Positions 1 to 64,000 of a stretch of DNA of 64,000 bases are shown here, in pieces (position 1 is the first letter of the stretch; every line of letters begins with the position of its first letter). This DNA comes from Spirulina subsalsa PCC 9445 (GTDB taxonomy: Bacteria > Cyanobacteriota > Cyanobacteriia > Cyanobacteriales > Spirulinaceae): NCBI RefSeq assembly GCF_000314005.1, contig NZ_JH980292.1, positions 2,948,779-3,012,778 of the forward strand, written 5' to 3'. The notes under the pieces were generated by a model. The model did no database searches, was not told the origin of the DNA, and saw only the letters and a list, made by a program, of their open reading frames with translations. Both the position numbers and the translations under genes were made by a program.

Positions 1-111
1 GCCGTTAGGGGTGATGAGGGTGCCGGTGCCGTCGTTGGCGGGGGTGATGGTTTGGGCAAAAAGGGGTTTTTGTTGGGGCAAATACATTAATAAGTTGACA
101 AAAATTAACAT
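1..111 (-). CDS. Secreted haemagglutinin-type protein, N-terminal fragment
   Basis: Reading the minus strand from the ATG at 109-111 gives a short hydrophobic leader, a likely signal-peptidase site after Leu-Phe-Ala-Gln, then TITPANDGTGTLITPNG before the window edge. This opening resembles the filamentous-haemagglutinin N-terminal (TPS) domain of large cyanobacterial secreted proteins, which a two-partner-secretion TpsB pore exports. A second ATG at 85-87 would remove half of the leader, so the upstream ATG is preferred. Only 37 codons are visible and the gene continues to the left. The family call is inferred from the leader and first mature residues and could change once the rest is read. 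Confidence 0.5.
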   Translation of the reverse strand, partial: MLIFVNLLMYLPQQKPLFAQTITPANDGTGTLITPNG

Positions 112-326
112 TAATGGTATGTAAGAATTTCCCAACGAGTATCTAGAATTCTCTTTTTGAGATGTTGTATGGGTGCAGAATTTAAGCCAAGAAAATAACC
201 AAGTCATTGGTATTTAGTCTCTCAATTAAGGTACAATGGATGTTGTAACTGCTAACAGTATTTAGTGATGAATGTTACCTGAATTAATTCTCTATTTTTT
301 GCTATTTTTAAACAAAAAATAGAGTT

Positions 327-357
327 TTGCACCGCAACTAAATCGCAGTATTATAAT
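327..357 (+). promoter_or_regulatory. Sigma70-type promoter for the interrupted uma2 gene
   Basis: A perfect TATAAT lies at 352-357, 26 bases before the ATG at 384. A TTGCAC at 327-332 is a plausible -35 box with a 19-bp spacer. The surrounding 112-383 gap is AT-rich and holds no gene that I can see. Confidence 0.5.
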
Positions 358-383
358 AGGAATAAACAGGTATAAACTGGAGC

Positions 384-950
384 ATGATGAGTGAATCTAT
401 GATGACTCAATCAATTGAGACAAAGCCTTTACCTGATCATACCCAGCTTCCTGATAAAGACGGCAATTTTGCGAAAAATTTCCAAGAGCATCCCCAAAGT
501 ATTATTCTCACGGATTCCCTCGGTCCGGTTTTGCAAGCTATTCATCCCGATGGACAATATACTATCGGGCAAGATAGCGGCATCTATTGGCGACAAACTG
601 ACCCACCGGAAAGAGGTTCAGAAGCTCCTGACTGGTTTTATGTTCCCAATGTCCCGCCTTTACTAAACGGTCAATTTCGCCGTTCTTATGTCCTTTGGCA
701 AGAACATATTGCCCCCCTTGTGGCGATTGAATTTGCCAGTGGTAATGGGGCGGAAGAACGGGATAATACTCCCCTCTCTCGGACCAATCGAGATGTCATT
801 AAACCGGGTAAGTTTTGGGTTTATGAGCAAGTGATGCGCATTCCCTATTATGGCATTTTTATTATGAGTCTGGGAACGTTGGAGGTTTATCACTGGAATA
901 ATGGTCACTATCAAGCTGTTACTCCTAATGAGCGGGGACATTATCTTGAT
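384..950 (+). pseudogene. Uma2-family endonuclease, 5' part, interrupted by IS
   Basis: The reading frame encodes a Uma2 (DUF820) protein of the restriction-endonuclease fold: SEAPDWFYVPNVPP, then LVAIEFASGNGAEERD, then KFWVYEQVMRIPYYGIF, and TPNERGHY, all usual for long cyanobacterial Uma2 proteins. The homology stops at about base 950, where an IS200/IS605-type element begins; the continuing frame to 1037 is transposon sequence. The 3' part resumes at about 2297. A good promoter precedes it, so a truncated protein lacking its last third may still be made. What Uma2 proteins do in cyanobacteria is not established, and many copies per genome are normal. Confidence 0.75.
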
Positions 951-1032
951 CGTCGGAAGAAGACCCTCGATTTTATCGACGGGATGAATGACGACATATT
1001 ACAACAGCATACCCCAAATTGTAAAATCCTGC

Positions 1033-1038
1033 TATAAT
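1033..1038 (+). promoter_or_regulatory. Extended -10 promoter for tnpB
   Basis: TGCTATAAT at 1030-1038 is an extended -10 element 26 bases before the tnpB ATG. It lies inside the IS left end, so the element carries its own promoter. No good -35 is seen, as is common for extended -10 promoters. Confidence 0.4.
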
Positions 1039-1063
1039 CTTACTAGCAATGAGCAAGAATTGA

Positions 1064-2248
1064 ATGCTTAACCTTACTTACAACTATAAGATAATTCCAA
1101 CCAAAGAGCAGACAGAGAAGATCGAATTAAATTTAACTGTCTGCCAATCTGTTTGGAACTATGCTTTAGCCCAAAGAAAGCTTTGGTATAACAGTCGTAG
1201 TTGTCAGGTCAACGCTTGCTCTATTCGTTCTGAATATATTGTTGCTCCCTTTGAATATCCTAACTACCCTACTCAATCTGCCAATTTAACCCAAGCTAAA
1301 AAGACTAACGATTTCCTTAAGTCTGGTAATGCCCAAGCGATGCAGCAAACATTGCGGAAATTAGATCGGGCGTTTAACGACATGAAAAGCAAGGGACTAG
1401 GTTTTCCTCGCTTCAAAAGGAACATGAAGTCTTTTAATTTAGTTAGTAGCAGAATTGAAGTCAATGGTAACAAGCTAAAGATGCCTCTATTGGGGGAAGT
1501 TAAGTTTGTCAAGTCACGGGATATTCCAGAGGGTTTTAAGATCAAACAAGTTCAAGTAATCAAGAAAGCATCGGGTTACTATGTCAACTTAGCAATTGAG
1601 CTTGATGTTAATATCCCAACCCCAATACCTCATGGTCACGCTTTGGGGATTGATGTTGGGATTCAAAGTATGCTGGCAACTTCCGACGGTTTGATTCTTC
1701 CTAGACCGAAGTTTTTAGATAAAGCACTGCGTAAGATTAAATTACTACAAAGAAGGCTTAAAAATAAAAACAAAGGGTCTAATAAATGGCAGAAACTACA
1801 GCATCGGATCGCTCTATTACATGAGGCCGTAGCCAACAGAAGAAAGGATTACCACTTCAAGTTAGCCCATCAACTCTGTGATGGAGTCGGGATGGTATTT
1901 GTTGAAGATATTAACTTCACAGCTTGGAGTAGAGGACTATTCTGTAAGCAGTCTCTAGATATAGGTTTAGGTCAATTCTTTACTATCTTGCAATATGTTT
2001 GCTCTCAAACGGATACATATTTTGCCAAGGTCAATCCAGACTATACCTCTCAAGTTTGTCCTGAATGTGGAACCCATACAGGTCAGAAAGAACTCTCTCA
2101 AAGGGTTCACTCTTGCTCTGAATGTGGCTACACCGTGGATCGGGATGTTCCTGCTTCAATGATAGTAAAACAGCGTGGATTAACTGCGGTCGGTGCGCCC
2201 GTGGTCAAACAGCCCAGTCATGGCGTTCTGTCGGGGACTTCGGTCTAG
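1064..2248 (+). CDS. tnpB: RNA-guided endonuclease TnpB
   Basis: This 394-residue protein has all TnpB landmarks. The N-terminal OrfB helix-turn-helix part opens with YNYKIIPTKEQ, and the wedge/REC region is around residues 75-160. The split RuvC domain has its catalytic residues in GIDVG (D197), VFVED (E281) and DRDVPAS (D359/D361). A zinc-finger insert has CPECG (C332, C335) and CSECG (C351, C354). Length is normal and no frameshift is seen, so it may be active. TnpB proteins are guided by an RNA from the element's right end to cut DNA next to a target-adjacent motif, which helps keep the element at its donor site. No tnpA is present. Confidence 0.92.
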   Translation: MLNLTYNYKIIPTKEQTEKIELNLTVCQSVWNYALAQRKLWYNSRSCQVNACSIRSEYIVAPFEYPNYPTQSANLTQAKKTNDFLKSGNAQAMQQTLRKLDRAFNDMKSKGLGFPRFKRNMKSFNLVSSRIEVNGNKLKMPLLGEVKFVKSRDIPEGFKIKQVQVIKKASGYYVNLAIELDVNIPTPIPHGHALGIDVGIQSMLATSDGLILPRPKFLDKALRKIKLLQRRLKNKNKGSNKWQKLQHRIALLHEAVANRRKDYHFKLAHQLCDGVGMVFVEDINFTAWSRGLFCKQSLDIGLGQFFTILQYVCSQTDTYFAKVNPDYTSQVCPECGTHTGQKELSQRVHSCSECGYTVDRDVPASMIVKQRGLTAVGAPVVKQPSHGVLSGTSV

Positions 2249-2316
2249 ATAAGAGTCTATATGGGAATCCCTCGCTTTCAGCGATGGGAGGTTCAAAGAG
2301 CCGTTAAATGTGTTTT
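2249..2316 (+). ncRNA. Candidate right-end guide RNA (omega/reRNA) of the TnpB element
   Basis: The tnpB 3' end is followed by a short segment with the right-end hairpin (2269-2288) and the terminal GGTTCAA. In characterised elements such as ISDra2 the RNA scaffold spans this region and the next ~16-20 bases of flanking DNA form the guide. Here the guide would begin at 2297 (AGAGCCGTTAAATG...), which is the uma2 sequence beside the insertion. The 5' limit of the RNA cannot be set from sequence and probably lies within tnpB. Inferred by analogy. Confidence 0.4.
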
Positions 2317-2567
2317 TAGGGCTTTGGCAGGGGAACTATCAGAATCAAACCCAGTTATGGGCGAGATGGTGGGATGGGGAGGGGAATCTCTTGTTGACGG
2401 GGGAGGAAAGGGCGCGCATCGCGGAACAGCAGCGAGACGCGGCGGAACAGCGAGCTAGAGAACTGGAACAATCCCAAGTACAGGCGATTGCTCGTTTGTT
2501 GCAGCTAGGGTTAACCCCGGAACAAGTGGCTGAGGCGCTGAATGTTGATGTTTCAAGGGTCGTTTAG
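2297..2567 (+). pseudogene. Uma2-family endonuclease, 3' part
   Basis: Immediately after the IS right end the frame reads EPLNVFLGLWQGNYQNQ, then LWARWWDGEGNLLLTGEERA and a charged coiled coil (AEQQRDAAEQRARELEQSQ). It ends with a short helical tail, LLQLGLTPEQVAEALNVDVSRVV. This is the usual C-terminal half of long Uma2 proteins and completes the gene begun at 384. Joining the two parts restores H-Y-L-(D/E)-E-P-L-N-V if the IS boundary is shifted by one base. A GTG at 2310 could start a fragment, but nothing suggests that it is used. Confidence 0.75.
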
Positions 2568-2577
2568 GGGAATTTTA

Positions 2578-2712
2578 AGGGAGAGGGGGAGAGGGGGAGC
2601 AGGGGAGCAGGGGAGAGGCAATCTCCCGACTCCCGACTCCCGATTCCCGACTCCCAATTCCCAATTCCCTGTTCCCTGTTCCCCGTTCCCTGTTCCCTGT
2701 TCTCTGGGTTTT
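2578..2712. repeat. STRR heptamer block downstream of gyrA
   Basis: Runs of short G-rich then C-rich units follow one another: GGGGGAGA, GGGGAGCA, then CGACTCC and CCCTGTT heptamers. The same units recur in most long gaps of this window (for example 8757, 12650, 47285, 50630, 56390, 59285 and 62200). They match the short tandemly repeated repetitive sequences known in filamentous cyanobacteria. They translate into long junk frames with low-complexity protein, which are not genes. Confidence 0.8.
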
Positions 2713-2731
2713 AACTGGTCAAGATTGGGGT

Positions 2732-5317
2732 TTACTCTTCTTCTAAGGCTTCGGGGTTCTCGGTTTCGCTTTCTCCACTGGTGGGAACAATGGCAATGGC
2801 GGCGATCGCATCATCTTCATCCAAACGCTGCAAACGAACCCCCGTCGCCATCCGAGACTGGGGAGAAATGGCACTCACGGCCTGGCGGACGATAATCCCC
2901 CGATTGGTGATTAACATTAACTCACTGTCCTGATAGACGATTTTTAAGCCCACTAACTCATCCTGTGGCATACGGAAACGAATCGAGCGCAAACCAATCC
3001 CCGCCCGTCGTTGTAAGCGGAATTGATGCACCGGAATCCGTTTCCCGAAACCCCGTCGCGTCACTACCAACACCCAAGGCCCCTCGGTGACTTCGGTGAT
3101 CACTTCCTCGCTCCCGTTGAGGTCTTCGCTAGTCTCCTCCTCCTCTTCGCTCTCACTATTGGCAATCTTCGCCGCAATTTGAGCCGGGAGAATGTCCATA
3201 CTAATCAACTGGTCATTATTGCGCAGTTTCATGGACTTAACGCCCCGCGTCGCTCGTCCGAGGGGGCGCAGTTGTTCGTCCCCCACTTTAAAATGAATGG
3301 CCATCCCCTGCTGAGATCCCACAATGACGCTATCTTCCGAGGTGGCCAAGCGCACCCAGCGCAGTTGGTCGCCTTCGGCCAGGGAAATGGCGATTAAACC
3401 ATTGGTGCGAATATTACTAAAGGCATCAAGGGGGGTTTTTTTGATGTAGCCTTTGCGGGTTAACATGACCAAAAACTGATCATCGGTAAACTCGCTCACG
3501 GCCACTAAAGAGGTGATCTTTTCATCCCGGGGGATGGGCAACATCTGGACAATCGGCACCCCTCGGGCGGTACGGGAGGCGGTGGGAATTTTGTAGGCAT
3601 TGAGACAGTAGACTAAACCGCGATCGCTAAAAAATAACACCTTGTCATGGTCACAACAGGTCAAGAAATGTTCTACCCCGTCATCCTCCTTAATTTTCGC
3701 CCCCGCCCGTCCCCGTGTGGCGCGGTTTTGGGCTTCAAAGGTAGAAACGGGCATCCGTTTAATATAGCCCTGTTCCGTTAACAGAATCATGGCCGGCTCA
3801 TTGGCAATTAAATCCCGCTCATCTAAATCCCCCTCTTGTAATAAAACCTCCGTCCGACGGGGGGACTCATGAATAGTTTTAATCTGGGTCGCCTCTTCGA
3901 TAATAATGGCGTTAATCCGTTCTTTCCGTGCCAGAATGTCCTCAAGGTCGGTGATTTGGGCTAATAGTTGTTCGTGTTCGGCGGTAATTTTTTCCGCTTC
4001 CAAGGCCGTTAAACGGCGTAACTGCATCTGTAAGATTGCATCCGCTTGGACTTCCGATAAACCAAAACCCTCGATTAACTCCTGTTTCGCGCTGGCTGTA
4101 TCGGCAGCCGCCCGGATGAGGCGAATCACCGCATCTAGATTTTCCAGGGCAATGAGTAACCCTTGTAAAATATGATCCCGTTCTTGGGCTTTGCGCAGTT
4201 CGTACTGGGTGCGTCGGGTAATGGCTTCCACGCGGAAATCGAGGAAGACCTCTAAAAAGCGTTTCAGGTCAAGGAGTTGGGGTTCTCCGTTCACGAGGGC
4301 TAACATATTGGCCCCGAAGTTGGTACGCAGGGGGGTTTGTTTGTAGAGATTATTTAACACCACCCTCGCCACCGCATCCCGCTTAAGTTCGATGACAATT
4401 CGCATTCCGTCGCGATCGCTTTCATCCCGGATATCTGCAATGCCATCAATGCGCTTATCATTGACCAACTCGGCAATTTTTTCAATCAGTGCCGCCTTAT
4501 TGGTCTGATAGGGTAACTCTGTAACAATAATCGCCTCTCGGTCAGGACGGCCGCGCTGTTCGATTAACTCAATCTGGGCTACCCCTTGCATCGTAATGGA
4601 GCCGCGTCCGGAAAAGTAAGCGTCCCGGATGCCCGAAGTCCCCAGAATCTGCCCCCCCGTTGGGAAATCAGGCGCCTTAACATGGTGCATTAATTCCGCA
4701 ATGCTAATTTCCGGGTTTTCGATTAAAGCAATCAAACCATCCACCAACTCCGCTAAATTGTGGGGGGGAATATTGGTCGCCATCCCTACGGCAATTCCCG
4801 AGGAACCATTTAATAACAGTTGGGGAATCCGCGAAGGCAAAACCACAGGTTCTTGTTGAGAACCGTCGAAATTATCGGCAAAATCAACAGTTTCCGACTC
4901 AATATCTCGCAGGAGTGCATTAACCGTCAGGCGATGTAAACGACACTCCGTATAACGCATGGCCGCCGGAGGATCATTGTCCACTGACCCGAAATTCCCA
5001 TGTCCATCAATCAAGGGATCTCGCATGGAGAAGTTCTGCGCCATGCGTACTAGGGCATCATAAACCGCCGTATCCCCGTGGGGGTGGTATTTCCCTAACA
5101 CCTCCCCCACCACCCGAGCGCATTTCCGAAACGGTCGATCTGGAGTTAACCCCAATTCATACATCGCGTAAAGAATGCGACGGTGAACGGGTTTGAGTCC
5201 GTCCCGCGCATCTGGCAACGCCCGTCCAACAATGACGCTCATGGCGTATTCCAGATATGACCGGGACATTTCGTTACTCAGGTCAGTAGGGACAATTCGC
5301 TCCTGCGAGGCAGTCAT
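2732..5317 (-). CDS. gyrA: DNA gyrase subunit A
   Basis: This 861-residue protein is full length for GyrA, the breakage-reunion subunit that with GyrB introduces negative supercoils. The winged-helix/tower region holds the catalytic tyrosine Y122 in RYTECRL and the quinolone-determining segment GDTAVYD with T83 and D87. The C-terminal beta-pinwheel has GyrA-box-like turns ([29 protein letters not shown]) and ends in an acidic tail ([11 protein letters not shown]). Another acidic insert, [18 protein letters not shown], lies around residue 720 between pinwheel blades. The ATG at 5315-5317 begins [13 protein letters not shown], as in other cyanobacteria. It is a single gene, divergent from the PhyH-type gene at 5855. 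ParC is an alternative name for close paralogues, but the GyrA boxes favour gyrA. Confidence 0.93.
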
Positions 5318-5854
5318 AAAATGAAAAACTCCATTAAATTGCTTATAAGGCAGATAAACAATAAAAAGCAGCCTAATTTGCCACTTTTTGCCTGAAGACC
5401 CGCCTAATTTTGCGTCTTGTGTTTAAATATTTTAACATGATTTCCCCCAGTTTGACGGGGTTAACCGCTTTTCGTCACCCGGATTTCAGGGGGCAATCGG
5501 AGCGGGAATTCTCAAGCTGAAGCGGCACCACAAGAGGACGTGATGGGGGACTATTAAATCAACATTAAGAAATGTTGCAAAACATGAGGATATAACGGAG
5601 ACTCTCGTATATTTGAGGATGAAACTTAATAGTTTTTACGGATTTTAGAGTCCAAGGGTGTTCGTTACAGTCTAAAAATCCTGATCCATATCGTGGGATT
5701 CACTAGGGTAGCATTTTCCTTTTAAGTATATTTACTCTGAGGTCTGTCAAATTTCGTCACGTTTTGCTAAAACTTTTTGCTGAAACTTTTTGCCAGCAAT
5801 AGGTTGCTCATTTGCGCTCCTATTTTTTGCTCAATTAAGGATTAAGTTAACTTC
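5318..5854. other. Divergent AT-rich promoter region between gyrA and the oxygenase gene
   Basis: No gene or known RNA is seen here. The gyrA side has AT-rich stretches near 5420-5440 that could hold its -10 box. Towards the 5855 gene there are three imperfect copies of a ~13-bp unit related to TTTTTGCTGAAAC at about 5762-5794, just before the coding start. An operator role for these copies is possible but untested. Confidence 0.4.
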
Positions 5855-6751
5855 ATGGTCAATTCTGCTCTCGCCCGCTTGCAAGGGCGTTCTAGTGCGG
5901 CGAAAAACCCTCTCAAGCGCTTGATGCACGGGGATATTACCCAACGTTTTGCTCGTTTTTCTTCAGTCCGCAAAACTTATAGCGTAATGCAATCAATCCG
6001 ACAATATTGTTCTGGGGAGTTATATCCGCCTGAATTAAACATTGCAGAGTGTTCTGTTTTTGACTGGTCTAGTTTGACCAAACATATGGAAAATATGCAC
6101 CGGGCGGGGGTTTCTTTGGGGCTACAATTGCCCAGCCAGATGGTGGAGGAAATTCAGGACTATGCTTTACATACCCCTTGCCGAGAACCTAATTATCACC
6201 GGGATTTTTATATTTCAGAAGTCCATAATGGTTACTTACCCGATGGTCATTCCGTCATCCGCGCTTTAGTAACAGATACCCCCAGCAAAACTTGTCCGGC
6301 TATTGCTCAACTGTTATCCGATCCCTTCCTGCTAACCATTGTTCGGAATTATCTCCACTACTACCCAACAGAAATTAGCTGGCATTTGACTTGGAGTATT
6401 GCCTCTCCTCTGCCTGATGAGGTGATTCGTCAACAGTATCCCCCGGCCAGTTTTCACTATGATATTGCCGGATATAATTTCATGACCGCTTACTTTTATA
6501 TCACCGATGTAGAGGCCGATTCTGGCCCCCATGTGATGATTCGAGACTCTCGCAGGGATAAACCCTTGAAAATGCTAATTTCTGGCGGTCGTCAAAGTGA
6601 TGAAGCGGTGTTAGGATATTATGGCAAGGACAAAGAAATGGTCATCACGGGTTCACGAGGATTCGGTTTTGTACAGGATCCCTCTTGTTTCCATAAAGTG
6701 AAACCTCCGAAGACTTCTCATCGTCTCTTGTTGCAAGTTCGCTATTCGTAG
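5855..6751 (+). CDS. PhyH-type 2-oxoglutarate/Fe(II) dioxygenase family protein
   Basis: The 298-residue protein shows the iron-binding triad of the phytanoyl-CoA dioxygenase superfamily: H201 and D203 in FHYDIAG, and the distal H280 in CFHKVKPP. An arginine that could hold 2-oxoglutarate follows (R290 in SHRLLLQVRYS). The stretch YNFMTAYFYITDVEADSGPH is the usual jelly-roll strand after the HxD pair. The N-terminal ~60 residues are basic and not recognised. The substrate is unknown; members act on lipids, amino acids, halogenated natural products and sugars. It stands alone, with no biosynthetic neighbours, so context does not help. Confidence 0.7.
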   Translation: MVNSALARLQGRSSAAKNPLKRLMHGDITQRFARFSSVRKTYSVMQSIRQYCSGELYPPELNIAECSVFDWSSLTKHMENMHRAGVSLGLQLPSQMVEEIQDYALHTPCREPNYHRDFYISEVHNGYLPDGHSVIRALVTDTPSKTCPAIAQLLSDPFLLTIVRNYLHYYPTEISWHLTWSIASPLPDEVIRQQYPPASFHYDIAGYNFMTAYFYITDVEADSGPHVMIRDSRRDKPLKMLISGGRQSDEAVLGYYGKDKEMVITGSRGFGFVQDPSCFHKVKPPKTSHRLLLQVRYS

Positions 6752-6922
6752 GGAACTCCTCTAGTGTTACGATTGAATCAATCAGGGTGTTCTCTCCTAG
6801 TCTTTTGATCCAGGGTGCATTTGCCTTTTCTCTGCTCTCCTTGCCTTGCCCTACAGTTGGCAACAAATGCTGTTAGAATTGGCCTGAAAAATTGTTACAA
6901 GATAATTGAGTGGGATTTTGCG

Positions 6923-7993
6923 CTAGGATAGCGTGATCCCGCGTTCTGCTAGAGTTTGTAAAAACCAATGGGTGGGAACAGCTTCCTCAACCGACCAAAC
7001 GCCGGGTTTTTGGAGTGTTCCGGTGAGAATTCCCTGGACAATGCCCCCGGTTCCCTGTCCAGCGATTTGGGCGGTGTTGGGATGGGAGAGTTGCGATCGC
7101 ACCCTACAAGGTTGATGATCCTTCCAGCCCTCCACTTCCACCTGAATAGCCACCCCCACCCCACTAAACCGATCGGTAAATTGGGTCATTTTGTAGGACA
7201 CTTGGGCTAAAAATTCGCTGCCGTTGATTAGCCAAGACTTGGGGAAAACATGGGCAGTCGTCCAAGTTAAATGATTATAAAAATCGGGGTAAGAGCCGAA
7301 CTTCGTAATCACATTTTGCACCGTCGGAAAGCTTTTCACTAAACTATGGGTTTCCGGCATATCGTACCAATACACACCGATAGAGCCACCGGGCGGGGGA
7401 AATGTGACCTTTTGGCGATCGCTATAAGGTTGAATCATTTGCCATTTTCCCCCTAACCACGCCTGAAACGGTTCTTTTAAGCCTAAAAACGTCGTGCGCA
7501 TCACCGTTAAGCCAGCCCCTCCGGAACCCCCCACCCCATAATAAAGACGGATGGTTTCCGCCCGGTCCAACTGTTCCACCCCATAGCGGACTAAACTGTT
7601 AGACATTCCCGGAAAAATACCCGTACTCACAATGGCCGTTACCCCCGCTTGTTCGGCCTTGGGGTGATAAGGTAGCAGTTTCTGAACAAAACCGTAGGAA
7701 TCGCTCACGTCCACATAATGCACCCCCTGCTCAACACAGTGTTTTAACACCGCTCCGGTGCGATGGTGAAAGGGGCCAGCACAGTGAACAACGAGGTGGT
7801 ATTGTCCTAGGATTTGGCGTAACTGTTCCTCCTCTTCTATCTCTAATGGTATAGCGGGATAGGGGCAGTCTTTGGGGGGATGGTGACGGTAGGTGAGGGT
7901 AATCTGTGCCTCGGTAAAACGGGCAACATCGGCGGCCACATTGCCCCCAATGCGACCACATCCCCCTAAAATTAGCACCTGGGAATTACTCAT
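6923..7993 (-). CDS. Saccharopine dehydrogenase-like NAD(P)-binding oxidoreductase
   Basis: The protein opens with a Rossmann fold (VLILGGCGRIGGNVAADVAR) and continues HLVVHCAGPFHHRTGAVLKHCVEQGVHYVDVSDS, the pattern of saccharopine-dehydrogenase-like reductases. The chosen ATG (7991-7993) overlaps the stop of the upstream lipoprotein gene by one base (TAATG), a common sign of translational coupling. An earlier start ten codons upstream (8023) would lie inside that gene and adds MADGVVWRRI before the fold, so it is less likely. Total length is about 356 residues. True saccharopine dehydrogenase activity is not implied; many members are uncharacterised enoyl- or polyketide-type reductases. The substrate is unknown. 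Confidence 0.7.
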   Translation of the reverse strand: MSNSQVLILGGCGRIGGNVAADVARFTEAQITLTYRHHPPKDCPYPAIPLEIEEEEQLRQILGQYHLVVHCAGPFHHRTGAVLKHCVEQGVHYVDVSDSYGFVQKLLPYHPKAEQAGVTAIVSTGIFPGMSNSLVRYGVEQLDRAETIRLYYGVGGSGGAGLTVMRTTFLGLKEPFQAWLGGKWQMIQPYSDRQKVTFPPPGGSIGVYWYDMPETHSLVKSFPTVQNVITKFGSYPDFYNHLTWTTAHVFPKSWLINGSEFLAQVSYKMTQFTDRFSGVGVAIQVEVEGWKDHQPCRVRSQLSHPNTAQIAGQGTGGIVQGILTGTLQKPGVWSVEEAVPTHWFLQTLAERGITLS

Positions 7994-8673
7994 TATTCTG
8001 CGCCATACCACTCCGTCAGCCATTGCCGCATTTGGCCAATTTCGGCCGCTTGAGAGTCAATAATCCCTTGAGCGAAAAGCTGCATCTCCGACCGTTCAGA
8101 CTTGGCTTTTAAGTCCTCTGCCATCATTAAAGCGCCTTCGTGGTGAGGAATCATGGCTTGGATAAAACGCTTCTCAAACTCCTCATCGGCTTCTCCTAAG
8201 TCCATCTCCATGCGCATTGCACTGATTCGAGCGGCAGACATGGGAATCATTTCATTGGTTTGTGCATCCCAAGCCATTGGCGTTTCCGGTGCGTCAGGAT
8301 ACCAAGTCTGTCGCCATTCCTGCATCTGGCCAATTTCTTGAGTTTGTGCCTCGATAATTTCTGTCGCTAAGGCCAATAATTCGGGCTTTTGGGATTTGGC
8401 TAAGACTTCTTGAGCCATCATCACCGCCCCTTCATGGTGGGGAATCATGGCATCAATAAAGCGTAGATCAAAAGCGTCATCGGCCGGACCGAGATCCATG
8501 CTCTCATGATCCATATGGCTATGATCTATTTGATTTGTCTCGCTGGGAGCTTCCATGGCGGTTTGTTCTTCTGAGGGGGCTTCCTCCATTGAGGTGGGAG
8601 CAGAACTACAAGCCCCGAGGAGTCCGGCGATCGCTAAAGAACTTAAAAGCAGACTGTTAATCCGAAAAACCAT
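7993..8673 (-). CDS. DUF305 lipoprotein with two DUF305 repeats
   Basis: A lipoprotein signal peptide ends in the lipobox LLGAC (C22), followed by a Thr/Glu/Met/His-rich linker (DHSHMDHESMD). Two copies of the DUF305 four-helix unit follow, each with the family signature: DAMIPHHEGAVMMAQEVL around residues 74-91 and QAMIPHHEGALMMAEDL around 170-186. The His-His-Glu and Met residues suggest metal binding, and DUF305 genes often neighbour copper-handling genes, but no such gene is adjacent here. The protein should sit on the periplasmic face of a membrane. Its stop overlaps the start of the next gene by one base, so the two are probably co-transcribed. Confidence 0.85.
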   Translation of the reverse strand: MVFRINSLLLSSLAIAGLLGACSSAPTSMEEAPSEEQTAMEAPSETNQIDHSHMDHESMDLGPADDAFDLRFIDAMIPHHEGAVMMAQEVLAKSQKPELLALATEIIEAQTQEIGQMQEWRQTWYPDAPETPMAWDAQTNEMIPMSAARISAMRMEMDLGEADEEFEKRFIQAMIPHHEGALMMAEDLKAKSERSEMQLFAQGIIDSQAAEIGQMRQWLTEWYGAE

Positions 8674-8754
8674 ACTTTCTCTCTGAATTCAACACTAAGC
8701 TCATCCTAGAGTCTCCCCCTTACAGGAGGGTCAAGGTTATGTCGAGAATCGGGG

Positions 8755-8839
8755 ATCAGGGGAGAGGGAAAGACGAGGAATTAAGACTTATTACCCATTA
8801 CCTATTACCTATTCCCTGTTCCCCGTTCCCTGTTCCCTA
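8755..8839. repeat. STRR block ending at a TAG stop codon
   Basis: A G-rich part is followed by GAATTAAGACTTATTAC, TACCTATTACC and CCCTGTT units. The block touches the 3' end of the UPF0016 gene: on the minus strand its stop codon TAG (8837-8839) is the first three bases of TAGGGAACAGGG. The same GAATTAAGACTTATTAC core recurs at ~47330 (inverted) and ~56456. Confidence 0.7.
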
Positions 8840-9262
8840 AAGTTGTACAACATCACTCAGCAGTAAAACCGAGACGACTAAGAGAATAGTAGCGGCCGCT
8901 AAGTCCATTGTTTTGGGGGAAACGCGCTTGGCTAACCACCACCCCAAGAGACAACCGATTAAACTGGTGGCAATGAGTGCGATCGCTGCTCCCCCGAACA
9001 CAATCCAAGGGGCTTGAGATTCCGCACTCATCAACAAAGTAGCCAACTGGGTTTTATCCCCCATCTCAGCCAACAGAATCGTGATAAATGTGGCGTTAAA
9101 CGTTGCCCAGAAGCCCATAGAACGCCTTGTAATGGGTTTTAGGTCATTTTGATTCAAATTAGCTTTTTCTCGGCTAATGAGCGCCTCTGGATGCTTCTCT
9201 GTTAAAGGTTCAGTCGCAGTCACAATTGTCTTTGTCCTATCAGGGTTTGATGGTGATTTCAT
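8837..9262 (-). CDS. UPF0016/GDT1-family transporter, single-domain form
   Basis: The protein carries one UPF0016 signature, LLAEMGDKTQLATLLM, in its first membrane helix, then two more helices (around IVFGGAAIALIATSLIGCLLGWW and AAATILLVVSVLLLSDVV). UPF0016 proteins move Mn2+ or Ca2+; in cyanobacteria a two-domain member, Mnx, handles manganese. This one has half the usual domain content, so it must pair with itself or with another half-size protein, and no second copy is seen nearby. A ~45-residue polar extension precedes the first helix. ATG 9260-9262 is chosen over an upstream TTG. The stop codon lies at the edge of an STRR block. Confidence 0.8.
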   Translation of the reverse strand: MKSPSNPDRTKTIVTATEPLTEKHPEALISREKANLNQNDLKPITRRSMGFWATFNATFITILLAEMGDKTQLATLLMSAESQAPWIVFGGAAIALIATSLIGCLLGWWLAKRVSPKTMDLAAATILLVVSVLLLSDVVQL

Positions 9263-9313
9263 TGTGTCAAGGCAAGAGGCAAAAGGCAAGAGGGAACAGT
9301 AATCTACTTACCG

Positions 9314-9850
9314 TCACCCCCGTTCATCAAGGTAATATTTCCGGTGTTTGCGGTGAGAGGCTCGGAGGCGATAAAATAGCCGCACCGTAATACTATAACT
9401 CGCACAAGATACGACGACACCCATCACGAAACAGCCAAAAAACAAGCGTCCTGCCACATCTCCCCCCAGATCTAACAACTGTTCGAGAGACTGACCGCTA
9501 ATTTGACTGAAATCCATCGGTTCCCCCCCCAATAACCAACGGCCAATCCGGTAATTCATGGCAAATAGGGGAACATAGGTGAGGGGATTACTCACCCAAG
9601 TTCCCGCAGCGGCCGCAATTTTATTCCCTTGAACAAGAGTCGCTAGGAGTAAACCGATCAGAGTTTGTAGACCGAAAAGGGGGAAGAATCCAGAAAAGAC
9701 ACCCACGGCCACTCCTCTTGCGATCGCCTCGGGACTCCCCTGTAACCGGGCCAAGCGATAATACCAATACCGACCGCGACGCATCCACCAAGGTTGTAAG
9801 CGTTTAGTAGGTTTCATAAAGGGTTTGAACTCGGAGGAAGACTGCTGCAT
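9314..9850 (-). CDS. DUF2062 membrane protein
   Basis: The 178-residue protein has a basic N-terminus (WWMRRGRYWYYRLARLQGSPEAIARG). Then come the DUF2062 core VAVGVFSGFFPLFGLQTLIGLLLATL and GTWVSNPLTYVPLFAMNYRIGRWLLG, and a final membrane helix near FFGCFVMGVVVSC. DUF2062 proteins are inner-membrane proteins of unknown function, sometimes fused to glycosyltransferases. It lies 51 bases upstream of the UPF0016 gene on the same strand, so co-transcription is possible. Confidence 0.8.
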   Translation of the reverse strand: MQQSSSEFKPFMKPTKRLQPWWMRRGRYWYYRLARLQGSPEAIARGVAVGVFSGFFPLFGLQTLIGLLLATLVQGNKIAAAAGTWVSNPLTYVPLFAMNYRIGRWLLGGEPMDFSQISGQSLEQLLDLGGDVAGRLFFGCFVMGVVVSCASYSITVRLFYRLRASHRKHRKYYLDERG

Positions 9851-9926
9851 CGCTATGTTTAACCTTTGTTAGGGAAATCTAAAAATATTATGATCTAGCC
9901 TAGCGAAAATTCCCCCCATTCCACAG

Positions 9927-11033
9927 TTAGATTGTGACAGGGGATTCAATGTAGACCGTAGGATCTTGGGTGACGAACTCTAAACCATACCCAGCTAACT
10001 GTTTAGAAATATTTTCATTAGCTAGTTCAAGTAGACGCTTGCGTAATTGAATAGAATCTTCATTAGACCCGAGAATAAAAAAGGTCACTCTGGCACGAGT
10101 TCCGGGTTTTCCCTCAACTGAAACCAGACTAATTTTTGTACTACCGGGATCAATCCCTGTGATGCTATCTGTAGCCGCCTTAATAATTTGTTCTACCATA
10201 GCCTGTTCTTGCTCTTTTAGGAAGCGTAAAAAGTCCAAATAGAGCAAAACCATCACCTTTTTCCCCCTTGTGATATTTTCAATCTCCCAGTCCGCCAGTT
10301 TAGAATTGGGAATAATCATCAGGGTACTTTTCGCGGCCGTGCGGATTTTCGTGGATCTCAGACCAATAGACTCCACCCGGCCATAAATCCCATTAGGAAG
10401 GCGAATATATTCCCCGCGACTAAAAGGACGATCCAGATAAATCACCACGGTTCCGATCATTTGGGATAATGCGTTATTGGCCGCCAAACCAATGGCCCCA
10501 GCAATAAACCCCAAACTGGCCAGCAGTCCAAATAAATCAATGTTGCGAGTGCGTGCAAAGGCGATCGCGGCAAAAACCCCAATTAAAATATTCACCACCA
10601 GTTCAAAAGGTAACACCAACTCATCCGCCTCTAACCCCACACGCTGCATAAAACTAATCCCATATCCCCGCATCAATTGACGAAATAACCGCGACAGTAA
10701 CCACGCCACACTGATAGTAACCGCCAACTCCAGAAAGGGGAGAATAAAATTATAAACCGGGCGATATTCTTCCAACCAAACGAGGGAAAGATTGATTAAA
10801 ATTAAAGCCGTTGCCGTTTTTAATTCTCCCTGCAACGGTTGAGTCAGTGTCTCATAAATTTCTCGTCCCTGTTTCGGCAAAAAACGATAAAAAACAAGCC
10901 GCAACAGTTTAGGTCCAATATTCCCTAAGAGGATAGAGAGAAAAGCAAAAACGAGAAAGATCAAATAACTCGGTATATCTGATCCTTCCAGGTTGGGGAT
11001 AAAGTTAACGAAAAAATTGTAAATTTCACTCAT
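9927..11033 (-). CDS. MscS-family mechanosensitive channel (downstream copy)
   Basis: This 368-residue membrane protein has about four predicted helices. They are followed by the conserved MscS pore and beta domain: LGFIAGAIGLAANNALSQMIGTVVIYLDRPFSRGEYIRLPNGIYGRVESIGLRSTKIRT and LMIIPNSKLADWEIENIT. Such channels open under membrane tension and release solutes on osmotic downshock. It starts 5 bases after the stop of a close paralogue (11039-12136), with the same ending motif (..I(T/D)SP(V/I)TI). The pair looks like a tandem duplication read as one transcript, possibly giving mixed oligomers. Confidence 0.88.
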   Translation of the reverse strand: MSEIYNFFVNFIPNLEGSDIPSYLIFLVFAFLSILLGNIGPKLLRLVFYRFLPKQGREIYETLTQPLQGELKTATALILINLSLVWLEEYRPVYNFILPFLELAVTISVAWLLSRLFRQLMRGYGISFMQRVGLEADELVLPFELVVNILIGVFAAIAFARTRNIDLFGLLASLGFIAGAIGLAANNALSQMIGTVVIYLDRPFSRGEYIRLPNGIYGRVESIGLRSTKIRTAAKSTLMIIPNSKLADWEIENITRGKKVMVLLYLDFLRFLKEQEQAMVEQIIKAATDSITGIDPGSTKISLVSVEGKPGTRARVTFFILGSNEDSIQLRKRLLELANENISKQLAGYGLEFVTQDPTVYIESPVTI

Positions 11034-11038
11034 GACCT

Positions 11039-12136
11039 CTAGATTGTAATCGGTGAATCAACATTAATCGTGCGTTCTTCTAAGGCAAAGCCAATGCCGT
11101 ATTCTTTTAATTGTTTGGCGATATTTTGATTCGCAATATCCAGTAACTGGCGACGTAAATCCATTGAAACCTCCCCAGACCCTAAAATGAAGAAACTAAT
11201 CTGAGCTTGAGTAATCGCAACTTCTCCCTCTTGATAGGTATCGCTAAAATCAACCCCGGTACTACGGGGGTCAATACCAAAAATATCCCGGGTACTTTCG
11301 ACAATAATTTGTCGAATAAAAGCCTTTTCTGCTGATTCAATTTTGCGGTCAAAAGTAAGATAGAGTAACGAAATGACTTTTTTCGCCCCGGTAAAATTTT
11401 CAATACTCACCTGGGTTAACTGACTATTCGGGACAACGACTAAAGTTCCTTTACCAGAGGTACGGATTCGAGTGGAGCGTAATCCGATAGATTCTACCCG
11501 TCCAAAAATACCATCAGGTAAACCAATATAATCGTCAACAACAAAGGGACGATCTAAAAAAATTACAATTCCTCCTAATAATTGTTCGAGGGTTTTCTGC
11601 GCAGCAAAAGCAACAGCTAATCCCCCAACACCTAAACTTGCTAAAAGTCCTAAAATATTTAACTCGTGGGTTTGAGAAAAAATAATAGTAATGACAAAAA
11701 AAACTAAGCCATTAGCGGATATTTTGGCTAATATCAATAACTCACTATTAATTTTTCTCCGATTTTGAATCGCAATATCCAGCAAATAAATATCAAAAAA
11801 TCTGCCAAAAATACGAGATACTAGCCACCCCATAATCAAGGCAGTGATTAACCCCAAGAAGGTTTCTCCATAATCCCAGATAGGTTTAAGGGGGAGGGTT
11901 AATAAAATAATATCACTGGCGAGCAGGAAGAAAATGATCAAAAGGATATTTTGATCAGGAGCAACAATTTGTTGATAGGTGGTTTTCCATTGGGGGGAAA
12001 AAAGGTTTCTCAGTTGTTTGTTGATGCTATTGGCAATCAACAGGAGAACGAATAAGAGTAAAAGGGCAGCGAGGGCGAGTAAAGTGTAACTGATCAGGGA
12101 GCTACTCAGGGTAATTTCTGGTATTTTTTCTAACAT
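11039..12136 (-). CDS. MscS-family mechanosensitive channel (upstream copy)
   Basis: This 365-residue paralogue of the next gene has the MscS motifs LGLLASLGVGGLAVAFAAQKTLEQLLGGIVIFLDRPFVVDDYIGLPDGIFGRVESIGLRST and LVVVPNSQLTQVSIENFT. Its pore helix (GVGGLAVAFAAQ) is closer to the canonical MscS TM3 than that of the second copy (GAIGLAANNA), so gating or conductance may differ. The reading frame contains more A/T than its neighbour. The 5' side carries the 61-bp tandem repeats. Confidence 0.88.
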   Translation of the reverse strand: MLEKIPEITLSSSLISYTLLALAALLLLFVLLLIANSINKQLRNLFSPQWKTTYQQIVAPDQNILLIIFFLLASDIILLTLPLKPIWDYGETFLGLITALIMGWLVSRIFGRFFDIYLLDIAIQNRRKINSELLILAKISANGLVFFVITIIFSQTHELNILGLLASLGVGGLAVAFAAQKTLEQLLGGIVIFLDRPFVVDDYIGLPDGIFGRVESIGLRSTRIRTSGKGTLVVVPNSQLTQVSIENFTGAKKVISLLYLTFDRKIESAEKAFIRQIIVESTRDIFGIDPRSTGVDFSDTYQEGEVAITQAQISFFILGSGEVSMDLRRQLLDIANQNIAKQLKEYGIGFALEERTINVDSPITI

Positions 12137-12160
12137 CGTGTCAATTAGTGAGCAGTGAAG

Positions 12161-12393
12161 TTAAGGCTTTCCACCTAATGCGTTCAAAGGCAACTACAAA
12201 CGAAGAATTGTTATAGTCAAGTTAAGGGTTTACACCTAATGCGTTCAAGGGCAACTACAAACGAAGAATTGTTATAGTCAAGTTAAGGCTTTACACCTAA
12301 TGCGTTCAAGGGCAACTACAAACGAAGAATTGTTATAGTCAAGTTAAGGGTTTACATCTAATGCGCTCAAGGGCAACTACAAACGAAGAATTG
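12161..12393. repeat. Tandem repeat, 61-bp period, four copies
   Basis: Units begin at 12161, 12222, 12283 and 12344, the last about 50 bp long. Each holds a near-identical block around ACCTAATGCGTTCAA and CAACTACAAACGAAGAATTG. Units 1 and 3 begin TTAAGGCTTT; units 2 and 4 begin TTAAGGGTTT, so the array looks like a duplicated 122-bp dimer. The array directly precedes the mscS pair and ends in unique sequence. There are no spacers, so it is not a CRISPR array. Confidence 0.9.
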
Positions 12394-12551
12394 AGACTGG
12401 AATCCTACGAACTGACCTTTTATAGACCTTAGCACCAAATAACCTCGCTAGGGAGGTGATGGGGAAGGATAAATAAGGATAAATAAGGATAAATGAGGAG
12501 AACTGGCGACTGTCTTGGTGCAGAGAATTCGCTAAAATGCCAGTAATAGTT

Positions 12552-12861
12552 AGGGCTTGCTGTTCACTTCGTGACGCTCCGCGTTCGCGTTCGCGTTCGC
12601 GAAGCGTTGCGTAGCAAAGCGTTGCGTAGCAATATAACTCTACTCCGGGTGGGAAACAGGGAACGGGAAGGAACAGGGGGAATCGGAAAAAGGCAAGCCT
12701 TTTTGATGATTTATCCCTAAAACCTTGCAGTTTCTCGCTGTTAGAAGTCAAGGGAACAGGGAACAGGGGAAATTCAGGTTTTTGCCCTCAAGTCTATTTA
12801 ATTTGGTATAAACGGCTGAAAGTCCTAGTAACCCTCCTTAGAGGGATATTCAGCAGACCCT
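12552..12861. mobile_element. MITE-like element with 4-bp target duplication AGTT
   Basis: The left end reads AGGGCTTGCTG and the right end reads TATTCAGCAGACCCT, an imperfect inverted repeat. Both flanks are AGTT (12548-12551 and 12862-12865), fitting a 4-bp target-site duplication. The inside lacks a transposase. It contains a REP-like GCGTTCGCG/GCGTTGCGTAGCAAA array (12577-12632) and STRR heptamers. The same termini occur at 20537, 40166, 50607, 53035, 56582-56653, 59264 and 62180. Confidence 0.7.
12577..12632. repeat. REP-like GCGTTCGCG / GCGTTGCGTAGC array
   Basis: Three GCGTTC units in a row (CGCGTTCGCGTTCGCG) run into two GCGTTGCGTAGCAA units. Related sequence in inverted order occurs at 40411-40484. 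It is inserted in the MITE-like element and can fold into GC-rich hairpins. Confidence 0.7.
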
Positions 12862-12985
12862 AGTTAGGTGGGCTAGGGAACCGGGAACAGGGGAGAGGGG
12901 GAGTGGATAATGATTGCCTATTGCCTATTCCCGACTCCCAATTCCCTTAATTTCTAACGTTGGACTGTAACTTATGAATGCTCCG

Positions 12986-13007
12986 CCACCTGCGTTTCGC
13001 GAGGTGG
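12986..13007 (-). terminator. Hairpin downstream of argD
   Basis: CCACCT-GCG pairs with CGC-AGGTGG across a TTT loop with one bulged G, 23 bases past the argD stop. No clear U-run follows on the argD strand. It may be a processing or termination structure, or the right-end hairpin of a lost TnpB element, whose shape is similar. Confidence 0.35.
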
Positions 13008-13029
13008 GGGTGTCTACAAGGATTTAGAC

Positions 13030-14298
13030 CTACAAACGCGACAAAGCCCGCTCTAATTTATCCGTTGCCTCCTCGATTTCCTCCGCCGAAACAATCAGAG
13101 GAGGCACAAAACGCACCACTTGGGGACCTGCCGGAACCAATAATAAACCTTCCTCCATTGCCGCTTTAATAATCTCAATCGAAGAAACACTAGCCGTTGT
13201 TTGGAGTTCAATCCCGTTGATTAACCCCCATCCTCGCACCTCAGCAAACAGATGAGGCGTTTTGTGGGTCAGCGCCCGGAGATTTTTCCGCAACTGTTCT
13301 CCCCGCGCCTGGACATTTTGTATAATATTGTCCGCTAACAAAGTTTTCCCCACCGCCAAACCGACCGCACAAGCGAAAGGATTGCCCCCAAAGGTACTGG
13401 CATGATTTCCCGGTTCAAACAGATTACAGCTGTTTTTGCACATCATCGCCCCAATGGGAATCCCTCCGGCTAAACCCTTGGCACTGGTGAAAATATCCGG
13501 TTCAATGCCTAGATTTTCGTATCCCCAGAGTTTCCCGGTGCGTCCCATGCCCACTTGTACCTCGTCTAAAATGAGCAGTAAACCCACCTCATCGCAAATT
13601 TTGCGCACCCGCAGGAAATAATCTAAATCCCCCGGACGGACACCCCCCTCACCCTGTAAGGGTTCTAACATAATCGCCCCGACGCGACGGTTGCCCTCGT
13701 CGAGTTCCCCAATGGCATTTTCCAGCGCCTCAATGTCGTTATAGGGGACATACTCAAACCCCGGCATCAGGGGGTCAAAATCCTTTTGATATTTCGGTTG
13801 TCCTGTGGCGGTAATGGTGGCTAAGGTGCGACCGTGAAAACTGGCTTTCGCCGTCAAAATAACTGGGTACTGAATCTCTTGGACAACATGGGCATATTTG
13901 CGCGCCAATTTAATCGCCGCTTCGTTGGCCTCTGCCCCGGAATTACAGAAAAATACCTGATCGGCACAGGAATGATTTACAATCCATTCGGCCAGTTCTC
14001 CTTGTTCCCGAATGTAGTAGAGGTTAGAAACATGATGGAGTTTTTGGATTTGCTCCGTAACGGCTTGTACCATAGCCGGATGAGCATGGCCGAGGGTACA
14101 AGTGGCAATCCCGGCGACAAAATCTAAATAACTTTTTCCGTCAGTATCCCAGACGCGACAGCCTTCTCCCCGTTCTAGGGCAATGGGAAAGCGTCCGTAG
14201 GTGTTCATAACGTAGGTATTGAAGCGGTCTATCTCGAAGGGAGAATTTCCGGTAGAAGTGGGTACAGCAGGAGAAGGAATAAGAGTTTCTGGACTCAC
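13030..14298 (-). CDS. argD: Acetylornithine aminotransferase
   Basis: This is a full-length (422 residues) class III PLP aminotransferase. The PLP lysine is K274 in TSAKGLAGG, and the ring-stacking aspartate is D245 in LILDEVQVGMGRTG. The phosphate loop is FFCNSGAEANEAAIKLAR, and ATFGGNPFACAVGL is near residue 300. These, and the opening FNTYVMNTYGRFPIALERGEG, are typical of ArgD, which makes N2-acetylornithine in arginine synthesis. It is divergent from the potassium-channel gene at 14414; the 115-bp gap has a GATTTTA triplication near 14370. Confidence 0.92.
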   Translation of the reverse strand: MSPETLIPSPAVPTSTGNSPFEIDRFNTYVMNTYGRFPIALERGEGCRVWDTDGKSYLDFVAGIATCTLGHAHPAMVQAVTEQIQKLHHVSNLYYIREQGELAEWIVNHSCADQVFFCNSGAEANEAAIKLARKYAHVVQEIQYPVILTAKASFHGRTLATITATGQPKYQKDFDPLMPGFEYVPYNDIEALENAIGELDEGNRRVGAIMLEPLQGEGGVRPGDLDYFLRVRKICDEVGLLLILDEVQVGMGRTGKLWGYENLGIEPDIFTSAKGLAGGIPIGAMMCKNSCNLFEPGNHASTFGGNPFACAVGLAVGKTLLADNIIQNVQARGEQLRKNLRALTHKTPHLFAEVRGWGLINGIELQTTASVSSIEIIKAAMEEGLLLVPAGPQVVRFVPPLIVSAEEIEEATDKLERALSRL

Positions 14299-14413
14299 GG
14301 GCTAACTCCGTATTTTCATAATAATTTGGGTCTTTACCAAATGTTAAACGGAATCCTGCTGAGATTTGGGATTTTAGATTTTAGATTTTAGATTTCGGGG
14401 ATAGAACGACCTG

Positions 14414-15469
14414 ATGGCTCGGATTAGGAGGCAGGAAAAGCGGTTATGGCAGGAATTGTTAGGCGGAATCCTCGGGCTGGGGGGGGTTTTCTGTTTAGGG
14501 ATCTTTTGGTACTGGTATGTTGAGGGCTGGTCTTTAACGGAAGCGGCCTATATGACGATGATTACCTTGGCTACGGTGGGGTTTTCGGAGGTTCGACCCT
14601 TAGATGATCGCTCTCGTCTGTTTACGATGGTATTAATTCTATTGGGGATTATCTCCATTGGTTATATTGTTAACCGCTTTACGGAAGCCATTATCCAAGG
14701 CTATTTTCAAGAAAGAATTCGCGAGAGGCAGAAGAGACGCTTGATTGAGAGTTTCCAAGATCATTATATTATCTGTGGCTATGGGCGGATGGGTCATCAA
14801 GTTGCCCTGGAGTTTGCGGCGGAAAAAATTCCTTTTGTGATTGTAGATAGTGACCCAGAGTCGGTATCGGAAGCCCAACATGATGGTCACATGGCGGTAC
14901 AAGGGGATGCGACGCTGGATGATTGTTTGCTGGATGTGCGCATTGATCGGGCGGCTTGTTTGGTGGCGGCTTTGCCTTCGGATGCGGAAAATCTCTATAC
15001 GGTGCTGTCGGCTAAAACGTTGAATCCTCAACTGCGCACGATTGCCCGGGCGAATAATCAGGAGGCGGTTCTGAAGTTGAAGCGGGCGGGGGCGGATGCG
15101 GTGGTGTCGCCCTATATTACGGGGGGGCGACGGCTGGCGGCGGCGGCGTTACGGCCTCGGGTGATGGATTTTGTGGATGGGATTATTACGGGGGTTAATC
15201 GTTCGTTATATCTCGATGAGTTTTTGTTATCTTCTAATTCGGGGGGCTGTGTGGGGCAAACCCTGAGTGATACCAATTTACGGGCTTTGTCGGGGGCGTT
15301 GGTTTTGGCGATTCGGCGGGAGGATGGAACGTTAATCGGGGGGCCGACGGGGGACACGCGCTTGATGGAGGGGGATTTATTGATTTGTATGGGGACGGCG
15401 GAACAGTTGCGGACGTTGCGGCACTTGTTGGGGGGGACTCGTCCTTCTGGTCGGTGGTCTAAGGCTTGA
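14414..15469 (+). CDS. Two-TM potassium channel with RCK (TrkA-N/TrkA-C) domains
   Basis: A helix (residues ~16-35), a pore loop with filter TLATVGFSE, and a second helix (LFTMVLILLGIISIGYIVN) form a 2TM channel unit. A cytoplasmic RCK domain follows: Rossmann motif HYIICGYGRMGHQVALEF, then VQGDATLDD, then a TrkA-C part (VGQTLSDTNLRALSGALVLAIRREDG). This is the MthK/GsuK layout, where the RCK ring gates the pore on ligand binding. The filter has TVGFSE instead of the usual TVGYGD, seen in some prokaryotic channels. Its last 11 bases overlap the convergent gene at 15459. Confidence 0.85.
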   Translation: MARIRRQEKRLWQELLGGILGLGGVFCLGIFWYWYVEGWSLTEAAYMTMITLATVGFSEVRPLDDRSRLFTMVLILLGIISIGYIVNRFTEAIIQGYFQERIRERQKRRLIESFQDHYIICGYGRMGHQVALEFAAEKIPFVIVDSDPESVSEAQHDGHMAVQGDATLDDCLLDVRIDRAACLVAALPSDAENLYTVLSAKTLNPQLRTIARANNQEAVLKLKRAGADAVVSPYITGGRRLAAAALRPRVMDFVDGIITGVNRSLYLDEFLLSSNSGGCVGQTLSDTNLRALSGALVLAIRREDGTLIGGPTGDTRLMEGDLLICMGTAEQLRTLRHLLGGTRPSGRWSKA

Positions 15470-18400
15470 GGATTTGGGTGAAACTTAATAGGAGACGGGG
15501 ACAGGTGTTAATGGCCTGCTCGAATTTTTGCCGGGAGAGGAAGAGGACGGTGCAGGGGGTGGTGGCGATTGCTGCGCAACGCTGCGCGGATGCAAATTGT
15601 CGAGGAATGCCTGCTTTTTGGGGGGCGGGACTGTCATCAAACAGACTCATCTCACAAAAGGTTTGCCCCGGTGTAATCACCCTTTCTAGCACCCCAAACC
15701 CTTCTCCAACCCGCATTTCCACCCGCCCTGATTCTACGAGATATAGGCCGGGTTTGGAACTGTGGGAGGTGTAAATAATGCTGCTGGGGGTGTAACTTTT
15801 TTGATCCAAAATGGGGTTAATGGCGAGGAGTTCCTCTAAAAAGAGGTGGCGGAAAAAGGGGGTTTCTTTGAGGAAGAAGATTTGATGCAGAAACCAGTCA
15901 TTCTCTGGCAGGTTTTCTTGATAGCCCAAGGTTAGGGAGTGGGCTAAACGCTGAATCAGAGGATCTGGGTCGGTGAGGTATGATGTGGGGAGCAGGTGAC
16001 GGTATTGGGGCAGGTCTTGGGAGATGACAAATAAACCCCCAACCCGAATCCAACGATCCCGAGTGTCTAAGACCTCTTTCAGTAGGATTTCGGGTTCTAG
16101 TAAACGGTCGGAACGGGAGGGGAGATGATTTTCCAACAGGGGGACGAGGGGCAGGACAAAACGACGGTGTTTGAGGGAGAGTAGGGTTTCGACGGCATTG
16201 GCGCGTAAACGGGGGTCGGGGCTGTGGAGAATTTGCCGAATATCCCGCAGGGTACCTTCTCGATCTAAACAGGAGAGGAGGTATAAAACCCGGTGGAGGA
16301 GTCGTTGTTGATAGTCTTGAAGGATGACGGCTAATTGTTCCCACATGGGGGCATCTAGGGGCATTTGGGCTAACCAGCGCTCGGTTTGTTGTAGCAGTTG
16401 GTAGCGGGGTTTAAAGGACTGATAGAGGAGGTGGGTGGCTTGGGGGGTGCGTACTTTGGCGACACTGGCGATCGCGGCTTCTCGCACTTCGGGACGGGTG
16501 GCGTTTAGGTAAATATTGGCTACTTTTAACCCATCATTGCCATAACTGGCTAAGGCACTGGCCGCCCACATTCGCACATTTAAATCCTCGTTGTTGAGTC
16601 CGGTGGCAATGGCCAGGAGTAAATCGGGATGACGGATGATGCCGAGGAGTTTTAGTGCGATCGCCCGCACCAAACTATCAGACTCCGCCAAATAGGATTC
16701 CGCCCACTTCCCTAATGCCAAATCCCCCGGCCGCGCCAAGGTTGTTAAGGCTTCTAAACCCTGTCTAGTAATCTCTGTGGGGGTATCGGCTAATAACGTT
16801 TGCAGCAGGGGGACAAATTGGCGGTTCCCGGTTCGGCGAATAGTACGGATAATGGTCTGTTGGGTCGCGGTTTCTAAGGGAGAGAGCCACATTTCCTGAC
16901 AGATTTGTTGCAATTGGGCATCCCCACGCCCCACCGACGCAACACACACCAAGGCGCGGATTTGGGGGTTCACGGTGTCTAGCAATTGCTCTAATTCCGA
17001 CCGAGAAAAGGGATACTGACTGGCAATCAGGGCTTCTAGGGCTAAAAGGCACAAGTCGGGTTTTTCCCCCCTCAGCAAGGCCTGCACATACTGCACTATG
17101 TCCGGGCGGCGACTCTGACTTAAATAGGTTACTAGGACTTGACGGATTCTCTCATCTGTGGTATGCAGGAGGGGTTCAACGAGGGGCAGAAACTGCTGGC
17201 TGGCTTCAGCCCAGGTTGCCAATTCTAAGCCCAAAATCTGATCACTGCGTTCTTGACTCCTTAAGAGGTTTTGAATTTCTTCCCGGTAGGAACCAGGTAA
17301 ACGCAGGCCTTCCTGCACATCTTTGACCTTGACGACTCCAGTTCTTAACATGGTGAGTAAGGATTGCAGGTAACTTTTGCCCATGTGATAACGCAGGACA
17401 AAAAACGCTCCACTTAACACTAATCCCCCATAGCCCACCTGTAAGGGGGTTAAAAACAGTTGGGACAGTTGCAATAAAACCCCGGCCGTCGCTAATCCCA
17501 AGGCGAAAAATAACCCATTGCCAATCACTCGCACTCGCCCCACCAAAGCATAAGGCACCGCATTATAATTCAGGGACTGGATGGGTTGATTTAAACTGTC
17601 TTCAATGCCGTTAGTGTTTAAATTGGCAAAGACGGCCGTTCCTAAATTCCCTTGCCAGACTAATCCTCCAAAACTGGCTAAGGTGGTGAGGGGGTAAATT
17701 AAACTAATCCCTGTGACCCCTAATAGGCGAATTAAGGGCTTCGTCACGAGGGCTAATAACACCAAGGGTAAAACACTATTCACCACCCGCACTATGCCTA
17801 AAAAACGGGTTAAATCTTGGTCATCGGCAAAGGTTTGAGAGTAGATGCTGTAATACTCAAATTCAGCCAAACTGTAGAGCAAAATGAATAAAAAGGTACT
17901 ACTACAGAGAAAGGAAATAATCGGATATTGACGCAAGAGGTCGGGCAACTGGTTTAAACTCTTGAGTAGGGATTCTGGGGACTGAAGGTGGCAGACTTCG
18001 AGGGGGGTTTCTGTTTTCTCTAGATAGAACAGTTGACCGATCATGATCCCGTAACAGAGGGGTAGGTAGAGTAACACATCTTGGGGGGATACCCATGAGA
18101 CTAACCCACTGAGTAGGGCCCCGCCCAATAAACCGCCCACCGCGTTGGCCATGCGCAAAATGGGGGTGTAGCGCTTCCAGTCCAAACTGGTGAAATAATC
18201 GGAGACTAAACTGGGGAATAAAACCTCGGTCATGAGAATCCACTGCACATACAGCCCAATGTGGATGAGGTAATAAATGGGCAAAGTGTCCAGAGGCAGG
18301 AGAAACCAAGCGAGGAGACTAAAGGCAATAGCTACCCCTAATAATAGACGGCAGAGTTTGGGGCGGCTGGTGGTATCGACAATTTGGGAGAGTCCCCCGT

Positions 18401-18593
18401 AGATGGGGATGGACAGGATTCCCATGAGGACATAGGACAGGGGCAAATAGGCAGCCCCGGCACGATGGAGAAAGAGGGAAGTCCCCAAAGTTAAGGCAAT
18501 AACGCCAAAGGTGGTGCTTGAAACGGCTAAGAACAACAGGTGAAGGAGGCCCCGTTGTTGAATCGTCGCTCGCTCAAAACTGGGTTGAATCAT
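15459..18593 (-). CDS. MFS/NTT-like membrane protein fused to HEAT repeats and a cyclic-nucleotide-binding domain
   Basis: The 1044-residue protein has three parts. Residues ~15-405 form a polytopic membrane domain of about 12 helices resembling MFS or ATP/ADP-translocase-like carriers. Residues ~430-880 are a helical HEAT-like solenoid (for example EALTTLARPG, WAASALASYGNDG, VREAAIASVAKVRT). Residues ~915-1044 form a CNBD-like beta roll (GLYLVESGRVEMRV, ITPGQTFCEMSLFDD, QRCAAIATTPC), keeping the Glu and Arg that hold the cyclic phosphate. No substrate can be named. The start overlaps the 3' end of panD by 20 bp, so the two are co-transcribed and probably translationally coupled. Its 3' end overlaps the convergent channel gene by 11 bp. 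Confidence 0.75.
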   Translation of the reverse strand: MIQPSFERATIQQRGLLHLLFLAVSSTTFGVIALTLGTSLFLHRAGAAYLPLSYVLMGILSIPIYGGLSQIVDTTSRPKLCRLLLGVAIAFSLLAWFLLPLDTLPIYYLIHIGLYVQWILMTEVLFPSLVSDYFTSLDWKRYTPILRMANAVGGLLGGALLSGLVSWVSPQDVLLYLPLCYGIMIGQLFYLEKTETPLEVCHLQSPESLLKSLNQLPDLLRQYPIISFLCSSTFLFILLYSLAEFEYYSIYSQTFADDQDLTRFLGIVRVVNSVLPLVLLALVTKPLIRLLGVTGISLIYPLTTLASFGGLVWQGNLGTAVFANLNTNGIEDSLNQPIQSLNYNAVPYALVGRVRVIGNGLFFALGLATAGVLLQLSQLFLTPLQVGYGGLVLSGAFFVLRYHMGKSYLQSLLTMLRTGVVKVKDVQEGLRLPGSYREEIQNLLRSQERSDQILGLELATWAEASQQFLPLVEPLLHTTDERIRQVLVTYLSQSRRPDIVQYVQALLRGEKPDLCLLALEALIASQYPFSRSELEQLLDTVNPQIRALVCVASVGRGDAQLQQICQEMWLSPLETATQQTIIRTIRRTGNRQFVPLLQTLLADTPTEITRQGLEALTTLARPGDLALGKWAESYLAESDSLVRAIALKLLGIIRHPDLLLAIATGLNNEDLNVRMWAASALASYGNDGLKVANIYLNATRPEVREAAIASVAKVRTPQATHLLYQSFKPRYQLLQQTERWLAQMPLDAPMWEQLAVILQDYQQRLLHRVLYLLSCLDREGTLRDIRQILHSPDPRLRANAVETLLSLKHRRFVLPLVPLLENHLPSRSDRLLEPEILLKEVLDTRDRWIRVGGLFVISQDLPQYRHLLPTSYLTDPDPLIQRLAHSLTLGYQENLPENDWFLHQIFFLKETPFFRHLFLEELLAINPILDQKSYTPSSIIYTSHSSKPGLYLVESGRVEMRVGEGFGVLERVITPGQTFCEMSLFDDSPAPQKAGIPRQFASAQRCAAIATTPCTVLFLSRQKFEQAINTCPRLLLSFTQILKP

Positions 18594-19164
18594 AGGGAGG
18601 TGGCGGGTCTAGAAAAGAAAAATTCGGGGAGGGTGGGGATTCTATCCCTCGATCTAACATTTCGTCGGGGTCGTTGTCGATGGGTGGACGAGGGGGAGGA
18701 GGGGGGAGGGTTTCAATGTCGGTGGGAATGGCGGCTTTGAGAACCGATTCACTCTGAAAATCCAGCCTTTCCTGCTCAAAATTGGGGATGACTTGCTGGA
18801 CTAATAATTCTTCACATTGGTTTTGAGCGTTGGCAATTAATACGGTGGCTTGATGGCCGGTTTTGATGACTTCGGCGCGATCGCGCTGGGCAAAGGCCAC
18901 AATAATCACCCGATCTCCCACGGAACACAAATGACTGGCGGCTCCGTTAATCTCGATACACCCGGATTCAGCTTCCCCCGGCAAGACATAGGTGCTAAAA
19001 CGATGACCATTTTGGGAATTATAAATCTGAACCTCTTCTAGGGGGAAAATTCCCACCTGTTCCATTAAACGCCGATCAATGGTAACACTCCCCATATATT
19101 CAGGATTGGCGCGAGTAATCCGCACTTGATGGAGTTTGGCGTGCATTAAACGAATGGTCGTCAT
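18574..19164 (-). CDS. panD: Aspartate 1-decarboxylase with long proline-rich tail
   Basis: PanD makes beta-alanine for pantothenate. The self-cleavage site is G25-S26 in EYMGSVTID, which produces the pyruvoyl cofactor. The rest of the core matches the family: MHAKLHQVRIT, EEVQIYNSQNGHRFSTYVL, GCIEINGAASHLCSVGDRVIIVAFA. The core ends near residue 125, but the frame runs to 196 residues with an acidic, proline-rich tail (TLPPPPPRPPIDNDPDE, FLDPPPPYDSTQF). The ATG at 19162-19164 is chosen because a strong ribosome site (GGGAGG) precedes it by 6 bases; a longer frame to 19209 lacks support. The last 20 bases overlap the transporter fusion gene. Confidence 0.9.
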   Translation of the reverse strand: MTTIRLMHAKLHQVRITRANPEYMGSVTIDRRLMEQVGIFPLEEVQIYNSQNGHRFSTYVLPGEAESGCIEINGAASHLCSVGDRVIIVAFAQRDRAEVIKTGHQATVLIANAQNQCEELLVQQVIPNFEQERLDFQSESVLKAAIPTDIETLPPPPPRPPIDNDPDEMLDRGIESPPSPNFSFLDPPPPYDSTQF

Positions 19165-19237
19165 AGAAAACCTCCCAGAAATCCGTGATAATAAATCATT
19201 AATCCTCAATTTCTCCTAGCCCTCATTCCATTGCCCT

Positions 19238-20170
19238 ATGTTCCCCATTATTTATTCTGAACGCTTTCTTGACCATGATACGGGGTCTTTTCACCCGGAA
19301 CGTCCTGCCCGCTTAACGGCTATTGTAGAAGCTTTAAAAGCGGCTTCTTTTGCCCATCAGTTAACGTGGTATCAACCGACTCCCTTAAATGAACGGAATG
19401 TTCTCCCTTGGGTGCAACAAGTCCATACTCCAGATTATCTTGAAGAGGTGCAGGCGATCGCAGGCCGACGGGGAGGGGGGATTTTAGATCCCGATACTCC
19501 GGTTTCTCAGGGGAGTTATGAGATCGCCCTTTTAGCGGTCAGTGGGTGGTTAGATGGGGTGGATCTCGTCTTAGCGCACAATCGCCCGGCCTTTGTTGTA
19601 GCACGTCCTCCGGGTCATCATGCCGAACCGGAGCGCGGGATGGGGTTTTGTTTGCTCTCCAATGCGGCGATCGCGGCTCATTATGCTCTAGAACAGCCCA
19701 ACATTCAACGGGTGGCTATTTTTGATTGGGATGTTCACCACGGCAACGGCACCCAATACGCCATAGAAACGGATCCCCACATTGCCTATTGTTCCCTGCA
19801 TCAGTCTCCGTTTTACCCCGGCACGGGACAAGCCTATGAGCGAGGAATGTATAAAAATGTCTTAAATTTGCCCTTGCGCGCTGGCTCCACGGTGACTGAC
19901 TATGAGGGGGTGATTAAGCAGCAAGTCATCCCGTTTTTCCAACATTTTCAACCGGATTTAATTCTAGTCAGTGCGGGGTATGATGCCAATGCAGATGATC
20001 CTCTGGCGGGGATGAAGTTACAACCGGAGGATTATGGTCAGTTTACCCGCTTATTACTTCCCCTGACCCCTCGTCTCTTATTTGGTTTAGAAGGGGGCTA
20101 TGATCTAGAGAGTTTAGGTCAGTCTGTGGTGGAAACCGTCGGCAGTTGTCTGTCCCTAGGGTATGAATAA
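19238..20170 (+). CDS. Histone-deacetylase-family amidohydrolase
   Basis: The 310-residue single-domain protein has the class II HDAC-like zinc site: PPGHHAEPERGMGFCLLSNAA (general-base histidines), FDWDVHHGNGTQ (zinc Asp and His), SAGYDANADDPLAG (second zinc Asp and loop) and LEGGYD. Bacterial members remove acetyl groups from polyamines or other small amides, or from lysines; which applies here is not visible. It is divergent from panD, with the two starts 73 bp apart. Confidence 0.88.
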   Translation: MFPIIYSERFLDHDTGSFHPERPARLTAIVEALKAASFAHQLTWYQPTPLNERNVLPWVQQVHTPDYLEEVQAIAGRRGGGILDPDTPVSQGSYEIALLAVSGWLDGVDLVLAHNRPAFVVARPPGHHAEPERGMGFCLLSNAAIAAHYALEQPNIQRVAIFDWDVHHGNGTQYAIETDPHIAYCSLHQSPFYPGTGQAYERGMYKNVLNLPLRAGSTVTDYEGVIKQQVIPFFQHFQPDLILVSAGYDANADDPLAGMKLQPEDYGQFTRLLLPLTPRLLFGLEGGYDLESLGQSVVETVGSCLSLGYE

Positions 20171-20407
20171 GTTTAGGTAAGGTGACTGTTCCACTACCTC
20201 CCGAGTACACTCTCAGAATTACGGGAAAATAGCGGGAGCATGAAAGCCTCCATCTTTTAAGTGGGGGATGAAATGCGACACGAGCGGTTTTAACCGCCGT
20301 GATGTTAATTTCTTTCCAACGATGTGATAGCCTAGGTTGGCGCAGCCTGCGCGAAGCGCATAGATTTAAGAGTCAAGAACTTAGTCAAGAATCATTACCC
20401 AGATTCG
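20171..20407. other. Gap with TnpB right-end-like hairpins and a REP-like unit
   Basis: The gap holds a CCTCC-ATCTTTTAAG-TGGGGG hairpin (20250-20269), a GCGGTT-TT-AACCGC hairpin (20284-20297) and a GCGCAGCCTGCGCGAAGCGC palindromic unit (about 20340-20360). The first resembles right ends of cyanobacterial TnpB elements, but no tnpB fragment is readable next to it. Confidence 0.35.
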
Positions 20408-20533
20408 ATGAGCAAACAGTACCCCAATCAAGGCGATCGCATCTGGCAATATTTCTGCCAATATTCTTGGGCGATTGCCCTTATCTTAGGTATTCTGGCA
20501 GCCTTCTGTTTTCCTCCCCCAGCCAATTTTTAA
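20408..20533 (+). CDS. Small single-helix membrane protein, hypothetical
   Basis: A 41-codon frame starts MSKQYPNQGDRIWQYFCQY, then has one clear membrane helix (SWAIALILGILAAFCF) and ends PPPANF. It contains a HIP1 site in frame and ends with TAA three bases before a MITE-like left end at 20537. No strong ribosome site is seen. The shape (polar start, one helix, short tail) suits a small membrane protein, but it could be chance. A different frame over the same bases (20299-20538) has no such pattern. Confidence 0.35.
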   Translation: MSKQYPNQGDRIWQYFCQYSWAIALILGILAAFCFPPPANF

Positions 20534-20536
20534 ATT

Positions 20537-20641
20537 AGGGCTTGCTGAATAAGTCCGAGAGTTGGGGAGTCGGGAGTCGGGAGTTGATTAGTATTCCCCA
20601 TTCCCTATTACCTATTCCCTATTCCCTCTCCCCTGCTCCCC
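20537..20641. repeat. MITE-like left end with STRR block
   Basis: AGGGCTTGCTGAATAAG (20537-20553) matches the left terminus of the MITE-like family and is followed by GGGAGTC and CCTATTC heptamers. The right terminus is missing, but AATT occurs on both sides (20533-20536 and 20642-20645), compatible with an end-deleted copy. Confidence 0.6.
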
Positions 20642-20670
20642 AATTAGAATCATAATTAAGCAAACCCCCC

Positions 20671-22545
20671 TTAAGAAACCATTGCTCCTCGTCCTAATAA
20701 CCAATAGGTTTTCATGTTCCCTTTCCCCTTCACAACAATAGAACCGCGTTCCTCTAAAATGAACTGGTCTTTCAAGCGCTCATAAGTAACAGCAGTCACC
20801 TGAATTTTACCCGGTTCTCCCAAAGATTCCATCCGCGAAGCCACATTAACCGCATCCCCCCACAAATCATAACTAAACTTACGAATTCCAATCACCCCCG
20901 CTACCACAGATCCCGTATTAATGCCGATGCGCAATTGGAAAGGTTTTCCATCCTTTCGCTTAAACTTAGCAATTTCCTGCTGCATATCTAACGCCATTTC
21001 TGCCATAGCCTCTGTATGATCCTGACAAGGAGTTGGTAATCCACCCACCACCATATAAGCATCACCAATGGTCTTAATTTTTTCCAGATGATACCGTTCA
21101 GCTAGATGATCAAAACGGGAGAAAATTTGATTGAGAACACTAACCAACTCAATAGGAGGCGTTTGAGCAGAAAAAGGAGTAAATCCGACAATATCAGCAA
21201 AAAGAATCGTTACTTCTGCAAATTGTTCAGCTAAAGATCCCTCAAATTGTTTAAGTCGAGTGGCAATTTTCTGAGGTAATATATTGAGTAATAATCGTTC
21301 TGATTTTTCCTGTTCCAAGCGCAAAGCTTCTTCAGTTTTCTTTCGTGCGGTTAAGTCAGTCCCCACGGAGAGAATCTGAAAATATTCCCCCTGACTATTC
21401 ACCAAGGGTTTATGAGTCCAAGATAGCCAAACACGCTCCCCATTTTTACAAATACTTTCATTTTCATGGGATTTATAAGATTCAGGATTTTGACAAATAT
21501 CGGTGATCAGTGCCGCTAAATCTTCGCCTGAACTGCCTTGAGAAGGGACAATACTCCCCACAACAGGACGACCTAAAATTTCCTGTTCTGTATAACCAAA
21601 AAAATTCTGACCGTATTCATTTAAAAAGCGAATATATCCGTTTTTATCCCAACGTAAAATAATACAATTAGCCGTTTGCACTAAATCCCGATATTGAATT
21701 TCACTGGCTCGTAATGCCACTTCTGCCTGTTGACGATCGGTAATATCCCGCGCTACCCAAATCACCCCATGATCTGGCATTGGGGAGATAGTTGCAGAAA
21801 ACCAATAAATTTTGTCTTCACAGGTTAATTCATAATCAAGGGTAATACTTTCTTGGGTTTCACAGACTCGGGTGAGTTGTTCTGTCCAAAGTTGACTATA
21901 TTCATCTTCGCGTAAAAACTGCATAATTGTTTCATCAATTAACAGGGTTTGCTCTAAATTGTGGGTAGCATGGGTGGGGATCACTTCCACTCCGGCAATC
22001 TTGCTCTCTTCTAAAGTTAAAATAATGACAATATCCGTCATAGCGTTAAAGATTGCCCGCATTTTTCCTTCTGAAGTCAGCAATTTGTTTTCTAGGAGTC
22101 GCCGCTCTTGAATTTCTTGTTGAAATTTTTCATTCTGTTCTTGTAAAGTTTGCTGTAAAAACCGTAACGTTAAATGGGTTTCAATGCGAGCTAAAACTTC
22201 TTCAGCTTGGAACGGTTTTGTGATATAATCAACCCCACCCGCTTGGAAGGCTTGAACTTTATTGTTGACCTCATCTAAGGCACTAATAAAAATAATGGGA
22301 ATGTCTTTAGTCCGGTCTTGTTGTTTCAGATGTTTGCAGACTTGATAACCATTCATCTGGGGCATATTAACATCGAGTAGAATCAAATCTGGGGGCATGG
22401 CGGCGGCTGAACGGATGGCCATAGCCCCACTTAATGCTGTCCGCACTGCATACCCTTTATCTAACAACAACTGAGAAAGTAGCCGCAAATTATCGGGTGT
22501 GTCGTCCACTATAAAAATACTGGGATGCACCGGAAAAACTGTCAT
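20671..22545 (-). CDS. Adenylate cyclase with receiver and PAS domains
   Basis: Domain order from the N-terminus: a REC domain (FIVDDTPDN; phospho-acceptor D58 in LILLDVNMP; Lys in YITKPF), a short coiled coil, two PAS domains (the second near YRDLVQTANCIILRWDKNG, with a PAC tail), a signalling helix, and a class III cyclase domain at the C-terminus. The cyclase has both metal aspartates (ILFADIVGFTPFS and KTIGDAYM), the ATP-selecting Lys (IKTIGD) and Asp (SYDLWGDAVNVASRM), so adenylate rather than guanylate cyclase is likely. The ATG at 22543-22545 is preferred over a TTG four codons upstream. It is likely cytoplasmic and phosphorylated by a histidine kinase; the hybrid kinase gene lies just upstream. 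Confidence 0.88.
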   Translation of the reverse strand: MTVFPVHPSIFIVDDTPDNLRLLSQLLLDKGYAVRTALSGAMAIRSAAAMPPDLILLDVNMPQMNGYQVCKHLKQQDRTKDIPIIFISALDEVNNKVQAFQAGGVDYITKPFQAEEVLARIETHLTLRFLQQTLQEQNEKFQQEIQERRLLENKLLTSEGKMRAIFNAMTDIVIILTLEESKIAGVEVIPTHATHNLEQTLLIDETIMQFLREDEYSQLWTEQLTRVCETQESITLDYELTCEDKIYWFSATISPMPDHGVIWVARDITDRQQAEVALRASEIQYRDLVQTANCIILRWDKNGYIRFLNEYGQNFFGYTEQEILGRPVVGSIVPSQGSSGEDLAALITDICQNPESYKSHENESICKNGERVWLSWTHKPLVNSQGEYFQILSVGTDLTARKKTEEALRLEQEKSERLLLNILPQKIATRLKQFEGSLAEQFAEVTILFADIVGFTPFSAQTPPIELVSVLNQIFSRFDHLAERYHLEKIKTIGDAYMVVGGLPTPCQDHTEAMAEMALDMQQEIAKFKRKDGKPFQLRIGINTGSVVAGVIGIRKFSYDLWGDAVNVASRMESLGEPGKIQVTAVTYERLKDQFILEERGSIVVKGKGNMKTYWLLGRGAMVS

Positions 22546-22648
22546 AAGGGTAGGCAAACCTAGGAGTAGACAAAAGGAACAGATTTAGCAAAAATCTAGC
22601 GAAACAAGACAGGATTCCAGAAGGCTAAACTTTATAAAGCATGGTGTA

Positions 22649-25600
22649 TTAAGGAGTATCTAAAACCTGTTGTGTAAGATTCACAATGGTTTCAAATTCA
22701 AAGTTATTGCCCCATTGTTTTAAACCCTCAGCTAAGTTATAATAAGTAGGAGAGAGTTTAGCTAAGATGGGTAAGAGTTGTTCTACACTACACTGCATGG
22801 CAGCGAGATGTAATTCTTCAACCCAAGCCCGATCTAAGGTTAATAAATCTGCTTGTATGGTTTCTAGTGTGGGGACAGAAGCCCCTGCTCTCGGGTTGGT
22901 GATTTGGGTTACTTCCTCAGAGGAAGCATAAATATATTGCACCCCTAGATACTGTGCCATTTTATCTAACAGCATGGACTCCTGAAAGGGTTTGCGGACA
23001 AAATCATCACATCCGGCGGCTAGTACTTCGGCGCGTTGTTCTTCAAAGGCGCTGGCGGTGACGGCGATAATCACGGTGTGGTGGGGGTGATTTTCTTCAA
23101 GACGGCGGATCTGTTTGGTGGCTTCTAAACCGTCTAAAATGGGCATTCTAATATCCATCCAAATGAGATGGGGGTGCCAGGTTTGCCAGCAATGAATCGC
23201 TTCTTGACCATTTTCGGCGGCTTGGAGTTGAAAACCGAGTTTTTGTAGGAGAGTAACGAGGAGTTGCCGACTTTCTAGACGATCTTCGACGACCAGAATA
23301 CGATAGGGGGGTTGCTGGGGGGCTAAATGGATGACTTGACGGGGAGGATTGGAGGAGGGAGAGGGGAGGGGAGAGCCTAGTCGCACAGGGATTTGAAAGC
23401 TGAAGGTGGAGCCCTGGCCGAGTTGACTTTGTACGGTGAGTTCTCCCCCGAGGAGTTGGACAAATTGACGACTGATGGCGAGTCCTAAACCTGTGCCTTG
23501 TTGGGATTTGCGCCCGCTTTCGGTTTGCCCAAAGGGGGAAAAGAGCAGGGTGAGTTCTTCGGGGGAAATGCCTAGGCCGGTATCCTGTACGGTGAATTTG
23601 AGGATGGGGGGATGGTTGGTGAGACGGGTGGTGGTGAGGGCGACTTGTCCGCTTTCGGTGAATTTTAGACCGTTGCTGAGGAGGTTAAGCAGGACTTGAC
23701 GGAGTTTGCTTTCGTCGGTGTGGATGTATTGGGGGAGGTTGTCGTCACGCTGGAATTGCAATTGTAGGCCTTTGGTTTGGGCTTTGATTTGCATGAGGTC
23801 TTCTAAGGAGTCTAACAGACGGTATAAGTCAAAGTGATCTTCATGGAACATGACTCGTCCGGCCTCAATTTTGGACATTTCTAGGACATCGTTAATGAGG
23901 GTGAGCAAGTGTTCTCCACTGCGGTTAATGATGCTGAGATATTCTTGTTGTTCGGGTTTTAGTTGGCTAATGCGACTGAGGAGTTGGGTAAAGCCAAGGA
24001 TGGCGTTGAGGGGGGTGCGGAGTTCGTGGCTCATGTTGGCGAGAAAGGCGCTTTTGGCGCGGTTGGCAGTGTCGGCGGCTTCTCGGGCTTGAATGAGGGC
24101 TAATTCTTGCTGTTTGGATTCGGTGACATCGACTTGCACGCCTGTCCAGAGGATGGAGCCGTTGGGGAGTTGTTTGGGTTGGGCGAGGGAACGAACCCAT
24201 TTTTCCCCACCGTGATGGGGATATATGCGGGTGAAGAGGTCGTAAGGGGTTAAATGGTTTTGGGAGTAGGCGATCGCATTTAAGAGGGTTTCTCGGTCTT
24301 CTGGGGCGATTCTTTCCCACAGGGCGCTGGTTTCTAGGGCTTCTTGGGGGGTGATGCCATAGAGTTCCTGTACCCCGTCACTAATAAAGGTCCATTGGTG
24401 GTGTTCGGAACCTTGACTGATGGCTTCAAAGACCATGCCCGGTACACTGGCGGTAATGGCTCGTAATTGGCGCTCACTGTGGCGTAATTCTGCCTCCATC
24501 TGTCGCCGTTGTTTAATTTGCTGCTGAAGTTGCTGATTTTGCCGATCCAGTTTCGCCCGTTGGTGTTTTTCCTGTTGTAACAGTTGGGCGTGAGCAATGG
24601 CAATCCCGACCTGTGCCGCGACAGCTTCTAAGAGTTCCATTTCATCGGGAGTCCAACTCCGGGGGTGAGCGCATTGTTGCAAGGTAATTAAACCATTGGG
24701 TGCGCCCTGATAGGACGTGCGCACACTTAACAACGATTGGGTATCGGGGGGAAACAACCCCGGCAGCGAAATCTGATCGGATGCGATCGCCCGATCTTCC
24801 CTTAAGGCTGCTTCCACATAGCCATAATCGGCGATCGCAATCATAGCCTCAGAACAAGAGTAACCCCCCTCCACATACTCCGCTACCTGACGCAACTGAG
24901 GAGGATCTCCCGGCACATATAACCGTAAATTACAGCGACTGACCTCAAAAGCCTGCCCCACCTGATTCACTGTAATTTGAAAGATTTCCTTCGGGTCTAA
25001 AGAAGAACGAATGCGTTGAGTAATTTCACCCAATAATACAGCCCGGCGCATTTGTTGCTGTAGCGCCACCTCCGACTGTTTCGCTAAGGTAATATCGCGA
25101 AAATTCCACACCCGCCCCACAATTAAATCCCCTAAACGTTGGGGTTGGGAATACCGTTCCAAAATCCGTCCATCTTTAAACACTAAAACATCATAACTAT
25201 GAACTTCTGGCTGACTATAAATTTCTATAACCCGTGTTATAAATCCCTGGGGATCTTCCAATTGATCCGCTAATTTAAAAGTCCGTTGACGAGGATTTGG
25301 TAAAGTAAAATCCCCCTCCTGCAACTTCCACATTTCTAAAAATTTTTTATTATAACTAATAATTTCTCCCATCCGATCCACCGCTAAAACCCCATCGGCA
25401 ATGGATTCAAAAATTGCCCGCAATAACGACAAAGAACGCTCTAAAGCCTCCTCCGCATTCTTCCGTTCTGTAATATCCTCTAATACCCCCACAATGCCTA
25501 AAGGTTGACCCTCGCTGTCATAAAGCGGAATTTTGCTAATATCCAGCCAAACCTTTTTCCCTTGGACTCCTTCCCGGTATTTCGTGGCAATGCTATGTAA

Positions 25601-26398
25601 CTTTGGCTGTTTTTGTTCAATGATTTTCTGGTCTTCTTGGCGGAATAGTTTGGCGACTTCAGGATCCGGGATAATATCCTCATCACTTAAGCCCACCACC
25701 GCTTCAGGATTATCAAAACCTGCCGCCGTTGCCCACTTTGTATTGCAACCTAAAAATCTAGAACTCGCGTCTTTCCAAAAAACTTGTTGAGGAATTTTTT
25801 CCAGAATTAATCTTAAATAACTAATCGTTTTCTCAAGCTGTACTTTAACTCGATAAAAATTAAATGTTGTGACTTTTTCATGATAAACTCTAAAATGTTC
25901 CTGACAGCGAATATGTATTTTTTCTGAAACTAAATCCTCTCCATAAAATAGGTCACTTACATCATAACGGCATAACCAATTAATTGGTAATGCGGCCAGA
26001 TCTTTTTCGCGGACATAAAGCACAATACGCAAAAAGGGGTTATGAATATCTTTGCGAATATGACGAATTAAATTGAGACTATCTTGAGGGGTAATTCCAG
26101 TATAATCAATCCAAAGAGCAAACCCATTAGCATCTTCCTGCAATCGTTCTACAACATCAGGAACAGAATAGAGAACAACCGCTTGGAACTTATGGCCATA
26201 AAGCGTCTTTAAGTTGGTGCTAGAGAGACATCCTCGGGAAAAAATGCTAGGTTTCCGTCGGCTTTTTTCCTGCTTACCTAAACTAGGCTTTGCAGCAGAT
26301 TGAGATTCTCTAAAATACTGTAAGGCAAGCGTCAAGCTTTGAATAAACTGGGGATCTCGCCCCAAAATCAACACATTCCAAACCTGAGAACTAGACAT
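22649..26398 (-). CDS. Hybrid histidine kinase (PAS-PAS-GAF-PAS-HisKA-HATPase-REC)
   Basis: The ~1249-residue cytoplasmic sensor begins with a REC-like fold lacking a clear phospho-acceptor (WNVLILGRDPQFIQSL). Then come PAS (PQQVFWKDASSRFLG), PAS (SIADGVLAVDRMGEIISYN), GAF (LGEITQRIRSSLDPKEIFQ to VAAQVGIAIAHAQLL) and PAS (ITASVPGMVFEAISQG). The HisKA box follows (NMSHELRTPLNAILGF), then HATPase (LLNLLSNGLKFTESG, DTGLGISPEEL, GTGLGLAISRQ) and a true REC (ILVVEDRLESRQL; WMDIRMPILDG; VRKPF). A helical tail of ~85 residues could be an HPt-like or linker segment, but no HPt histidine motif is obvious. The ATG at 26396-26398 has an upstream GGGGG and is preferred over a TTG at 26431. It may phosphorylate the REC-cyclase encoded next. 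Confidence 0.88.
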   Translation of the reverse strand: MSSSQVWNVLILGRDPQFIQSLTLALQYFRESQSAAKPSLGKQEKSRRKPSIFSRGCLSSTNLKTLYGHKFQAVVLYSVPDVVERLQEDANGFALWIDYTGITPQDSLNLIRHIRKDIHNPFLRIVLYVREKDLAALPINWLCRYDVSDLFYGEDLVSEKIHIRCQEHFRVYHEKVTTFNFYRVKVQLEKTISYLRLILEKIPQQVFWKDASSRFLGCNTKWATAAGFDNPEAVVGLSDEDIIPDPEVAKLFRQEDQKIIEQKQPKLHSIATKYREGVQGKKVWLDISKIPLYDSEGQPLGIVGVLEDITERKNAEEALERSLSLLRAIFESIADGVLAVDRMGEIISYNKKFLEMWKLQEGDFTLPNPRQRTFKLADQLEDPQGFITRVIEIYSQPEVHSYDVLVFKDGRILERYSQPQRLGDLIVGRVWNFRDITLAKQSEVALQQQMRRAVLLGEITQRIRSSLDPKEIFQITVNQVGQAFEVSRCNLRLYVPGDPPQLRQVAEYVEGGYSCSEAMIAIADYGYVEAALREDRAIASDQISLPGLFPPDTQSLLSVRTSYQGAPNGLITLQQCAHPRSWTPDEMELLEAVAAQVGIAIAHAQLLQQEKHQRAKLDRQNQQLQQQIKQRRQMEAELRHSERQLRAITASVPGMVFEAISQGSEHHQWTFISDGVQELYGITPQEALETSALWERIAPEDRETLLNAIAYSQNHLTPYDLFTRIYPHHGGEKWVRSLAQPKQLPNGSILWTGVQVDVTESKQQELALIQAREAADTANRAKSAFLANMSHELRTPLNAILGFTQLLSRISQLKPEQQEYLSIINRSGEHLLTLINDVLEMSKIEAGRVMFHEDHFDLYRLLDSLEDLMQIKAQTKGLQLQFQRDDNLPQYIHTDESKLRQVLLNLLSNGLKFTESGQVALTTTRLTNHPPILKFTVQDTGLGISPEELTLLFSPFGQTESGRKSQQGTGLGLAISRQFVQLLGGELTVQSQLGQGSTFSFQIPVRLGSPLPSPSSNPPRQVIHLAPQQPPYRILVVEDRLESRQLLVTLLQKLGFQLQAAENGQEAIHCWQTWHPHLIWMDIRMPILDGLEATKQIRRLEENHPHHTVIIAVTASAFEEQRAEVLAAGCDDFVRKPFQESMLLDKMAQYLGVQYIYASSEEVTQITNPRAGASVPTLETIQADLLTLDRAWVEELHLAAMQCSVEQLLPILAKLSPTYYNLAEGLKQWGNNFEFETIVNLTQQVLDTP

Positions 26399-26549
26399 CT
26401 TTGCACCCCCAAGGAGGCTATGTTTTGGCAATCCTACTAATGCTAATGACTGGTGCGGAGAGGGATAATTTTGTAACTTGTTATTGCCTCAAATTTCAAT
26501 CGATCGATTCATCGAAGTTTCTCTTATCCTCAGTACATCAACACGAATG

Positions 26550-27401
26550 TTAACTAGAACTTCCTGAAGCAAGAGTTGCCACAATAGTACAATTTCGTCC
26601 AGCCGCTTTGGCTTGATATAATGCCGTATCGGCGGCAATCACTAATTCATCTACTGTTGTTCCGTGTTCAGGAAAACAAGCCACTCCAAAGGAAATACTA
26701 ATCTGGTTTAAATCTTGTTCCCCATAGGACAAATTCAAGCGATGAATGCCTTGCCGGAGAGCTTCAGCAATTCCCACCGTATCGGTTAAAGATGTCCCCG
26801 GTAACAGTAACAGAATTTCCTCCCCGCCATACCGATAAACACTATCGACATCTCGGACATTTTTCTGTAGAAACTCACAGACTTCTTTTAACACAATATC
26901 CCCGGCTTTGTGACCAAATTCTGTGTTAAAGGTACGGAAAAAATCAATATCGCCTAAAACTACACCAACGGATTGTTTCCAATGGCGCGCCCCCTGCAAA
27001 ATATTTTCAAAATTTTGATCCAAATAACGCCGATTAAACAAGCCTGTTAGGGGATCTCGAATACTCTCATTATGGAGTAATTGTTCCACTAAATCCCCGT
27101 GTTCTGTAGTGGTTTCCAGCAAAATTTGCAAATCAGAAATATCTCGCGTGACCATCCCGATTAAAAATTGCAATGCCCGCATGGTTTTGAGGCGATTACT
27201 AATTTCTTCTTGTAAACGCTCATTAGTGGCGTGTAACTCTGCTTCGATAAAATCAGCATGGCTGGTGACATTTTCTAGCAGCATTTTTAAATCGGCGTTT
27301 TCTTGTTCTAGAATTGTCACCTGCGCACAGAGTCTTTGAATTTCAAGCTCTAACCTTGCTTGAGAAGGGGGGTTAGTGGTCATCATCACTTCCGGGGCCA
27401 T
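26550..27401 (-). CDS. Diguanylate cyclase (coiled coil-GGDEF)
   Basis: A long coiled coil (residues ~15-110) precedes one GGDEF domain beginning DPLTGLFNRRYLDQ. The active-site loop is GGEEI (RYGGEEILLLLPG). The inhibitory I-site RxxD sits five residues before it (RDVD-SVYRY-GGEE), so product feedback inhibition by c-di-GMP is expected. No sensor domain is fused; activation is probably by coiled-coil dimerisation or a partner. It lies upstream of the hybrid kinase gene on the same strand with a 151-bp gap. The ATG at 27399-27401 is chosen over a TTG; a later ATG pair near 27389 is also possible. Confidence 0.88.
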   Translation of the reverse strand: MAPEVMMTTNPPSQARLELEIQRLCAQVTILEQENADLKMLLENVTSHADFIEAELHATNERLQEEISNRLKTMRALQFLIGMVTRDISDLQILLETTTEHGDLVEQLLHNESIRDPLTGLFNRRYLDQNFENILQGARHWKQSVGVVLGDIDFFRTFNTEFGHKAGDIVLKEVCEFLQKNVRDVDSVYRYGGEEILLLLPGTSLTDTVGIAEALRQGIHRLNLSYGEQDLNQISISFGVACFPEHGTTVDELVIAADTALYQAKAAGRNCTIVATLASGSSS

Positions 27402-27407
27402 GAGCAA

Positions 27408-27750
27408 AAAGCAAACTCTAGAGGGTCGTTAAATCAATGATAACCTGATTTTCAGGCTGAGTCTTGTCGGTGTGAGCAAGAACACTTAGTCAGGTCTTGT
27501 AACCCTATTTACAGTGATCCGTACAAGTGATCTGTAACGGTGGCGGATTATGAATACGGAGAGGGAGCCAGGAAGTTAATAATTGATCTAGCAATTTCCC
27601 TACTGGCGAGGTACAGAGTCTCTACCTTGAGGGAACAGGGAACAGAGCGTCTAACAAAGGTCTACCTCATGAGTCACGAAAATGCCATAGTTACCAGAGA
27701 ATAAAAAGTTAACCTTTTACGCTTTGGCCTGATAAGAGTTTAGGAGTACA
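27408..27750. other. Gap between prs and the diguanylate cyclase gene
   Basis: No gene or recognisable RNA is seen. There is only a very short GGGAACAGGGAACAG unit near 27633. The left part should hold the promoter of the diguanylate cyclase gene. Confidence 0.4.
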
Positions 27751-27783
27751 GCATCCCCGTACCTTTTGGTCGGGGATTGTCAA
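27751..27783 (+). repeat. Solo TnpB-element right-end-like hairpin beside prs
   Basis: GCATCCCCG-T-ACC-TTTT-GGT-CGGGGAT-TGTCAA folds as a near-perfect hairpin (ATCCCCG with CGGGGAT, ACC with GGT) and ends GTCAA, the layout of IS200/IS605 right ends. It is nine bases from the prs stop. It could also serve prs as a terminator-like structure, but no U-run follows on the prs strand. Confidence 0.45.
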
Positions 27784-27792
27784 ACGAACGCT

Positions 27793-28785
27793 TTAACGGA
27801 ACATACTACTTACAGAACTGTCTTCGTGAATCCGCCAAATGGTTTCGCCAATTAAATTGGCCACAGATAAGACCGTTAACTGTTTAAAACGATTTTCTTC
27901 TAAGATGGGGATGGTATTGGTAACAATAACCTCTTCTAGGACTCCACTGGAGAGCCGTTCAATGGCGGGGGGAGAAAAGACCGCATGGGTGGCACAGGCG
28001 TAAACTTGCCGCGCTCCCACTTCTCGCAGTAGTTTTGCCCCTTCACAAATGGTTCCGGCTGTATCAATCATGTCATCAACGAGGACGGCGGTTTTCCCTT
28101 TTACGTCTCCGATGACGTTTAATACTTCGGCGACGTTGTGGGCTTGACGGCGTTTATCAATGATGGCTAAGGGGGCATCGTTGAGCTTTTTGGCGAAGGA
28201 ACGAGCGCGAGCTACACCCCCAACGTCCGGGGAGACGACGACTAAATCCGGGAGTTGTTTACTGGCGAGATAACTGAGTAGAACAGGTGAACCGTAAACG
28301 TGATCAAAGGGGATGTCAAAGTAGCCTTGAATTTGGGCGGAGTGTAAATCCATGCCGACAATGCGATTGGCTCCGGCTTGGGTCATCAAGTTGGCCACGA
28401 GTTTGGCGGTGATGGATTCCCGTCCGGCGGTTTTGCGGTCGGCTCTAGCGTAGCAGTAGTAAGGAATGACGGCGGTCACTTGTCGGGCGGAAGCGCGGCG
28501 ACAAGCGTCAATGATGATCAACAGTTCCATGAGATGATCATTGACGGGGTAGGAGCAGGGCTGAATGATGTAAACGTCACAGCCTCGGATGGATTCTTGG
28601 ATTTGAATGTAGAGTTCCCCGTCAGCAAAGCGTTTTCGGATCATGGGTCCGAGTTCTAACCCGAGGTAGCGGGCGATTTCTTGGGCTAGGGGGATGTTGG
28701 ACGAACCGGAAAATAACCGGAGGCGGTTATTATCGGATAGGGGGGTCAGCATTTGCTGAAGATTGATCGTTGCAGTACGGCTCAC
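27793..28785 (-). CDS. prs: Ribose-phosphate pyrophosphokinase
   Basis: PRPP synthase makes 5-phosphoribosyl diphosphate for nucleotides, His and Trp. The 330-residue protein has ELGPMIRKRFADGELYIQI, the flexible-loop and ATP-site residues YYCYARADRKTAGRE, the metal/phosphate motif VGMDLHSAQIQGYFDIPFDH, and the PRPP loop VLVDDMIDTAGTICEGAKLL. Length and motifs are those of class I enzymes regulated by ADP and phosphate. It is divergent from the kinase gene at 28864. Confidence 0.95.
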   Translation of the reverse strand: MSRTATINLQQMLTPLSDNNRLRLFSGSSNIPLAQEIARYLGLELGPMIRKRFADGELYIQIQESIRGCDVYIIQPCSYPVNDHLMELLIIIDACRRASARQVTAVIPYYCYARADRKTAGRESITAKLVANLMTQAGANRIVGMDLHSAQIQGYFDIPFDHVYGSPVLLSYLASKQLPDLVVVSPDVGGVARARSFAKKLNDAPLAIIDKRRQAHNVAEVLNVIGDVKGKTAVLVDDMIDTAGTICEGAKLLREVGARQVYACATHAVFSPPAIERLSSGVLEEVIVTNTIPILEENRFKQLTVLSVANLIGETIWRIHEDSSVSSMFR

Positions 28786-28863
28786 GGCAGACTCTTGAAC
28801 CTCATTTCAGGGCAATCTTATCATCTCGATAAGATGGATTAGACAGTTACTAAGGATTATGTA

Positions 28864-30816
28864 ATGTCCTCGGCGGACGGACTATTTTCTATTCTAAATG
28901 AAAAAGCGATTGTACTCTCTGCGGTTTATTTTGTTATGCAGTCTCCTCTTGAAGCTCAAACGGTTCTCAATCAACGGTATCGTGTCTTACGGGTCTTAGG
29001 TCAAGGCGGTTTCGGTCGTACTTATCTGGCACAGGATGAGGGGCGATTCAATGAATTGTGTGCGATTAAGGAATTATTTCCCAATCAAAGTGATCCTGAT
29101 GCGATCGCCAAATCTAAGGAATTGTTCCAACGGGAAGCCAGTACCCTGTACAAAATCCAGCACCACCAGATCCCCCGTTTTCAAGCGACGTTTGGGGAAA
29201 ATGGACGCTTGTTTATTGTGCAGGACTATGTGGAGGGGAAAACCCTTCAGGAGTTGTGGGAGTTGCGACGACGGGAGGGGAAACGGTTTGAGGAGGAGGA
29301 AGTCCGGCGACTGGTGGAGCAGTTGTTACCTGTTTTGGGTTATTTACACGACCAGGGGATTATTCACCGGGATTTGTCGCCGGGGAATGTGATTTTGAGA
29401 GAGCGCGATCGCCTTCCGGTGTTGATTGATTTTGGGGTGGTGAAGGAGTTGGCCAGTCGTATTCGTTCCGCCGATCCCCAAACCGCTTTAACGACGGTGG
29501 GTAAGGTGGGGTACGCCCCCCCGGAACAAATCCAAACGGGTCAAGTTTACCCCAACAGTGACCTGTACGGGTTAGCGGTGACGGCGGTGGTGTTATTGAC
29601 CGGGAAACCGCCGAATGAGTTGTTTGATGGGGTGAATTTGCGCTGGCAATGGCAACGGGAAGTTCAGGTGAGCAAACCCTTTGCCCAGGTGTTGAATCGG
29701 ATGTTAAGTTATCGACCCGGCGATCGCTTTTCGTCGGTGGAGGCCGTACAAAGTGCCTTAGCCGAAGCCCCACAGCCCCCACAAACTGGGAGCGCGCCCA
29801 CAATGGCCCCCGTGTCCCAAGTGGCGACTATTGCCGTGGGGGGGGCGCCCTCGCGTCCTACGCCTTCTCCCCCTCCTGCTCGTCCGGATCCAGTGATTCC
29901 CCGACCTCAAACCGACTCCCCTTTCAGCAGTTCCGCCGCCGTTGTGGGGTTAACGGTCTTAATTGGTGCGATCGCCGGATTGACCACGTGGGGCATTGTG
30001 ATGGTCTTCAATCGTCCCTCAGTTCCCCCTCCCGTTACTGAAACCCCCAGCCCTTCCCCCACCGAAACCCCCAGCCCTGAACCCTCCCCGGAAACCATCG
30101 AGCAAGCGGTTCAATTACGGGCGGGTGAGGTCTTCTCCGAACGAGGACAACTGTCAGAAAATATGACCTTAAATTACCGTTTACGGGGGGAAAATAACCA
30201 ACGCCTAACAGCCTTTGTCGAAAGTAACGGCGTGTGGTTTAGCGTTTTGAATGCTCAAGGGGAACTGATCGCCCCCAACGCCCGACGGGTGCAAAGTTGG
30301 CAAGGCTCCCTCCCCACCACCGGGGATTATACCGTGCAGTTAACCCCCATTCCGGGGGCAACCGAGCGGAATTATCGGGTGGAACTCCGGTTAGAAGCCG
30401 CCCCTGCCCCGACCCCCACACCTACCCCTACACCCACACCTACCCCCACCCCCACACCTACCCCTACACCCACACCTACCCCTACCCCCCAAGAACCCAC
30501 CTACAACAGCCAAACCTTAGAAATTCCTGCCACTTCGGAGGGGATTCCCCTGGCGGTGCGCGGTGAAACCAGTCCCACCACAATTAAGCGCTATTTGGTG
30601 GAAGTAGAGGCAAATCAGGTCTTAAAGGTGGAAGTGATGCGCGGGGGTGTTACCTTGCAGATTCGCCGTCCTGATGGCAATTTAATCCCCGATGCCGAGG
30701 GGATTGTGTCCTGGGAGGGACAAGTTCCTACAGGGGGATTGTATCAAGTGGATGTAATAGCCTCCGAGTCCGCCAACTTCCTGCTGAACATCGGAGTGCA
30801 AGCCATGACAGAATAG
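28864..30816 (+). CDS. Ser/Thr protein kinase with TM helix and PPC-like extracytoplasmic domains
   Basis: An N-terminal kinase domain has GQGGFGRTYLA, the catalytic Lys in CAIKELFP, the loop HRDLSPGNV, DFG in LIDFGVVKE, and APPEQ. The catalytic loop has Ser where HRDLKPEN kinases have Lys; the Asp is kept, as in a subgroup of cyanobacterial kinases. A proline-rich linker leads to one membrane helix (AAVVGLTVLIGAIAGLTTWGIVMVF). Outside are two beta-rich domains resembling bacterial pre-peptidase C-terminal (PPC) domains, joined by a (Pro-Thr)n stalk of about 15 repeats. The start is uncertain: ATG 28864 follows AAGGAT, while ATG 28936 (MQSPLEAQTVLNQRY) lies nearer the kinase fold. Confidence 0.85.
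   Translation: MSSADGLFSILNEKAIVLSAVYFVMQSPLEAQTVLNQRYRVLRVLGQGGFGRTYLAQDEGRFNELCAIKELFPNQSDPDAIAKSKELFQREASTLYKIQHHQIPRFQATFGENGRLFIVQDYVEGKTLQELWELRRREGKRFEEEEVRRLVEQLLPVLGYLHDQGIIHRDLSPGNVILRERDRLPVLIDFGVVKELASRIRSADPQTALTTVGKVGYAPPEQIQTGQVYPNSDLYGLAVTAVVLLTGKPPNELFDGVNLRWQWQREVQVSKPFAQVLNRMLSYRPGDRFSSVEAVQSALAEAPQPPQTGSAPTMAPVSQVATIAVGGAPSRPTPSPPPARPDPVIPRPQTDSPFSSSAAVVGLTVLIGAIAGLTTWGIVMVFNRPSVPPPVTETPSPSPTETPSPEPSPETIEQAVQLRAGEVFSERGQLSENMTLNYRLRGENNQRLTAFVESNGVWFSVLNAQGELIAPNARRVQSWQGSLPTTGDYTVQLTPIPGATERNYRVELRLEAAPAPTPTPTPTPTPTPTPTPTPTPTPTPTPQEPTYNSQTLEIPATSEGIPLAVRGETSPTTIKRYLVEVEANQVLKVEVMRGGVTLQIRRPDGNLIPDAEGIVSWEGQVPTGGLYQVDVIASESANFLLNIGVQAMTE
30411..30490 (+). repeat. In-gene (CCYACM)n repeat coding Pro-Thr stalk
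   Basis: Six-base units CCCACA / CCTACC code a run of Pro-Thr dipeptides between the two extracytoplasmic domains. The near-perfect DNA repetition makes length change by slippage likely between strains. Confidence 0.8.
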
Positions 30817-30824
30817 TTGGGAAA

Positions 30825-31139
30825 ATGCACCCTCTCTTCTCGTCTGTATTACCCGTAGCCCAAAGGCAAAATGTGGGGGTGATTGCGATGAAAGTTCCAG
30901 CTTATGGGCGTTTATTTAAACCGGGTGTTTTACGGGGCATGGGGGAAGCCTTCGGGTATAGTCTCTCCCAGGCCGGAGTACATTGTGCCGTAATTGCGGC
31001 CGAGTCCATTCCTCAGTTAGAGGAAAATGTAGCTGTTGCCCGGGCTTTTCAGCCCTTATCCGAGGTTGCTTTACGCGAAATTCAAAACAAAACTGCCCAG
31101 AGTTGGCAAAATAGCACGTTTTTCCGGGCTTGGAGTTAG
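30825..31139 (+). pseudogene. Aldo/keto reductase, C-terminal remnant
   Basis: The 104-codon frame reads LLPVAQRQ-like (SSVLPVAQRQNVGVIAMKV), then GYSLSQAGVHCAVIAAESIPQLEENVAVARAFQPLSE, matching the last third of aldo/keto reductases (the NADP-loop and C-terminal strands of the TIM barrel). The catalytic Tyr/Lys/His part is absent. Upstream is directly the kinase stop codon, nine bases away, so the 5' two-thirds were lost by deletion. A short protein could be translated, but would not form a barrel. Confidence 0.7.
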
Positions 31140-31281
31140 CTAGACCTGCATATCCGTTACTTGGCGATCTTGCCTCTAGGTTTTTCCCAGAAAACTAAAC
31201 CTTAAAGAATAAGTATTCTTGTCCTAAAGGTTTGCTAGACTAAAAAAGACGATTCCCCCTCACCCAGAGGAGATAATTGAT

Positions 31282-32109
31282 ATGACCATTTCCTTGGATT
31301 GTGAGATTCTCTACCCCGACAGTGATGGTCAGCCCATGGCAGACAATACCTTACAATTTCGCTGGATTGTCCTAATTAAAGAAAACCTAGACCTACTTTT
31401 TGCTGACCAGCCTGATGTTTTCGTAGCCGGGGACTTACTCTGGTATCCCGTAGAAGGTCACCCAGAAATCCGCGTCGCTCCCGATGCTCTCGTAGCATTT
31501 GGCCGCCCCAAAGGAGAGCGAGGGTCTTATAAACAGTGGGAAGAGGATAATATTGCTCCCCAAGTCGTGTTTGAAATTCTATCTCCCGGCAATCGTTCAG
31601 GGGAAATGAGCAAAAAGCAGCAATTCTATGATGATTATGGAGTAGAAGAATATTATATTTACAACCCAGACCGGAACAATTTACAGGGATTTTGCCGTAC
31701 AGAGTCGGGATTAAGAGCGATAGAAGAAATCCAAAACTGGACAAGTCCCCGTCTAGGGATTCGGTTTGTTTTAAGTGCGACCATTTTGGAACTGTATCGT
31801 CCCGATGGGCGAGGATTCTTGAGCTTTTTGGAGTTGGAACAACGAGCCGAACAAGCTAACCAGAGGGCCCAACAAGAACGCCAACGAGCCGAACAAGAAC
31901 GCCAACGAGCCGAACAGGAGCGCCAACGAGCCGAACAAGCTGACCAACAGGCAGAACTCGAACGCCAACAGGCCGAACAGGAGCGGCAAAGGGCGGAACT
32001 CGAACGCCAACGAGCCGAACAAGCTGACCAACGGGCAGAACAAGAACGCCAACGGGCCGAGCGATTGGCCGCACAACTGAGAGCGTTAGGCATTGACCCT
32101 GAAAGCTAA
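31282..32109 (+). CDS. Uma2-family protein with long charged coiled coil
   Basis: The N-terminal ~185 residues are a Uma2 (DUF820) fold: VFVAGDLLWYPVEGHPEIRVAPDALVAFG (metal Asp), IAPQVVFEILSPGNRSGEMSKKQQFYDDYGVEEYYIYNPD (Glu and Lys of the nuclease-like core). Residues ~188-265 are a highly repetitive heptad coil of QRAEQER units, coded by near-identical 21-base DNA repeats. AGGAG precedes the ATG by 11 bases. The function of Uma2 proteins is not established. The convergent gene at 32134 belongs to the same family. Confidence 0.85.
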   Translation: MTISLDCEILYPDSDGQPMADNTLQFRWIVLIKENLDLLFADQPDVFVAGDLLWYPVEGHPEIRVAPDALVAFGRPKGERGSYKQWEEDNIAPQVVFEILSPGNRSGEMSKKQQFYDDYGVEEYYIYNPDRNNLQGFCRTESGLRAIEEIQNWTSPRLGIRFVLSATILELYRPDGRGFLSFLELEQRAEQANQRAQQERQRAEQERQRAEQERQRAEQADQQAELERQQAEQERQRAELERQRAEQADQRAEQERQRAERLAAQLRALGIDPES

Positions 32110-32133
32110 ATTCTGGAGTTTGCCATTCTTCCC

Positions 32134-32709
32134 CTAAAGCCCCATTTTGAGCCATTGAACAATCTGTTCTGCGGTGAGATTTAATTCAATCCCGGCTAAG
32201 GTGGGGAGGGAGTTTTGGGCGCTGATGATGACGGGAGGGCGATCGCACCAAAACACCAAAATACTCCGATCATCGGGATCTACAAACCATCCCAGTTGAC
32301 TCCCCTGCTCCATACAGTACAGAATTTTGGCAATCACTTGATTGACTTTTTGTTCAGGGGAGAGAATCTCAATCACCCAATCGGGGGGGATTTCAAACCG
32401 ATCGGGGACTTCTCCATCCGGCAGAAAGGGGATGTTGTGCCACTGGAACACCGCGATATCTGGGACAAAAGAGCGATCGCCAAAGGTACAGCGCAACTCT
32501 GGAAACGCATAGGCAATCTTATCCCGTTTGGCAACCTGATTAATCGCATTACAGACTTCATATTGTAAACAGCTATGTCTTCCTTTCGGCATGGGTTTTT
32601 GACTCACTTCTCCAGCAAAAAATTCACAAGCAGGTTCAGTTTCTGGTAATGCCAAAAACTCCGTTAGGGTCAGTTTTTGGGTTTGTTGCTTTTCAGTAGC
32701 AATGGTCAT
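32134..32709 (-). CDS. Uma2-family protein, short form
   Basis: This 191-residue Uma2 protein lacks a coiled coil: LTLTEFLALPETEPACEFFAGEV, then RCTFGDRSFVPDIAVF (metal Asp), PPDWVIEILSPEQKVNQVIAKILYCMEQGSQLGWFVDPD, and a short C-terminal helix. It is the compact variant of the family and convergent with the coiled-coil version, 24 bases away. Whether the two act together is unknown. Confidence 0.85.
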   Translation of the reverse strand: MTIATEKQQTQKLTLTEFLALPETEPACEFFAGEVSQKPMPKGRHSCLQYEVCNAINQVAKRDKIAYAFPELRCTFGDRSFVPDIAVFQWHNIPFLPDGEVPDRFEIPPDWVIEILSPEQKVNQVIAKILYCMEQGSQLGWFVDPDDRSILVFWCDRPPVIISAQNSLPTLAGIELNLTAEQIVQWLKMGL

Positions 32710-32811
32710 ATTTTTTGAGCCTCCCGTTATTTTTTTGTTGACTCATCTTTAAATCACGTATTGTCACTAGAAAATAGGTCATAGGTATATTTAAGCCCGC
32801 ATTTCTCCCCA

Positions 32812-32893
32812 TATTTCCCCCCCTTCCAAAGGGGGGCTGGGCGGGATAATATTTCCCCCCTTCCAAAGGGGGGCTAGGGGGGATAATATTTCC
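32812..32893. repeat. CCCCCCTTCCAAAGGGGGG hairpin repeat, two copies
   Basis: Two direct copies of a unit built on CCCCCTTCCAAAGGGGG followed by GCTRGGCGGGATAATATTT-like sequence. Each can fold into a stable stem with a TTCCAAA loop. The same family appears at 41545-41638 and 43085-43322. Confidence 0.75.
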
Positions 32894-32903
32894 CCCTCCG
32901 ACT

Positions 32904-34217
32904 CTAACCAAAACTCAACGCCTTTCCTCGCACTTCCGTATGAAGCACCCCCTGTTCATAGGCCACCTGACCCCCGACAATGGTATATTGTGGCCAACCT
33001 GTGAGCATCCAGCCCTCAAAAGGACTCCACCCACACTTAGAAACCACCTCCTCCCGCAAAACCGGGCGTTCTCGCTCCAAATCCACCAAAATCACATCCC
33101 CATCATAGCCCACCTCAATTAAGCCCTTGTTGGGGATGTTATAGCCCTTAGCCACAGCCGTAGACATCCAATTGACCACCTGTGCATAGGTACAGCGCCC
33201 CCGTTTGGCTTGGGTTAACATCAACGGCAAAGAAGTTTCAACCCCCGGCATCCCCGAAGGTGATAAAGGATAGGGTTTCGCCTTCTCCTCCAAGGTATGG
33301 GGGGCGTGGTCTGTGGCAATAAAATCAATCACCCCATCTAATAAAGCCCGCCATAATACCTCATTATCCCATTCCGTTCGTAGGGGGGGATTCATTTGGG
33401 CTAAGGTGCCGATTTTCCCATAAGCACTTTCATTTAATAACAAATGTTGTGGCGTAACTTCTGCTGTCACCCAACTGGGTTTTTCCTGCCGCAAAAATTC
33501 CGCCTCAATCCCCGTGGAAAGATGCAAAATATGTAAACGGCGCTGGTATTTCTTCGACAATTTCAACGCCAACTGAGTCGCATTTAAAGCCGCTTGGGGG
33601 TCTTGAATTTTCGAGTGAACGGCTGGGTCGGAAAAATCGGTGAATTGCTGACGGCGCTCATTAATCCGTCCTTGGTCTTCCGCATGAACGGCAATTAACC
33701 GCGTTCCGGTGGCAAAAATGGGTTCTATTTCGGCCTCGGTACTCACTAATAAAGCCCCATGAGCAGACCCCATAAATATCTTAATCCCACAGCTAGGGTT
33801 TGCCTCTCGCAGGTCGGGTAAATTTTCTGGAGTTGCACCCATAAAAAACCCGTAGTTAACCAGACATTTCTGGGCAGCCCGTTGTAATTTATCATCGAGG
33901 GCGGCCTGGGTGGTCGTTAGGGGGCGGGTGTTGGGCATTTCGAGAAAAGATGTCACCCCACCCCGCGCACAGGCACAACTGGCTGTAAAAAGGTCTTCTT
34001 TGTGTTCGAGGCCCGGTTCCCGGAAATGGACTTGGGGGTCAATTACACCGGGCAAAAGGGTTAAACCTGCTGCCTCAATGATTTTCTCGCCATTTTGGGG
34101 TTCTAGTTCAGGGGCAATGGCGCTGATTTTGCCTTGTTCAATGCGTAAATCTCCCCGCAAGAAATCCTGATTGGGGAGCAAAATCTGAGCTTGACGGATG
34201 AGTAAATTAGCAGTCAT
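32904..34217 (-). CDS. pyrC: Dihydroorotase (class I)
   Basis: The 437-residue amidohydrolase shows the bridging carbamyl-Lys motif GIKIFMGSAHG, metal histidines in IAVHAED and HILHLST, and the catalytic Asp in IATDHAPHT, all typical of class I dihydroorotases that close carbamoyl-aspartate into dihydroorotate. One oddity: the usual HxH of strand 1 reads DPQVHFREPG, with Gln62 in place of the first His (H64 kept). I believe this is shared by some cyanobacterial homologues, so it may be a lineage feature; it may also mean that activity needs a partner. Allantoinase is the closest alternative. Confidence 0.82.
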   Translation of the reverse strand: MTANLLIRQAQILLPNQDFLRGDLRIEQGKISAIAPELEPQNGEKIIEAAGLTLLPGVIDPQVHFREPGLEHKEDLFTASCACARGGVTSFLEMPNTRPLTTTQAALDDKLQRAAQKCLVNYGFFMGATPENLPDLREANPSCGIKIFMGSAHGALLVSTEAEIEPIFATGTRLIAVHAEDQGRINERRQQFTDFSDPAVHSKIQDPQAALNATQLALKLSKKYQRRLHILHLSTGIEAEFLRQEKPSWVTAEVTPQHLLLNESAYGKIGTLAQMNPPLRTEWDNEVLWRALLDGVIDFIATDHAPHTLEEKAKPYPLSPSGMPGVETSLPLMLTQAKRGRCTYAQVVNWMSTAVAKGYNIPNKGLIEVGYDGDVILVDLERERPVLREEVVSKCGWSPFEGWMLTGWPQYTIVGGQVAYEQGVLHTEVRGKALSFG

Positions 34218-34437
34218 CGTAATTGGGGGGAATGTTCGTCCTGTTGCCTCAGTGTAGGACGAGTGGGCTGTATCGAATCAGACGTTAATCAAATCTGTGG
34301 TAAGATTTGGAACAGAATCCAAGCCAAAGGTTAGTCCTTGGCTTTCTGGTCTGAGGGCAAATCCTGATAGAAAATGAAAATCAGGATATTGCTCGATATT
34401 TTCTAATTTTACCCTGTTTTTAATACCCCTTGAACCA

Positions 34438-35100
34438 ATGACTCGAATTGTTTGTCTAGCCAATTCTTGGAAACATGGAGAACGCTGCATTGCGGGAATT
34501 GATACGTTTAAAAAACAGTGGATTCGTCCCATTTCTGATTTAGAAAAAGGGAAAATTTCCAAGGCTATGCGTCAAATTAATGGCATTGAACCCGCTTTAT
34601 TAGAGGTTTTGGATATTCCCTTAGCGGTAACGCCGAGTGAGGAGGATTGGGAGCGGGAAAACCGGGTGCTGTTAGCGGGAAAATGGAAACGATTAGGTCA
34701 GGTTTCGGTTGATTTTCTCAAGCCTTTCTGTGAAAATGAAGGGTATATTCTGCACAATGATCAACGATATGTTACAATGGAATATTTGCAATCTTTACCC
34801 TTGGAAGAACGCCAGACGTTGCAGTTAGTGGAAGCGGTGGATTTTCGGGTGCGTTCAACGGGCAAACGGTTTGAGGGGGTGGAGAAGTGGTCGGGGACGG
34901 TGATCACGGTCGGGGGACAGGAAATGACGGGGATGATTACGGATCCGGTGTTGAATCGGCGGTTGAGTTTGGGGGATAGCCCGCCTTCTCGTTGTTTGGT
35001 GACGTTTAGCCTCAGTTGGCCTTGGGTGCCGGGGGGGTGGAAGGAAGACGGGAATCCCTGTTGGAAGTTAATCGCGGGGGTTATCCCCTGCTCTGCATAA
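34438..35100 (+). CDS. Dual-OB (DuOB)-like protein of unknown role
   Basis: The N-terminus MTRIVCLANSWKHGERCIAGIDTFKKQWIRPIS resembles proteins annotated as dual-OB-domain proteins, thought to bind nucleic acid. The C-terminal half (TGMITDPVLNRRLSLGDSPPSRCLVTFSLSWPW, then CWKLIAGVI) fits a second beta-barrel. No enzymatic motif is visible. The last 20 bases overlap the convergent gene at 35081. The upstream gap (34218-34437) holds nothing else recognisable. Family assignment is from remembered sequence patterns only. Confidence 0.55.
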   Translation: MTRIVCLANSWKHGERCIAGIDTFKKQWIRPISDLEKGKISKAMRQINGIEPALLEVLDIPLAVTPSEEDWERENRVLLAGKWKRLGQVSVDFLKPFCENEGYILHNDQRYVTMEYLQSLPLEERQTLQLVEAVDFRVRSTGKRFEGVEKWSGTVITVGGQEMTGMITDPVLNRRLSLGDSPPSRCLVTFSLSWPWVPGGWKEDGNPCWKLIAGVIPCSA

Positions 35101-36796
35101 TACGATACATCCCCAATAGGCTAGAAATATTGTGCTGGATGTAGTCGATGCGGATTTCAAATTCGGTGATGCCTTTACGGAATGCGCCGAGGACTTTTGG
35201 GGGGCGGGGTAGGTAGAGGGCGGTTTCGGGGTAATACTGGGTGTGGAGTTGGAAGGTGATGCCTAGCTGTAGGGCTTCAAAAATCAAGTCTGCGGCTTCT
35301 GGATTGCCGGAGTCTTGGGCGAGGTGGTAGGCGGCACAGAGTCCCTCCATACGGACGGCGGTGGGGATGGTGAGGGGGGGATAGTAAAAACTACCTAACC
35401 AGTCGATGTCGAGAGGGTCGCGGTTTTGGGCTTGAGCGATCGCATCGGCAATTCGTCCGGCATGGGTTAGGTAGAGGGCTTGGGGGCGTTCGGGAAAGAG
35501 TTCCTGGAGGGCGTAAAGCAGCCAGTGATCATGGGGGAGGAGTTCGTCGGGGACGGGTTCCCGTTTCTTAATGAGGGTGGTGGCGGCGGTTTCGGCACTG
35601 TCTAACCAACTGGTATCACCCGTCAAACGATAGAGGCGCAACAGGGAGAGGATGGCCTCGGCGGGGTAGTATTGGGAGACAAATTGACTGTCGGTGCCGT
35701 CGGGATAGGCTTGTTTATGGAGGGTAAAGGTGCCGTCGGGTTGTTGCAAGCTACGGATGCGTTTGCCGAGTTCTAAAATAATGGGAACGTAGGGTTTATC
35801 TTGGGTGAGTTCGGTATATTTGGCGAGGGCAATGATGGTTAAGGCGTTGCCCCCTAGTTTGGCATAACCTTCTTCTACGATACAGGTTCCTACGCCGGGG
35901 GAGGGGGCGGGGTGCATGGATTGAAGGAGGTAGGAGATGGCGGAAAGACAGACTTCGAGTAGTTCTTGGTCTTGGGTGACTTCGTAGAGTTCGAGGAGGG
36001 CGTAAATGGTTCCGGCATGGCGCAGGATGTTGTATTCTGCGGGGGTTTGGTCGGACTGGGGAAGGTAACGATAGAGAAATTGTCCCTCGGTGTTGAGGGA
36101 GGCTTTTAAGTAGTTGCCTCCGTTGATGGCGGTTTCTAGGATTTGGTCGGGGGAGAGGGTTTGATAGTTAAAGATGCGATGCCCCCGAAAGAGGGGTTTT
36201 ATGGTTTTACTGTCGCTGAAGAAACTCTGAGATTCAAATTGATAAAATTTGATTTCTTTGGCCTGCTGAATGCGTTCGTAGGCGGCTAGTTGTTGGGGGT
36301 AGGGTTGCAAGTATTTTTTTATACGTTGGGGTTGTAAGTGTAATTCGGGATTAACGAGGTTGTGGAGGTGGAGGTGTTCGGGGAGAAAGGCAATTTGGGA
36401 GTCGGCATCAAAGGCTAAACCGTAGAGGCTCCGTTCAAGGGGGATGGGGAGGTCAGAGTTTAAACGATGCACTGGGACGACTTTCTGCACGATGTCGAGT
36501 TTGACCCAGAGAATAGAGGGGGGAAGGTGGGGACGCAGTTGGGCGATCGCATTTTCCACGGCCTGGCTAATCCCTCGCCCCCCTCCCCAAGCACATTGGG
36601 CGGTTGTTTCGCCATCACTCACGGATATAGCCACCAGACGAGGACTTTGGTCTGTGTTGAGGTGGGCGGGAAAATTCAGGGGTTCTTGGGGGTTTTGTAA
36701 GGTTGCCCCAATGGAATAGGCGATCGCTTCAAGATCCATTGCTGCCAAAACCAATAGGTTTTGAATATCCCCAAACCAAACTTTTTGTTGCGTCAT
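35081..36796 (-). CDS. Six-hairpin (alpha/alpha) glycosidase-like protein with unknown N-terminal domain
   Basis: From residue ~215 onward the sequence has repeated helix pairs and short motifs seen in (alpha/alpha)-barrel glycosidase-like proteins: GGNYLKASLNTEGQFLYRYLP, YNILRHAGTIYALLELYEVT, YAKLGGNALTIIALAKYTEL, QFVSQYYPAEAILSLLRLY. The first ~200 residues (AISVSDGETTAQCAWGGGRGISQAVENAI, RSLYGLAFDADSQIAFLPE) form a separate domain that I do not recognise. There is no signal peptide. Substrate unknown. The ATG at 36794-36796 follows GGGAT and is preferred over a start 11 codons upstream. It overlaps the DuOB-like gene tail-to-tail by 20 bp. Confidence 0.6.
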   Translation of the reverse strand: MTQQKVWFGDIQNLLVLAAMDLEAIAYSIGATLQNPQEPLNFPAHLNTDQSPRLVAISVSDGETTAQCAWGGGRGISQAVENAIAQLRPHLPPSILWVKLDIVQKVVPVHRLNSDLPIPLERSLYGLAFDADSQIAFLPEHLHLHNLVNPELHLQPQRIKKYLQPYPQQLAAYERIQQAKEIKFYQFESQSFFSDSKTIKPLFRGHRIFNYQTLSPDQILETAINGGNYLKASLNTEGQFLYRYLPQSDQTPAEYNILRHAGTIYALLELYEVTQDQELLEVCLSAISYLLQSMHPAPSPGVGTCIVEEGYAKLGGNALTIIALAKYTELTQDKPYVPIILELGKRIRSLQQPDGTFTLHKQAYPDGTDSQFVSQYYPAEAILSLLRLYRLTGDTSWLDSAETAATTLIKKREPVPDELLPHDHWLLYALQELFPERPQALYLTHAGRIADAIAQAQNRDPLDIDWLGSFYYPPLTIPTAVRMEGLCAAYHLAQDSGNPEAADLIFEALQLGITFQLHTQYYPETALYLPRPPKVLGAFRKGITEFEIRIDYIQHNISSLLGMYRIMQSRG

Positions 36797-37240
36797 GGTT
36801 ATCCCGTTCAACCCTTTACCAATTTCCAATTTATCTTACATCTCTTCTTTGAGGGGTCAGGACAAAAGCCCCCCTCTGAGCTTAGGGCGGGCTGAATCAC
36901 AATAGGGAACAGGGGAGATGGGCTATGTCAGTAAAAATACTGTTATTTGCAAAACTAAATATTTTGTTTGTTCTCCCTATAAATGCTTAAATATTTTCCA
37001 CAGTCTACAGTAAAAGCTATATATATCAAGGCTTTTGGGGCTAAACAATTAGTATCTGAAGTAAAATAAACGGCGTTTAAAATTCTGCGGTTCTCTGTAA
37101 AGATTAAATAAAGATTGGCTATTTTTTATACAAAGTCACTACGGGATCGGTTAAATTAGAGGATAGGAAGGAATAGGAATCATCAGGGGTAATCATCTAC
37201 AACCCAATTATTGTGCTTAGAGAACAGGGGACCAGGGACG
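36797..37240. other. AT-rich gap before the PEP-CTERM gene
   Basis: I see no gene here. A short STRR-like GGGAACAGGGGAGATGGG lies near 36903. The stretch 36920-37170 is AT-rich and likely holds the promoter of the PEP-CTERM gene. Confidence 0.4.
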
Positions 37241-38149
37241 ATGATGACTCAACTTCTCGCCAAACCGTTACAAATTGCTACTGTGAGCGCTGTTTTGCTG
37301 GCGATCGCAACTTCTGCCACCCAAGCCGCCTCCCTCACTTGGAACTACGCTGCGGACTCCTCCTCGGATGGGATTAGTGCCTTGGGGGTGGGTTCCCTCA
37401 GTGAAAATGAGATGTTTGGGTTAGCCTATGCTCAAGACTCGGAAAACATTTACTTTGCCTTTAATAGCAATCTCTCCTTAGGGGGTAGCAATCCTTGGGG
37501 AGATTTCTTCTTAAACTTCAACTACTGGCAAAACCCCAGCATTGACAGTTCCTTGACCAATGGCAACCTATTAGCGGTTCACTTCGACGCAGACAATCAA
37601 TCCGGGGCAACGCAAGGATTAGGGCTTTATCAACTCAACCCGAACGACAGTCTGCTCTTTACTGCCGACTTTGCCAACTATGACGAGTACAATCAACCCG
37701 TGTGGGAGTCTGGCGGTCAAGTTACGAATATTACAGGTTTAGGGATTGGAGAATCTCAGAATTATCTCGGCGCTTATGGTCGTTCCGTTATGGGTAGCGG
37801 GACTAAAATAGGCGACATTCAGCTTTTCGAGCAGAACCAACTCACCTTACTGGGTTTAGATTTTTCTAGACAACCTCTTGGCAGTTCTATCTTTGGCTTT
37901 AGTTTTGCTCGTTCTCTCTTACCGGATGGGAATTTAGATTGGATTGGTCATGTAATGGCACAATCTGGAGCCGACACAATGGGCATAATCGGGCAATTTC
38001 AACCGGGTTCTGCCTTTCCTCCACCTCCCAATCTCGATCCCACTCCTTCCCCTAATCCAGATCCGAATCCTCAATCCGTGCCGGAACCTTCCGCTTTAAT
38101 GGCTATGGTGGTTGCTCTAGTGGGATTTTGCACTCGTAAATCTCGCTAG
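37241..38149 (+). CDS. PEP-CTERM exosortase-sorted surface protein
   Basis: A signal peptide (VSAVLLAIATSATQA, then ASLTW) is followed by a beta-rich mature domain of ~240 residues with many Asn, Ser and Gly (NIYFAFNSNLSLGGSNPWGDFFLNF). A Pro/Asn/Asp linker leads to a classical PEP-CTERM tail: SVPEPSALMAMVVALVGFCTRKSR, that is VPEP, a short helix and a basic end. Exosortase should process this tail and export or anchor the protein at the cell surface. No exosortase gene is in the window. ATG 37241 follows AGGGACG; a GTG/TTG start upstream adds only MCLENRGPGT. Confidence 0.85.
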   Translation: MMTQLLAKPLQIATVSAVLLAIATSATQAASLTWNYAADSSSDGISALGVGSLSENEMFGLAYAQDSENIYFAFNSNLSLGGSNPWGDFFLNFNYWQNPSIDSSLTNGNLLAVHFDADNQSGATQGLGLYQLNPNDSLLFTADFANYDEYNQPVWESGGQVTNITGLGIGESQNYLGAYGRSVMGSGTKIGDIQLFEQNQLTLLGLDFSRQPLGSSIFGFSFARSLLPDGNLDWIGHVMAQSGADTMGIIGQFQPGSAFPPPPNLDPTPSPNPDPNPQSVPEPSALMAMVVALVGFCTRKSR

Positions 38150-38198
38150 GGAATCGAGAAAATGCGGTTGATGCCCCTACGAACCTAATACAATGTAG

Positions 38199-38221
38199 GG
38201 GTTTAGGGCATAAACCCTTTT
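38199..38221 (+). terminator. Rho-independent terminator of the PEP-CTERM gene
   Basis: GGGTTTA (38199-38205), a five-base loop GGGCA and TAAACCC (38211-38217) form a perfect 7-bp stem followed by TTTT, 50 bases after the stop codon. Confidence 0.6.
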
Positions 38222-38340
38222 AGCCTAGGGGACGAAACCTAAACAGAGTTTTGACAGCCAATACAGTCCACCTTGTTTCCGCAAAGTGATCAGCGCGTGA
38301 TATTGGATAGTTATTTTTTCTTTTTTTTGGATTATGGGAT

Positions 38341-38847
38341 ATGGCGATCGCACTTTCTCCTGAACATCAGCAAATCCTCTACCAGCACGCCGAAGAAACC
38401 TATCCTCAAGAGTGTTGTGGGGTGTTGGTGGGTCGGTTTCTCCCGACACCTCAAGGGGAAGATAGGGGGGATGCCCTCGGACTTAAACAGGTGATTACCG
38501 TGTTTCCCACGGAGAATCAGTGGAATAGGGAAATTGCCCAAGCCTTGGGAGATGTGGCGGGAATGCCGGAACGAGATGCCACCCCAGAACATAATTTCAG
38601 CATTGCCCCAGAGGATTTATTGCGCATTCAAAAAAGGGCGCGCGATCGCCATTTAATCATTGTCGGCTTCTATCATTCCCACCCCAACGCCCCCGCCCGC
38701 CCTTCTGCCTTTGATCAGGCGATCGCTTGGAGTGACTATTCCTATCTCATCCTCTCAGTACAACAGGGCAAGACCACAGAACTCACCAGTTGGGTTTTAG
38801 ATGAAAGGGGGGAGTTTAGGCCCGAAGTGATAGATCAGCAACTGTGA
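38341..38847 (+). CDS. JAMM/MPN+ metallopeptidase (M67, Mec-like)
   Basis: The 168-residue single-domain protein has the complete JAMM zinc site: the upstream Glu in TYPQECCGVLVG, HSHP in IIVGFYHSHPNAPARPS, and Ser/Asp in PSAFDQA. Bacterial relatives such as Mec of Mycobacterium cut a residue from the C-terminal Gly-Gly of a small ThiS-like sulfur carrier. A ThiS/MoaD-like protein ending in GG is encoded 2.3 kb away next to thrC, so such pairing is plausible, but the genes are on opposite strands and not an operon. ATG overlaps a HIP1 site (ATGGCGATCGC). Confidence 0.85.
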   Translation: MAIALSPEHQQILYQHAEETYPQECCGVLVGRFLPTPQGEDRGDALGLKQVITVFPTENQWNREIAQALGDVAGMPERDATPEHNFSIAPEDLLRIQKRARDRHLIIVGFYHSHPNAPARPSAFDQAIAWSDYSYLILSVQQGKTTELTSWVLDERGEFRPEVIDQQL

Positions 38848-38897
38848 ACCCATATCCTAGGGAGAATTCATAAATTCCCCCCACCAAAATCTACGGG

Positions 38898-39692
38898 TTA
38901 ATTTTCAACCCGTAACCGTTGGGTAATAATCGTCATGCCATCATGGCGGACAAGAATAGCTGATAACCAATGGGGTTCCGTTTGTTGGGGAGCGCGTCCC
39001 ACTTTAAACAACCCTCCCGCTTGTAACAGTTCTAGATCAAAATCTCCCGGATTTAAATAGCGATCGCCTGTCACCTTCTCATTCATTGCTCCCCCTAATA
39101 GGAGTTCACCCCCCAGAGGTTCCTGGACAATCACATCAAAATTAAATCGTTCCCCCGGTTTCACCCGTTCCGGTAAGCGGACATCCACTTGTGGGGGATT
39201 CTCCCCGACTAACATTTCCGTGCGTTCCGAGAGGATATCTTGTCGGACAATTTGCTGATTGCGGACATATTGGCGCGATCGCACCGTTGAGGTCATTTTC
39301 ACCGAACGACTGGCCAACGGTTGAGTTCCCCGGATTTCCGTCACCGTCTCCGCCACCCAAAGATCCCCCTCTTGCCCCCAAGACTCCAGCCGCGTGGTAT
39401 AGTTCACCTCAGCAAACCGTTCCCACAACTGGTTAAGGCCTCGGAAAAACGCCTCACGTCCCACATCATCCGATGTCGCAAAATCCGCACTGAAAAAATT
39501 CTCAATCGTCTCTAAATCTTGCTGATTGGCGGCCGTTTCCAGAGACTCCAACAAACTCGTTAACTCACGCGGAGCCGAATTTACCGACTGCGCTTGTGCC
39601 ACTGTCGCCACTCCCACCGTCAGACTCGCACTTAACAGCGCCGAACAGATGGCCGGCCAAAACCCTCGTCGTTTCATCAAACCTTGCTTCAT
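38898..39692 (-). CDS. Exported NTF2/SnoaL-like protein
   Basis: A signal peptide (RRGFWPAICSALLSASLTVGV, ending AQAQ) is followed by an NTF2/SnoaL-like cone (LTSLLESLETAANQQDLETIENFFSADFATSDDVGREAFFRGL, YTTRLESW, WVAETVTEIRGTQ). The second half is a beta-rich domain (VRLPERVKPGERFNFDVIVQEPLGGELLLGGAMNEKV). No catalytic residues are evident; it may be a binding protein in the periplasm or thylakoid lumen. The ATG at 39690-39692 gives a proper signal peptide; a 41-codon longer frame exists but adds a disordered start. Confidence 0.6.
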   Translation of the reverse strand: MKQGLMKRRGFWPAICSALLSASLTVGVATVAQAQSVNSAPRELTSLLESLETAANQQDLETIENFFSADFATSDDVGREAFFRGLNQLWERFAEVNYTTRLESWGQEGDLWVAETVTEIRGTQPLASRSVKMTSTVRSRQYVRNQQIVRQDILSERTEMLVGENPPQVDVRLPERVKPGERFNFDVIVQEPLGGELLLGGAMNEKVTGDRYLNPGDFDLELLQAGGLFKVGRAPQQTEPHWLSAILVRHDGMTIITQRLRVEN

Positions 39693-39797
39693 CCCAATTA
39701 CTCCAAAACGACCCAGCCAACCCCAAACCAGCACCCGCAAAAGCAGAACCTTAAACTCTGTCCCCTCGGAACTTGTAGGGCTGTTGGCTCTTTGATT

Positions 39798-39851
39798 GTG
39801 ACATCCTCCCGACACCGACCCTACGGGTACGGTGCGGGCTTCCCCATATCA
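39798..39851 (-). repeat. Right-end hairpin of a degraded TnpB element
   Basis: On the minus strand the tnpB relic is followed by a GC-rich hairpin (CCGCACCG paired with CGGTGtCGGG around CCCGTAGGG) and finishes GATGTCAC. The same layout recurs at 54388-54458, where the sequence finishes GTATGTCAC. Confidence 0.6.
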
Positions 39852-40043
39852 CTATGAGGCTTTCCTGCTTCTACGGGAGGCTCTAGATGTCTTTTTAGGG
39901 ACATCCCCGATCACCTCTTCCTCTACAGGCAGCTTGACCCCCAGTCCAAGGGCTGCAAGTCCACGCTGCTCGACTATCATCGCCGCAGCAACGTCCCTAT
40001 CAGTTACAAACCCACATAGTTGAGGTTTAACACGAATAGTAGC
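39852..40043 (-). pseudogene. TnpB C-terminal fragment
   Basis: The minus strand reads VKPQLCGFVTDRDVAAAMIVEQRGLAALGLGVKLPVEE and ends RASRRSRKAS-stop. The DRDVAAAMI block is the third RuvC motif of TnpB with part of the second zinc-finger pair before it. The frame is closed by a stop at 40044-40046, and the other ~330 residues are gone. It is a different subfamily from the intact TnpB at 1064. Confidence 0.75.
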
Positions 40044-40165
40044 TTATTGACATCAACCTATTATATAGCCAACCTACCTGAGTCGTGCAAAAAAAGCTCG
40101 CCTACAATCCAGATAGGACAATAGCCTAGAGTTCACGTCTCATTAGGACTAGCTATACAATATGT

Positions 40166-40313
40166 AGGGCTTGCTGAATAAGTCCGAGAGTTGGGGAATC
40201 GGGAGTCGGGAGTCGGGAATAGGCAATCGTGCCAGTTTTAGATGATCTATTCCCTGTTAAGAGTTCCCTGTTCCCTTGTTGAGCCTAGCATCTGGTGTTA
40301 TTCAGCAGACCCT
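40166..40313. mobile_element. MITE-like element, 148 bp, with ATGT target duplication
   Basis: It starts AGGGCTTGCTGAATAAG and ends TTATTCAGCAGACCCT. The two ends pair as inverted repeats with two mismatches in 16. It is flanked on both sides by ATGT (40162-40165 and 40314-40317). The inside is STRR heptamers only (GGGAGTC, CCCTGTT). This is the cleanest copy of the family in the window and defines its ends. Confidence 0.78.
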
Positions 40314-40390
40314 ATGTAGGGATAAATTGTCACTCCCTAGTAAATGATTGTTGGTTAATTTTCGGGGCATCGAACCCCTCAATTAACCGT

Positions 40391-40514
40391 CTTTCATCCC
40401 GACACTGACATTTGCTACGCAACGCTTTGCGTTCACTTCGTGACGCTTTGCTACGCAACGCTTCGCGAACGTGAACGCGAACGTACAGTGCGGGGCTTCC
40501 CGACGATGAGCTAA
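40391..40514. repeat. TnpB right-end-like hairpin with a REP array in its loop
   Basis: The outer parts, TCATCCCGACACTG (40395-40408) and CAGTGCGGGGCTTCCCG (40486-40502), pair like the right-end hairpin at 54537-54578. Between them the loop is filled by GCTACGCAACGC / GCGTTC / GCGAACG units (40411-40484), which are the inverted form of the array at 12577. A REP-like sequence seems to have expanded or inserted in the loop. Confidence 0.55.
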
Positions 40515-40585
40515 CACCCGTTTGGGGAATCGTCCGCTCTAGGGTTTAGGGTATGGCGGAGAGGGGGAATTGAGGTCAGGATGGG

Positions 40586-40620
40586 TTGTTGGGTTTCGCT
40601 CTCGCTCCACCCAACCTACA
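40586..40620. repeat. GTTGGGT...ACCCAAC hairpin downstream of the DUF2996 gene
   Basis: GTTGGGT and ACCCAAC pair across a TTCGCTCTCGCTCC loop, 21 bases past the DUF2996 stop. A related half (AGGTTGAGTCAAACGCAATGC) appears near 41473. This type of repeat is widespread in cyanobacteria and might act as a 3' end structure. Confidence 0.5.
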
Positions 40621-40640
40621 CATAACGAACCGAGTTGGGT

Positions 40641-41072
40641 TTAATTTCGCCCGACCCACTTTTCCCCATTGAGGCGTTGGAGCGTGTACAACACCATCAA
40701 ATCTAAGGTAACTTTCCGTTCATCAATCATAAAAGATTCTAAGGTGCTGGGGGGTTTGCCATAGGTGCTGGAAGAAAAACCCTTAGCTCCGGTGATACTT
40801 TCATCAAAATAGTAGAGGTTAAACTGGCGATCGCCTTTTTGCCATCTTCCCTCAACCTGCCAGCAAGACTCCTGAACCCCAAAGCTTTTGGGGAGAGGCT
40901 TATTCTCAAAAGCCAATTCGACATCTTCGATGCCTTCTTTAGCAAAAGCCGCTTGTAAGGCTGGGGTAAAGTGTTGTTCCATAAACTCCCCAAAAGGTTT
41001 ATCTTCAACGGCGGGGGGTTTTTCCTTCTTCGGAGGTTTCTTCGCGGCTGCCTTTTCTGTCTCTTCTGCCAT
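40641..41072 (-). CDS. DUF2996 family protein
   Basis: A lysine/proline-rich disordered N-terminus (EKAAAKKPPKKEKPPAVEDKP) precedes a compact domain: FGEFMEQHFTPALQAAFAKEGIEDVELAF, CWQVEGRWQKGDRQFNLYYFDE, KGFSSSTYGKPPSTLESFMIDERKVTLDLMVLYTLQRLNGEKW. This matches the DUF2996 family of cyanobacteria and plastids; to my recollection the plant member LPA3 helps photosystem II assembly, but that is from memory. The start ATG at 41070-41072 (MAEETEKAA) is preferred over an upstream start with MQANLSSELKI. It is a soluble protein. Confidence 0.75.
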   Translation of the reverse strand: MAEETEKAAAKKPPKKEKPPAVEDKPFGEFMEQHFTPALQAAFAKEGIEDVELAFENKPLPKSFGVQESCWQVEGRWQKGDRQFNLYYFDESITGAKGFSSSTYGKPPSTLESFMIDERKVTLDLMVLYTLQRLNGEKWVGRN

Positions 41073-41129
41073 AATCTTTAATTCTGAGGATAGGTTTGCT
41101 TGCAACTCCTGACTATTCTACAAAGATCA

Positions 41130-41153
41130 GGGGGTGAGCGAAAACCCACCCCC
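41130..41153 (-). terminator. Hairpin terminator candidate after the ThiS/MoaD-like gene
   Basis: GGGGGTG (41130-41136) pairs with CACCCCC (41147-41153) around a 10-base loop, just past the stop of the small sulfur-carrier-like gene. The strand continues TGATCTTTG, only a weak U-run. Confidence 0.4.
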
Positions 41154-41163
41154 CAGATAGAAT

Positions 41164-41439
41164 CTAACCACCCGCCACAGCAGGCACAATGCTAACTTCA
41201 TCCCCATCACTCAGAGGCGTGTCCATATTCTCCAAAAAGCGAATATCTTCACTGTTGACGTAGAAGTTAAGGAAGCGGCGAATTTTCCCGGTTTCATCAC
41301 AGATGCGGTCTTTGATGCCGGAGTGGTCTTTTTCTAAGACCTCAATCAATTCTGTGATGTTGCTTGCTGTAGTTTCAATAACAGCTTGATTGTTGGTGAA
41401 TTTTTGCAGAGTCGTTGGAACTAATACTTTTATGGCCAT
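41164..41439 (-). CDS. ThiS/MoaD-like ubiquitin-fold sulfur carrier (CysO-like)
   Basis: The 91-residue beta-grasp protein ends in SIVPAVAGG, the exposed Gly-Gly used by ThiS, MoaD and CysO to carry a thiocarboxylate. Other core parts: [48 protein letters not shown]. It lies just downstream of thrC on the same strand (201 bp gap filled with hairpin repeats). A JAMM protease gene at 38341 could be its processing enzyme. In actinobacteria CysO works with a PLP enzyme (CysM) in cysteine synthesis; here the PLP neighbour is threonine synthase. MoaD for molybdopterin is an alternative. Confidence 0.8.
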
Positions 41440-41544
41440 CGTTCTTGTTAATTAAGAGAATTAAGAATTGTAGGTTGAGTCAAACGCAATGCAACCCAGC
41501 ATTTTACTATGAGTCGCTGACCCGTGAAAACAAATCCCTATTCC

Positions 41545-41638
41545 CCCATATTCCCCCCATATTCCCCCCCCTTCCAAAGGGGGGCTAGGGGGGATAAATC
41601 CAGTCCTCCCCTTCCAAAGGGGGGCTAGGGGGGATAGT
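41545..41638. repeat. CCCCCCTTCCAAAGGGGGG hairpin repeats after thrC
   Basis: Two copies of CCCCTTCCAAAGGGGGGCTAGGGGGGATA, preceded by a TTCCCCCCATA repeat, fill the gap between thrC and the ThiS-like gene. The unit ends two bases from the thrC stop. Confidence 0.75.
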
Positions 41639-41640
41639 CC

Positions 41641-42954
41641 TTAAACTAACACCTGCTGCCAATCTAAACGCTCAAGGGTTTGGGCGCGTTCCCAAGCCCG
41701 CTCGAAACTGTCCAGTTTAGCCTCAATGGTGAGGGGTTCGCTGATGTAACCTTGAACCGCTTCTTGAGTCTTTAAGCCGTTGCCCGTGATGTAAACAACG
41801 GTGGTTTCATCAGGGTCAATTTTGCCCGCTTCCACCAGTTTTTTCAACACCGCAATGGTGGTTCCGCCTGCGGTTTCGGTGAAAATCCCCTCGGTTTCGG
41901 CTAAGAGTTTGATTCCCTCAATGATTTCTGCATCGGTAGCGGATTCAATATTCCCGCCCGTTTTGTGGGCGAGTTCAAGGGCATATACTCCATCGGCGGG
42001 GTTGCCAATGGCGATGGATTTGGCGATGGTGTTGGGTTTAACGGGGGCGATAAAATCCCGGCCGTCTTTGAAGGCTTGGGCAACGGGGGAACAGCCCTCC
42101 GCTTGAGCGCCACTACAACGCACGGGTTTATCTTCGACTAAACCCACTTTGACGAATTCTTGGAATCCTTTGTAGATTTTGGTGAAGAGGGAACCGGAGG
42201 CGATGGGGGCAACGATATGATCCGGGAGTTGCCAGCCTAGTTGTTCGGCGACTTCAAAGCCGAGGGTTTTGGAGCCTTCGGAGTAGTAGGGGCGGAGGTT
42301 GATGTTGACAAAGCCCCAGCCGTAGGTGTTGGCGACTTCCGAACAAAGGCGATTCACCTGGTCATAATTGCCTTTAACGGCCATGACGGTGGGGTTATAA
42401 ATCAGGGTCCCGAGGACTTTTCCGGCTTCGAGATCCGAGGGGATGAAGACACAACATTCTAGGCCGGCGTGGGCGGCGATCGCGGCTGTGGAGTTGGCGA
42501 GGTTTCCGGTACTGGCACAGGAGACGGTGGAGAAACCAAATTCTCTAGCGCGGGAGAGGGCGACGGAAACGACTCGATCTTTAAAACTCAGGGTGGGCAT
42601 ATTTACCGCGTCGTTCTTAATGTAGAGGTTCTTAAGACCGAGGCGACGGGCTAAACGAGTAGATTTAACGAGGGGAGTCATACCTGTGCCGACATCAATC
42701 ACGTTGTCGGTGGCGACGGGCAGAAAAGGACGATAGCGCCAGATGGAATTCGGGCCGGCGGCGATGGTTTCCCGGCTGACTTGATGGCGGATTTTGTCGT
42801 AGTCGTAAGCAACTTCTAAGGGCGCAAAGGTTTCTTCGCAGATGTTGATGGGCAACAAATCGTATTCGGTGCCGCCTTCTTTCGATACCAGTTTGGTGAA
42901 GGTGGCGGAATCGGAAGTGATGATGGGGTCTTGGGTTGCGATCGCCTGAGTCAT
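41641..42954 (-). CDS. thrC: Threonine synthase
   Basis: A 437-residue fold-type II PLP enzyme that converts O-phosphohomoserine to threonine. The PLP lysine is K125 in TLSFKDRVVSVAL. The phosphate-binding loop is CASTGNLANSTAAIAAHAG, and the sequence continues PSDLEAGKVLGTLIYNPTVMAVKGNYDQ and GNPADG. It is the long plant/cyanobacterial type; the N-terminal ~85 residues precede the catalytic core and could hold an S-adenosylmethionine-sensing extension, as in plants (inference). The ThiS/MoaD-like gene follows on the same strand. A long perfect hairpin lies 66 bases upstream. Confidence 0.92.
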   Translation of the reverse strand: MTQAIATQDPIITSDSATFTKLVSKEGGTEYDLLPINICEETFAPLEVAYDYDKIRHQVSRETIAAGPNSIWRYRPFLPVATDNVIDVGTGMTPLVKSTRLARRLGLKNLYIKNDAVNMPTLSFKDRVVSVALSRAREFGFSTVSCASTGNLANSTAAIAAHAGLECCVFIPSDLEAGKVLGTLIYNPTVMAVKGNYDQVNRLCSEVANTYGWGFVNINLRPYYSEGSKTLGFEVAEQLGWQLPDHIVAPIASGSLFTKIYKGFQEFVKVGLVEDKPVRCSGAQAEGCSPVAQAFKDGRDFIAPVKPNTIAKSIAIGNPADGVYALELAHKTGGNIESATDAEIIEGIKLLAETEGIFTETAGGTTIAVLKKLVEAGKIDPDETTVVYITGNGLKTQEAVQGYISEPLTIEAKLDSFERAWERAQTLERLDWQQVLV

Positions 42955-43019
42955 ATAATCTGCCTCTCTCTAATCAATCTCGTCAATTTCGATTGATAGT
43001 AGCACAGGTTACTTTTCAC

Positions 43020-43058
43020 GTCAAACAATCCCGACTTTTTTTGTCGGGATTGTTTGAC
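43020..43058. repeat. Perfect 16-bp palindrome with T7 loop upstream of thrC
   Basis: GTCAAACAATCCCGAC (43020-43035), seven T (43036-43042), and GTCGGGATTGTTTGAC (43043-43058) form a perfect hairpin. On the thrC strand it would be in the leader with an A7 loop. It does not match a standard terminator, because the T-run is in the loop. Confidence 0.85.
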
Positions 43059-43084
43059 AGGGAATAGGCAAGAGGCAATAATGA

Positions 43085-43322
43085 TCAATTCCCCCTTTCC
43101 CCCCTTCCAAAGGGGGGAACAAGACGGGGGGAAAATACGGAAGTCCCCCTTTAGAAGGGGGATTTAGGGGGATTCTACTCAACGAGGGGAAAAACTCACC
43201 TCTTCTCACTGCGTTAAGGTATCCCCCCTAGCCCCCCTTGGGAAGGGGGGGAAATAGGGGAAGGCAATCCGGAAGTCCCCCTTGGGAAGGGGGGGACTGG
43301 AATAGCCGCCCTTTGGAAGGAG
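43085..43322. repeat. Cluster of CCCCTT...AAGGGG hairpin repeats
   Basis: At least five variants of the CCCCCCTTCCAAAGGGGGG family stand in alternating orientation (for example 43098-43117, 43143-43170, 43225-43248, 43275-43294). They differ in the loop (TTCCAAA, TTTAGAA, TTGGGAA). No gene is readable through the block. Confidence 0.75.
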
Positions 43323-43498
43323 GGGACAAGAAATAATTCACCCATCCCGACTCTTTGGGGATCCAGAAAAAACCACGGGGATCCAGTTCTTGCTATGGTG
43401 ATTGCAGCTAACATGGTGTCAGCGTTAGTTGGGTGTGCTGATAAAGTATTGATGATCAAGAGGGCGACAGTCTGAACCTCGCGGAGCTATAGCTGGCA
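43323..43498. other. Promoter-side gap before the mannosyltransferase gene
   Basis: The gap holds repeated GGGGATCCAG-like words (GGGGATCCAGAAAAAACC and GGGGATCCAGTTC), but no gene. It presumably contains the promoter of the gene at 43499. Confidence 0.35.
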
Positions 43499-45076
43499 AT
43501 GAATTTAGAGAAACAGCCCTTAACGATTCCTTGGTTTAAACTCGCCCTGACGAGTATTTTGGTTTTCTCCTTGGTATTGCGGTTTTGGCGGATTGAACAA
43601 TTTAATACCTTGGTCTTTGATGAGGTGTATTATCCCGTCTTTGCCAATCGCTACTTAATCGGGGAACCTGTCTATAATGCTCATCCCCCCCTCAGTCAAC
43701 TGATTATTGCAGTGGGAATGTGGCTAGGCTCCCATTTACCCTTTGGTCAGGATGTCACCAACAGTTTAACGGGCTCCATTCGTTCAACCTTTAGTTACCG
43801 TTGGTTAAATGCCCTGACTGGATCTTTTATTCCTGTGGTGATGGGTGCGATCGCCTATCAAATCACCCTTCAACGCTCCTATGGCCTCCTTGTCGCCCTG
43901 TTTGCCGCCCTTGATGGCTTATTTCTTGTCGAGTCCCGCTATGGCCTCAATAACGTTTACCTCGTCTTATTTGGCTTACTCGGTCATCTCTTTTGCCTCC
44001 TAGCCCTCCACAGTCCCCCCCAGTCTCGTCGTCGTCCCAGTCCTCGACGCTTTCGCCATTACCAACGGGGACGCTTTCGCTGGATTCGCCGCATCAGTGA
44101 CCGCGTTTCCGTCGCTTGGAGTGAACGCCGTCCCCTCACCCGTCGTCAGCATCTCGCCTTATCCGGTGTATTCTGTGGCTTATCGGCAGCCATCAAGTGG
44201 AATGGTTTAGCCTTCCTCCTCGGACTTTATTTAATTTGGTTTCTCGCTTGGTTATTACGTTGGAGTCGAGGCCGTGCCGAACAAAATTATTCCCTCTACT
44301 CCTCCCACAGTCTCCCCCTCAACGGTGCTACCCCCCTGCAAAACCTCACCCAACTGAACCTACTTCACATCCTCTTTTATTGGCTCTTAATTCCTGCCGT
44401 CACCTATGCCCTGACTTGGATTCCCCACTTAATCATGAATCCTCAGCCCGGTTTCTGGGAAATGCACAGCAAGATCCTCCGATTTCATCAAGAAGTCGGT
44501 AGCGGCCCGGATATTCACCCCTACTGTTCCCCTTGGTATAGTTGGCCCTTTATGTGGCGACCTGTGGCCTATTTTTACTATACGACCCAAAACCCCGAGG
44601 AGATGATCCCCGCCTATCCCCCTCTCCCCCCCGGCATTGGCTCAATCATTTATGATGTTCACGCTATGGGCAACCCCTTTTTATGGTGGTTTTCCAGCGC
44701 GGCCATTCTATTATTAATTCTGGTGGTCATCCAACAGTGTTGGAGCGGGAAAATTAGGAAATCTAGCCTCAGTTTGCCGATGGGTTTAGTTCTCTATGGG
44801 GTGGTGAACTATTGCGCTAATCTCTTGCCTTGGATGAAAGTTTCCCGGTGTGTCTTCATCTACCACTATATGGGAGCGTCGGTTTTTGCTACCTTTGCCT
44901 TGGCTTGGATGATTGATAATTGGCTACATCACCCTCGCCCCCTCTACCGCTATTTGGGCTTAGGTGCGATCGCCTTAGTCATCATCGCCTTCTACTTTTG
45001 GCTTCCCCTTTACCTCGGTTTACCCCTTTCCAAAGAAGGCTATCAGATACGAATGTGGTTCCGCAATTGGATTTGA
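43499..45076 (+). CDS. PMT/GT39-family protein mannosyltransferase
   Basis: This 525-residue polytopic membrane protein has about ten helices. The first loop carries the catalytic Asp-Glu pair in FNTLVFDEVYYPVFANRY and then YNAHPPLSQLIIAVG, both signatures of protein O-mannosyltransferases that use a polyprenyl-phosphate sugar. A hydrophilic insert rich in Arg (SRRRPSPRRFRHYQRGRFRWIRR) lies around residue 180 between helices, unusual for the family. MKVSRCVFIYHYMGA near the C-terminus is also typical. The AI-2E-family gene starts 46 bases later on the same strand. Confidence 0.85.
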   Translation: MNLEKQPLTIPWFKLALTSILVFSLVLRFWRIEQFNTLVFDEVYYPVFANRYLIGEPVYNAHPPLSQLIIAVGMWLGSHLPFGQDVTNSLTGSIRSTFSYRWLNALTGSFIPVVMGAIAYQITLQRSYGLLVALFAALDGLFLVESRYGLNNVYLVLFGLLGHLFCLLALHSPPQSRRRPSPRRFRHYQRGRFRWIRRISDRVSVAWSERRPLTRRQHLALSGVFCGLSAAIKWNGLAFLLGLYLIWFLAWLLRWSRGRAEQNYSLYSSHSLPLNGATPLQNLTQLNLLHILFYWLLIPAVTYALTWIPHLIMNPQPGFWEMHSKILRFHQEVGSGPDIHPYCSPWYSWPFMWRPVAYFYYTTQNPEEMIPAYPPLPPGIGSIIYDVHAMGNPFLWWFSSAAILLLILVVIQQCWSGKIRKSSLSLPMGLVLYGVVNYCANLLPWMKVSRCVFIYHYMGASVFATFALAWMIDNWLHHPRPLYRYLGLGAIALVIIAFYFWLPLYLGLPLSKEGYQIRMWFRNWI

Positions 45077-45122
45077 AACAATCAGTTAAAATGGGCTGTA
45101 GTTTTGTGGAAATTGATTCGAC

Positions 45123-46316
45123 GTGAAACTTGGGGACTGGATTGGTTTACTCTGTTTAATTCTGTCTGGTGTGATTCTCTGGGAGTTTCGCCAGATTTTG
45201 CTGTTGTTGTTTACGGCGATAGTGTTGGCGATCGCACTCAATAGTTTAGTCCGCTGGATTCAGCACATCCTCCGTCAACGACAGATTAAGCTCTCTCGCG
45301 GAAAAGCCGTCTTAATCGCCCTCACCGTTGTCTTGATTGGGGCAACACTGTTTATTTCCCTGATCCTCCCCCCCTTCATCAACCAGTTTCAGAAACTCAT
45401 TCCCAAAGTCATTGAAGGCCTTGCCCTCCTTGTGACTTGGGTGACCGACTGGTTGAGAGATCCCCCCCCTTGGTTTCCCGATGTTAACGTAGAACCCCCC
45501 AAATTCTCCGAACTCTCTCAACAAATTGGCAGCTTATCTCAAAACCTCTTGGAGAATGTCTTAGCCTTTTTCTCCAATTCAATGGCGGTTTTGTTGCAAG
45601 TCCTGCTCATTCTGATCTTTACCATCATGTTTTTAGCCAATCCCCCGGCCTATCGGAATTTGTTGCTCTTACTCTTCCCCTCCTTTTACCGTCGTCGGGC
45701 GAACATGATTCTCGCCCGTTGTGAGGTGGATTTATTGGGCTGGATGCAGGGGATTTGTTTTAACTCCCTCTTTGTAGCGGGTTTATGTGCTTTTGGCTTA
45801 AGTCTGTTAGATGTACAGTATGTTCTCACCCATGCTTTACTGGCCGGGGTGTTTAACTTTGTCCCCAATATTGGCCCCTTTGCGAGTGCAGTGTTTCCCG
45901 TGTCGGTTGCCCTGCTTGACTCCCCAGTAAAAGGCGTTTCGGTGATTGTCCTGTATGTGATTGTGCAGAATTTAGAAAGCTATTGGTTTAGCCCCATGAT
46001 TATGCACAAACAGGTTTCTCTACTCCCGGCCGCTACTTTAGCCGCCCAATTGTTCTTTACCACGTTTTTGGGCTTTTTGGGCTTGGTGTTGGCTCTGCCT
46101 TTAGCCGTGATTGCTAAAGTATGGATTGAGGAAGCTTACATTAAAGATGTATTAGACCATTGGAATAGTGGTCCGGCTTTTTTGGTGGAGGCAAAAGGGC
46201 TAGATGAGTCAGGACTCTTAGAGGAAATGGTCACGCCGGAGGCGATTTCTCCTGCTTCTGATGACTCTTCTGCTGAAACATCACAAAGCCCTGAATCCCC
46301 AGAGCAGGGGGAATGA
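45123..46316 (+). CDS. AI-2E-family (PerM/UPF0118) membrane transporter
   Basis: The 397-residue permease has about eight helices. Family marks are the motif near WMQGICFNSLFVAGLCAFGLSLL, then FNFVPNIGPFASAVFPVSVALL, and LQNLESYWFSPMIMHKQVSLLP-like sequence (VIVQNLESYWFSPMIM). Known members export AI-2 or work as Na+/H+ antiporters; substrate cannot be told here. GTG is the start (45123), 46 bases after the mannosyltransferase stop, so the genes are probably one operon. The C-terminal tail is acidic (SPASDDSSAETSQSPESPEQGE). Confidence 0.85.
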   Translation: MKLGDWIGLLCLILSGVILWEFRQILLLLFTAIVLAIALNSLVRWIQHILRQRQIKLSRGKAVLIALTVVLIGATLFISLILPPFINQFQKLIPKVIEGLALLVTWVTDWLRDPPPWFPDVNVEPPKFSELSQQIGSLSQNLLENVLAFFSNSMAVLLQVLLILIFTIMFLANPPAYRNLLLLLFPSFYRRRANMILARCEVDLLGWMQGICFNSLFVAGLCAFGLSLLDVQYVLTHALLAGVFNFVPNIGPFASAVFPVSVALLDSPVKGVSVIVLYVIVQNLESYWFSPMIMHKQVSLLPAATLAAQLFFTTFLGFLGLVLALPLAVIAKVWIEEAYIKDVLDHWNSGPAFLVEAKGLDESGLLEEMVTPEAISPASDDSSAETSQSPESPEQGE

Positions 46317-46372
46317 AACACTCACCCTATGCGCTGAAGCGCTACGACGAACGAACCACTCACAGTTAAACT

Positions 46373-47269
46373 ATGACCCTTTCTGAGAATTCCCCGTGGC
46401 GTAAGGAAATTACGACTCTTCCCCCTTGGCTCCGTCGTCCGATTGGCAAAGCCAGCGATTTGTCTACGGTGCAACAGATTATTAAACAACGACAAATTCA
46501 CACCATTTGTGAGGAGGGACGTTGTCCCAATCGGGGGGAATGTTATGGCCGAAAAACAGCCACTTTTCTTTTAATGGGTCCCACTTGTACCCGATCTTGT
46601 GCTTTCTGTCAGGTGGATAAAGGCCATGCTCCCATGCCTTTGGATGCTGATGAACCGCAAAAAGTGGCGGAGTCGGTGGCTTTGTTGGGATTGCGCTATG
46701 TAGTCTTAACCTCGGTGGCTCGGGATGATCTGCCGGATGGGGGAGCAAGTTGGTTTGTGCGTACTATGGAAGCCATTCGAGAACAAACCCCCACGGCTCA
46801 GATTGAAGTGTTGACTCCGGATTTTTGGAGTGGGAAGGGGGGCGCGGTGAGTCAACGGGAGCGGGTGGAGCAAGTGGTGGGGGCGACTCCAGCTTGTTAT
46901 AACCACAATATCGAAACGGTGGCTCGTTTACAGGATCGGGTGAGACGGGGGGCGAAGTATGACCGCTCTCTGGCGGTGTTGGAGATGGTTAAGGAGATGA
47001 ATCGGGAGATTCCCACAAAATCGGGTTTAATGTTGGGTCATGGGGAGACGGAAGGGGAGATTGTCGAGACGTTGCGGGATTTAAGGGCGGTGGGATGCGA
47101 TCGCCTCACCTTGGGTCAATATATGCGCCCGTCTCTGGAACATCTCCCGGTCGAGAAATATTGGACTCCCCAAGAGTTTGAACAGTTGGGAGAAATTGCC
47201 CATTCCCTTGGCTTTAATCATGTTCGTTCGGGTCCCTTGGTGCGCAGTTCCTATCATGCAGGGGAATAG
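46373..47269 (+). CDS. lipA: Lipoyl synthase
   Basis: This radical SAM enzyme inserts two sulfurs into octanoyl-protein to make lipoyl groups. The auxiliary cluster motif [12 protein letters not shown] (CX4CX5C) is followed by the radical SAM cluster [13 protein letters not shown] (CX3CX2C). Typical later blocks are [38 protein letters not shown] and [22 protein letters not shown]. The 298 residues match the family. The TAG stop lies at the border of a repeat (GCAGGGGAATAGTGAATAGC), so the last codons (AGE) come from or adjoin repeat DNA. Confidence 0.95.
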
Positions 47270-47384
47270 TGAATAGCCAAAACTCTTTTATTTTAGGGAA
47301 CGGGGAACGGGAAGGGGGAGGTAATAGGTAATAAGTCTTAATTCCTTGTCTCCCTCTCTCCCCCTCCCCCCGACTCCCTAGGGC
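47261..47384. repeat. Composite STRR/MITE-internal repeat after lipA
   Basis: In inverted orientation this block repeats most of 56433-56560: GAATAGTGAATAGC, CAAAACTCTTTTATTTTAGGG, GGTAATAGGTAATAAG, GTCTTAATTCCTTGTC and CCCTCTCTCCCCC. It ends in the GGGCGCAAGCATT hairpin into which the IS4-like element has inserted. Confidence 0.75.
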
Positions 47385-47393
47385 GCAAGCATT

Positions 47394-48793
47394 CATTGGT
47401 GTCAACTTAAGGGAATGGGATCCCAAATTAGCCGAGAAAGAGCGTCTTTTTGTCGATGTCGTTTTCTCTCGGCTTTGATCAGACCAAATAACTTGGCTCG
47501 CTCAGCTAAATATGCCACTGTATCAGGGTTTTCGCCTCGCAGCACAGCTTTAGCCACATAGTATAAGCTACGGAAAACCATCTCCACAGAGATTTTTTCC
47601 TTGGGTTGATGAAGTGCGATCGCTACTTCGGCGACTAATTGGTTTAAAACCGTGTAAAAAATCAAAGTGGAGAGAATCTGGATTTGTACACCATTAATAT
47701 GTCCCACCCAAACATAGGCTAACCCCAAAAGACGTTTAGTGAAGGAAAAGGCTTCTTCAATTTTCCACCTTCTCCGATATAAATCACAAACTTCTTGAGG
47801 AGAAAGATGCCGAGCGTCAAGGACATTAGTTAAATAATAATACCAAGTTTTACCCCAGAGCACAGAAACTAATCGAACGGGATGATGACAAGGATTAGAA
47901 CGATGCAGAAAGAACTCGTTGAACCTGATAAGATGTCTGGCCTCTCATTCGGGTGATAAAAAACTTATTTTCTTGAGTAAATTGGTCAAACCAGCTAAAA
48001 GAAAAAAAGCCCAGATCAAAAATCAATAAGCCCGATTCAGGGAGAGTTTCTAAGAACTCTTTACCCCAAATTTTATCATTACATCGAGCATTTTCTTCAT
48101 ACCACATTGTTACAGGAACTTGGGTCAAAGCTTCGACTATCACCATGATTTTTCCGGCAAGTTCCCCAGATTCTTTCGGGGCGATTTTTAGCCGTTTCCG
48201 AAGCTGTTCTAGGGTTGAACCATCTGCTATCCACAGAGCGCTAAATTTTTCCCTTACAGTTTCCCCTTGTTTTTCTAAGGGATTTTTCTTCGCAACGTCT
48301 GGTCTTTTGTCTAACAGTCTTTTGAGGAGAACAGCAAAAATTTCTGCGGGAAAATTCATCAATCTTTTAGAGACAGCTTGTTTACTGACTTTTAACGGTT
48401 TTACCCACAACAATCCTTCTTCTTGCAAAAGTCTCACCGCTTCACTTAATCCGGGGATATTTCGATAGACCAAACTCACCACTAACGCTACCATGACGGG
48501 CAGAGTCAACAGTCGCTCTCTCATCAGTTTCTCATGATTACCCTGTACATATTTTAACGGGGTAAATAAGCAAGGGGTTAAATATTCTTTCAGTTCTTCT
48601 ACCAATTGAGGAATTTCTAATGCTGGGGTTTGACGCTGACGACGTAAATCTGGATTCCCCTCTTTTCTAGGCCGTTGCTTTGCTCTCTTTTTCATCTTCC
48701 TTTCCTCTCTCTTACTTATTTCATTTTCTTCTTCCCTCTGGTTTTTCCCATTCTTTTCTTTTTCCCCTCTCTCTCGTTAAGTTGACACCAATG
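47394..48793 (-). mobile_element. IS4-family-like insertion sequence, 1400 bp, 9-bp target duplication
   Basis: The ends are CATTGGTGTCAACTTAA and its inverted copy at 48777-48793 (17-bp inverted repeats). GCAAGCATT occurs at 47385-47393 and again at 48794-48802, a 9-bp target duplication. Removing the IS rebuilds the hairpin GGGCGCAAGCATTGCGCCC, present intact at three other sites, so the target was a repeat. The element holds one transposase gene broken by a frameshift. Confidence 0.9.
47402..48695 (-). pseudogene. IS4-like DDE transposase, frameshifted
   Basis: Two frames make up one transposase. The first (48695 to 47895, 266 codons) has a basic start, WIADGSTLEQ (first catalytic Asp) and LLIFDLGFFSFSWFDQF (second Asp). 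The second (47863 to 47402) has YRRRWKIEEAFSFTKRLLGL, the Y-2-R-3-E-6-K signature of IS4-type elements with the catalytic Glu. The junction lies near 47890-47898: the first frame ends in SASF-stop while the other frame continues NPCHHPVRLVSVLWGKTW without a gap in homology. A single base change in length would restore it. No slippery heptamer is obvious, so it is probably inactive rather than a programmed shift. Confidence 0.85.
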
Positions 48794-48802
48794 GCAAGCA
48801 TT

Positions 48803-48911
48803 GCGCCCCTACACCGACACCCGACACCCGATTCCCGACTCCCGATTCTGGTCACTGAGCGAAGTCGAAGTGCCGATTCCCCATTCCCTGTTCCCTGTTC
48901 CCCGTTCCCTA
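48803..48911. repeat. STRR block reaching the kinase stop codon
   Basis: The right half of the IS target hairpin (TTGCGCCCC) is followed by CACCCGA/CTCCCGA heptamers and CCCTGTT heptamers. A non-repeat word, GGTCACTGAGCGAAGTCGAAG, is embedded near 48850. On the minus strand the kinase stop TAG (48909-48911) begins TAGGGAACGGGG of this block. Confidence 0.7.
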
Positions 48912-50591
48912 ATTCGACAGCTTGGGATCCCAAATGCCGATATAAATGCGATCGCGCTGATCTCGGCTAATAGTGCCACTAAAGGAGGAGGTACTGAAAG
49001 CCCGTCGGTCTGCCTGTCGATTATACACTTCTCGTAATCCCTGCGTTGCGGCAGCACTTTGTTCTCCCCCCAAAAGTTGCCCCATCACCCGTTCAATGTC
49101 TTCTAAACTCACCGCTTGATTAAAGGATACTTCGGTTTGACGGAGGAGGCCTGTCTCTGTGTTGATGATATAGCCCAAATTGACCAAATTCGGCACATGG
49201 TTCATATAGGAAAGCGCCCTAGTTCCCTCCCAATACCCCCGACGATCAAAACTGGGGCGGCCTAATTGGGCTTCGATTTCCTCCCGGGTGCTGCCGGGGG
49301 TGAAGATGGGGACTTGTGAGGAGAGATTTGGGGAGGGAGAGGGGGAAGGAGTGGGACTGGGAGAGGGAGAGGGACTAGGACTAGGAGAAGGACTGGGAGA
49401 AGGGGAGGGGGAAGGAGAAGGGGAAGGAGAAGGACTGGGAGAAGGGGAGGGAGTGGGAGTGGGACTGGGAGAAGGGGAGGGAGTGGGACTGGGACTGGGG
49501 GTTTCTAAATTGGTGGATTGAGGGGAGGTATCGCGGAAGAGGGCAAAGCCAATCCCTGCCCCGAGAAGGGCAATGAGGGCGGCCAGGAGGAGAAGGGGGA
49601 GGGGAAGGCGATCGCGCTGGGGGGTGATTTTGGCCGGAGCAGTCCCTCCTGGTGTGGGTGCAGCCCCTCCCACAGCGCCTCCTACGGCCACTGTGGCCAT
49701 TGTGGAGGAGACTTGGGGGGTTAGAACCGGGGTCAGGGCGGCTAACATGGCCGAAGCGGTAGGATAGCGATCGCGGGGATGATAACAAATCGCCCGGTCA
49801 ATCACTTGGGCTAACCCTTTATCGAGGTCGGAAACACTGTCTCGCCATAGAAACTCCCCGGTTTCAGGATCAACGCTTAAGGTTTGGGGGAGTTTCCCCG
49901 TCCAGAGAAAAATAGCCGTTAATCCCAAAGCGTATAAATCACTGGAGTAGAGGGGACGACCTGCGGCCTGTTCACTGGCCATAAAACCGGGGGTTCCAAT
50001 GGCAACGGAACGGGTAACATTGCCGTAGGTGTTGATGAGGGTTCCCATGACTTCTTTCACGGCTCCGAAGTCGATTAAAACGGGAGTGCGATTCCTGGGG
50101 AAGGCTTCGCCACCGCCTAGTGTCTCGGAACCAGAACCGCGCTGACGTAAAATAATATTTTCGGGTTTAATGTCTCGGTGAATAATCCGCTCCCCGTGAA
50201 CCACTACCAACACCTCCAACAGATGCCGGAGAACCGTCCCCACCTCTTGCCCAGAGCGAGGCCCTTCGTCTTGTACCCACTGCTTGAGTGTCACCCCCTC
50301 AATCCACTCCTGCACCAGATAAAACTCGGACGCTTCGGAAAAATAGGCATAGAGTCGAGGGATTGCGTCGTGTTTACCTCCCAAGGCTTCTAAGGTAGCC
50401 GCTTCCCGTTGAAAGCGGTGTTTTAGTTCTTCGGGTTGGGAGACGGGAAAAGCGGGTTTTAATTGTTTAATCACACAGCGACGCTGGGAGGGTAAGTGGG
50501 TGTCAATGGCTAAATAGGTTTGCCCAAACCCACCACTCCCGAGGGTTTCTATAATTTGATAACGGTTATTGAGTAGTGTTGTGGGAGTCAT
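48909..50591 (-). CDS. Ser/Thr protein kinase with TM helix and (Ser-Pro)n linker
   Basis: The N-terminal kinase domain has GSGGFGQTYLA, CVIKQLKP (catalytic Lys), HRDIKPENI, DFG (LIDFGAVKEVM) and GTPGFMASEQ, so it is probably active. Residues ~335-360 are a membrane helix (LLLLAALIALLGAGIGFALF). A run of more than 25 Ser-Pro/Thr-Pro dipeptides follows, coded by GGGGAA/GGAGAG-like DNA repeats. The C-terminal ~130 residues form a domain outside the membrane (STREEIEAQLGRPSFDRRGYWEGTRALSYMN...) that resembles C-terminal parts of other cyanobacterial kinases, role unknown. The stop abuts an STRR block. Confidence 0.88.
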   Translation of the reverse strand: MTPTTLLNNRYQIIETLGSGGFGQTYLAIDTHLPSQRRCVIKQLKPAFPVSQPEELKHRFQREAATLEALGGKHDAIPRLYAYFSEASEFYLVQEWIEGVTLKQWVQDEGPRSGQEVGTVLRHLLEVLVVVHGERIIHRDIKPENIILRQRGSGSETLGGGEAFPRNRTPVLIDFGAVKEVMGTLINTYGNVTRSVAIGTPGFMASEQAAGRPLYSSDLYALGLTAIFLWTGKLPQTLSVDPETGEFLWRDSVSDLDKGLAQVIDRAICYHPRDRYPTASAMLAALTPVLTPQVSSTMATVAVGGAVGGAAPTPGGTAPAKITPQRDRLPLPLLLLAALIALLGAGIGFALFRDTSPQSTNLETPSPSPTPSPSPSPTPTPSPSPSPSPSPSPSPSPSPSPSPSPSPSPSPSPTPSPSPSPNLSSQVPIFTPGSTREEIEAQLGRPSFDRRGYWEGTRALSYMNHVPNLVNLGYIINTETGLLRQTEVSFNQAVSLEDIERVMGQLLGGEQSAAATQGLREVYNRQADRRAFSTSSFSGTISRDQRDRIYIGIWDPKLSN

Positions 50592-50606
50592 TCATTTAGG
50601 AATCAG

Positions 50607-50905
50607 TAAGTAGGGCTGGCTGAAAAAGTCGGGAGTCGGGAGTCGGGAGTCGGGAGTCGGGTGTCGGGTGTCGGGAGTTGGGAGTTGGGAGTCGGGAGTC
50701 GGGTGTCGGGAGTCGGGAGTCGGGAATCGGGTGTCGGGTGTCGGGAGTTGGGAGTCGGTGTAGGGGCGCAATGCTTGCGCCCTAGGGAGTCGGGAAAAGA
50801 CAATAGTCAAGAGTTTTGGCTATTCACTACCCACTATTCCCCTGCTCCCCTGCTCCCCTATTCCCTATTCCCTATTCCCTATTCCCCGTTCCCTGTTCCC
50901 CACCC
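50607..50905. repeat. MITE-like left end and longest STRR heptamer array
   Basis: AGGGCTGGCTGAAAAAGTC (from 50612) is a variant of the MITE-like left terminus. It is followed by about 17 GGGAGTC/GGGTGTC heptamers (50628-50756), then the hairpin GGGCGCAATGCTTGCGCCC (50765-50783), then CCCTGCT and CCCTATT heptamers up to the antiporter gene. No right terminus is seen. A long junk frame with repeating Pro-Thr-Pro-Asp/Ser crosses it. Confidence 0.8.
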
Positions 50906-50906
50906 G

Positions 50907-52814
50907 TCATTGATTGGGCAAACTGACCGTCAGGGGAATTTCTTCCACAGCGGGGAGGGTTTCTAAGGCTAAAGGAGAGGCGGCACTTTCGCCGGATAAC
51001 TGTTTGAGCAGTTTGGGTCTAGGATCATGGAGGAGGTAGATAATTTGATCTCCCGCTTGCCATTGTTCAGAGGCGATCGCAATATTTAACCCATCCCCCC
51101 GTTGAACCAATAACGGCAACAGTTCCCCAGAACGGATTAAAGCCTGTAAATGGGCTTGTTGAAACTCCAAACCCGAAGCCCTTAAGATCGTTTTGCCTAA
51201 CTTCACTTGACCCTCCCGAATGTACTCATTCCAAGTCTTAATCTTCAACTGCGGCACAAAAGCCTGATTGATTTTTTTCTTCTTCTTGCCCGAATGATTA
51301 CTATTTTGGTCATTTTGCGGGAAAATCGCCAACACGCGAGGGGGTTCAAACTCCTCAACCGCCCGTTGTGCTAGGACTGAATTCACCTCCCCATTACTGG
51401 TTAATGCCAAAAACGTCCCAATGGAATGCACCCCAATATCCGCCAACATATCCACATCCAAAGCGCTACTCTGCACCACCGAGAGATTCTCCTCCTGGGC
51501 GATTTCGCAGGCCTCGGGGTCTGTATCAATCATCACCACGGACTGACCGGATTCTTGGAACAAGCGCCCCACCAGTCGCCCCAAGGGATTACAGCCAATA
51601 ATTACCGCCCCCGTTGCTTCTTGGGTGGTAATCTTCAACCCTTTGGCTACCCACCGGGCGGATAACCCCTGAATAAACACCGTCATCATGATGGTTAAAA
51701 ACACCAGTGCCTTGATGGAGTCTCCCCCGGTAATGCCTTGTTGGGTCAGCAAAATGGCAAATAACGAAGCCACAGAAGCCGAAACAATCCCTTTGGGGGC
51801 AACCCACGCGAGAAATAATTTTTGTCGCCAGTTCAGGGTGCTAGTCCAAGTACAACAAATCACACTGATGGGACGCACAACCAACATCAAGGCCAACACC
51901 GTCCACACACTGCCCCAACCCAGCGCAAACACACTATCAATGGACAGATCCGCCGCTAACAGGATAAATAAGACCGACACCCCTAAAACGGTTAATTGCC
52001 CCTTAAAGCGTCTTAACATCCGTTCTTCGGGCAGGGAGGAGGCTCTGAGGACGATTCCGGCTACCACTGTGGCCATTAACCCGGACTCACTGCGCAGAAA
52101 CTGGGACAGACCAAATAAAGCCCACACTCCAGCCAAAACGACCAAATTTTTCAAGTCTTCTGAGAGGACATTAAAGCGTTTGAGGAACAGACCCAATAAC
52201 CACCCCCCTAAGCCACCAATGGCCGCCCCAATGCCTAAACGCAGGAACAAACTACTAAAAATCTCTAGGGGTACCGCGTCGCTGTTTACAATAGTGTCGA
52301 AAACAACCACCGCTAAAATCGCCCCTACTGGGTCAATGAGTACCCCTTCCCCTTCCAAGAGGGTGGCAACTTGACGGTCTACGGCTACTTGTTTCAGCAG
52401 GGGACTAATGACCGTTGGCCCGGTGACGACGACTAAGGCCGCGTAGAGGAAAGCAATAGACCAAGGGAACTCACCCAACCAGTGAGCGGCCATCCCTCCC
52501 CCTAACAGGGTGATGAGGGTGCCTAGGGTGACAAGATTGCGTAAACTCCCGGAAACTCGCCCTAATTCCCGTAATTCGAGGTTTAAACCGCCCTCAAACA
52601 GGATAATGGCAACGGCTAGGGAAACTAAAACCTCTATACCTAATCCTAAGTCGTGGGGGTGAATGATATTGAGGCCATCGGCGCCTAATAAAATCCCGAA
52701 GAGTAGGAGGAAGACAATACTTGGCACCTTAATGAGTTCACCCAAAACTTGGGCGCTGATGCCTGCGAGAACGGCAATCACGATGATTAGGGTCAGTGTA
52801 AATGATCCTTCCAT
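50907..52814 (-). CDS. CPA-family cation/proton antiporter with RCK (TrkA-N) domain
   Basis: The 635-residue protein has 12-13 helices. Antiporter marks are AIILFEGGLNLELREL (helix 4-5 region), TGPTVISPLLKQ and GVLIDPVGAILAVVVFD, the conserved Asp site of CPA1/NhaP-like exchangers. From residue ~405 a TrkA-N domain begins (GAVIIGCNPLGRLVGRLFQESGQSVVMIDTD), ending near 520, then a TrkA-C-like tail (LLVQRGDGLNIAIASEQWQAGDQIIYLLHDP). The layout is that of NhaP2- or KefB-like K+ or Na+ exchangers controlled by a nucleotide-type ligand. The Lys-rich insert SGKKKKKINQ around residue 515 is odd. Confidence 0.85.
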   Translation of the reverse strand: MEGSFTLTLIIVIAVLAGISAQVLGELIKVPSIVFLLLFGILLGADGLNIIHPHDLGLGIEVLVSLAVAIILFEGGLNLELRELGRVSGSLRNLVTLGTLITLLGGGMAAHWLGEFPWSIAFLYAALVVVTGPTVISPLLKQVAVDRQVATLLEGEGVLIDPVGAILAVVVFDTIVNSDAVPLEIFSSLFLRLGIGAAIGGLGGWLLGLFLKRFNVLSEDLKNLVVLAGVWALFGLSQFLRSESGLMATVVAGIVLRASSLPEERMLRRFKGQLTVLGVSVLFILLAADLSIDSVFALGWGSVWTVLALMLVVRPISVICCTWTSTLNWRQKLFLAWVAPKGIVSASVASLFAILLTQQGITGGDSIKALVFLTIMMTVFIQGLSARWVAKGLKITTQEATGAVIIGCNPLGRLVGRLFQESGQSVVMIDTDPEACEIAQEENLSVVQSSALDVDMLADIGVHSIGTFLALTSNGEVNSVLAQRAVEEFEPPRVLAIFPQNDQNSNHSGKKKKKINQAFVPQLKIKTWNEYIREGQVKLGKTILRASGLEFQQAHLQALIRSGELLPLLVQRGDGLNIAIASEQWQAGDQIIYLLHDPRPKLLKQLSGESAASPLALETLPAVEEIPLTVSLPNQ

Positions 52815-53034
52815 AGGTGTTTTAGGCAGGCGATCGCATTAGCCAGACGGTTAGGGTATTCTCTATTCAGGGTAGCACTGGACTCGAATTAACGCTTAGG
52901 GGTTGAGCAAATTGGGAGTAATTGGGATCTTTCGGCGATCGCTCAGGAAGGCTATGACCCACTTGGGAGGGCGCGAGGTGGGGGAGTGGGTCGCTATTTC
53001 TGTTCAACGCCTCATCACCTGAGCTAGGGCTTGC
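52815..53034. other. Gap upstream of the antiporter gene
   Basis: I see no gene. It has two HIP1-type GCGATCGC words (around 52831 and 52936) and probably the antiporter promoter. Confidence 0.35.
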
Positions 53035-53168
53035 TGAATAACTCGGAGCGTAGGGAGTCGGGAGAGCGACCCGATTAATCCTCTTCTGTCACTCTCGAAG
53101 AGTTTAACGAATCTTCGCTATCACAGCCAAGGAGAGAATCAGGGTTTGAACCTGATTTGACAGAAGAG
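53035..53168. repeat. MITE-like left end followed by a multi-helix structured element
   Basis: AGGGCTTGCTGAATAAC (53035-53051) is a MITE-like left end. From 53081 an 11-bp stem, CTCTTCTGTCA with TGACAGAAGAG (53158-53168), encloses CTCTC/GAGAG (53092-53096, 53132-53136), GAAGA/TCTTC (53097-53101, 53112-53116) and AATCAGG/CCTGATT (53137-53143, 53151-53157). All are perfect. The result is a cloverleaf-like fold not seen elsewhere in the window. It could be RNA structure or transposon-end structure. Confidence 0.55.
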
Positions 53169-53182
53169 AGTTCAATAACGTC

Positions 53183-54109
53183 TCAAGTCGTCCCACCACT
53201 GAATAACAACCCAATGCCGAGTAGGGCGATGAACACCCCTAGAACCGCACGGGGGCTAATCTGTTCTTTCAGGAGGGCGGCCAAGGGGAGGACGAAGAGG
53301 GGGCTAGTGGCGAGGAGGGTTTGAGCAATTCCGGCGGGGGCGAGTTTAAAGGCGGTTTGTTGTAGCCAGATGCCTAGATAGGTGCCGAGGAGGGCGGCTA
53401 AGGCGATTGCACCCCAAAGCTTGGGAGAACGCAAAATCTGCCCTGTTGGGCGTGTTTGCCCGGTTTTCAGCAGGGCTAAGAGCAAGATAATCATCCCCAT
53501 ACCCCCCAGCAATCTCAACAGGGTACTCCAGAGGGGGGTAAGATCAGATTGGACTAAAGCGGTGCGAGACAAAACCGCCCCTAGGGCTTGGCAGAGGGTG
53601 GATAGAACTCCCCAGAGTAGCCCTTGCTTTAAATGGGCGGAATCTCTCACCCAGTCAGGGGTTCGTTCGGCAATCACCCAGCCGACCCCCAATAAAACCA
53701 GCACAATCCCCAACCAAGCGCGGAGGGGTAGGGTTTCCCCGAGGAATAACCAAGCCAAACAAGCGGTAAGGGGTGGGGCGAGGGTTTCTAACAACAGGGT
53801 ACGACGAGCGCCCAATTTACTCAGGGCGAAGAGGAAGGCGGTATCTCCTACGCCAATTCCAATCCCCCCACTAATGAGGAGCAAAGCTACGGGGCGTAAG
53901 GCTTGGGGGGGGATGGCATCACCACTGACTAGGAGGGTGAGGGTTAAAAGGGCGATCGCAATTCCCCCTTTAAACAGATTCAACCACAGGGGGGCAAAGC
54001 GTTGACCCACTTGGCCATAAATCGCCGTTGCCAGCGCCCAACACAGCGCCGCCCCTAACGCGGCCAGCGCCCCCAGTTGCCACTCCCCCCCCAATAGTGC
54101 CAAATCCAT
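53183..54109 (-). CDS. DMT (EamA) family transporter
   Basis: About ten helices in two EamA halves: LAALGAALCWALATAIYGQVGQRFAPLWLNLFKGGIAIALL at the start, and LLWGVLSTLCQALGAVLSRTALVQSDLTPLWSTLLRLLGG as the second half. These transporters export metabolites such as amino acids; the substrate is unknown. The internal ATG (54107-54109) is chosen because GGGAGAAAGG immediately precedes it; the first ATG (54119-54121) sits in the U-tract of the psaJ terminator. It reads the same way as psaFJ and may receive read-through. Confidence 0.8.
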   Translation of the reverse strand: MDLALLGGEWQLGALAALGAALCWALATAIYGQVGQRFAPLWLNLFKGGIAIALLTLTLLVSGDAIPPQALRPVALLLISGGIGIGVGDTAFLFALSKLGARRTLLLETLAPPLTACLAWLFLGETLPLRAWLGIVLVLLGVGWVIAERTPDWVRDSAHLKQGLLWGVLSTLCQALGAVLSRTALVQSDLTPLWSTLLRLLGGMGMIILLLALLKTGQTRPTGQILRSPKLWGAIALAALLGTYLGIWLQQTAFKLAPAGIAQTLLATSPLFVLPLAALLKEQISPRAVLGVFIALLGIGLLFSGGTT

Positions 54110-54122
54110 CCTTTCTCCCATG

Positions 54123-54151
54123 AAAAACCCGCAACTCTAAACAGAATTGCG
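54123..54151 (-). terminator. Rho-independent terminator of psaFJ
   Basis: On the minus strand CGCAATTCT and AGAGTTGCG form a stem with one mismatch and a GTTT loop, followed by GGGTTTTT. It lies ~80 bases after the psaJ stop and just before the DMT transporter start. Confidence 0.6.
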
Positions 54152-54228
54152 AGTGCTGAACAACCTTGAATCAAAACGGGATAGTGACCGCTTCGGGTCT
54201 GCCCGATGTTGTTTATTTTGACCCGGTT

Positions 54229-54357
54229 CTACTGTAAGGGGTGGAACAGGAGGTCAGGATAAAAACGATTAAATTCAATCAAAATTCCGGCGGTAAAGGT
54301 CAATAGTGCCATAATCAGCACGGGGGCCGTCGATAAAAACTTAGTCAAACCTTCCAT
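54229..54357 (-). CDS. psaJ: Photosystem I subunit IX
   Basis: A 42-residue protein: [19 protein letters not shown], then [20 protein letters not shown]. One membrane helix and this sequence are diagnostic for PsaJ, which sits beside PsaF at the edge of the photosystem I core and contacts a few chlorophylls and carotenoids. The gene is downstream of psaF on the same strand, as in most cyanobacteria, but with an unusually long gap (284 bp) containing transposon-end relics. Confidence 0.96.
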
Positions 54358-54387
54358 GATGTTTTCTCCGAATGAGAGGACAGCGTA

Positions 54388-54590
54388 GTGACATACTTCC
54401 CGACCTTCACGCTTTGCCTAGGGCAGGCTTGCGCCAACGCGCACAGGGCGGGCTTCTCCAGCTTGGCAGCCTTCGCGTTTTATAGTGAGGCGATGCCCAA
54501 CCCCACTTGTATCTTATCATACATAATTCGGCTCTCATCCCGACGCTTGCCAGTGGCAAAGCGCGGGGCTTCCCGCCGATTAGCTAAAAA
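54388..54590. mobile_element. Relic of a TnpB-type element between psaF and psaJ
   Basis: Two GC-rich hairpin blocks lie in the gap. 54388-54458 has GTGACATACTTCCCGACC at its outer edge (compare GTGACATCCTCCCGACACC at 39798), then GCGGGCTTC. 54531-54587 has CTCATCCCGACGCTTGCC-AGT-GGCAAAGCGCGGGGCTTCCCG, like the hairpin at 40391. No tnpB frame is left between them. This looks like an internally deleted IS200/IS605-type or palindromic derivative inserted in the photosystem I operon. Confidence 0.5.
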
Positions 54591-54641
54591 AAGAACTTAA
54601 CGCTGGTTTGTGATCAGCGTTTTGAAACAAGTTAAAAAACC

Positions 54642-55136
54642 CTAACGGGGGGAAATGGGGATTTCGGTATCCTTGGCGGTTAATTTGCCGGAAGTAAACT
54701 CAGCTAAAGCCGCTAAAGGCCAAGCAAAGCCCCCTAACATAAATTTAAAAGCGAGAGGCACATCAATGATGATTTCTTTCATTTCAGCGTCTTTGTCCCC
54801 ACGAATGGCGATCAGATAAGAACGTCCGACCCAACCAATCCAGCCTGTAATATACAGGAACAGAATACTGGGGATTAAGAAGTCGCCCGCGTGGGAGAGG
54901 CTACCATCCACGATTAAGTGAGGATACCCTTCCGGGCCACAGAGGGCTTGAGCATAACGTTCAGCGCGTTTTTTGCCAGACAGGGGATCATCAGTGGTGT
55001 TCCGGAAGCTTTTAGACTTCTGGATATAAGCAGAAGACTCGCTACAAGGCACTAGGCCGTACTCATCGGCGGAGGCTGAGGGAGCAAAATTGAACCACAG
55101 CGTCATTACTAGAATCAAAGCTAACAACTTTCGCAT
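54642..55136 (-). CDS. psaF: Photosystem I reaction centre subunit III
   Basis: The 164-residue precursor begins with a lumen-targeting signal peptide ([17 protein letters not shown]..., cut after SASA). The mature protein starts [23 protein letters not shown]. The lumenal domain has a Cys pair (C31 and the Cys in AQALCGPEG), followed by two hydrophobic stretches ([20 protein letters not shown] and [18 protein letters not shown]). These are standard PsaF features. PsaF docks plastocyanin or cytochrome c6 in eukaryotes and is a peripheral PSI subunit in cyanobacteria. psaJ follows. It is divergent from tsaD with a 205-bp shared promoter region. Confidence 0.97.
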
Positions 55137-55341
55137 TGAAATGTTTCCTTTTGTTACGAAACAATAAGTTTTTTGTACAAAAGCGACGGTTTATCATTTG
55201 TACATCGAAGCGATCTTACTCTGACCTGTTAATCCAGTAAAGATTACTTTACAAAAAGTGAAAGCTTCTTTCAGAACCCAGCAGAAAAGTCTGTACAGGT
55301 CAGGGCTTTTGTTAAACTGGGAGAAAGCTTAGGGTGAGATA

Positions 55342-56388
55342 ATGGCGACGATTTTAGCAATAGAAACCAGTTGTGATGAAACCGCCGTTGCGATTGTAAA
55401 GAATCGTAACATTCTGAGTAGTGTCGTGGCCTCTCAAATTAAATTGCATCAACCCTATGGCGGGGTAGTGCCAGAAGTGGCTTCTCGTCAACACCTCGAA
55501 AGTATTAATTTTTGTTTGGATCAAGCGCTACAGGAAGCCCGATTAGATTGGGGGGGTATTGATGGGGTGGCGGCCACTTGCGCGCCGGGTTTGGTGGGGG
55601 CGTTGTTGGTGGGGTTAACGGCGGCTAAAACCCTGTCGGTGGTTCACCGGAAGCCTTTTTTTGGGGTGCATCATCTGGAGGGGCATATTTATGCGACTTA
55701 TTTGTTGGAACCGACCTTAAAGCCGCCTTTTTTGTGTTTGTTGGTGTCGGGGGGTCATACCAGTTTACTCCGGGTTGAAGACTGCGGTCGTTATGAGATG
55801 CTGGGGACGACGCGAGATGATGCGGCGGGGGAATGTTTTGATAAGGTGGCTCGTTTGTTAAAGTTAGGCTATCCGGGGGGGCCGGTGATTGATCGGTTGG
55901 CGAATACGGGGAATCCGGAGGCTTTTGCGTTGCCCGAAGGCAAGATTTCGTTACCCCAAGGGGGCTATCACCCCTATGATTGCAGTTTTAGTGGCTTAAA
56001 AACGGCGGTGTTGCGGTTGGTGGAGAAGTTGGAGGAGGAGGGGGTGGAGCCTCTTCCGGTGGCGGATATTGCGGCGAGTTTTCAACGGGTGGTGGTGCGA
56101 TCGCTCACGAAACGAACGATTCAATGTGCTTTAGACTATGGTTTAGATACTATTGCCGTAGGGGGGGGAGTGGCCGCGAATCAGGGCTTACGGAAGATGT
56201 TGGAAGAGACGGCGGCCCCCCATCAGCTTAAGGTTTATTTCCCGCCCCTACGCCTTTGTACGGATAATGCAGCCATGATTGCCTGTGCCGCCTCGGAACA
56301 TTGCGATCGCGGTCATATCTCTCCCCTGACTCTCAATGCCCAATCTCGTCTGAACATTACTGAGGTTATGGGGTTATATCGGGAATAG
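55342..56388 (+). CDS. tsaD: tRNA N6-adenosine threonylcarbamoyltransferase TsaD
   Basis: TsaD attaches threonylcarbamoyl to A37 of ANN-decoding tRNAs together with TsaB/TsaE. The 348-residue protein has the ASKHA fold motifs [16 protein letters not shown] and [13 protein letters not shown], the metal histidines in [48 protein letters not shown], and [13 protein letters not shown]. All conserved residues are present. The stop TAG (56386-56388) lies at the start of a repeat block (TAGGGAGTCGGG). Confidence 0.95.
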
Positions 56389-56657
56389 GGAGTCGGGAAT
56401 CGGGAGTCGGGAGTCGGTGTAGGGAGTCGGGGGGAGGGGGAGAGAGGGAGACAAGGAATTAAGACTTATTACTTATTACCTATTACCTCCTCCCTGTTCC
56501 CCGTTCCCCGTTCCCTAAAATAAAAGAGTTTTAGCTATTCACTATTCCCCTGCTCCCCTGCTCCCCCTCTCCCCTGCCCAGTTATTCAGCAGACTCTAAT
56601 TAGGGGAGATGTCTATTGCCTCGCCAGACGACTAGACTTTCTCAGCAAGCCCTAGTT
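56386..56657. repeat. STRR block with two MITE-like right ends
   Basis: GGGAGTC heptamers follow the tsaD stop, then the composite unit shared with 47261-47384 (GAATTAAGACTTATTAC, CCCTAAAATAAAAGAG, GCTATTCACTATTCCCC), then CCCTGCT heptamers. A right terminus TTATTCAGCAGACTCT (56582-56597) and, 40 bases on, a second one (CTCAGCAAGCCCT, ending 56653) follow. Two elements seem to have inserted next to each other. Confidence 0.7.
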
Positions 56658-56976
56658 AAGAATTTACATTCGGCGTGATAAACTATTGATAATCAGTCCC
56701 TACCCGTGACCAGTGACCCTGAATCTTTGCCCTTACCACTGTTCACCGAACACGGTTTGCATAACGTTACGTCGCTAATGCTACACCACTTTCCAAGGAT
56801 CAAAAACCCAGCTTCAACCCAGTGGATGCGCGTCCATCACAAAAGCGTTAACTCCAATCCTGTTAACTCCTGCTCGCATTCACTTACTCAAGCAACAACG
56901 ATTCAAGGAATGGGAAATGAACAGCAAGGCAAGCATAATAGACCCCACTTAATAAGTATATAAAGGATAATTTGAG
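56658..56976. other. Leader/promoter region of the zam-like gene
   Basis: I see no convincing gene. A possible 85-codon frame (56706-56963) has no recognisable protein pattern and no good ribosome site, so it is not annotated. The stretch just before 56977 (AAAGGATAATTTGAG) supplies the ribosome site for the next gene. Confidence 0.4.
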
Positions 56977-59250
56977 ATGGAATTTTCAATCGCTACATTA
57001 CTAGCCCAATTTAGTCAAGATAAATTAGTAGCTGGTAAATACCTAGAAAAACGCCTCAATTGTGAGGATGAGGAATGTCAAGAAAAACTCCTAGTCGCCC
57101 TGGACGCTTTAGAGCGTATTGGTGTTTTAAGCAAAGAAATGGGGAAATATCGCCGAGTTTATGAGGAGGGAGTGGTTGAGGCAAAACTGCGCTGTTCGAG
57201 TAAAGGATTCTGTTTTGCGATTCAAGATGAAGAAGGTGCCGATGATATTTATGTACGGGAAAGTCATTTAAGCACCGCTTGGAATGGTGATCGCGTTTTA
57301 GTCAGAGTGATTAAAGAGGGCAGTCGTCGCCGTTCACCAGAAGGGGAAGTCAAAGTGATTTTAGATCGGGCGAATCCTTCCCTCCTCGCACGGATCAAAA
57401 AAGCCCCCGTCGGTTTCCGGGCAGTTCCCCTCGATGATCGTTTACTTTTTGAACTGGATCTAACCAATGATTCCAGCCAACTTGATGATGCCATTGATCA
57501 TCTTGTTCATGTAGAAGTCATTCGTTATCCCCTCGGCACCTCCCTACCCCTCGGACGAGTCACCAAAATCCTCGGCAGTGATGCCGAAGCCGCCGCCGAC
57601 ACAGATATTGTCTGTTGCAAACATGATTTACCCCAAACCTTCAGCGAAAAAGTCTTAGAGTCCGCCAAAGCCATCGGGACAGCGCCCGCCTCGGGGAAAC
57701 TGCCCAAAGCGGACTTCAAAAATCGTCTAGATTTGCGCTCCTTACTAACCGTCAGTTTAGAGGATGAGAAATATCTCCAAGGGGATAAACCCCAGCTAAT
57801 TGAAAATGCTTTTAGTTTAGAACCCCTGCCAGAAAATCAATGGAAACTAACTATTCATATTGCTGATTTTGCCCACTATATTGAACCCCACTCTTCCCTA
57901 GACTATGCCGCCAGAAAGCGCGGCACCGCCGTTCATCTAGGCGAGTTAAAACTCCCCATGTTACCGGACAGTGTGATTGAACGCTGTTCCTTAGCCCTGA
58001 ATGAAGAACGGTTGGCGTTTAGCATTATCCTGACCCTGAATAAACATGGGATTATTCTCGCCCATGATATTCAGCCCAGCGTGGTGCAAGTAGATTATCA
58101 GATGAGTTATCAACAAATTCAAGAATATTTACGGGATGAAAGCCAAGTCGGGGAGGAGGTGAAAGCGCCTGTTGAGATGTTAGATAAACTCTTTTTCACC
58201 TTGGGGCCGGTGATCAAAGCCCAACGCTTACAACGGGGCGGCTTTGATCTGCACATGGAAATCCGCTCCCCCTTTAAAGATGAAGGGCGTTTAGGGACGT
58301 TGGCCATTGCCGATCATTTACCGATTCAAGCCATGTTAATGGAGGTAGCCCTGTTAGCTGGGAAAGCGGTAGCGGATCATTGTCGTAATTTAGAATTACC
58401 TGCGATTTATTGCACCCAACCTGAACCGGATATGATGGAACTCGAAGATTTCCTGAAATTGGGGATCAATCTGGGTTTAGATTTAGATGTGGAGTCAGAG
58501 GATGATCTTCAATCCCGGGACTATCAAGGATTTGTTCAGGAAATTGCCGGGTCTTCTGCACCGAAAATTCTCACGGAATTTTTACGCAGTACCCTACGTT
58601 CTCCGATGCATAGTACCAAGCCGGGGCCTCATTTTGGGTTAGCCTACGGGGATGGTTATTGTCATGTTCTGAGTCCGGGACAACGTTTTGCAGATTTACA
58701 GGTACAGCGCGTTTTACATCTCTTGTTTGAGGAAGGACGCGATCGCCGTTCCACCCGGGCTAAAATTCGGGTTAATCTCGGCAGTAGTACTTGTTACGAC
58801 CAAATTAGTTGGAATATTTTACCCCCCCAAATCCAAACCCAATGGGAACAAGATATGGCCATGTTGATTAATCATCTCAATGAGCGAGATAAAGTGGCCG
58901 AAGATGCCGAACGGGATTTAATTGGCCTGAAAAAAGCCGAGAAGATGAAAGAACGCACTGGGGAAGTATTTACAGGGTTAATTACGGGGGTTCAATCCTA
59001 CGGTTTCTTTGTGGAAATTGAGGAGTTAATGGTGGAGGGATTGGTTCATGTTAGCTCCTTGAAAGATGACTGGTATGAATACCGTTCTCGCCATAGTTGT
59101 CTCGTGGGACGGAAAAATCGCACCGCTTACCGTTTAGGCGATCGCGTGGAAGTACAGGTCAAGAGTGTAGACTACTACCGTCAACAGATTGACCTCGTAA
59201 CCGTCAGTGGTGGCAGTGATGCTAGCAATGAGGATTTCGAGGATGACTAA
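56977..59250 (+). CDS. zam: RNB-family protein with S1 domain, Zam-like
   Basis: The 757-residue protein has the RNase II/R layout: an N-terminal winged-helix/CSD region (residues ~1-240, including CSSKGFCFAIQDEEGADDIYVRESHL), an RNB domain (~250-620: KLTIHIADFAHYIEPHSSLDYAARKRGTAVHL) and a C-terminal S1 domain (TGEVFTGLITGVQSYGFFVEIEELMVEGLVHVSSL). In active RNB enzymes the domain starts with a DxxDxDD metal cluster before the IADVSHYV block. Here that stretch reads TVSLEDEKYLQGDKPQLIENAFSLEP, without the aspartate pair, so exonuclease activity is doubtful. Cyanobacteria have a second RNB protein, Zam, and this gene fits that role better than RNase R. Gene symbol given by inference. Confidence 0.72.
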   Translation: MEFSIATLLAQFSQDKLVAGKYLEKRLNCEDEECQEKLLVALDALERIGVLSKEMGKYRRVYEEGVVEAKLRCSSKGFCFAIQDEEGADDIYVRESHLSTAWNGDRVLVRVIKEGSRRRSPEGEVKVILDRANPSLLARIKKAPVGFRAVPLDDRLLFELDLTNDSSQLDDAIDHLVHVEVIRYPLGTSLPLGRVTKILGSDAEAAADTDIVCCKHDLPQTFSEKVLESAKAIGTAPASGKLPKADFKNRLDLRSLLTVSLEDEKYLQGDKPQLIENAFSLEPLPENQWKLTIHIADFAHYIEPHSSLDYAARKRGTAVHLGELKLPMLPDSVIERCSLALNEERLAFSIILTLNKHGIILAHDIQPSVVQVDYQMSYQQIQEYLRDESQVGEEVKAPVEMLDKLFFTLGPVIKAQRLQRGGFDLHMEIRSPFKDEGRLGTLAIADHLPIQAMLMEVALLAGKAVADHCRNLELPAIYCTQPEPDMMELEDFLKLGINLGLDLDVESEDDLQSRDYQGFVQEIAGSSAPKILTEFLRSTLRSPMHSTKPGPHFGLAYGDGYCHVLSPGQRFADLQVQRVLHLLFEEGRDRRSTRAKIRVNLGSSTCYDQISWNILPPQIQTQWEQDMAMLINHLNERDKVAEDAERDLIGLKKAEKMKERTGEVFTGLITGVQSYGFFVEIEELMVEGLVHVSSLKDDWYEYRSRHSCLVGRKNRTAYRLGDRVEVQVKSVDYYRQQIDLVTVSGGSDASNEDFEDD

Positions 59251-59263
59251 AAACAATTGACCT

Positions 59264-59441
59264 AGGGCTTGTTGAATAACTGGGCTAGGGAACGGGGGAG
59301 AGGGGGAGCAGGGGAGCAGGGGAGCAGGGGAGAATTGATAATTATTCCCTATTCCCGACTCCCGACTCCCTAGGGCGCAAGCATTGCGCCCCTACACCGA
59401 CACCCGTTCCCCGTTCCCCGTTCCCTGTTCCCTCAACCCCT
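59264..59441. repeat. MITE-like left end plus STRR and GGGCGCAA hairpin
   Basis: AGGGCTTGTTGAATAACTG (from 59264) is a MITE-like left end. GGGGAGCA heptamers, the hairpin GGGCGCAAGCATTGCGCCC (59372-59390) and CCCGTTC heptamers follow. On the other strand the M16 gene ends with TAG (59440-59442) as the first bases of TAGGGGTTGAGGG. Confidence 0.7.
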
Positions 59442-60936
59442 AACTTTGAGGATTAGGGATAGTAATATCCACCGTTGTTATATTAGAATCCAAACGACTT
59501 AAAGGGGGGGTAATATCCCGAGAATTTCCTACGACTAACGTCGTCAATTGATCCGGAGTGAGATAGGTTTGAGCCACCCGTTGAACATCCTCAATGGTTG
59601 TGTTTTGAACTTGCCGTTGATATTGGAAAATATAATCCGCCGGATAGTCATAGTATTCATAGCGCATCAGACGGGAGAGGGTTTGTCCGGGAGATTGGAA
59701 GTTAAACACAAAAGAATTGAGGATGGAGTTTTTCGCATAATCGAGTTCCTCCGATGAAATTGGCGCATTGCGTAGATTATTCACTTCTCCTAGGACATAT
59801 TGAATAAACGGCACCGTTGCTTCTGAGCGAGTTTGTCCTCCGGCAATGAAAACCCCCGGATAGTCAAAATTGGGACTCCAGAAACCATAGACTGAATAGG
59901 CTAAACCTTGGCGCGATCGCACTTCATTAAATAAACGCCCGCCAAAGCCATTTAACACCCCATTGAGGACACTTAAGGCCGGATAGTCTGGATCATCCAC
60001 GCGCCCCCCTAAATGCCCTAACTGGATATAACTCTGGGTGAGTTGGGGTTGTTCCACAAAGAATAGACCTTGAGGATTGCGATCGCGAACTTCGGGAATC
60101 TCCGGTAATTCTGCCACCTCGACTCCTTGCCAAGAGCCAAACTTCTCCGCAATCAACGCCTTCATTTCCTCCCGGTTAAAATCCCCCACAATGCCCAGCA
60201 TCATGCGTTCAGGTCGGAAAGACTGCTGATAAAAGCGGATCACATCCTCCCGCGTGATATTACTCAGGGTGGCATATTCCACCGTCCGAGCATAGGGGCT
60301 ACTTTCCCCATAAACCAACTTATAAAACTCCCGTGACGCAATACTATTAGGATCATCATTCCGTCGTGCAATACCGCCCCGCATTTGATTCTGTGCCAGG
60401 GCGAGACGTGCCTCCTCAAAGGCCGGCCGCTGCACCACATCGGCAAACCAATCAAACACAGTGGTTAAATCCTCACTCAACGCATTAAAACTGGCACTGC
60501 CCAAACTTCCCCCAATACTGGTTTCCACCGAGGCCGCCCGTTGTTCCAACAGTTCGTTCAGTTCATTAGAGGGGTGATTGGTTGTGCCACCCGTGCGGAT
60601 GGCCGTTCCCGTAAGATCCGCCAAACCCACCTGATCCGCCGGCTCTAAACGCGCTCCCGTGCGGAAAAACGCATTTCCTTGCACTAAAGGCAACTCGTGA
60701 TTTTCCACCAAGTAGACCACTAAACCATTATCTAACTGATAGCGTTCATAGTCTGGTAGTTGAACCTCCCGCAGAGGGGGAAACTCCAACTCATCATAAT
60801 GCCTTGCCCCAGCGGCCACCACAGCCGGAGCCGAGAGAATAACCAACAACATCGCCCCCAACACCAGACCGACCCAGCGTTGGAGCGCAAAGCGGCTTGA
60901 CCGCAACCATCGTTCTTGTTTTTTCTGTAGTTTCAT
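59440..60936 (-). CDS. M16-family peptidase homologue lacking the zinc motif
   Basis: A signal peptide (WVGLVLGAMLLVILSAPAVVAA) precedes two M16 domains. The first should carry HxxEH, but here reads GLADLTGTAIRTGGTTNHPSNELNELLEQR, with no such motif. The second keeps the Arg/Tyr pair region (GRLFNEVRSRQGLAYSVYGFW) that helps substrate binding. It is therefore the non-catalytic subunit type, which usually pairs with an HxxEH-bearing partner; no partner gene is adjacent. Location: periplasm or lumen. The ATG at 60934-60936 is preferred over an upstream TTG. Confidence 0.82.
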   Translation of the reverse strand: MKLQKKQERWLRSSRFALQRWVGLVLGAMLLVILSAPAVVAAGARHYDELEFPPLREVQLPDYERYQLDNGLVVYLVENHELPLVQGNAFFRTGARLEPADQVGLADLTGTAIRTGGTTNHPSNELNELLEQRAASVETSIGGSLGSASFNALSEDLTTVFDWFADVVQRPAFEEARLALAQNQMRGGIARRNDDPNSIASREFYKLVYGESSPYARTVEYATLSNITREDVIRFYQQSFRPERMMLGIVGDFNREEMKALIAEKFGSWQGVEVAELPEIPEVRDRNPQGLFFVEQPQLTQSYIQLGHLGGRVDDPDYPALSVLNGVLNGFGGRLFNEVRSRQGLAYSVYGFWSPNFDYPGVFIAGGQTRSEATVPFIQYVLGEVNNLRNAPISSEELDYAKNSILNSFVFNFQSPGQTLSRLMRYEYYDYPADYIFQYQRQVQNTTIEDVQRVAQTYLTPDQLTTLVVGNSRDITPPLSRLDSNITTVDITIPNPQS

Positions 60937-61048
60937 GACCAATTGTTTTATGATGTTTGCATTGCCGCAACAACAACTCTCAACCTTTCAATTTTAGCCC
61001 TGCTGGGGGGAGACTGTGGGCTGACGGCAAGCTGAGTCTATGAAGGAA

Positions 61049-61082
61049 GAATCCCCGTCCCTTTAGGGTCTGGGAGTGTCAA
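61049..61082 (+). repeat. Solo TnpB-element right-end-like hairpin
   Basis: GAATCCCCGTCCCTTTAGGG then TCTGGGAGTGTCAA: GTCCC/AGGG-type pairing and the end GTCAA are the layout of IS200/IS605 right ends, and the block resembles that at 27751-27783. No tnpB is upstream. It stands 67 bases before the PfkB gene start. Confidence 0.45.
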
Positions 61083-61148
61083 GATATGTTAGATTGACCC
61101 TAGTGCAATTTGCCTTAACCCAGTCCCGATGGATATTTGACCGGATTT

Positions 61149-62177
61149 ATGAGCCAAGCCGTCCCCTCTTTTCCCCAACTCGCCTCAGCCGCTGACCAGT
61201 TGTTCGCCCTGCTGGATCGGTTTCAGGATATCCCTGTCCTCGTGATAGGGGATCTCACCCTCGATGAATTCCTGACCGGGCAGGTCGAGCGCCTCTCACG
61301 GGAAGCTCCGGTTCTCATTCTGCGCCATGAATCCACCCGGCAAGTCCCGGGCGGAGGGGCGAACGCGGTCTATAATTTGGCCAAATTGGGCGCACGGGTG
61401 AAAGTGGTGGGCTTAATTGGCAACGATTCCCAAGGGAAAGCCCTGCGGGGGATTTTTGAGGCGGCGGGGATTGATACGACTGGGCTAGTTGTAGATCCCA
61501 GTCGTCCTACGGTGACGAAAAGCCGCATCGCGGGTCATGCCCGCCAGTCTGTGACTCAGCAAATTGTGCGGATTGACCGGAAATCTGATGCACTACCCAG
61601 CCGAGAGATCCAGCAGGAGTTAGCGGAGGCCATTAAGCGGGCTAAGGTCGGAACCAAGGCTGTGGTCTGTTCTGACTATGGGGAAGGCGTTTTTACCTCT
61701 CCGGTGATTGGGGCGGCGCTGCAACATTCTTGCGTGGTGGTGGATGCTCAAAAGGGTTTGCCCCGGTATAAAGGGGCGACGATTTTCACGCCTAATCTGC
61801 CAGAAGCGGAATTAGCGGTGGGCTATGGGGTGACGGATGAGGTAAGTTTGCAGCACGCGGGGCGGGAGTTATTGGAGTTCACCCAGGCGGTCTATATGTT
61901 GATTACTCGGGGGGAAGAGGGGATGAGTTTATTTTCCCACAAGGGCAGTATTGACCATATTCCGGCATTTAATCAAACGGATGTCTTTGATGTGACGGGG
62001 GCGGGGGATACGGTGGTGGCGGCTTTGACTTTGGCGTTGTGTGCGGGGGGATCGGCTTGGGAGGCGGCGGTGTTGGGAAATTTGGCGGCTAGTTTGGTGG
62101 TGCGGCAGTTTGGCACCGCGACCACGACGGTGGAGGAGATGAAGGAGGCCTTACGCTCTCTGTTGGAGAAGGCTTAG
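61149..62177 (+). CDS. PfkB-family sugar kinase, HldE/RfaE-like kinase domain
   Basis: The ~342-residue ribokinase-fold protein starts with VLVIGDLTLDEFLTG and LSREAPVLILRHESTRQVPGGGANAVYNLAKLGARVKVVGLIGNDSQG, close to the kinase half of bifunctional HldE (heptose-7-phosphate kinase). The active-site motif DVTGAGDTVVAALTLAL has the catalytic Asp. The nucleotidyltransferase half of HldE is absent, so it is a stand-alone kinase; its sugar substrate is not certain (heptose phosphate or another phospho-sugar). ATG 61149 is chosen over a TTG at 61137. The end lies three bases before a MITE-like element. Confidence 0.8.
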   Translation: MSQAVPSFPQLASAADQLFALLDRFQDIPVLVIGDLTLDEFLTGQVERLSREAPVLILRHESTRQVPGGGANAVYNLAKLGARVKVVGLIGNDSQGKALRGIFEAAGIDTTGLVVDPSRPTVTKSRIAGHARQSVTQQIVRIDRKSDALPSREIQQELAEAIKRAKVGTKAVVCSDYGEGVFTSPVIGAALQHSCVVVDAQKGLPRYKGATIFTPNLPEAELAVGYGVTDEVSLQHAGRELLEFTQAVYMLITRGEEGMSLFSHKGSIDHIPAFNQTDVFDVTGAGDTVVAALTLALCAGGSAWEAAVLGNLAASLVVRQFGTATTTVEEMKEALRSLLEKA

Positions 62178-62179
62178 TT

Positions 62180-62392
62180 GGGGCTGGCTGAATAAGTCCG
62201 GGAGTCGGGAGTCGGGAATCGGGAATCGGTGTAGGGGCGCAATGCTTGCGCCCTAGGGAGTCCGGTGTCGGGAACAGTAATCAACCTCTCCCCTGCCCCC
62301 CTGCTCCCCTCCCCCCCTCTCCCCTGCTCCCCTGCTCCCCCTCTCCCCTGTTCCCCGTTCCCTGTTCCCTGTTCCCTTATTCAGCAAGCGCT
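62180..62392. mobile_element. MITE-like element whose right end codes the HAD gene terminus
   Basis: The left end GGGGCTGGCTGAATAAG and right end TTATTCAGCAAGCGCT are imperfect inverted repeats. The flanks are AGTT and AATT, one mismatch. Inside are GGGAGTC heptamers, the hairpin GGGCGCAATGCTTGCGCCC (62234-62252) and CCCTGCT heptamers. The right end overlaps the last codons and stop of the HAD gene (62377-62392). Confidence 0.68.
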
Positions 62393-63117
62393 AATTGATT
62401 TAAGTGGGCGATCGCAACATCAGCCTGTTGAATCTCTCGCGCCCCGGCATTCCCCCAACAAATACCAATCACCCCCCCGGCTCCGGCCGCTTTCGCCATC
62501 TGAATATCTAAATGGGAATCCCCCACCATTAAAGCCTGTTGGGGTGTCACTCCTAGCCCCTCACAGACCTGTTGAAACAGCCTCGGATCCGGTTTACTCG
62601 GTTGAGGCGGATCTACCCCCATCCCCAACTGAATCCACTCCCCAAGTTGATGACGTTCAATAAAACTCTGCACCCCAGCGCTAGAATCTGCCGATAAAAT
62701 ACCCAACTTTATCCCCGTGGCCGCCCATTGACTGAGAATTTCCCGCGTCCCAGCGAAGAGGGGGGAGACTTCCGCCCGACGGGGAAGCGATTGATCGGCC
62801 TCTTGAAAGGCTTGTTGGGCAATGGCTAAGGCTTCCGACCAACTCCGCCCGGTTTCAGCAATATAGGCCGCGGCCGCGATGCGGTTTTCTTCTCTACTCC
62901 CCACAGCCATTAAACCTCTAGGATCAATGGTTTCCCCCTGTACCCCAAAGGCCATTAACAAGGGTTCTCCGGTGCCGGGGATTTGAGCATCCACGAAGCG
63001 CGATCGCCTCTGAGCCAAAAGACGTAAAAAATCGAGAGAATTTTCTAAGGTGCCATCTTTATCCAAAATAATCGCCTCAATCCCCTCAAAGGTGACAGTC
63101 TGACAACGAATTTTCAC
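62377..63117 (-). CDS. HAD-superfamily phosphatase (Gph-like)
   Basis: The 246-residue protein carries all HAD motifs: I, AIILDKDGTLENS (nucleophile Asp); II, GILSADSSAG; III, Lys in QPSKPDP; IV, LMVGDSHLDIQMAKAAG. A helical cap lies between residues ~25 and 105. It resembles phosphoglycolate phosphatase-like enzymes; substrate not determined. The last codons, ALAE-stop, are read from the terminus of a MITE-like element, so the original C-terminus was replaced or trimmed. It is divergent from the Nudix gene. Confidence 0.85.
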   Translation of the reverse strand: MKIRCQTVTFEGIEAIILDKDGTLENSLDFLRLLAQRRSRFVDAQIPGTGEPLLMAFGVQGETIDPRGLMAVGSREENRIAAAAYIAETGRSWSEALAIAQQAFQEADQSLPRRAEVSPLFAGTREILSQWAATGIKLGILSADSSAGVQSFIERHQLGEWIQLGMGVDPPQPSKPDPRLFQQVCEGLGVTPQQALMVGDSHLDIQMAKAAGAGGVIGICWGNAGAREIQQADVAIAHLNQLALAE

Positions 63118-63168
63118 AGCACGTTTTCCGGTTTAATTTAGAGATATTTTGTACCCCCCCTTTTTCCC

Positions 63169-63627
63169 ATGATTCATCGGTATTGGCAATTCTTCACCAC
63201 CGTCTTAGGCATTATCTTCCGCCACCCCATCACCGGAACCACCTTGATTCCCGTCCTCCCGGATGGCAAAATCGTCCTGATTCGTCGTCGAGATACCGGA
63301 AAATGGGGATTACCCGGTGGAATTATTGACTGGGGGGAAGATATTCCCACCACCGCTCATCGTGAGTTAGCCGAGGAAACTGGGCTAGAAATTACCCAAA
63401 TTGGTCGTTTAGTGGGGGTGTACTCCGCACCAGACCGAGATCCTAGAATGCACTCCATTAGCATTGTGCTAGAAGTGGCCGCTCAAGGAACCCTCCAAGT
63501 CCAAGACACCAACGAAATAACCGACGTGCGCGCCTTTGACCCCCAAGAGATTCCCTTTGGACATTTAAGTCATGATAATGACCGTCAGTTACAAGATTAT
63601 CTAAATAACTTGACAACAATTGCTTAA
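63169..63627 (+). CDS. Nudix hydrolase
   Basis: The Nudix box is complete: GGIIDWGEDIPTTAHRELAEETGLEI, with the REXXEE metal site. The N-terminus (YWQFFTTVLGIIFRHPITGTTLIPVLPDGKIVLIRRRDTGKWGLPGG) is hydrophobic at the start and may touch the membrane. It cleaves a nucleoside-diphosphate-linked compound; the substrate is unknown. The 152 residues are a minimal Nudix fold. Confidence 0.9.
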   Translation: MIHRYWQFFTTVLGIIFRHPITGTTLIPVLPDGKIVLIRRRDTGKWGLPGGIIDWGEDIPTTAHRELAEETGLEITQIGRLVGVYSAPDRDPRMHSISIVLEVAAQGTLQVQDTNEITDVRAFDPQEIPFGHLSHDNDRQLQDYLNNLTTIA

Positions 63628-63791
63628 TGTGCATCCAAAACTCCGAAACAGAAGATCACTTAAGAATCTCTTATCAATCCCCCTCCAAACGTAATTTTTT
63701 GTGACTTTTGCCCAAATCTGTGGAATTATAATTCCAACGTTGCTCACACTCCTCTTGTCTACCCTTATTGATTCAGTCTGGTTGAACTCAG

Positions 63792-64000
63792 ATGCAATTA
63801 CCAGTCCGCAATTCTCGAATCCGCCTCTCTCAGGGACAAATGTTCTGGCGGGAAGTTGGCAAAGGAACGCCCCTTGTGTTCTTACATGGTGCAGGGAGTG
63901 ATGGCAGTCAGTGGCTCCCGGTTTTTGAACGCTTAGGTGATCAATATCAGTGTTTTGCCCCTGATTTACTGGGGTTTGGGGAGTCAGAACAGCCAGATCT
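63792..64000 (+). CDS. Alpha/beta hydrolase, N-terminal fragment
   Basis: From ATG 63792 the frame reads MQLPVRNSRIRLSQGQMFWR, then EVGKGTPLVFLHGAGSDGSQW, the HG oxyanion-hole motif, and APDLLGFGESEQPD, the usual strand after it. These are standard for alpha/beta-hydrolase fold enzymes. The catalytic Ser, Asp and His lie beyond the window edge. It is 165 bases past the Nudix gene on the same strand. Confidence 0.82.
   Translation, partial: MQLPVRNSRIRLSQGQMFWREVGKGTPLVFLHGAGSDGSQWLPVFERLGDQYQCFAPDLLGFGESEQPD

Follow-up and report, generated by a model that had tools for sequence, protein, structure and literature searches.

The window analysed here, a stretch of 64,000 nucleotides from Spirulina subsalsa PCC 9445, carries on its minus strand (15459–18593) an open reading frame that begins with ATG and is translated into a protein of 1044 amino acids. 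The product joins an NTT-type (MFS) carrier domain of 12 helices (residues 1–418; 17340–18593), a HEAT-repeat solenoid (residues 434–889; 15927–17294), and a cyclic-nucleotide-binding domain (CNBD) fold (residues 900–1044; 15462–15896), all encoded on the minus strand. Within the CNBD, alignments place a degenerate phosphate-binding cassette with an insertion at residues 979–1004 (15582–15659, minus strand), a region of low model confidence. The open reading frame of panD (18574–19209, minus strand), which encodes an aspartate 1-decarboxylase whose C terminus is extended by a Pro-rich stretch (PF02261, 5.9e-41; TIGR00223 above cut-off), shares positions 18574–18593 with the fusion gene, and these coordinates confirm the 20-bp overlap reported in the first-pass annotation. 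A convergent neighbour (14414–15469, plus strand) encodes a K+ channel that has two helices and TrkA-N/TrkA-C (RCK) domains, the 3′ ends of the two genes sharing 11 bp. A histone-deacetylase-family gene (19238–20170, plus strand; PF00850, 5.6e-80) lies between the panD/fusion pair and a gene encoding a response regulator-PAS-PAS-class III nucleotide cyclase (20671–22557, minus strand; PF00211, 2.3e-69; PF00072, 7e-31). Promoter and terminator scans around the fusion gene gave results close to chance level, and CRP-like sites in the window numbered 13 against 20.6 expected by chance.

The presence of a carrier-like domain, a HEAT-like solenoid, and a CNBD in one chain, as the first-pass annotation had described, was borne out by family and profile searches and structure prediction, which returned an NTT-type carrier, a HEAT solenoid, and a CNBD fold in that order. 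In the AlphaFold2 model of the whole protein (pLDDT 84.8), 12 long helices spanning residues 6 to 418 are followed by a helical-repeat solenoid of hairpins at 434–889 and then by a beta-roll CNBD at 900–1044. The HEAT part is matched by PF13646 (HEAT_2; 2.1e-23) and PF02985 (1.7e-5), both over cut-off, and the C terminus by cNMP_binding (PF00027; 3.9e-10, 40.0 bits versus a cut-off of 27.5). All 13 members examined—the window protein and 12 other full-length homologues—have PF13646/PF02985 HEAT matches C-terminal to the carrier domain, and all 13 match PF00027 (E up to 10). Full-length homologues with all three domains are widespread among cyanobacteria, which excludes a chance origin of the fusion. 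The main alignment comprised 53 rows, namely the window protein and 52 loci (L083–L086 were unused); the fusion tree was built without L044, L051, L052, L074, and L075 and with L057 shortened, and the alignments used for the structure model (A2) and the CNBD (A4) held 44 and 29 rows, respectively.

Fusions of the NTT-HEAT-cNBD type were described in 2017 by Major, Embley and Williams in cyanobacteria, other bacteria, and oomycetes; passages of that paper propose cAMP control for the cyanobacterial proteins, restrict their three-domain form to sections I–III, and state that no NTT fusion had been characterised (PMC5381601). The earlier remark that no characterised protein has this order thus holds for characterisation, but the order itself was already on record. 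The window protein resembles these fusions in its three domains, in their order, and in having a cyanobacterial host; it differs in that its clade lacks the cassette Arg and its carrier is unrecognised by PF03219. A search of later literature on such fusions, with subscription journals mostly outside its scope, found PMC6995639 alone.

Residues 1–430 have no Pfam match with a trustworthy E-value, and PF03219 (TLC; cut-off 21 bits) is not listed for any of the 13 members at E-values up to 10. The sole PF03219 match above cut-off in the genome belongs to another NTT-HEAT gene (locus L089, 5579–8611, minus strand), the NTT part of which, unlike the window carrier, is recognised at 6.6e-8. The carrier is an NTT homologue although it is too divergent for PF03219, and it is grouped with the NTTs on account of both profile comparison and fold. 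In hhalign, it aligns with the NTT-HEAT family over 380 columns (Prob 98.6, E 8.1e-16), compared with a Prob of 0.4 against an ordinary MFS control family; the N-terminal sets of the NTT-HEAT family were untrimmed to start codons, and some rows include upstream residues. The NTT-HEAT profile finds AtNTT1 (3.8e-11) and Chlamydia pneumoniae NTT1 (1e-5) in the PDB, and the carrier shares its fold with both (PDB 9j3j and 9j3l–9j3o), with a Z of 39.1 for AtNTT1 (9j3m; rmsd 2.6, 405 aligned) and of 33.3 for C. pneumoniae NTT1, the best non-NTT match being LacY (Z 31.0). The PDB chains of these two carriers are 586–610 amino acids long and are not known to contain HEAT repeats or a CNBD. The direct match between the window family and the NTT1 profile is modest (E 6.9e-5, Prob 63, 242 columns), and that with C. 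pneumoniae NTT1 alone is weak (Prob 8, E 0.0043); hence, the residue equivalences to K155 and K527 of AtNTT1 depend on the NTT-HEAT family as an intermediate and on the PDB-search alignment.

AtNTT1 carries a charge quartet (K155, E245, E385, and K527) of which the window family keeps the E385 equivalent alone, as E244, in all 53 rows. At position 54, corresponding to K155, 32 of the 53 rows have Phe and 20 have Tyr, with a gap in one row. A conserved Lys was not found in the 53-row set in the K527 region (T369 and its neighbours), nor was a conserved acid found in the E245 region of the window family. The sole near-invariant Lys in residues 1–430, K140, does not align with either K155 or K527. 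Two mutants of AtNTT1 are described in PMC3306366: K155E binds neither ADP nor ATP, and K527E does not bind ATP. With the lysines that bind ADP and ATP unconserved, the carrier is unlikely to perform classical ATP/ADP exchange.

The separate model of the CNBD superimposes on GlxR-cAMP (3r6s_F; Z 16.0, rmsd 1.9, 125 aligned), its top-ranked match being a CRP-type protein with cAMP bound; since a fold search with the CNBD alone gave many CNBDs, some with a bound cNMP and some free of ligand, at scores no more than one or two Z units apart, the fold is uninformative with respect to ligand. In the phosphate-binding cassette, the Arg is absent from all 14 rows of the window's clade (Ala occupies the position in the window protein). 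The window protein also has Cys in place of the cassette Gly, as well as an insertion, and pLDDT falls below 50 at 988–1003 in the whole model and at 991–1000 in the separate one. The cassette Glu is retained as E981 (within FCEMSL) in the window protein and in 9 of the 14 clade rows, while 23 of the 35 rows outside the clade keep both Glu and Arg; the cassette is unreadable in four of the 53 rows (L044, L051, L074, and L075). The same genome encodes, beside the NTT-HEAT gene of L089, a separate CNBD (4991–5455, minus strand) with, unlike the window's, an intact canonical cassette (FGEMALFDAEPRSASV). This arrangement, the same modules in adjacent genes, belongs to a class of NTT-HEAT plus separate CNBD proteins described by Major and colleagues (in passages of PMC5381601). 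Canonical cAMP/cGMP control of the window fusion is doubtful in view of the clade-wide loss of Arg and of the intact cassette in the separately encoded CNBD.

Control by cAMP or cGMP had been suggested by the first-pass annotation, and for the window's clade this is unsupported, given the missing Arg and, in the window protein, the Gly-to-Cys replacement. In its fullest form, the suggestion is that the CNBD would bind cAMP from a class III cyclase and adjust ATP/ADP transport of the NTT type, as part of the text of PMC5381601 proposes in respect of cAMP control for the family. This is unlikely: the CNBD fold, the Glu kept in the window protein, the rows outside the clade that keep both residues, and 29 class III cyclase domain (PF00211) matches in the 5.32-Mb genome agree with it, whereas the Arg loss, the altered cassette, and the unconserved ATP/ADP lysines argue against it. 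The cyclase gene does lie 2.1 kb from the fusion start, as had been noted; it is, however, one of those 29 matches, a density that gives a 3-kb gene about a 5% chance of having a cyclase within around 2 kb, and an opposite-strand gene intervenes, so that it was rejected as weak evidence for a specific partner. The sea urchin sperm Na+/H+ exchanger SLC9C1 heads the Foldseek list by E-value (1.2e-6) with an overall TM-score of only 0.11, and its CNBD alone matches the window CNBD model at Z 14.3. Like the window protein, it holds a carrier and a C-terminal CNBD in one chain; its carrier has a different fold, with a voltage sensor. In SLC9C1, cAMP acts via the cassette Arg that the window protein lacks, and an Arg-to-Gln change is cited in PMC10049371 (its ref. 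19) as having abolished the cAMP effect. Loss of this Arg alone is no proof of lost binding, since the window CNBD retains the cassette Glu and a mammalian PKA-R mutant of the same Arg, in a passage of PMC6440977, kept cAMP activation with a potency only around 5-fold lower. A CNBD that binds nucleosides, as in trypanosome PKA-R, would make the protein a nucleoside sensor controlling an NTT-derived carrier, and Foldseek matches to the CNBD model include chains of trypanosome PKA-R. Arg loss is, however, only part of the trypanosome switch, which, according to part of PMC10959531, depends in addition on a Glu in the fifth position of the cassette (A202 to E). The window protein has Ser there and none of the 14 clade rows has Glu, making this reading very improbable.

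The proposed coupling to panD stands in part. The 20-bp overlap is kept in Spirulina subsalsa FACHB-351 (L031), and three lineages show adjacency, with panD on one side of the fusion or the other; in Planktothricoides and S06.Bin197, panD lies directly downstream on the same strand. General pairing does not follow: the genes are adjacent at 4 of 52 named loci (6-kb flanks), in 3 of the 26 panD-bearing genomes among 50 fusion-bearing ones, and in 2 of 22 class-sample genomes having both genes, and panD as a conserved partner was rejected on these counts. In a tree of 23 panD rows, all from fusion-bearing genomes, the linked panD genes and one unlinked gene (L153) form a clade (99/98). The abstract, section 4, and passages of PMC5381601 do not mention panD. 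A metabolic unit in which the carrier would move beta-alanine, pantothenate, or a CoA-related compound is consistent with the overlap in the window genus, the downstream same-strand panD genes, and the two adjacent pairs in 22 genomes, against roughly 0.01 expected by chance if around 4,500 genes per genome are assumed. This proposal is nonetheless decidedly improbable, given the low adjacency, the 24 of 50 fusion-bearing genomes without a panD match, and the close panD relatives (52–61% identity) in genomes without a fusion match, which show that this type of panD occurs independently of the fusion. Least probable of all is an NTT repurposed within one cyanobacterial clade, no longer a nucleotide exchanger with a cAMP switch but a transporter of, or membrane sensor for, beta-alanine, pantothenate, or a CoA-related compound, under the control of a partner protein bound to it or of some ligand that is not a cyclic nucleotide. 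This idea draws on the absent lysines and Arg and on a proximity to panD gained at least twice, on opposite sides.

The fusion is probably best explained as a divergent representative of the cyanobacterial NTT-HEAT-cNBD family of Major and colleagues. The NTT-type domain of 12 helices would sit in a cell membrane as a secondary carrier, with the HEAT solenoid and CNBD predicted on the cytosolic side because the number of carrier helices is even. The solenoid may serve as an arm for partner docking or force transmission, and the CNBD of the window's clade is most likely a structural or protein-contact module, or a binder of a non-canonical ligand, rather than a canonical cAMP/cGMP receptor. Beyond the domain order known since 2017, the divergence of the carrier, the clade-wide loss of Arg, and the patchy but recurrent panD linkage are new. 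NTT fusions occur widely among free-living cyanobacteria; the split between clades that kept and lost the Arg, together with the intact separate CNBD, offers a natural experiment on cAMP gating and a warning against inferring ATP transport or cAMP control from domain names. In the window genus, panD is probably co-transcribed with the fusion gene.

The first-pass annotation had placed a carrier-like domain, a HEAT-like solenoid and a cyclic-nucleotide-binding domain (CNBD) in one chain, and this architecture is borne out. The gene at 15459-18593 (minus strand) is an open reading frame translating to 1044 aa, in which Pfam recognises the HEAT repeats and the CNBD; residues 1-430 gave no trustworthy Pfam match. 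An AlphaFold2 model built from 44 input sequences (mean pLDDT 84.8) resolves 12 long helices from residues 6 to 418, a helical-repeat solenoid at residues 434-889, and the CNBD at residues 900-1044. The genome around the window is 5.32 Mb, and the nearest named relative, Spirulina subsalsa FACHB-351, shares 92% identity across the fusion protein.

Fusions of this kind are described by Major, Embley and Williams (2017; PMC5381601), and their existence is restated in a 2019 review (PMC6995639, available text). According to the available text of the former, NTT-HEAT proteins are monophyletic, fall into two cyanobacterial clades and are in some cases followed by a separate cNBD gene; it suggests that the cNBD could bind cAMP, thereby adjusting ATP uptake, and states that no cyanobacterial fusion is functionally characterised. 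The window protein fits the family as described there on all three domains, and its membership is very probable.

In the carrier domain, the Pfam NTT model, PF03219, matched none of 13 aligned fusion members, so the fusion cannot be filed as a match to that model. Despite this failure, its profile matches and structural ranking show the domain to be NTT-type, though divergent. A profile of the fusion-family N-terminal domain aligned with the NTT-HEAT family profile over 380 columns (Prob 98.6, E 8.1e-16), with an ordinary MFS family, built on genes nearby, serving as control (Prob 0.4), and the NTT-HEAT profile in turn matched the solved structures of AtNTT1 (3.8e-11) and C. pneumoniae NTT1 (1e-5). 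Structural comparison ranked AtNTT1 top (Z 39.1, rmsd 2.6, 405 residues), with C. pneumoniae NTT1 at Z 33.3 and LacY, the best non-NTT structure, at Z 31.0.

Filing the fusion as an ATP/ADP exchanger was also rejected. The available text of PMC10654386 reports that four charged residues of AtNTT1, K155, E245, E385 and K527, matter for function, and that of PMC3306366 holds binding data for such residues; by our own arithmetic, chain positions 161, 301 and 443 map to E245, E385 and K527 at a single offset of 84. Among 53 aligned rows (the window protein and 52 homologous loci), the E385 equivalent, E244, is invariant. The K155 equivalent, position 54, carries F (32 rows) or Y (20), and conserved charge is missing from the other two regions, with no conserved Lys around T369 (K527) and no conserved acid in the E245 region; slightly beyond the latter, the row counts at position 123 are 31 for N, 10 for E and 9 for D. 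Within residues 1-430, K/R occupies positions 15, 140, 353, 355, 401, and 406 in at least 90% of rows, the first of these being Gly in the window protein. Set against the AtNTT1 quartet, this pattern would make classical ATP/ADP exchange unlikely.

The canonical CNBD phosphate-binding cassette follows the consensus FGE(L/I)AL...PR(A/T)A. The window protein carries FCEMSLFDDSPAPQ—Glu retained, Gly replaced by Cys, and Arg by Ala—with an insertion behind it, of which the sister species has a version shorter by 7 residues; the cassette loop is among the least confident regions in both structure models. A quick-method tree of 48 rows places the window protein in a 13-row clade (SH-aLRT 94), to which a partial sequence omitted from the tree, L052, was added by its close likeness to L037. 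Cassette Arg occurs in 0/14 rows of this clade and Glu in 9/14, while the 39 rows outside, 35 of them readable, retain Arg in 23/35 and Glu in 30/35; all 23 Arg rows lie on one side of a branch, with the labelled rest opposite. In SLC9C1, which likewise joins a carrier to a CNBD, replacing Arg by Gln removed the cAMP effect (PMC10049371, available text), whereas a mammalian PKA-R mutant of the cassette Arg retained cAMP activation at roughly 5-fold lower potency (PMC6440977, likewise). The proposed control by cAMP or cGMP is not supported, as a canonical switch, for the window's clade (Arg 0/14; in the window protein also Gly to Cys), and the label of canonical cyclic-nucleotide receptor was rejected on the Arg to Ala change. 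A trypanosome-type nucleoside-binding signature was likewise rejected, the window cassette lacking Glu at position 5. Most probably the protein is a secondary carrier whose HEAT and CNBD parts form a cytosolic arm; the arm would dock a partner or pass on conformational change, and the CNBD, in this clade, would no longer be a canonical cAMP/cGMP switch; we infer all of these functional steps.

One homologue, in Adonisia turfae CCMR0081 (L075, 5911-8928), is an open frame without a recognisable cassette, possibly through recent CNBD loss or a frameshift. The window genome itself encodes a second NTT-HEAT protein (L089 5579-8611, minus strand, in C2:1886000-1899500; 1010 aa), which PF03219 does match (6.6e-8). 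Behind it, a CNBD stands as a gene of its own (L089 4991-5455, minus strand; 154 aa) with the canonical cassette FGEMALFDAEPRSASV; the gene just upstream of the NTT-HEAT gene resembles, by eye, translation initiation factor IF-3. The same genome also encodes a carrier of 446 aa that lacks both HEAT and CNBD (L090 2735-4075, plus strand, in C2:3605500-3612500). It shares 25% identity with the window protein (E 1.2e-12) and has no match in Pfam or NCBIfam; the gene that starts 13 bp downstream of it matches Cache and HAMP weakly.

The suggested coupling to panD (18574-19209, minus strand) holds in part: the 20 bp overlap with the fusion start is confirmed and adjacency recurs, with no general pairing. 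Within flanks of up to 6 kb, some ended by contig ends, panD lies near the fusion in 4/52 named loci. In FACHB-351 (L031) it is upstream and overlapping; in the other three it follows the fusion on the same strand, at a distance of about 250-270 bp in L039 and L040 and of 33 bp in L041. It occurs in 26 of 50 fusion-bearing genomes and adjoins the fusion in three: that of the window, that of its congener, and G018, identical with the L041 assembly. A class sample of 388 genomes held the fusion in 40, panD in 118, and both in 22, adjacent in 2. From these low counts (4/52, 3/26, 2/22), the pairing is local rather than general. Its occurrence in three lineages, and on either side of the fusion, nevertheless exceeds chance, set at ~0.01 adjacent pairs in 22 genomes on an assumed 4,500 or so genes each. 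The window PanD has a Pro-rich C-terminal extension of ~75 residues (18574-18800, minus strand), longer than in the fusion-adjoining panD genes of L039 and L041.

The commonest neighbour found is a same-strand MFS gene directly upstream, in 14/52 loci (L042, L045, L047-L050, L054-L056, L059, L064, L068, L071, and L074), its frame reaching into the fusion start codon in 6/14; the 13 of these present in the tree all fall outside the window's clade. The gene appears sugar-symporter-like: in the two tested, the best NCBIfam match was a sucrose/proton symporter model, well under its cut-off. The cyclase noted earlier does lie near the fusion, but PF00211 has 29 matches across the genome, this one included. 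A K+ channel gene with an RCK domain (14414-15469, plus strand) overlaps the fusion 3' end by 11 bp, a convergent arrangement that recurs in L031. Further along, at 9927-12136 (minus strand), two genes resembling mechanosensitive channels stand in tandem with 5 bp between them, alike in length and sequence; the second, on which Pfam was run, matches PF00924 (2.6e-17).
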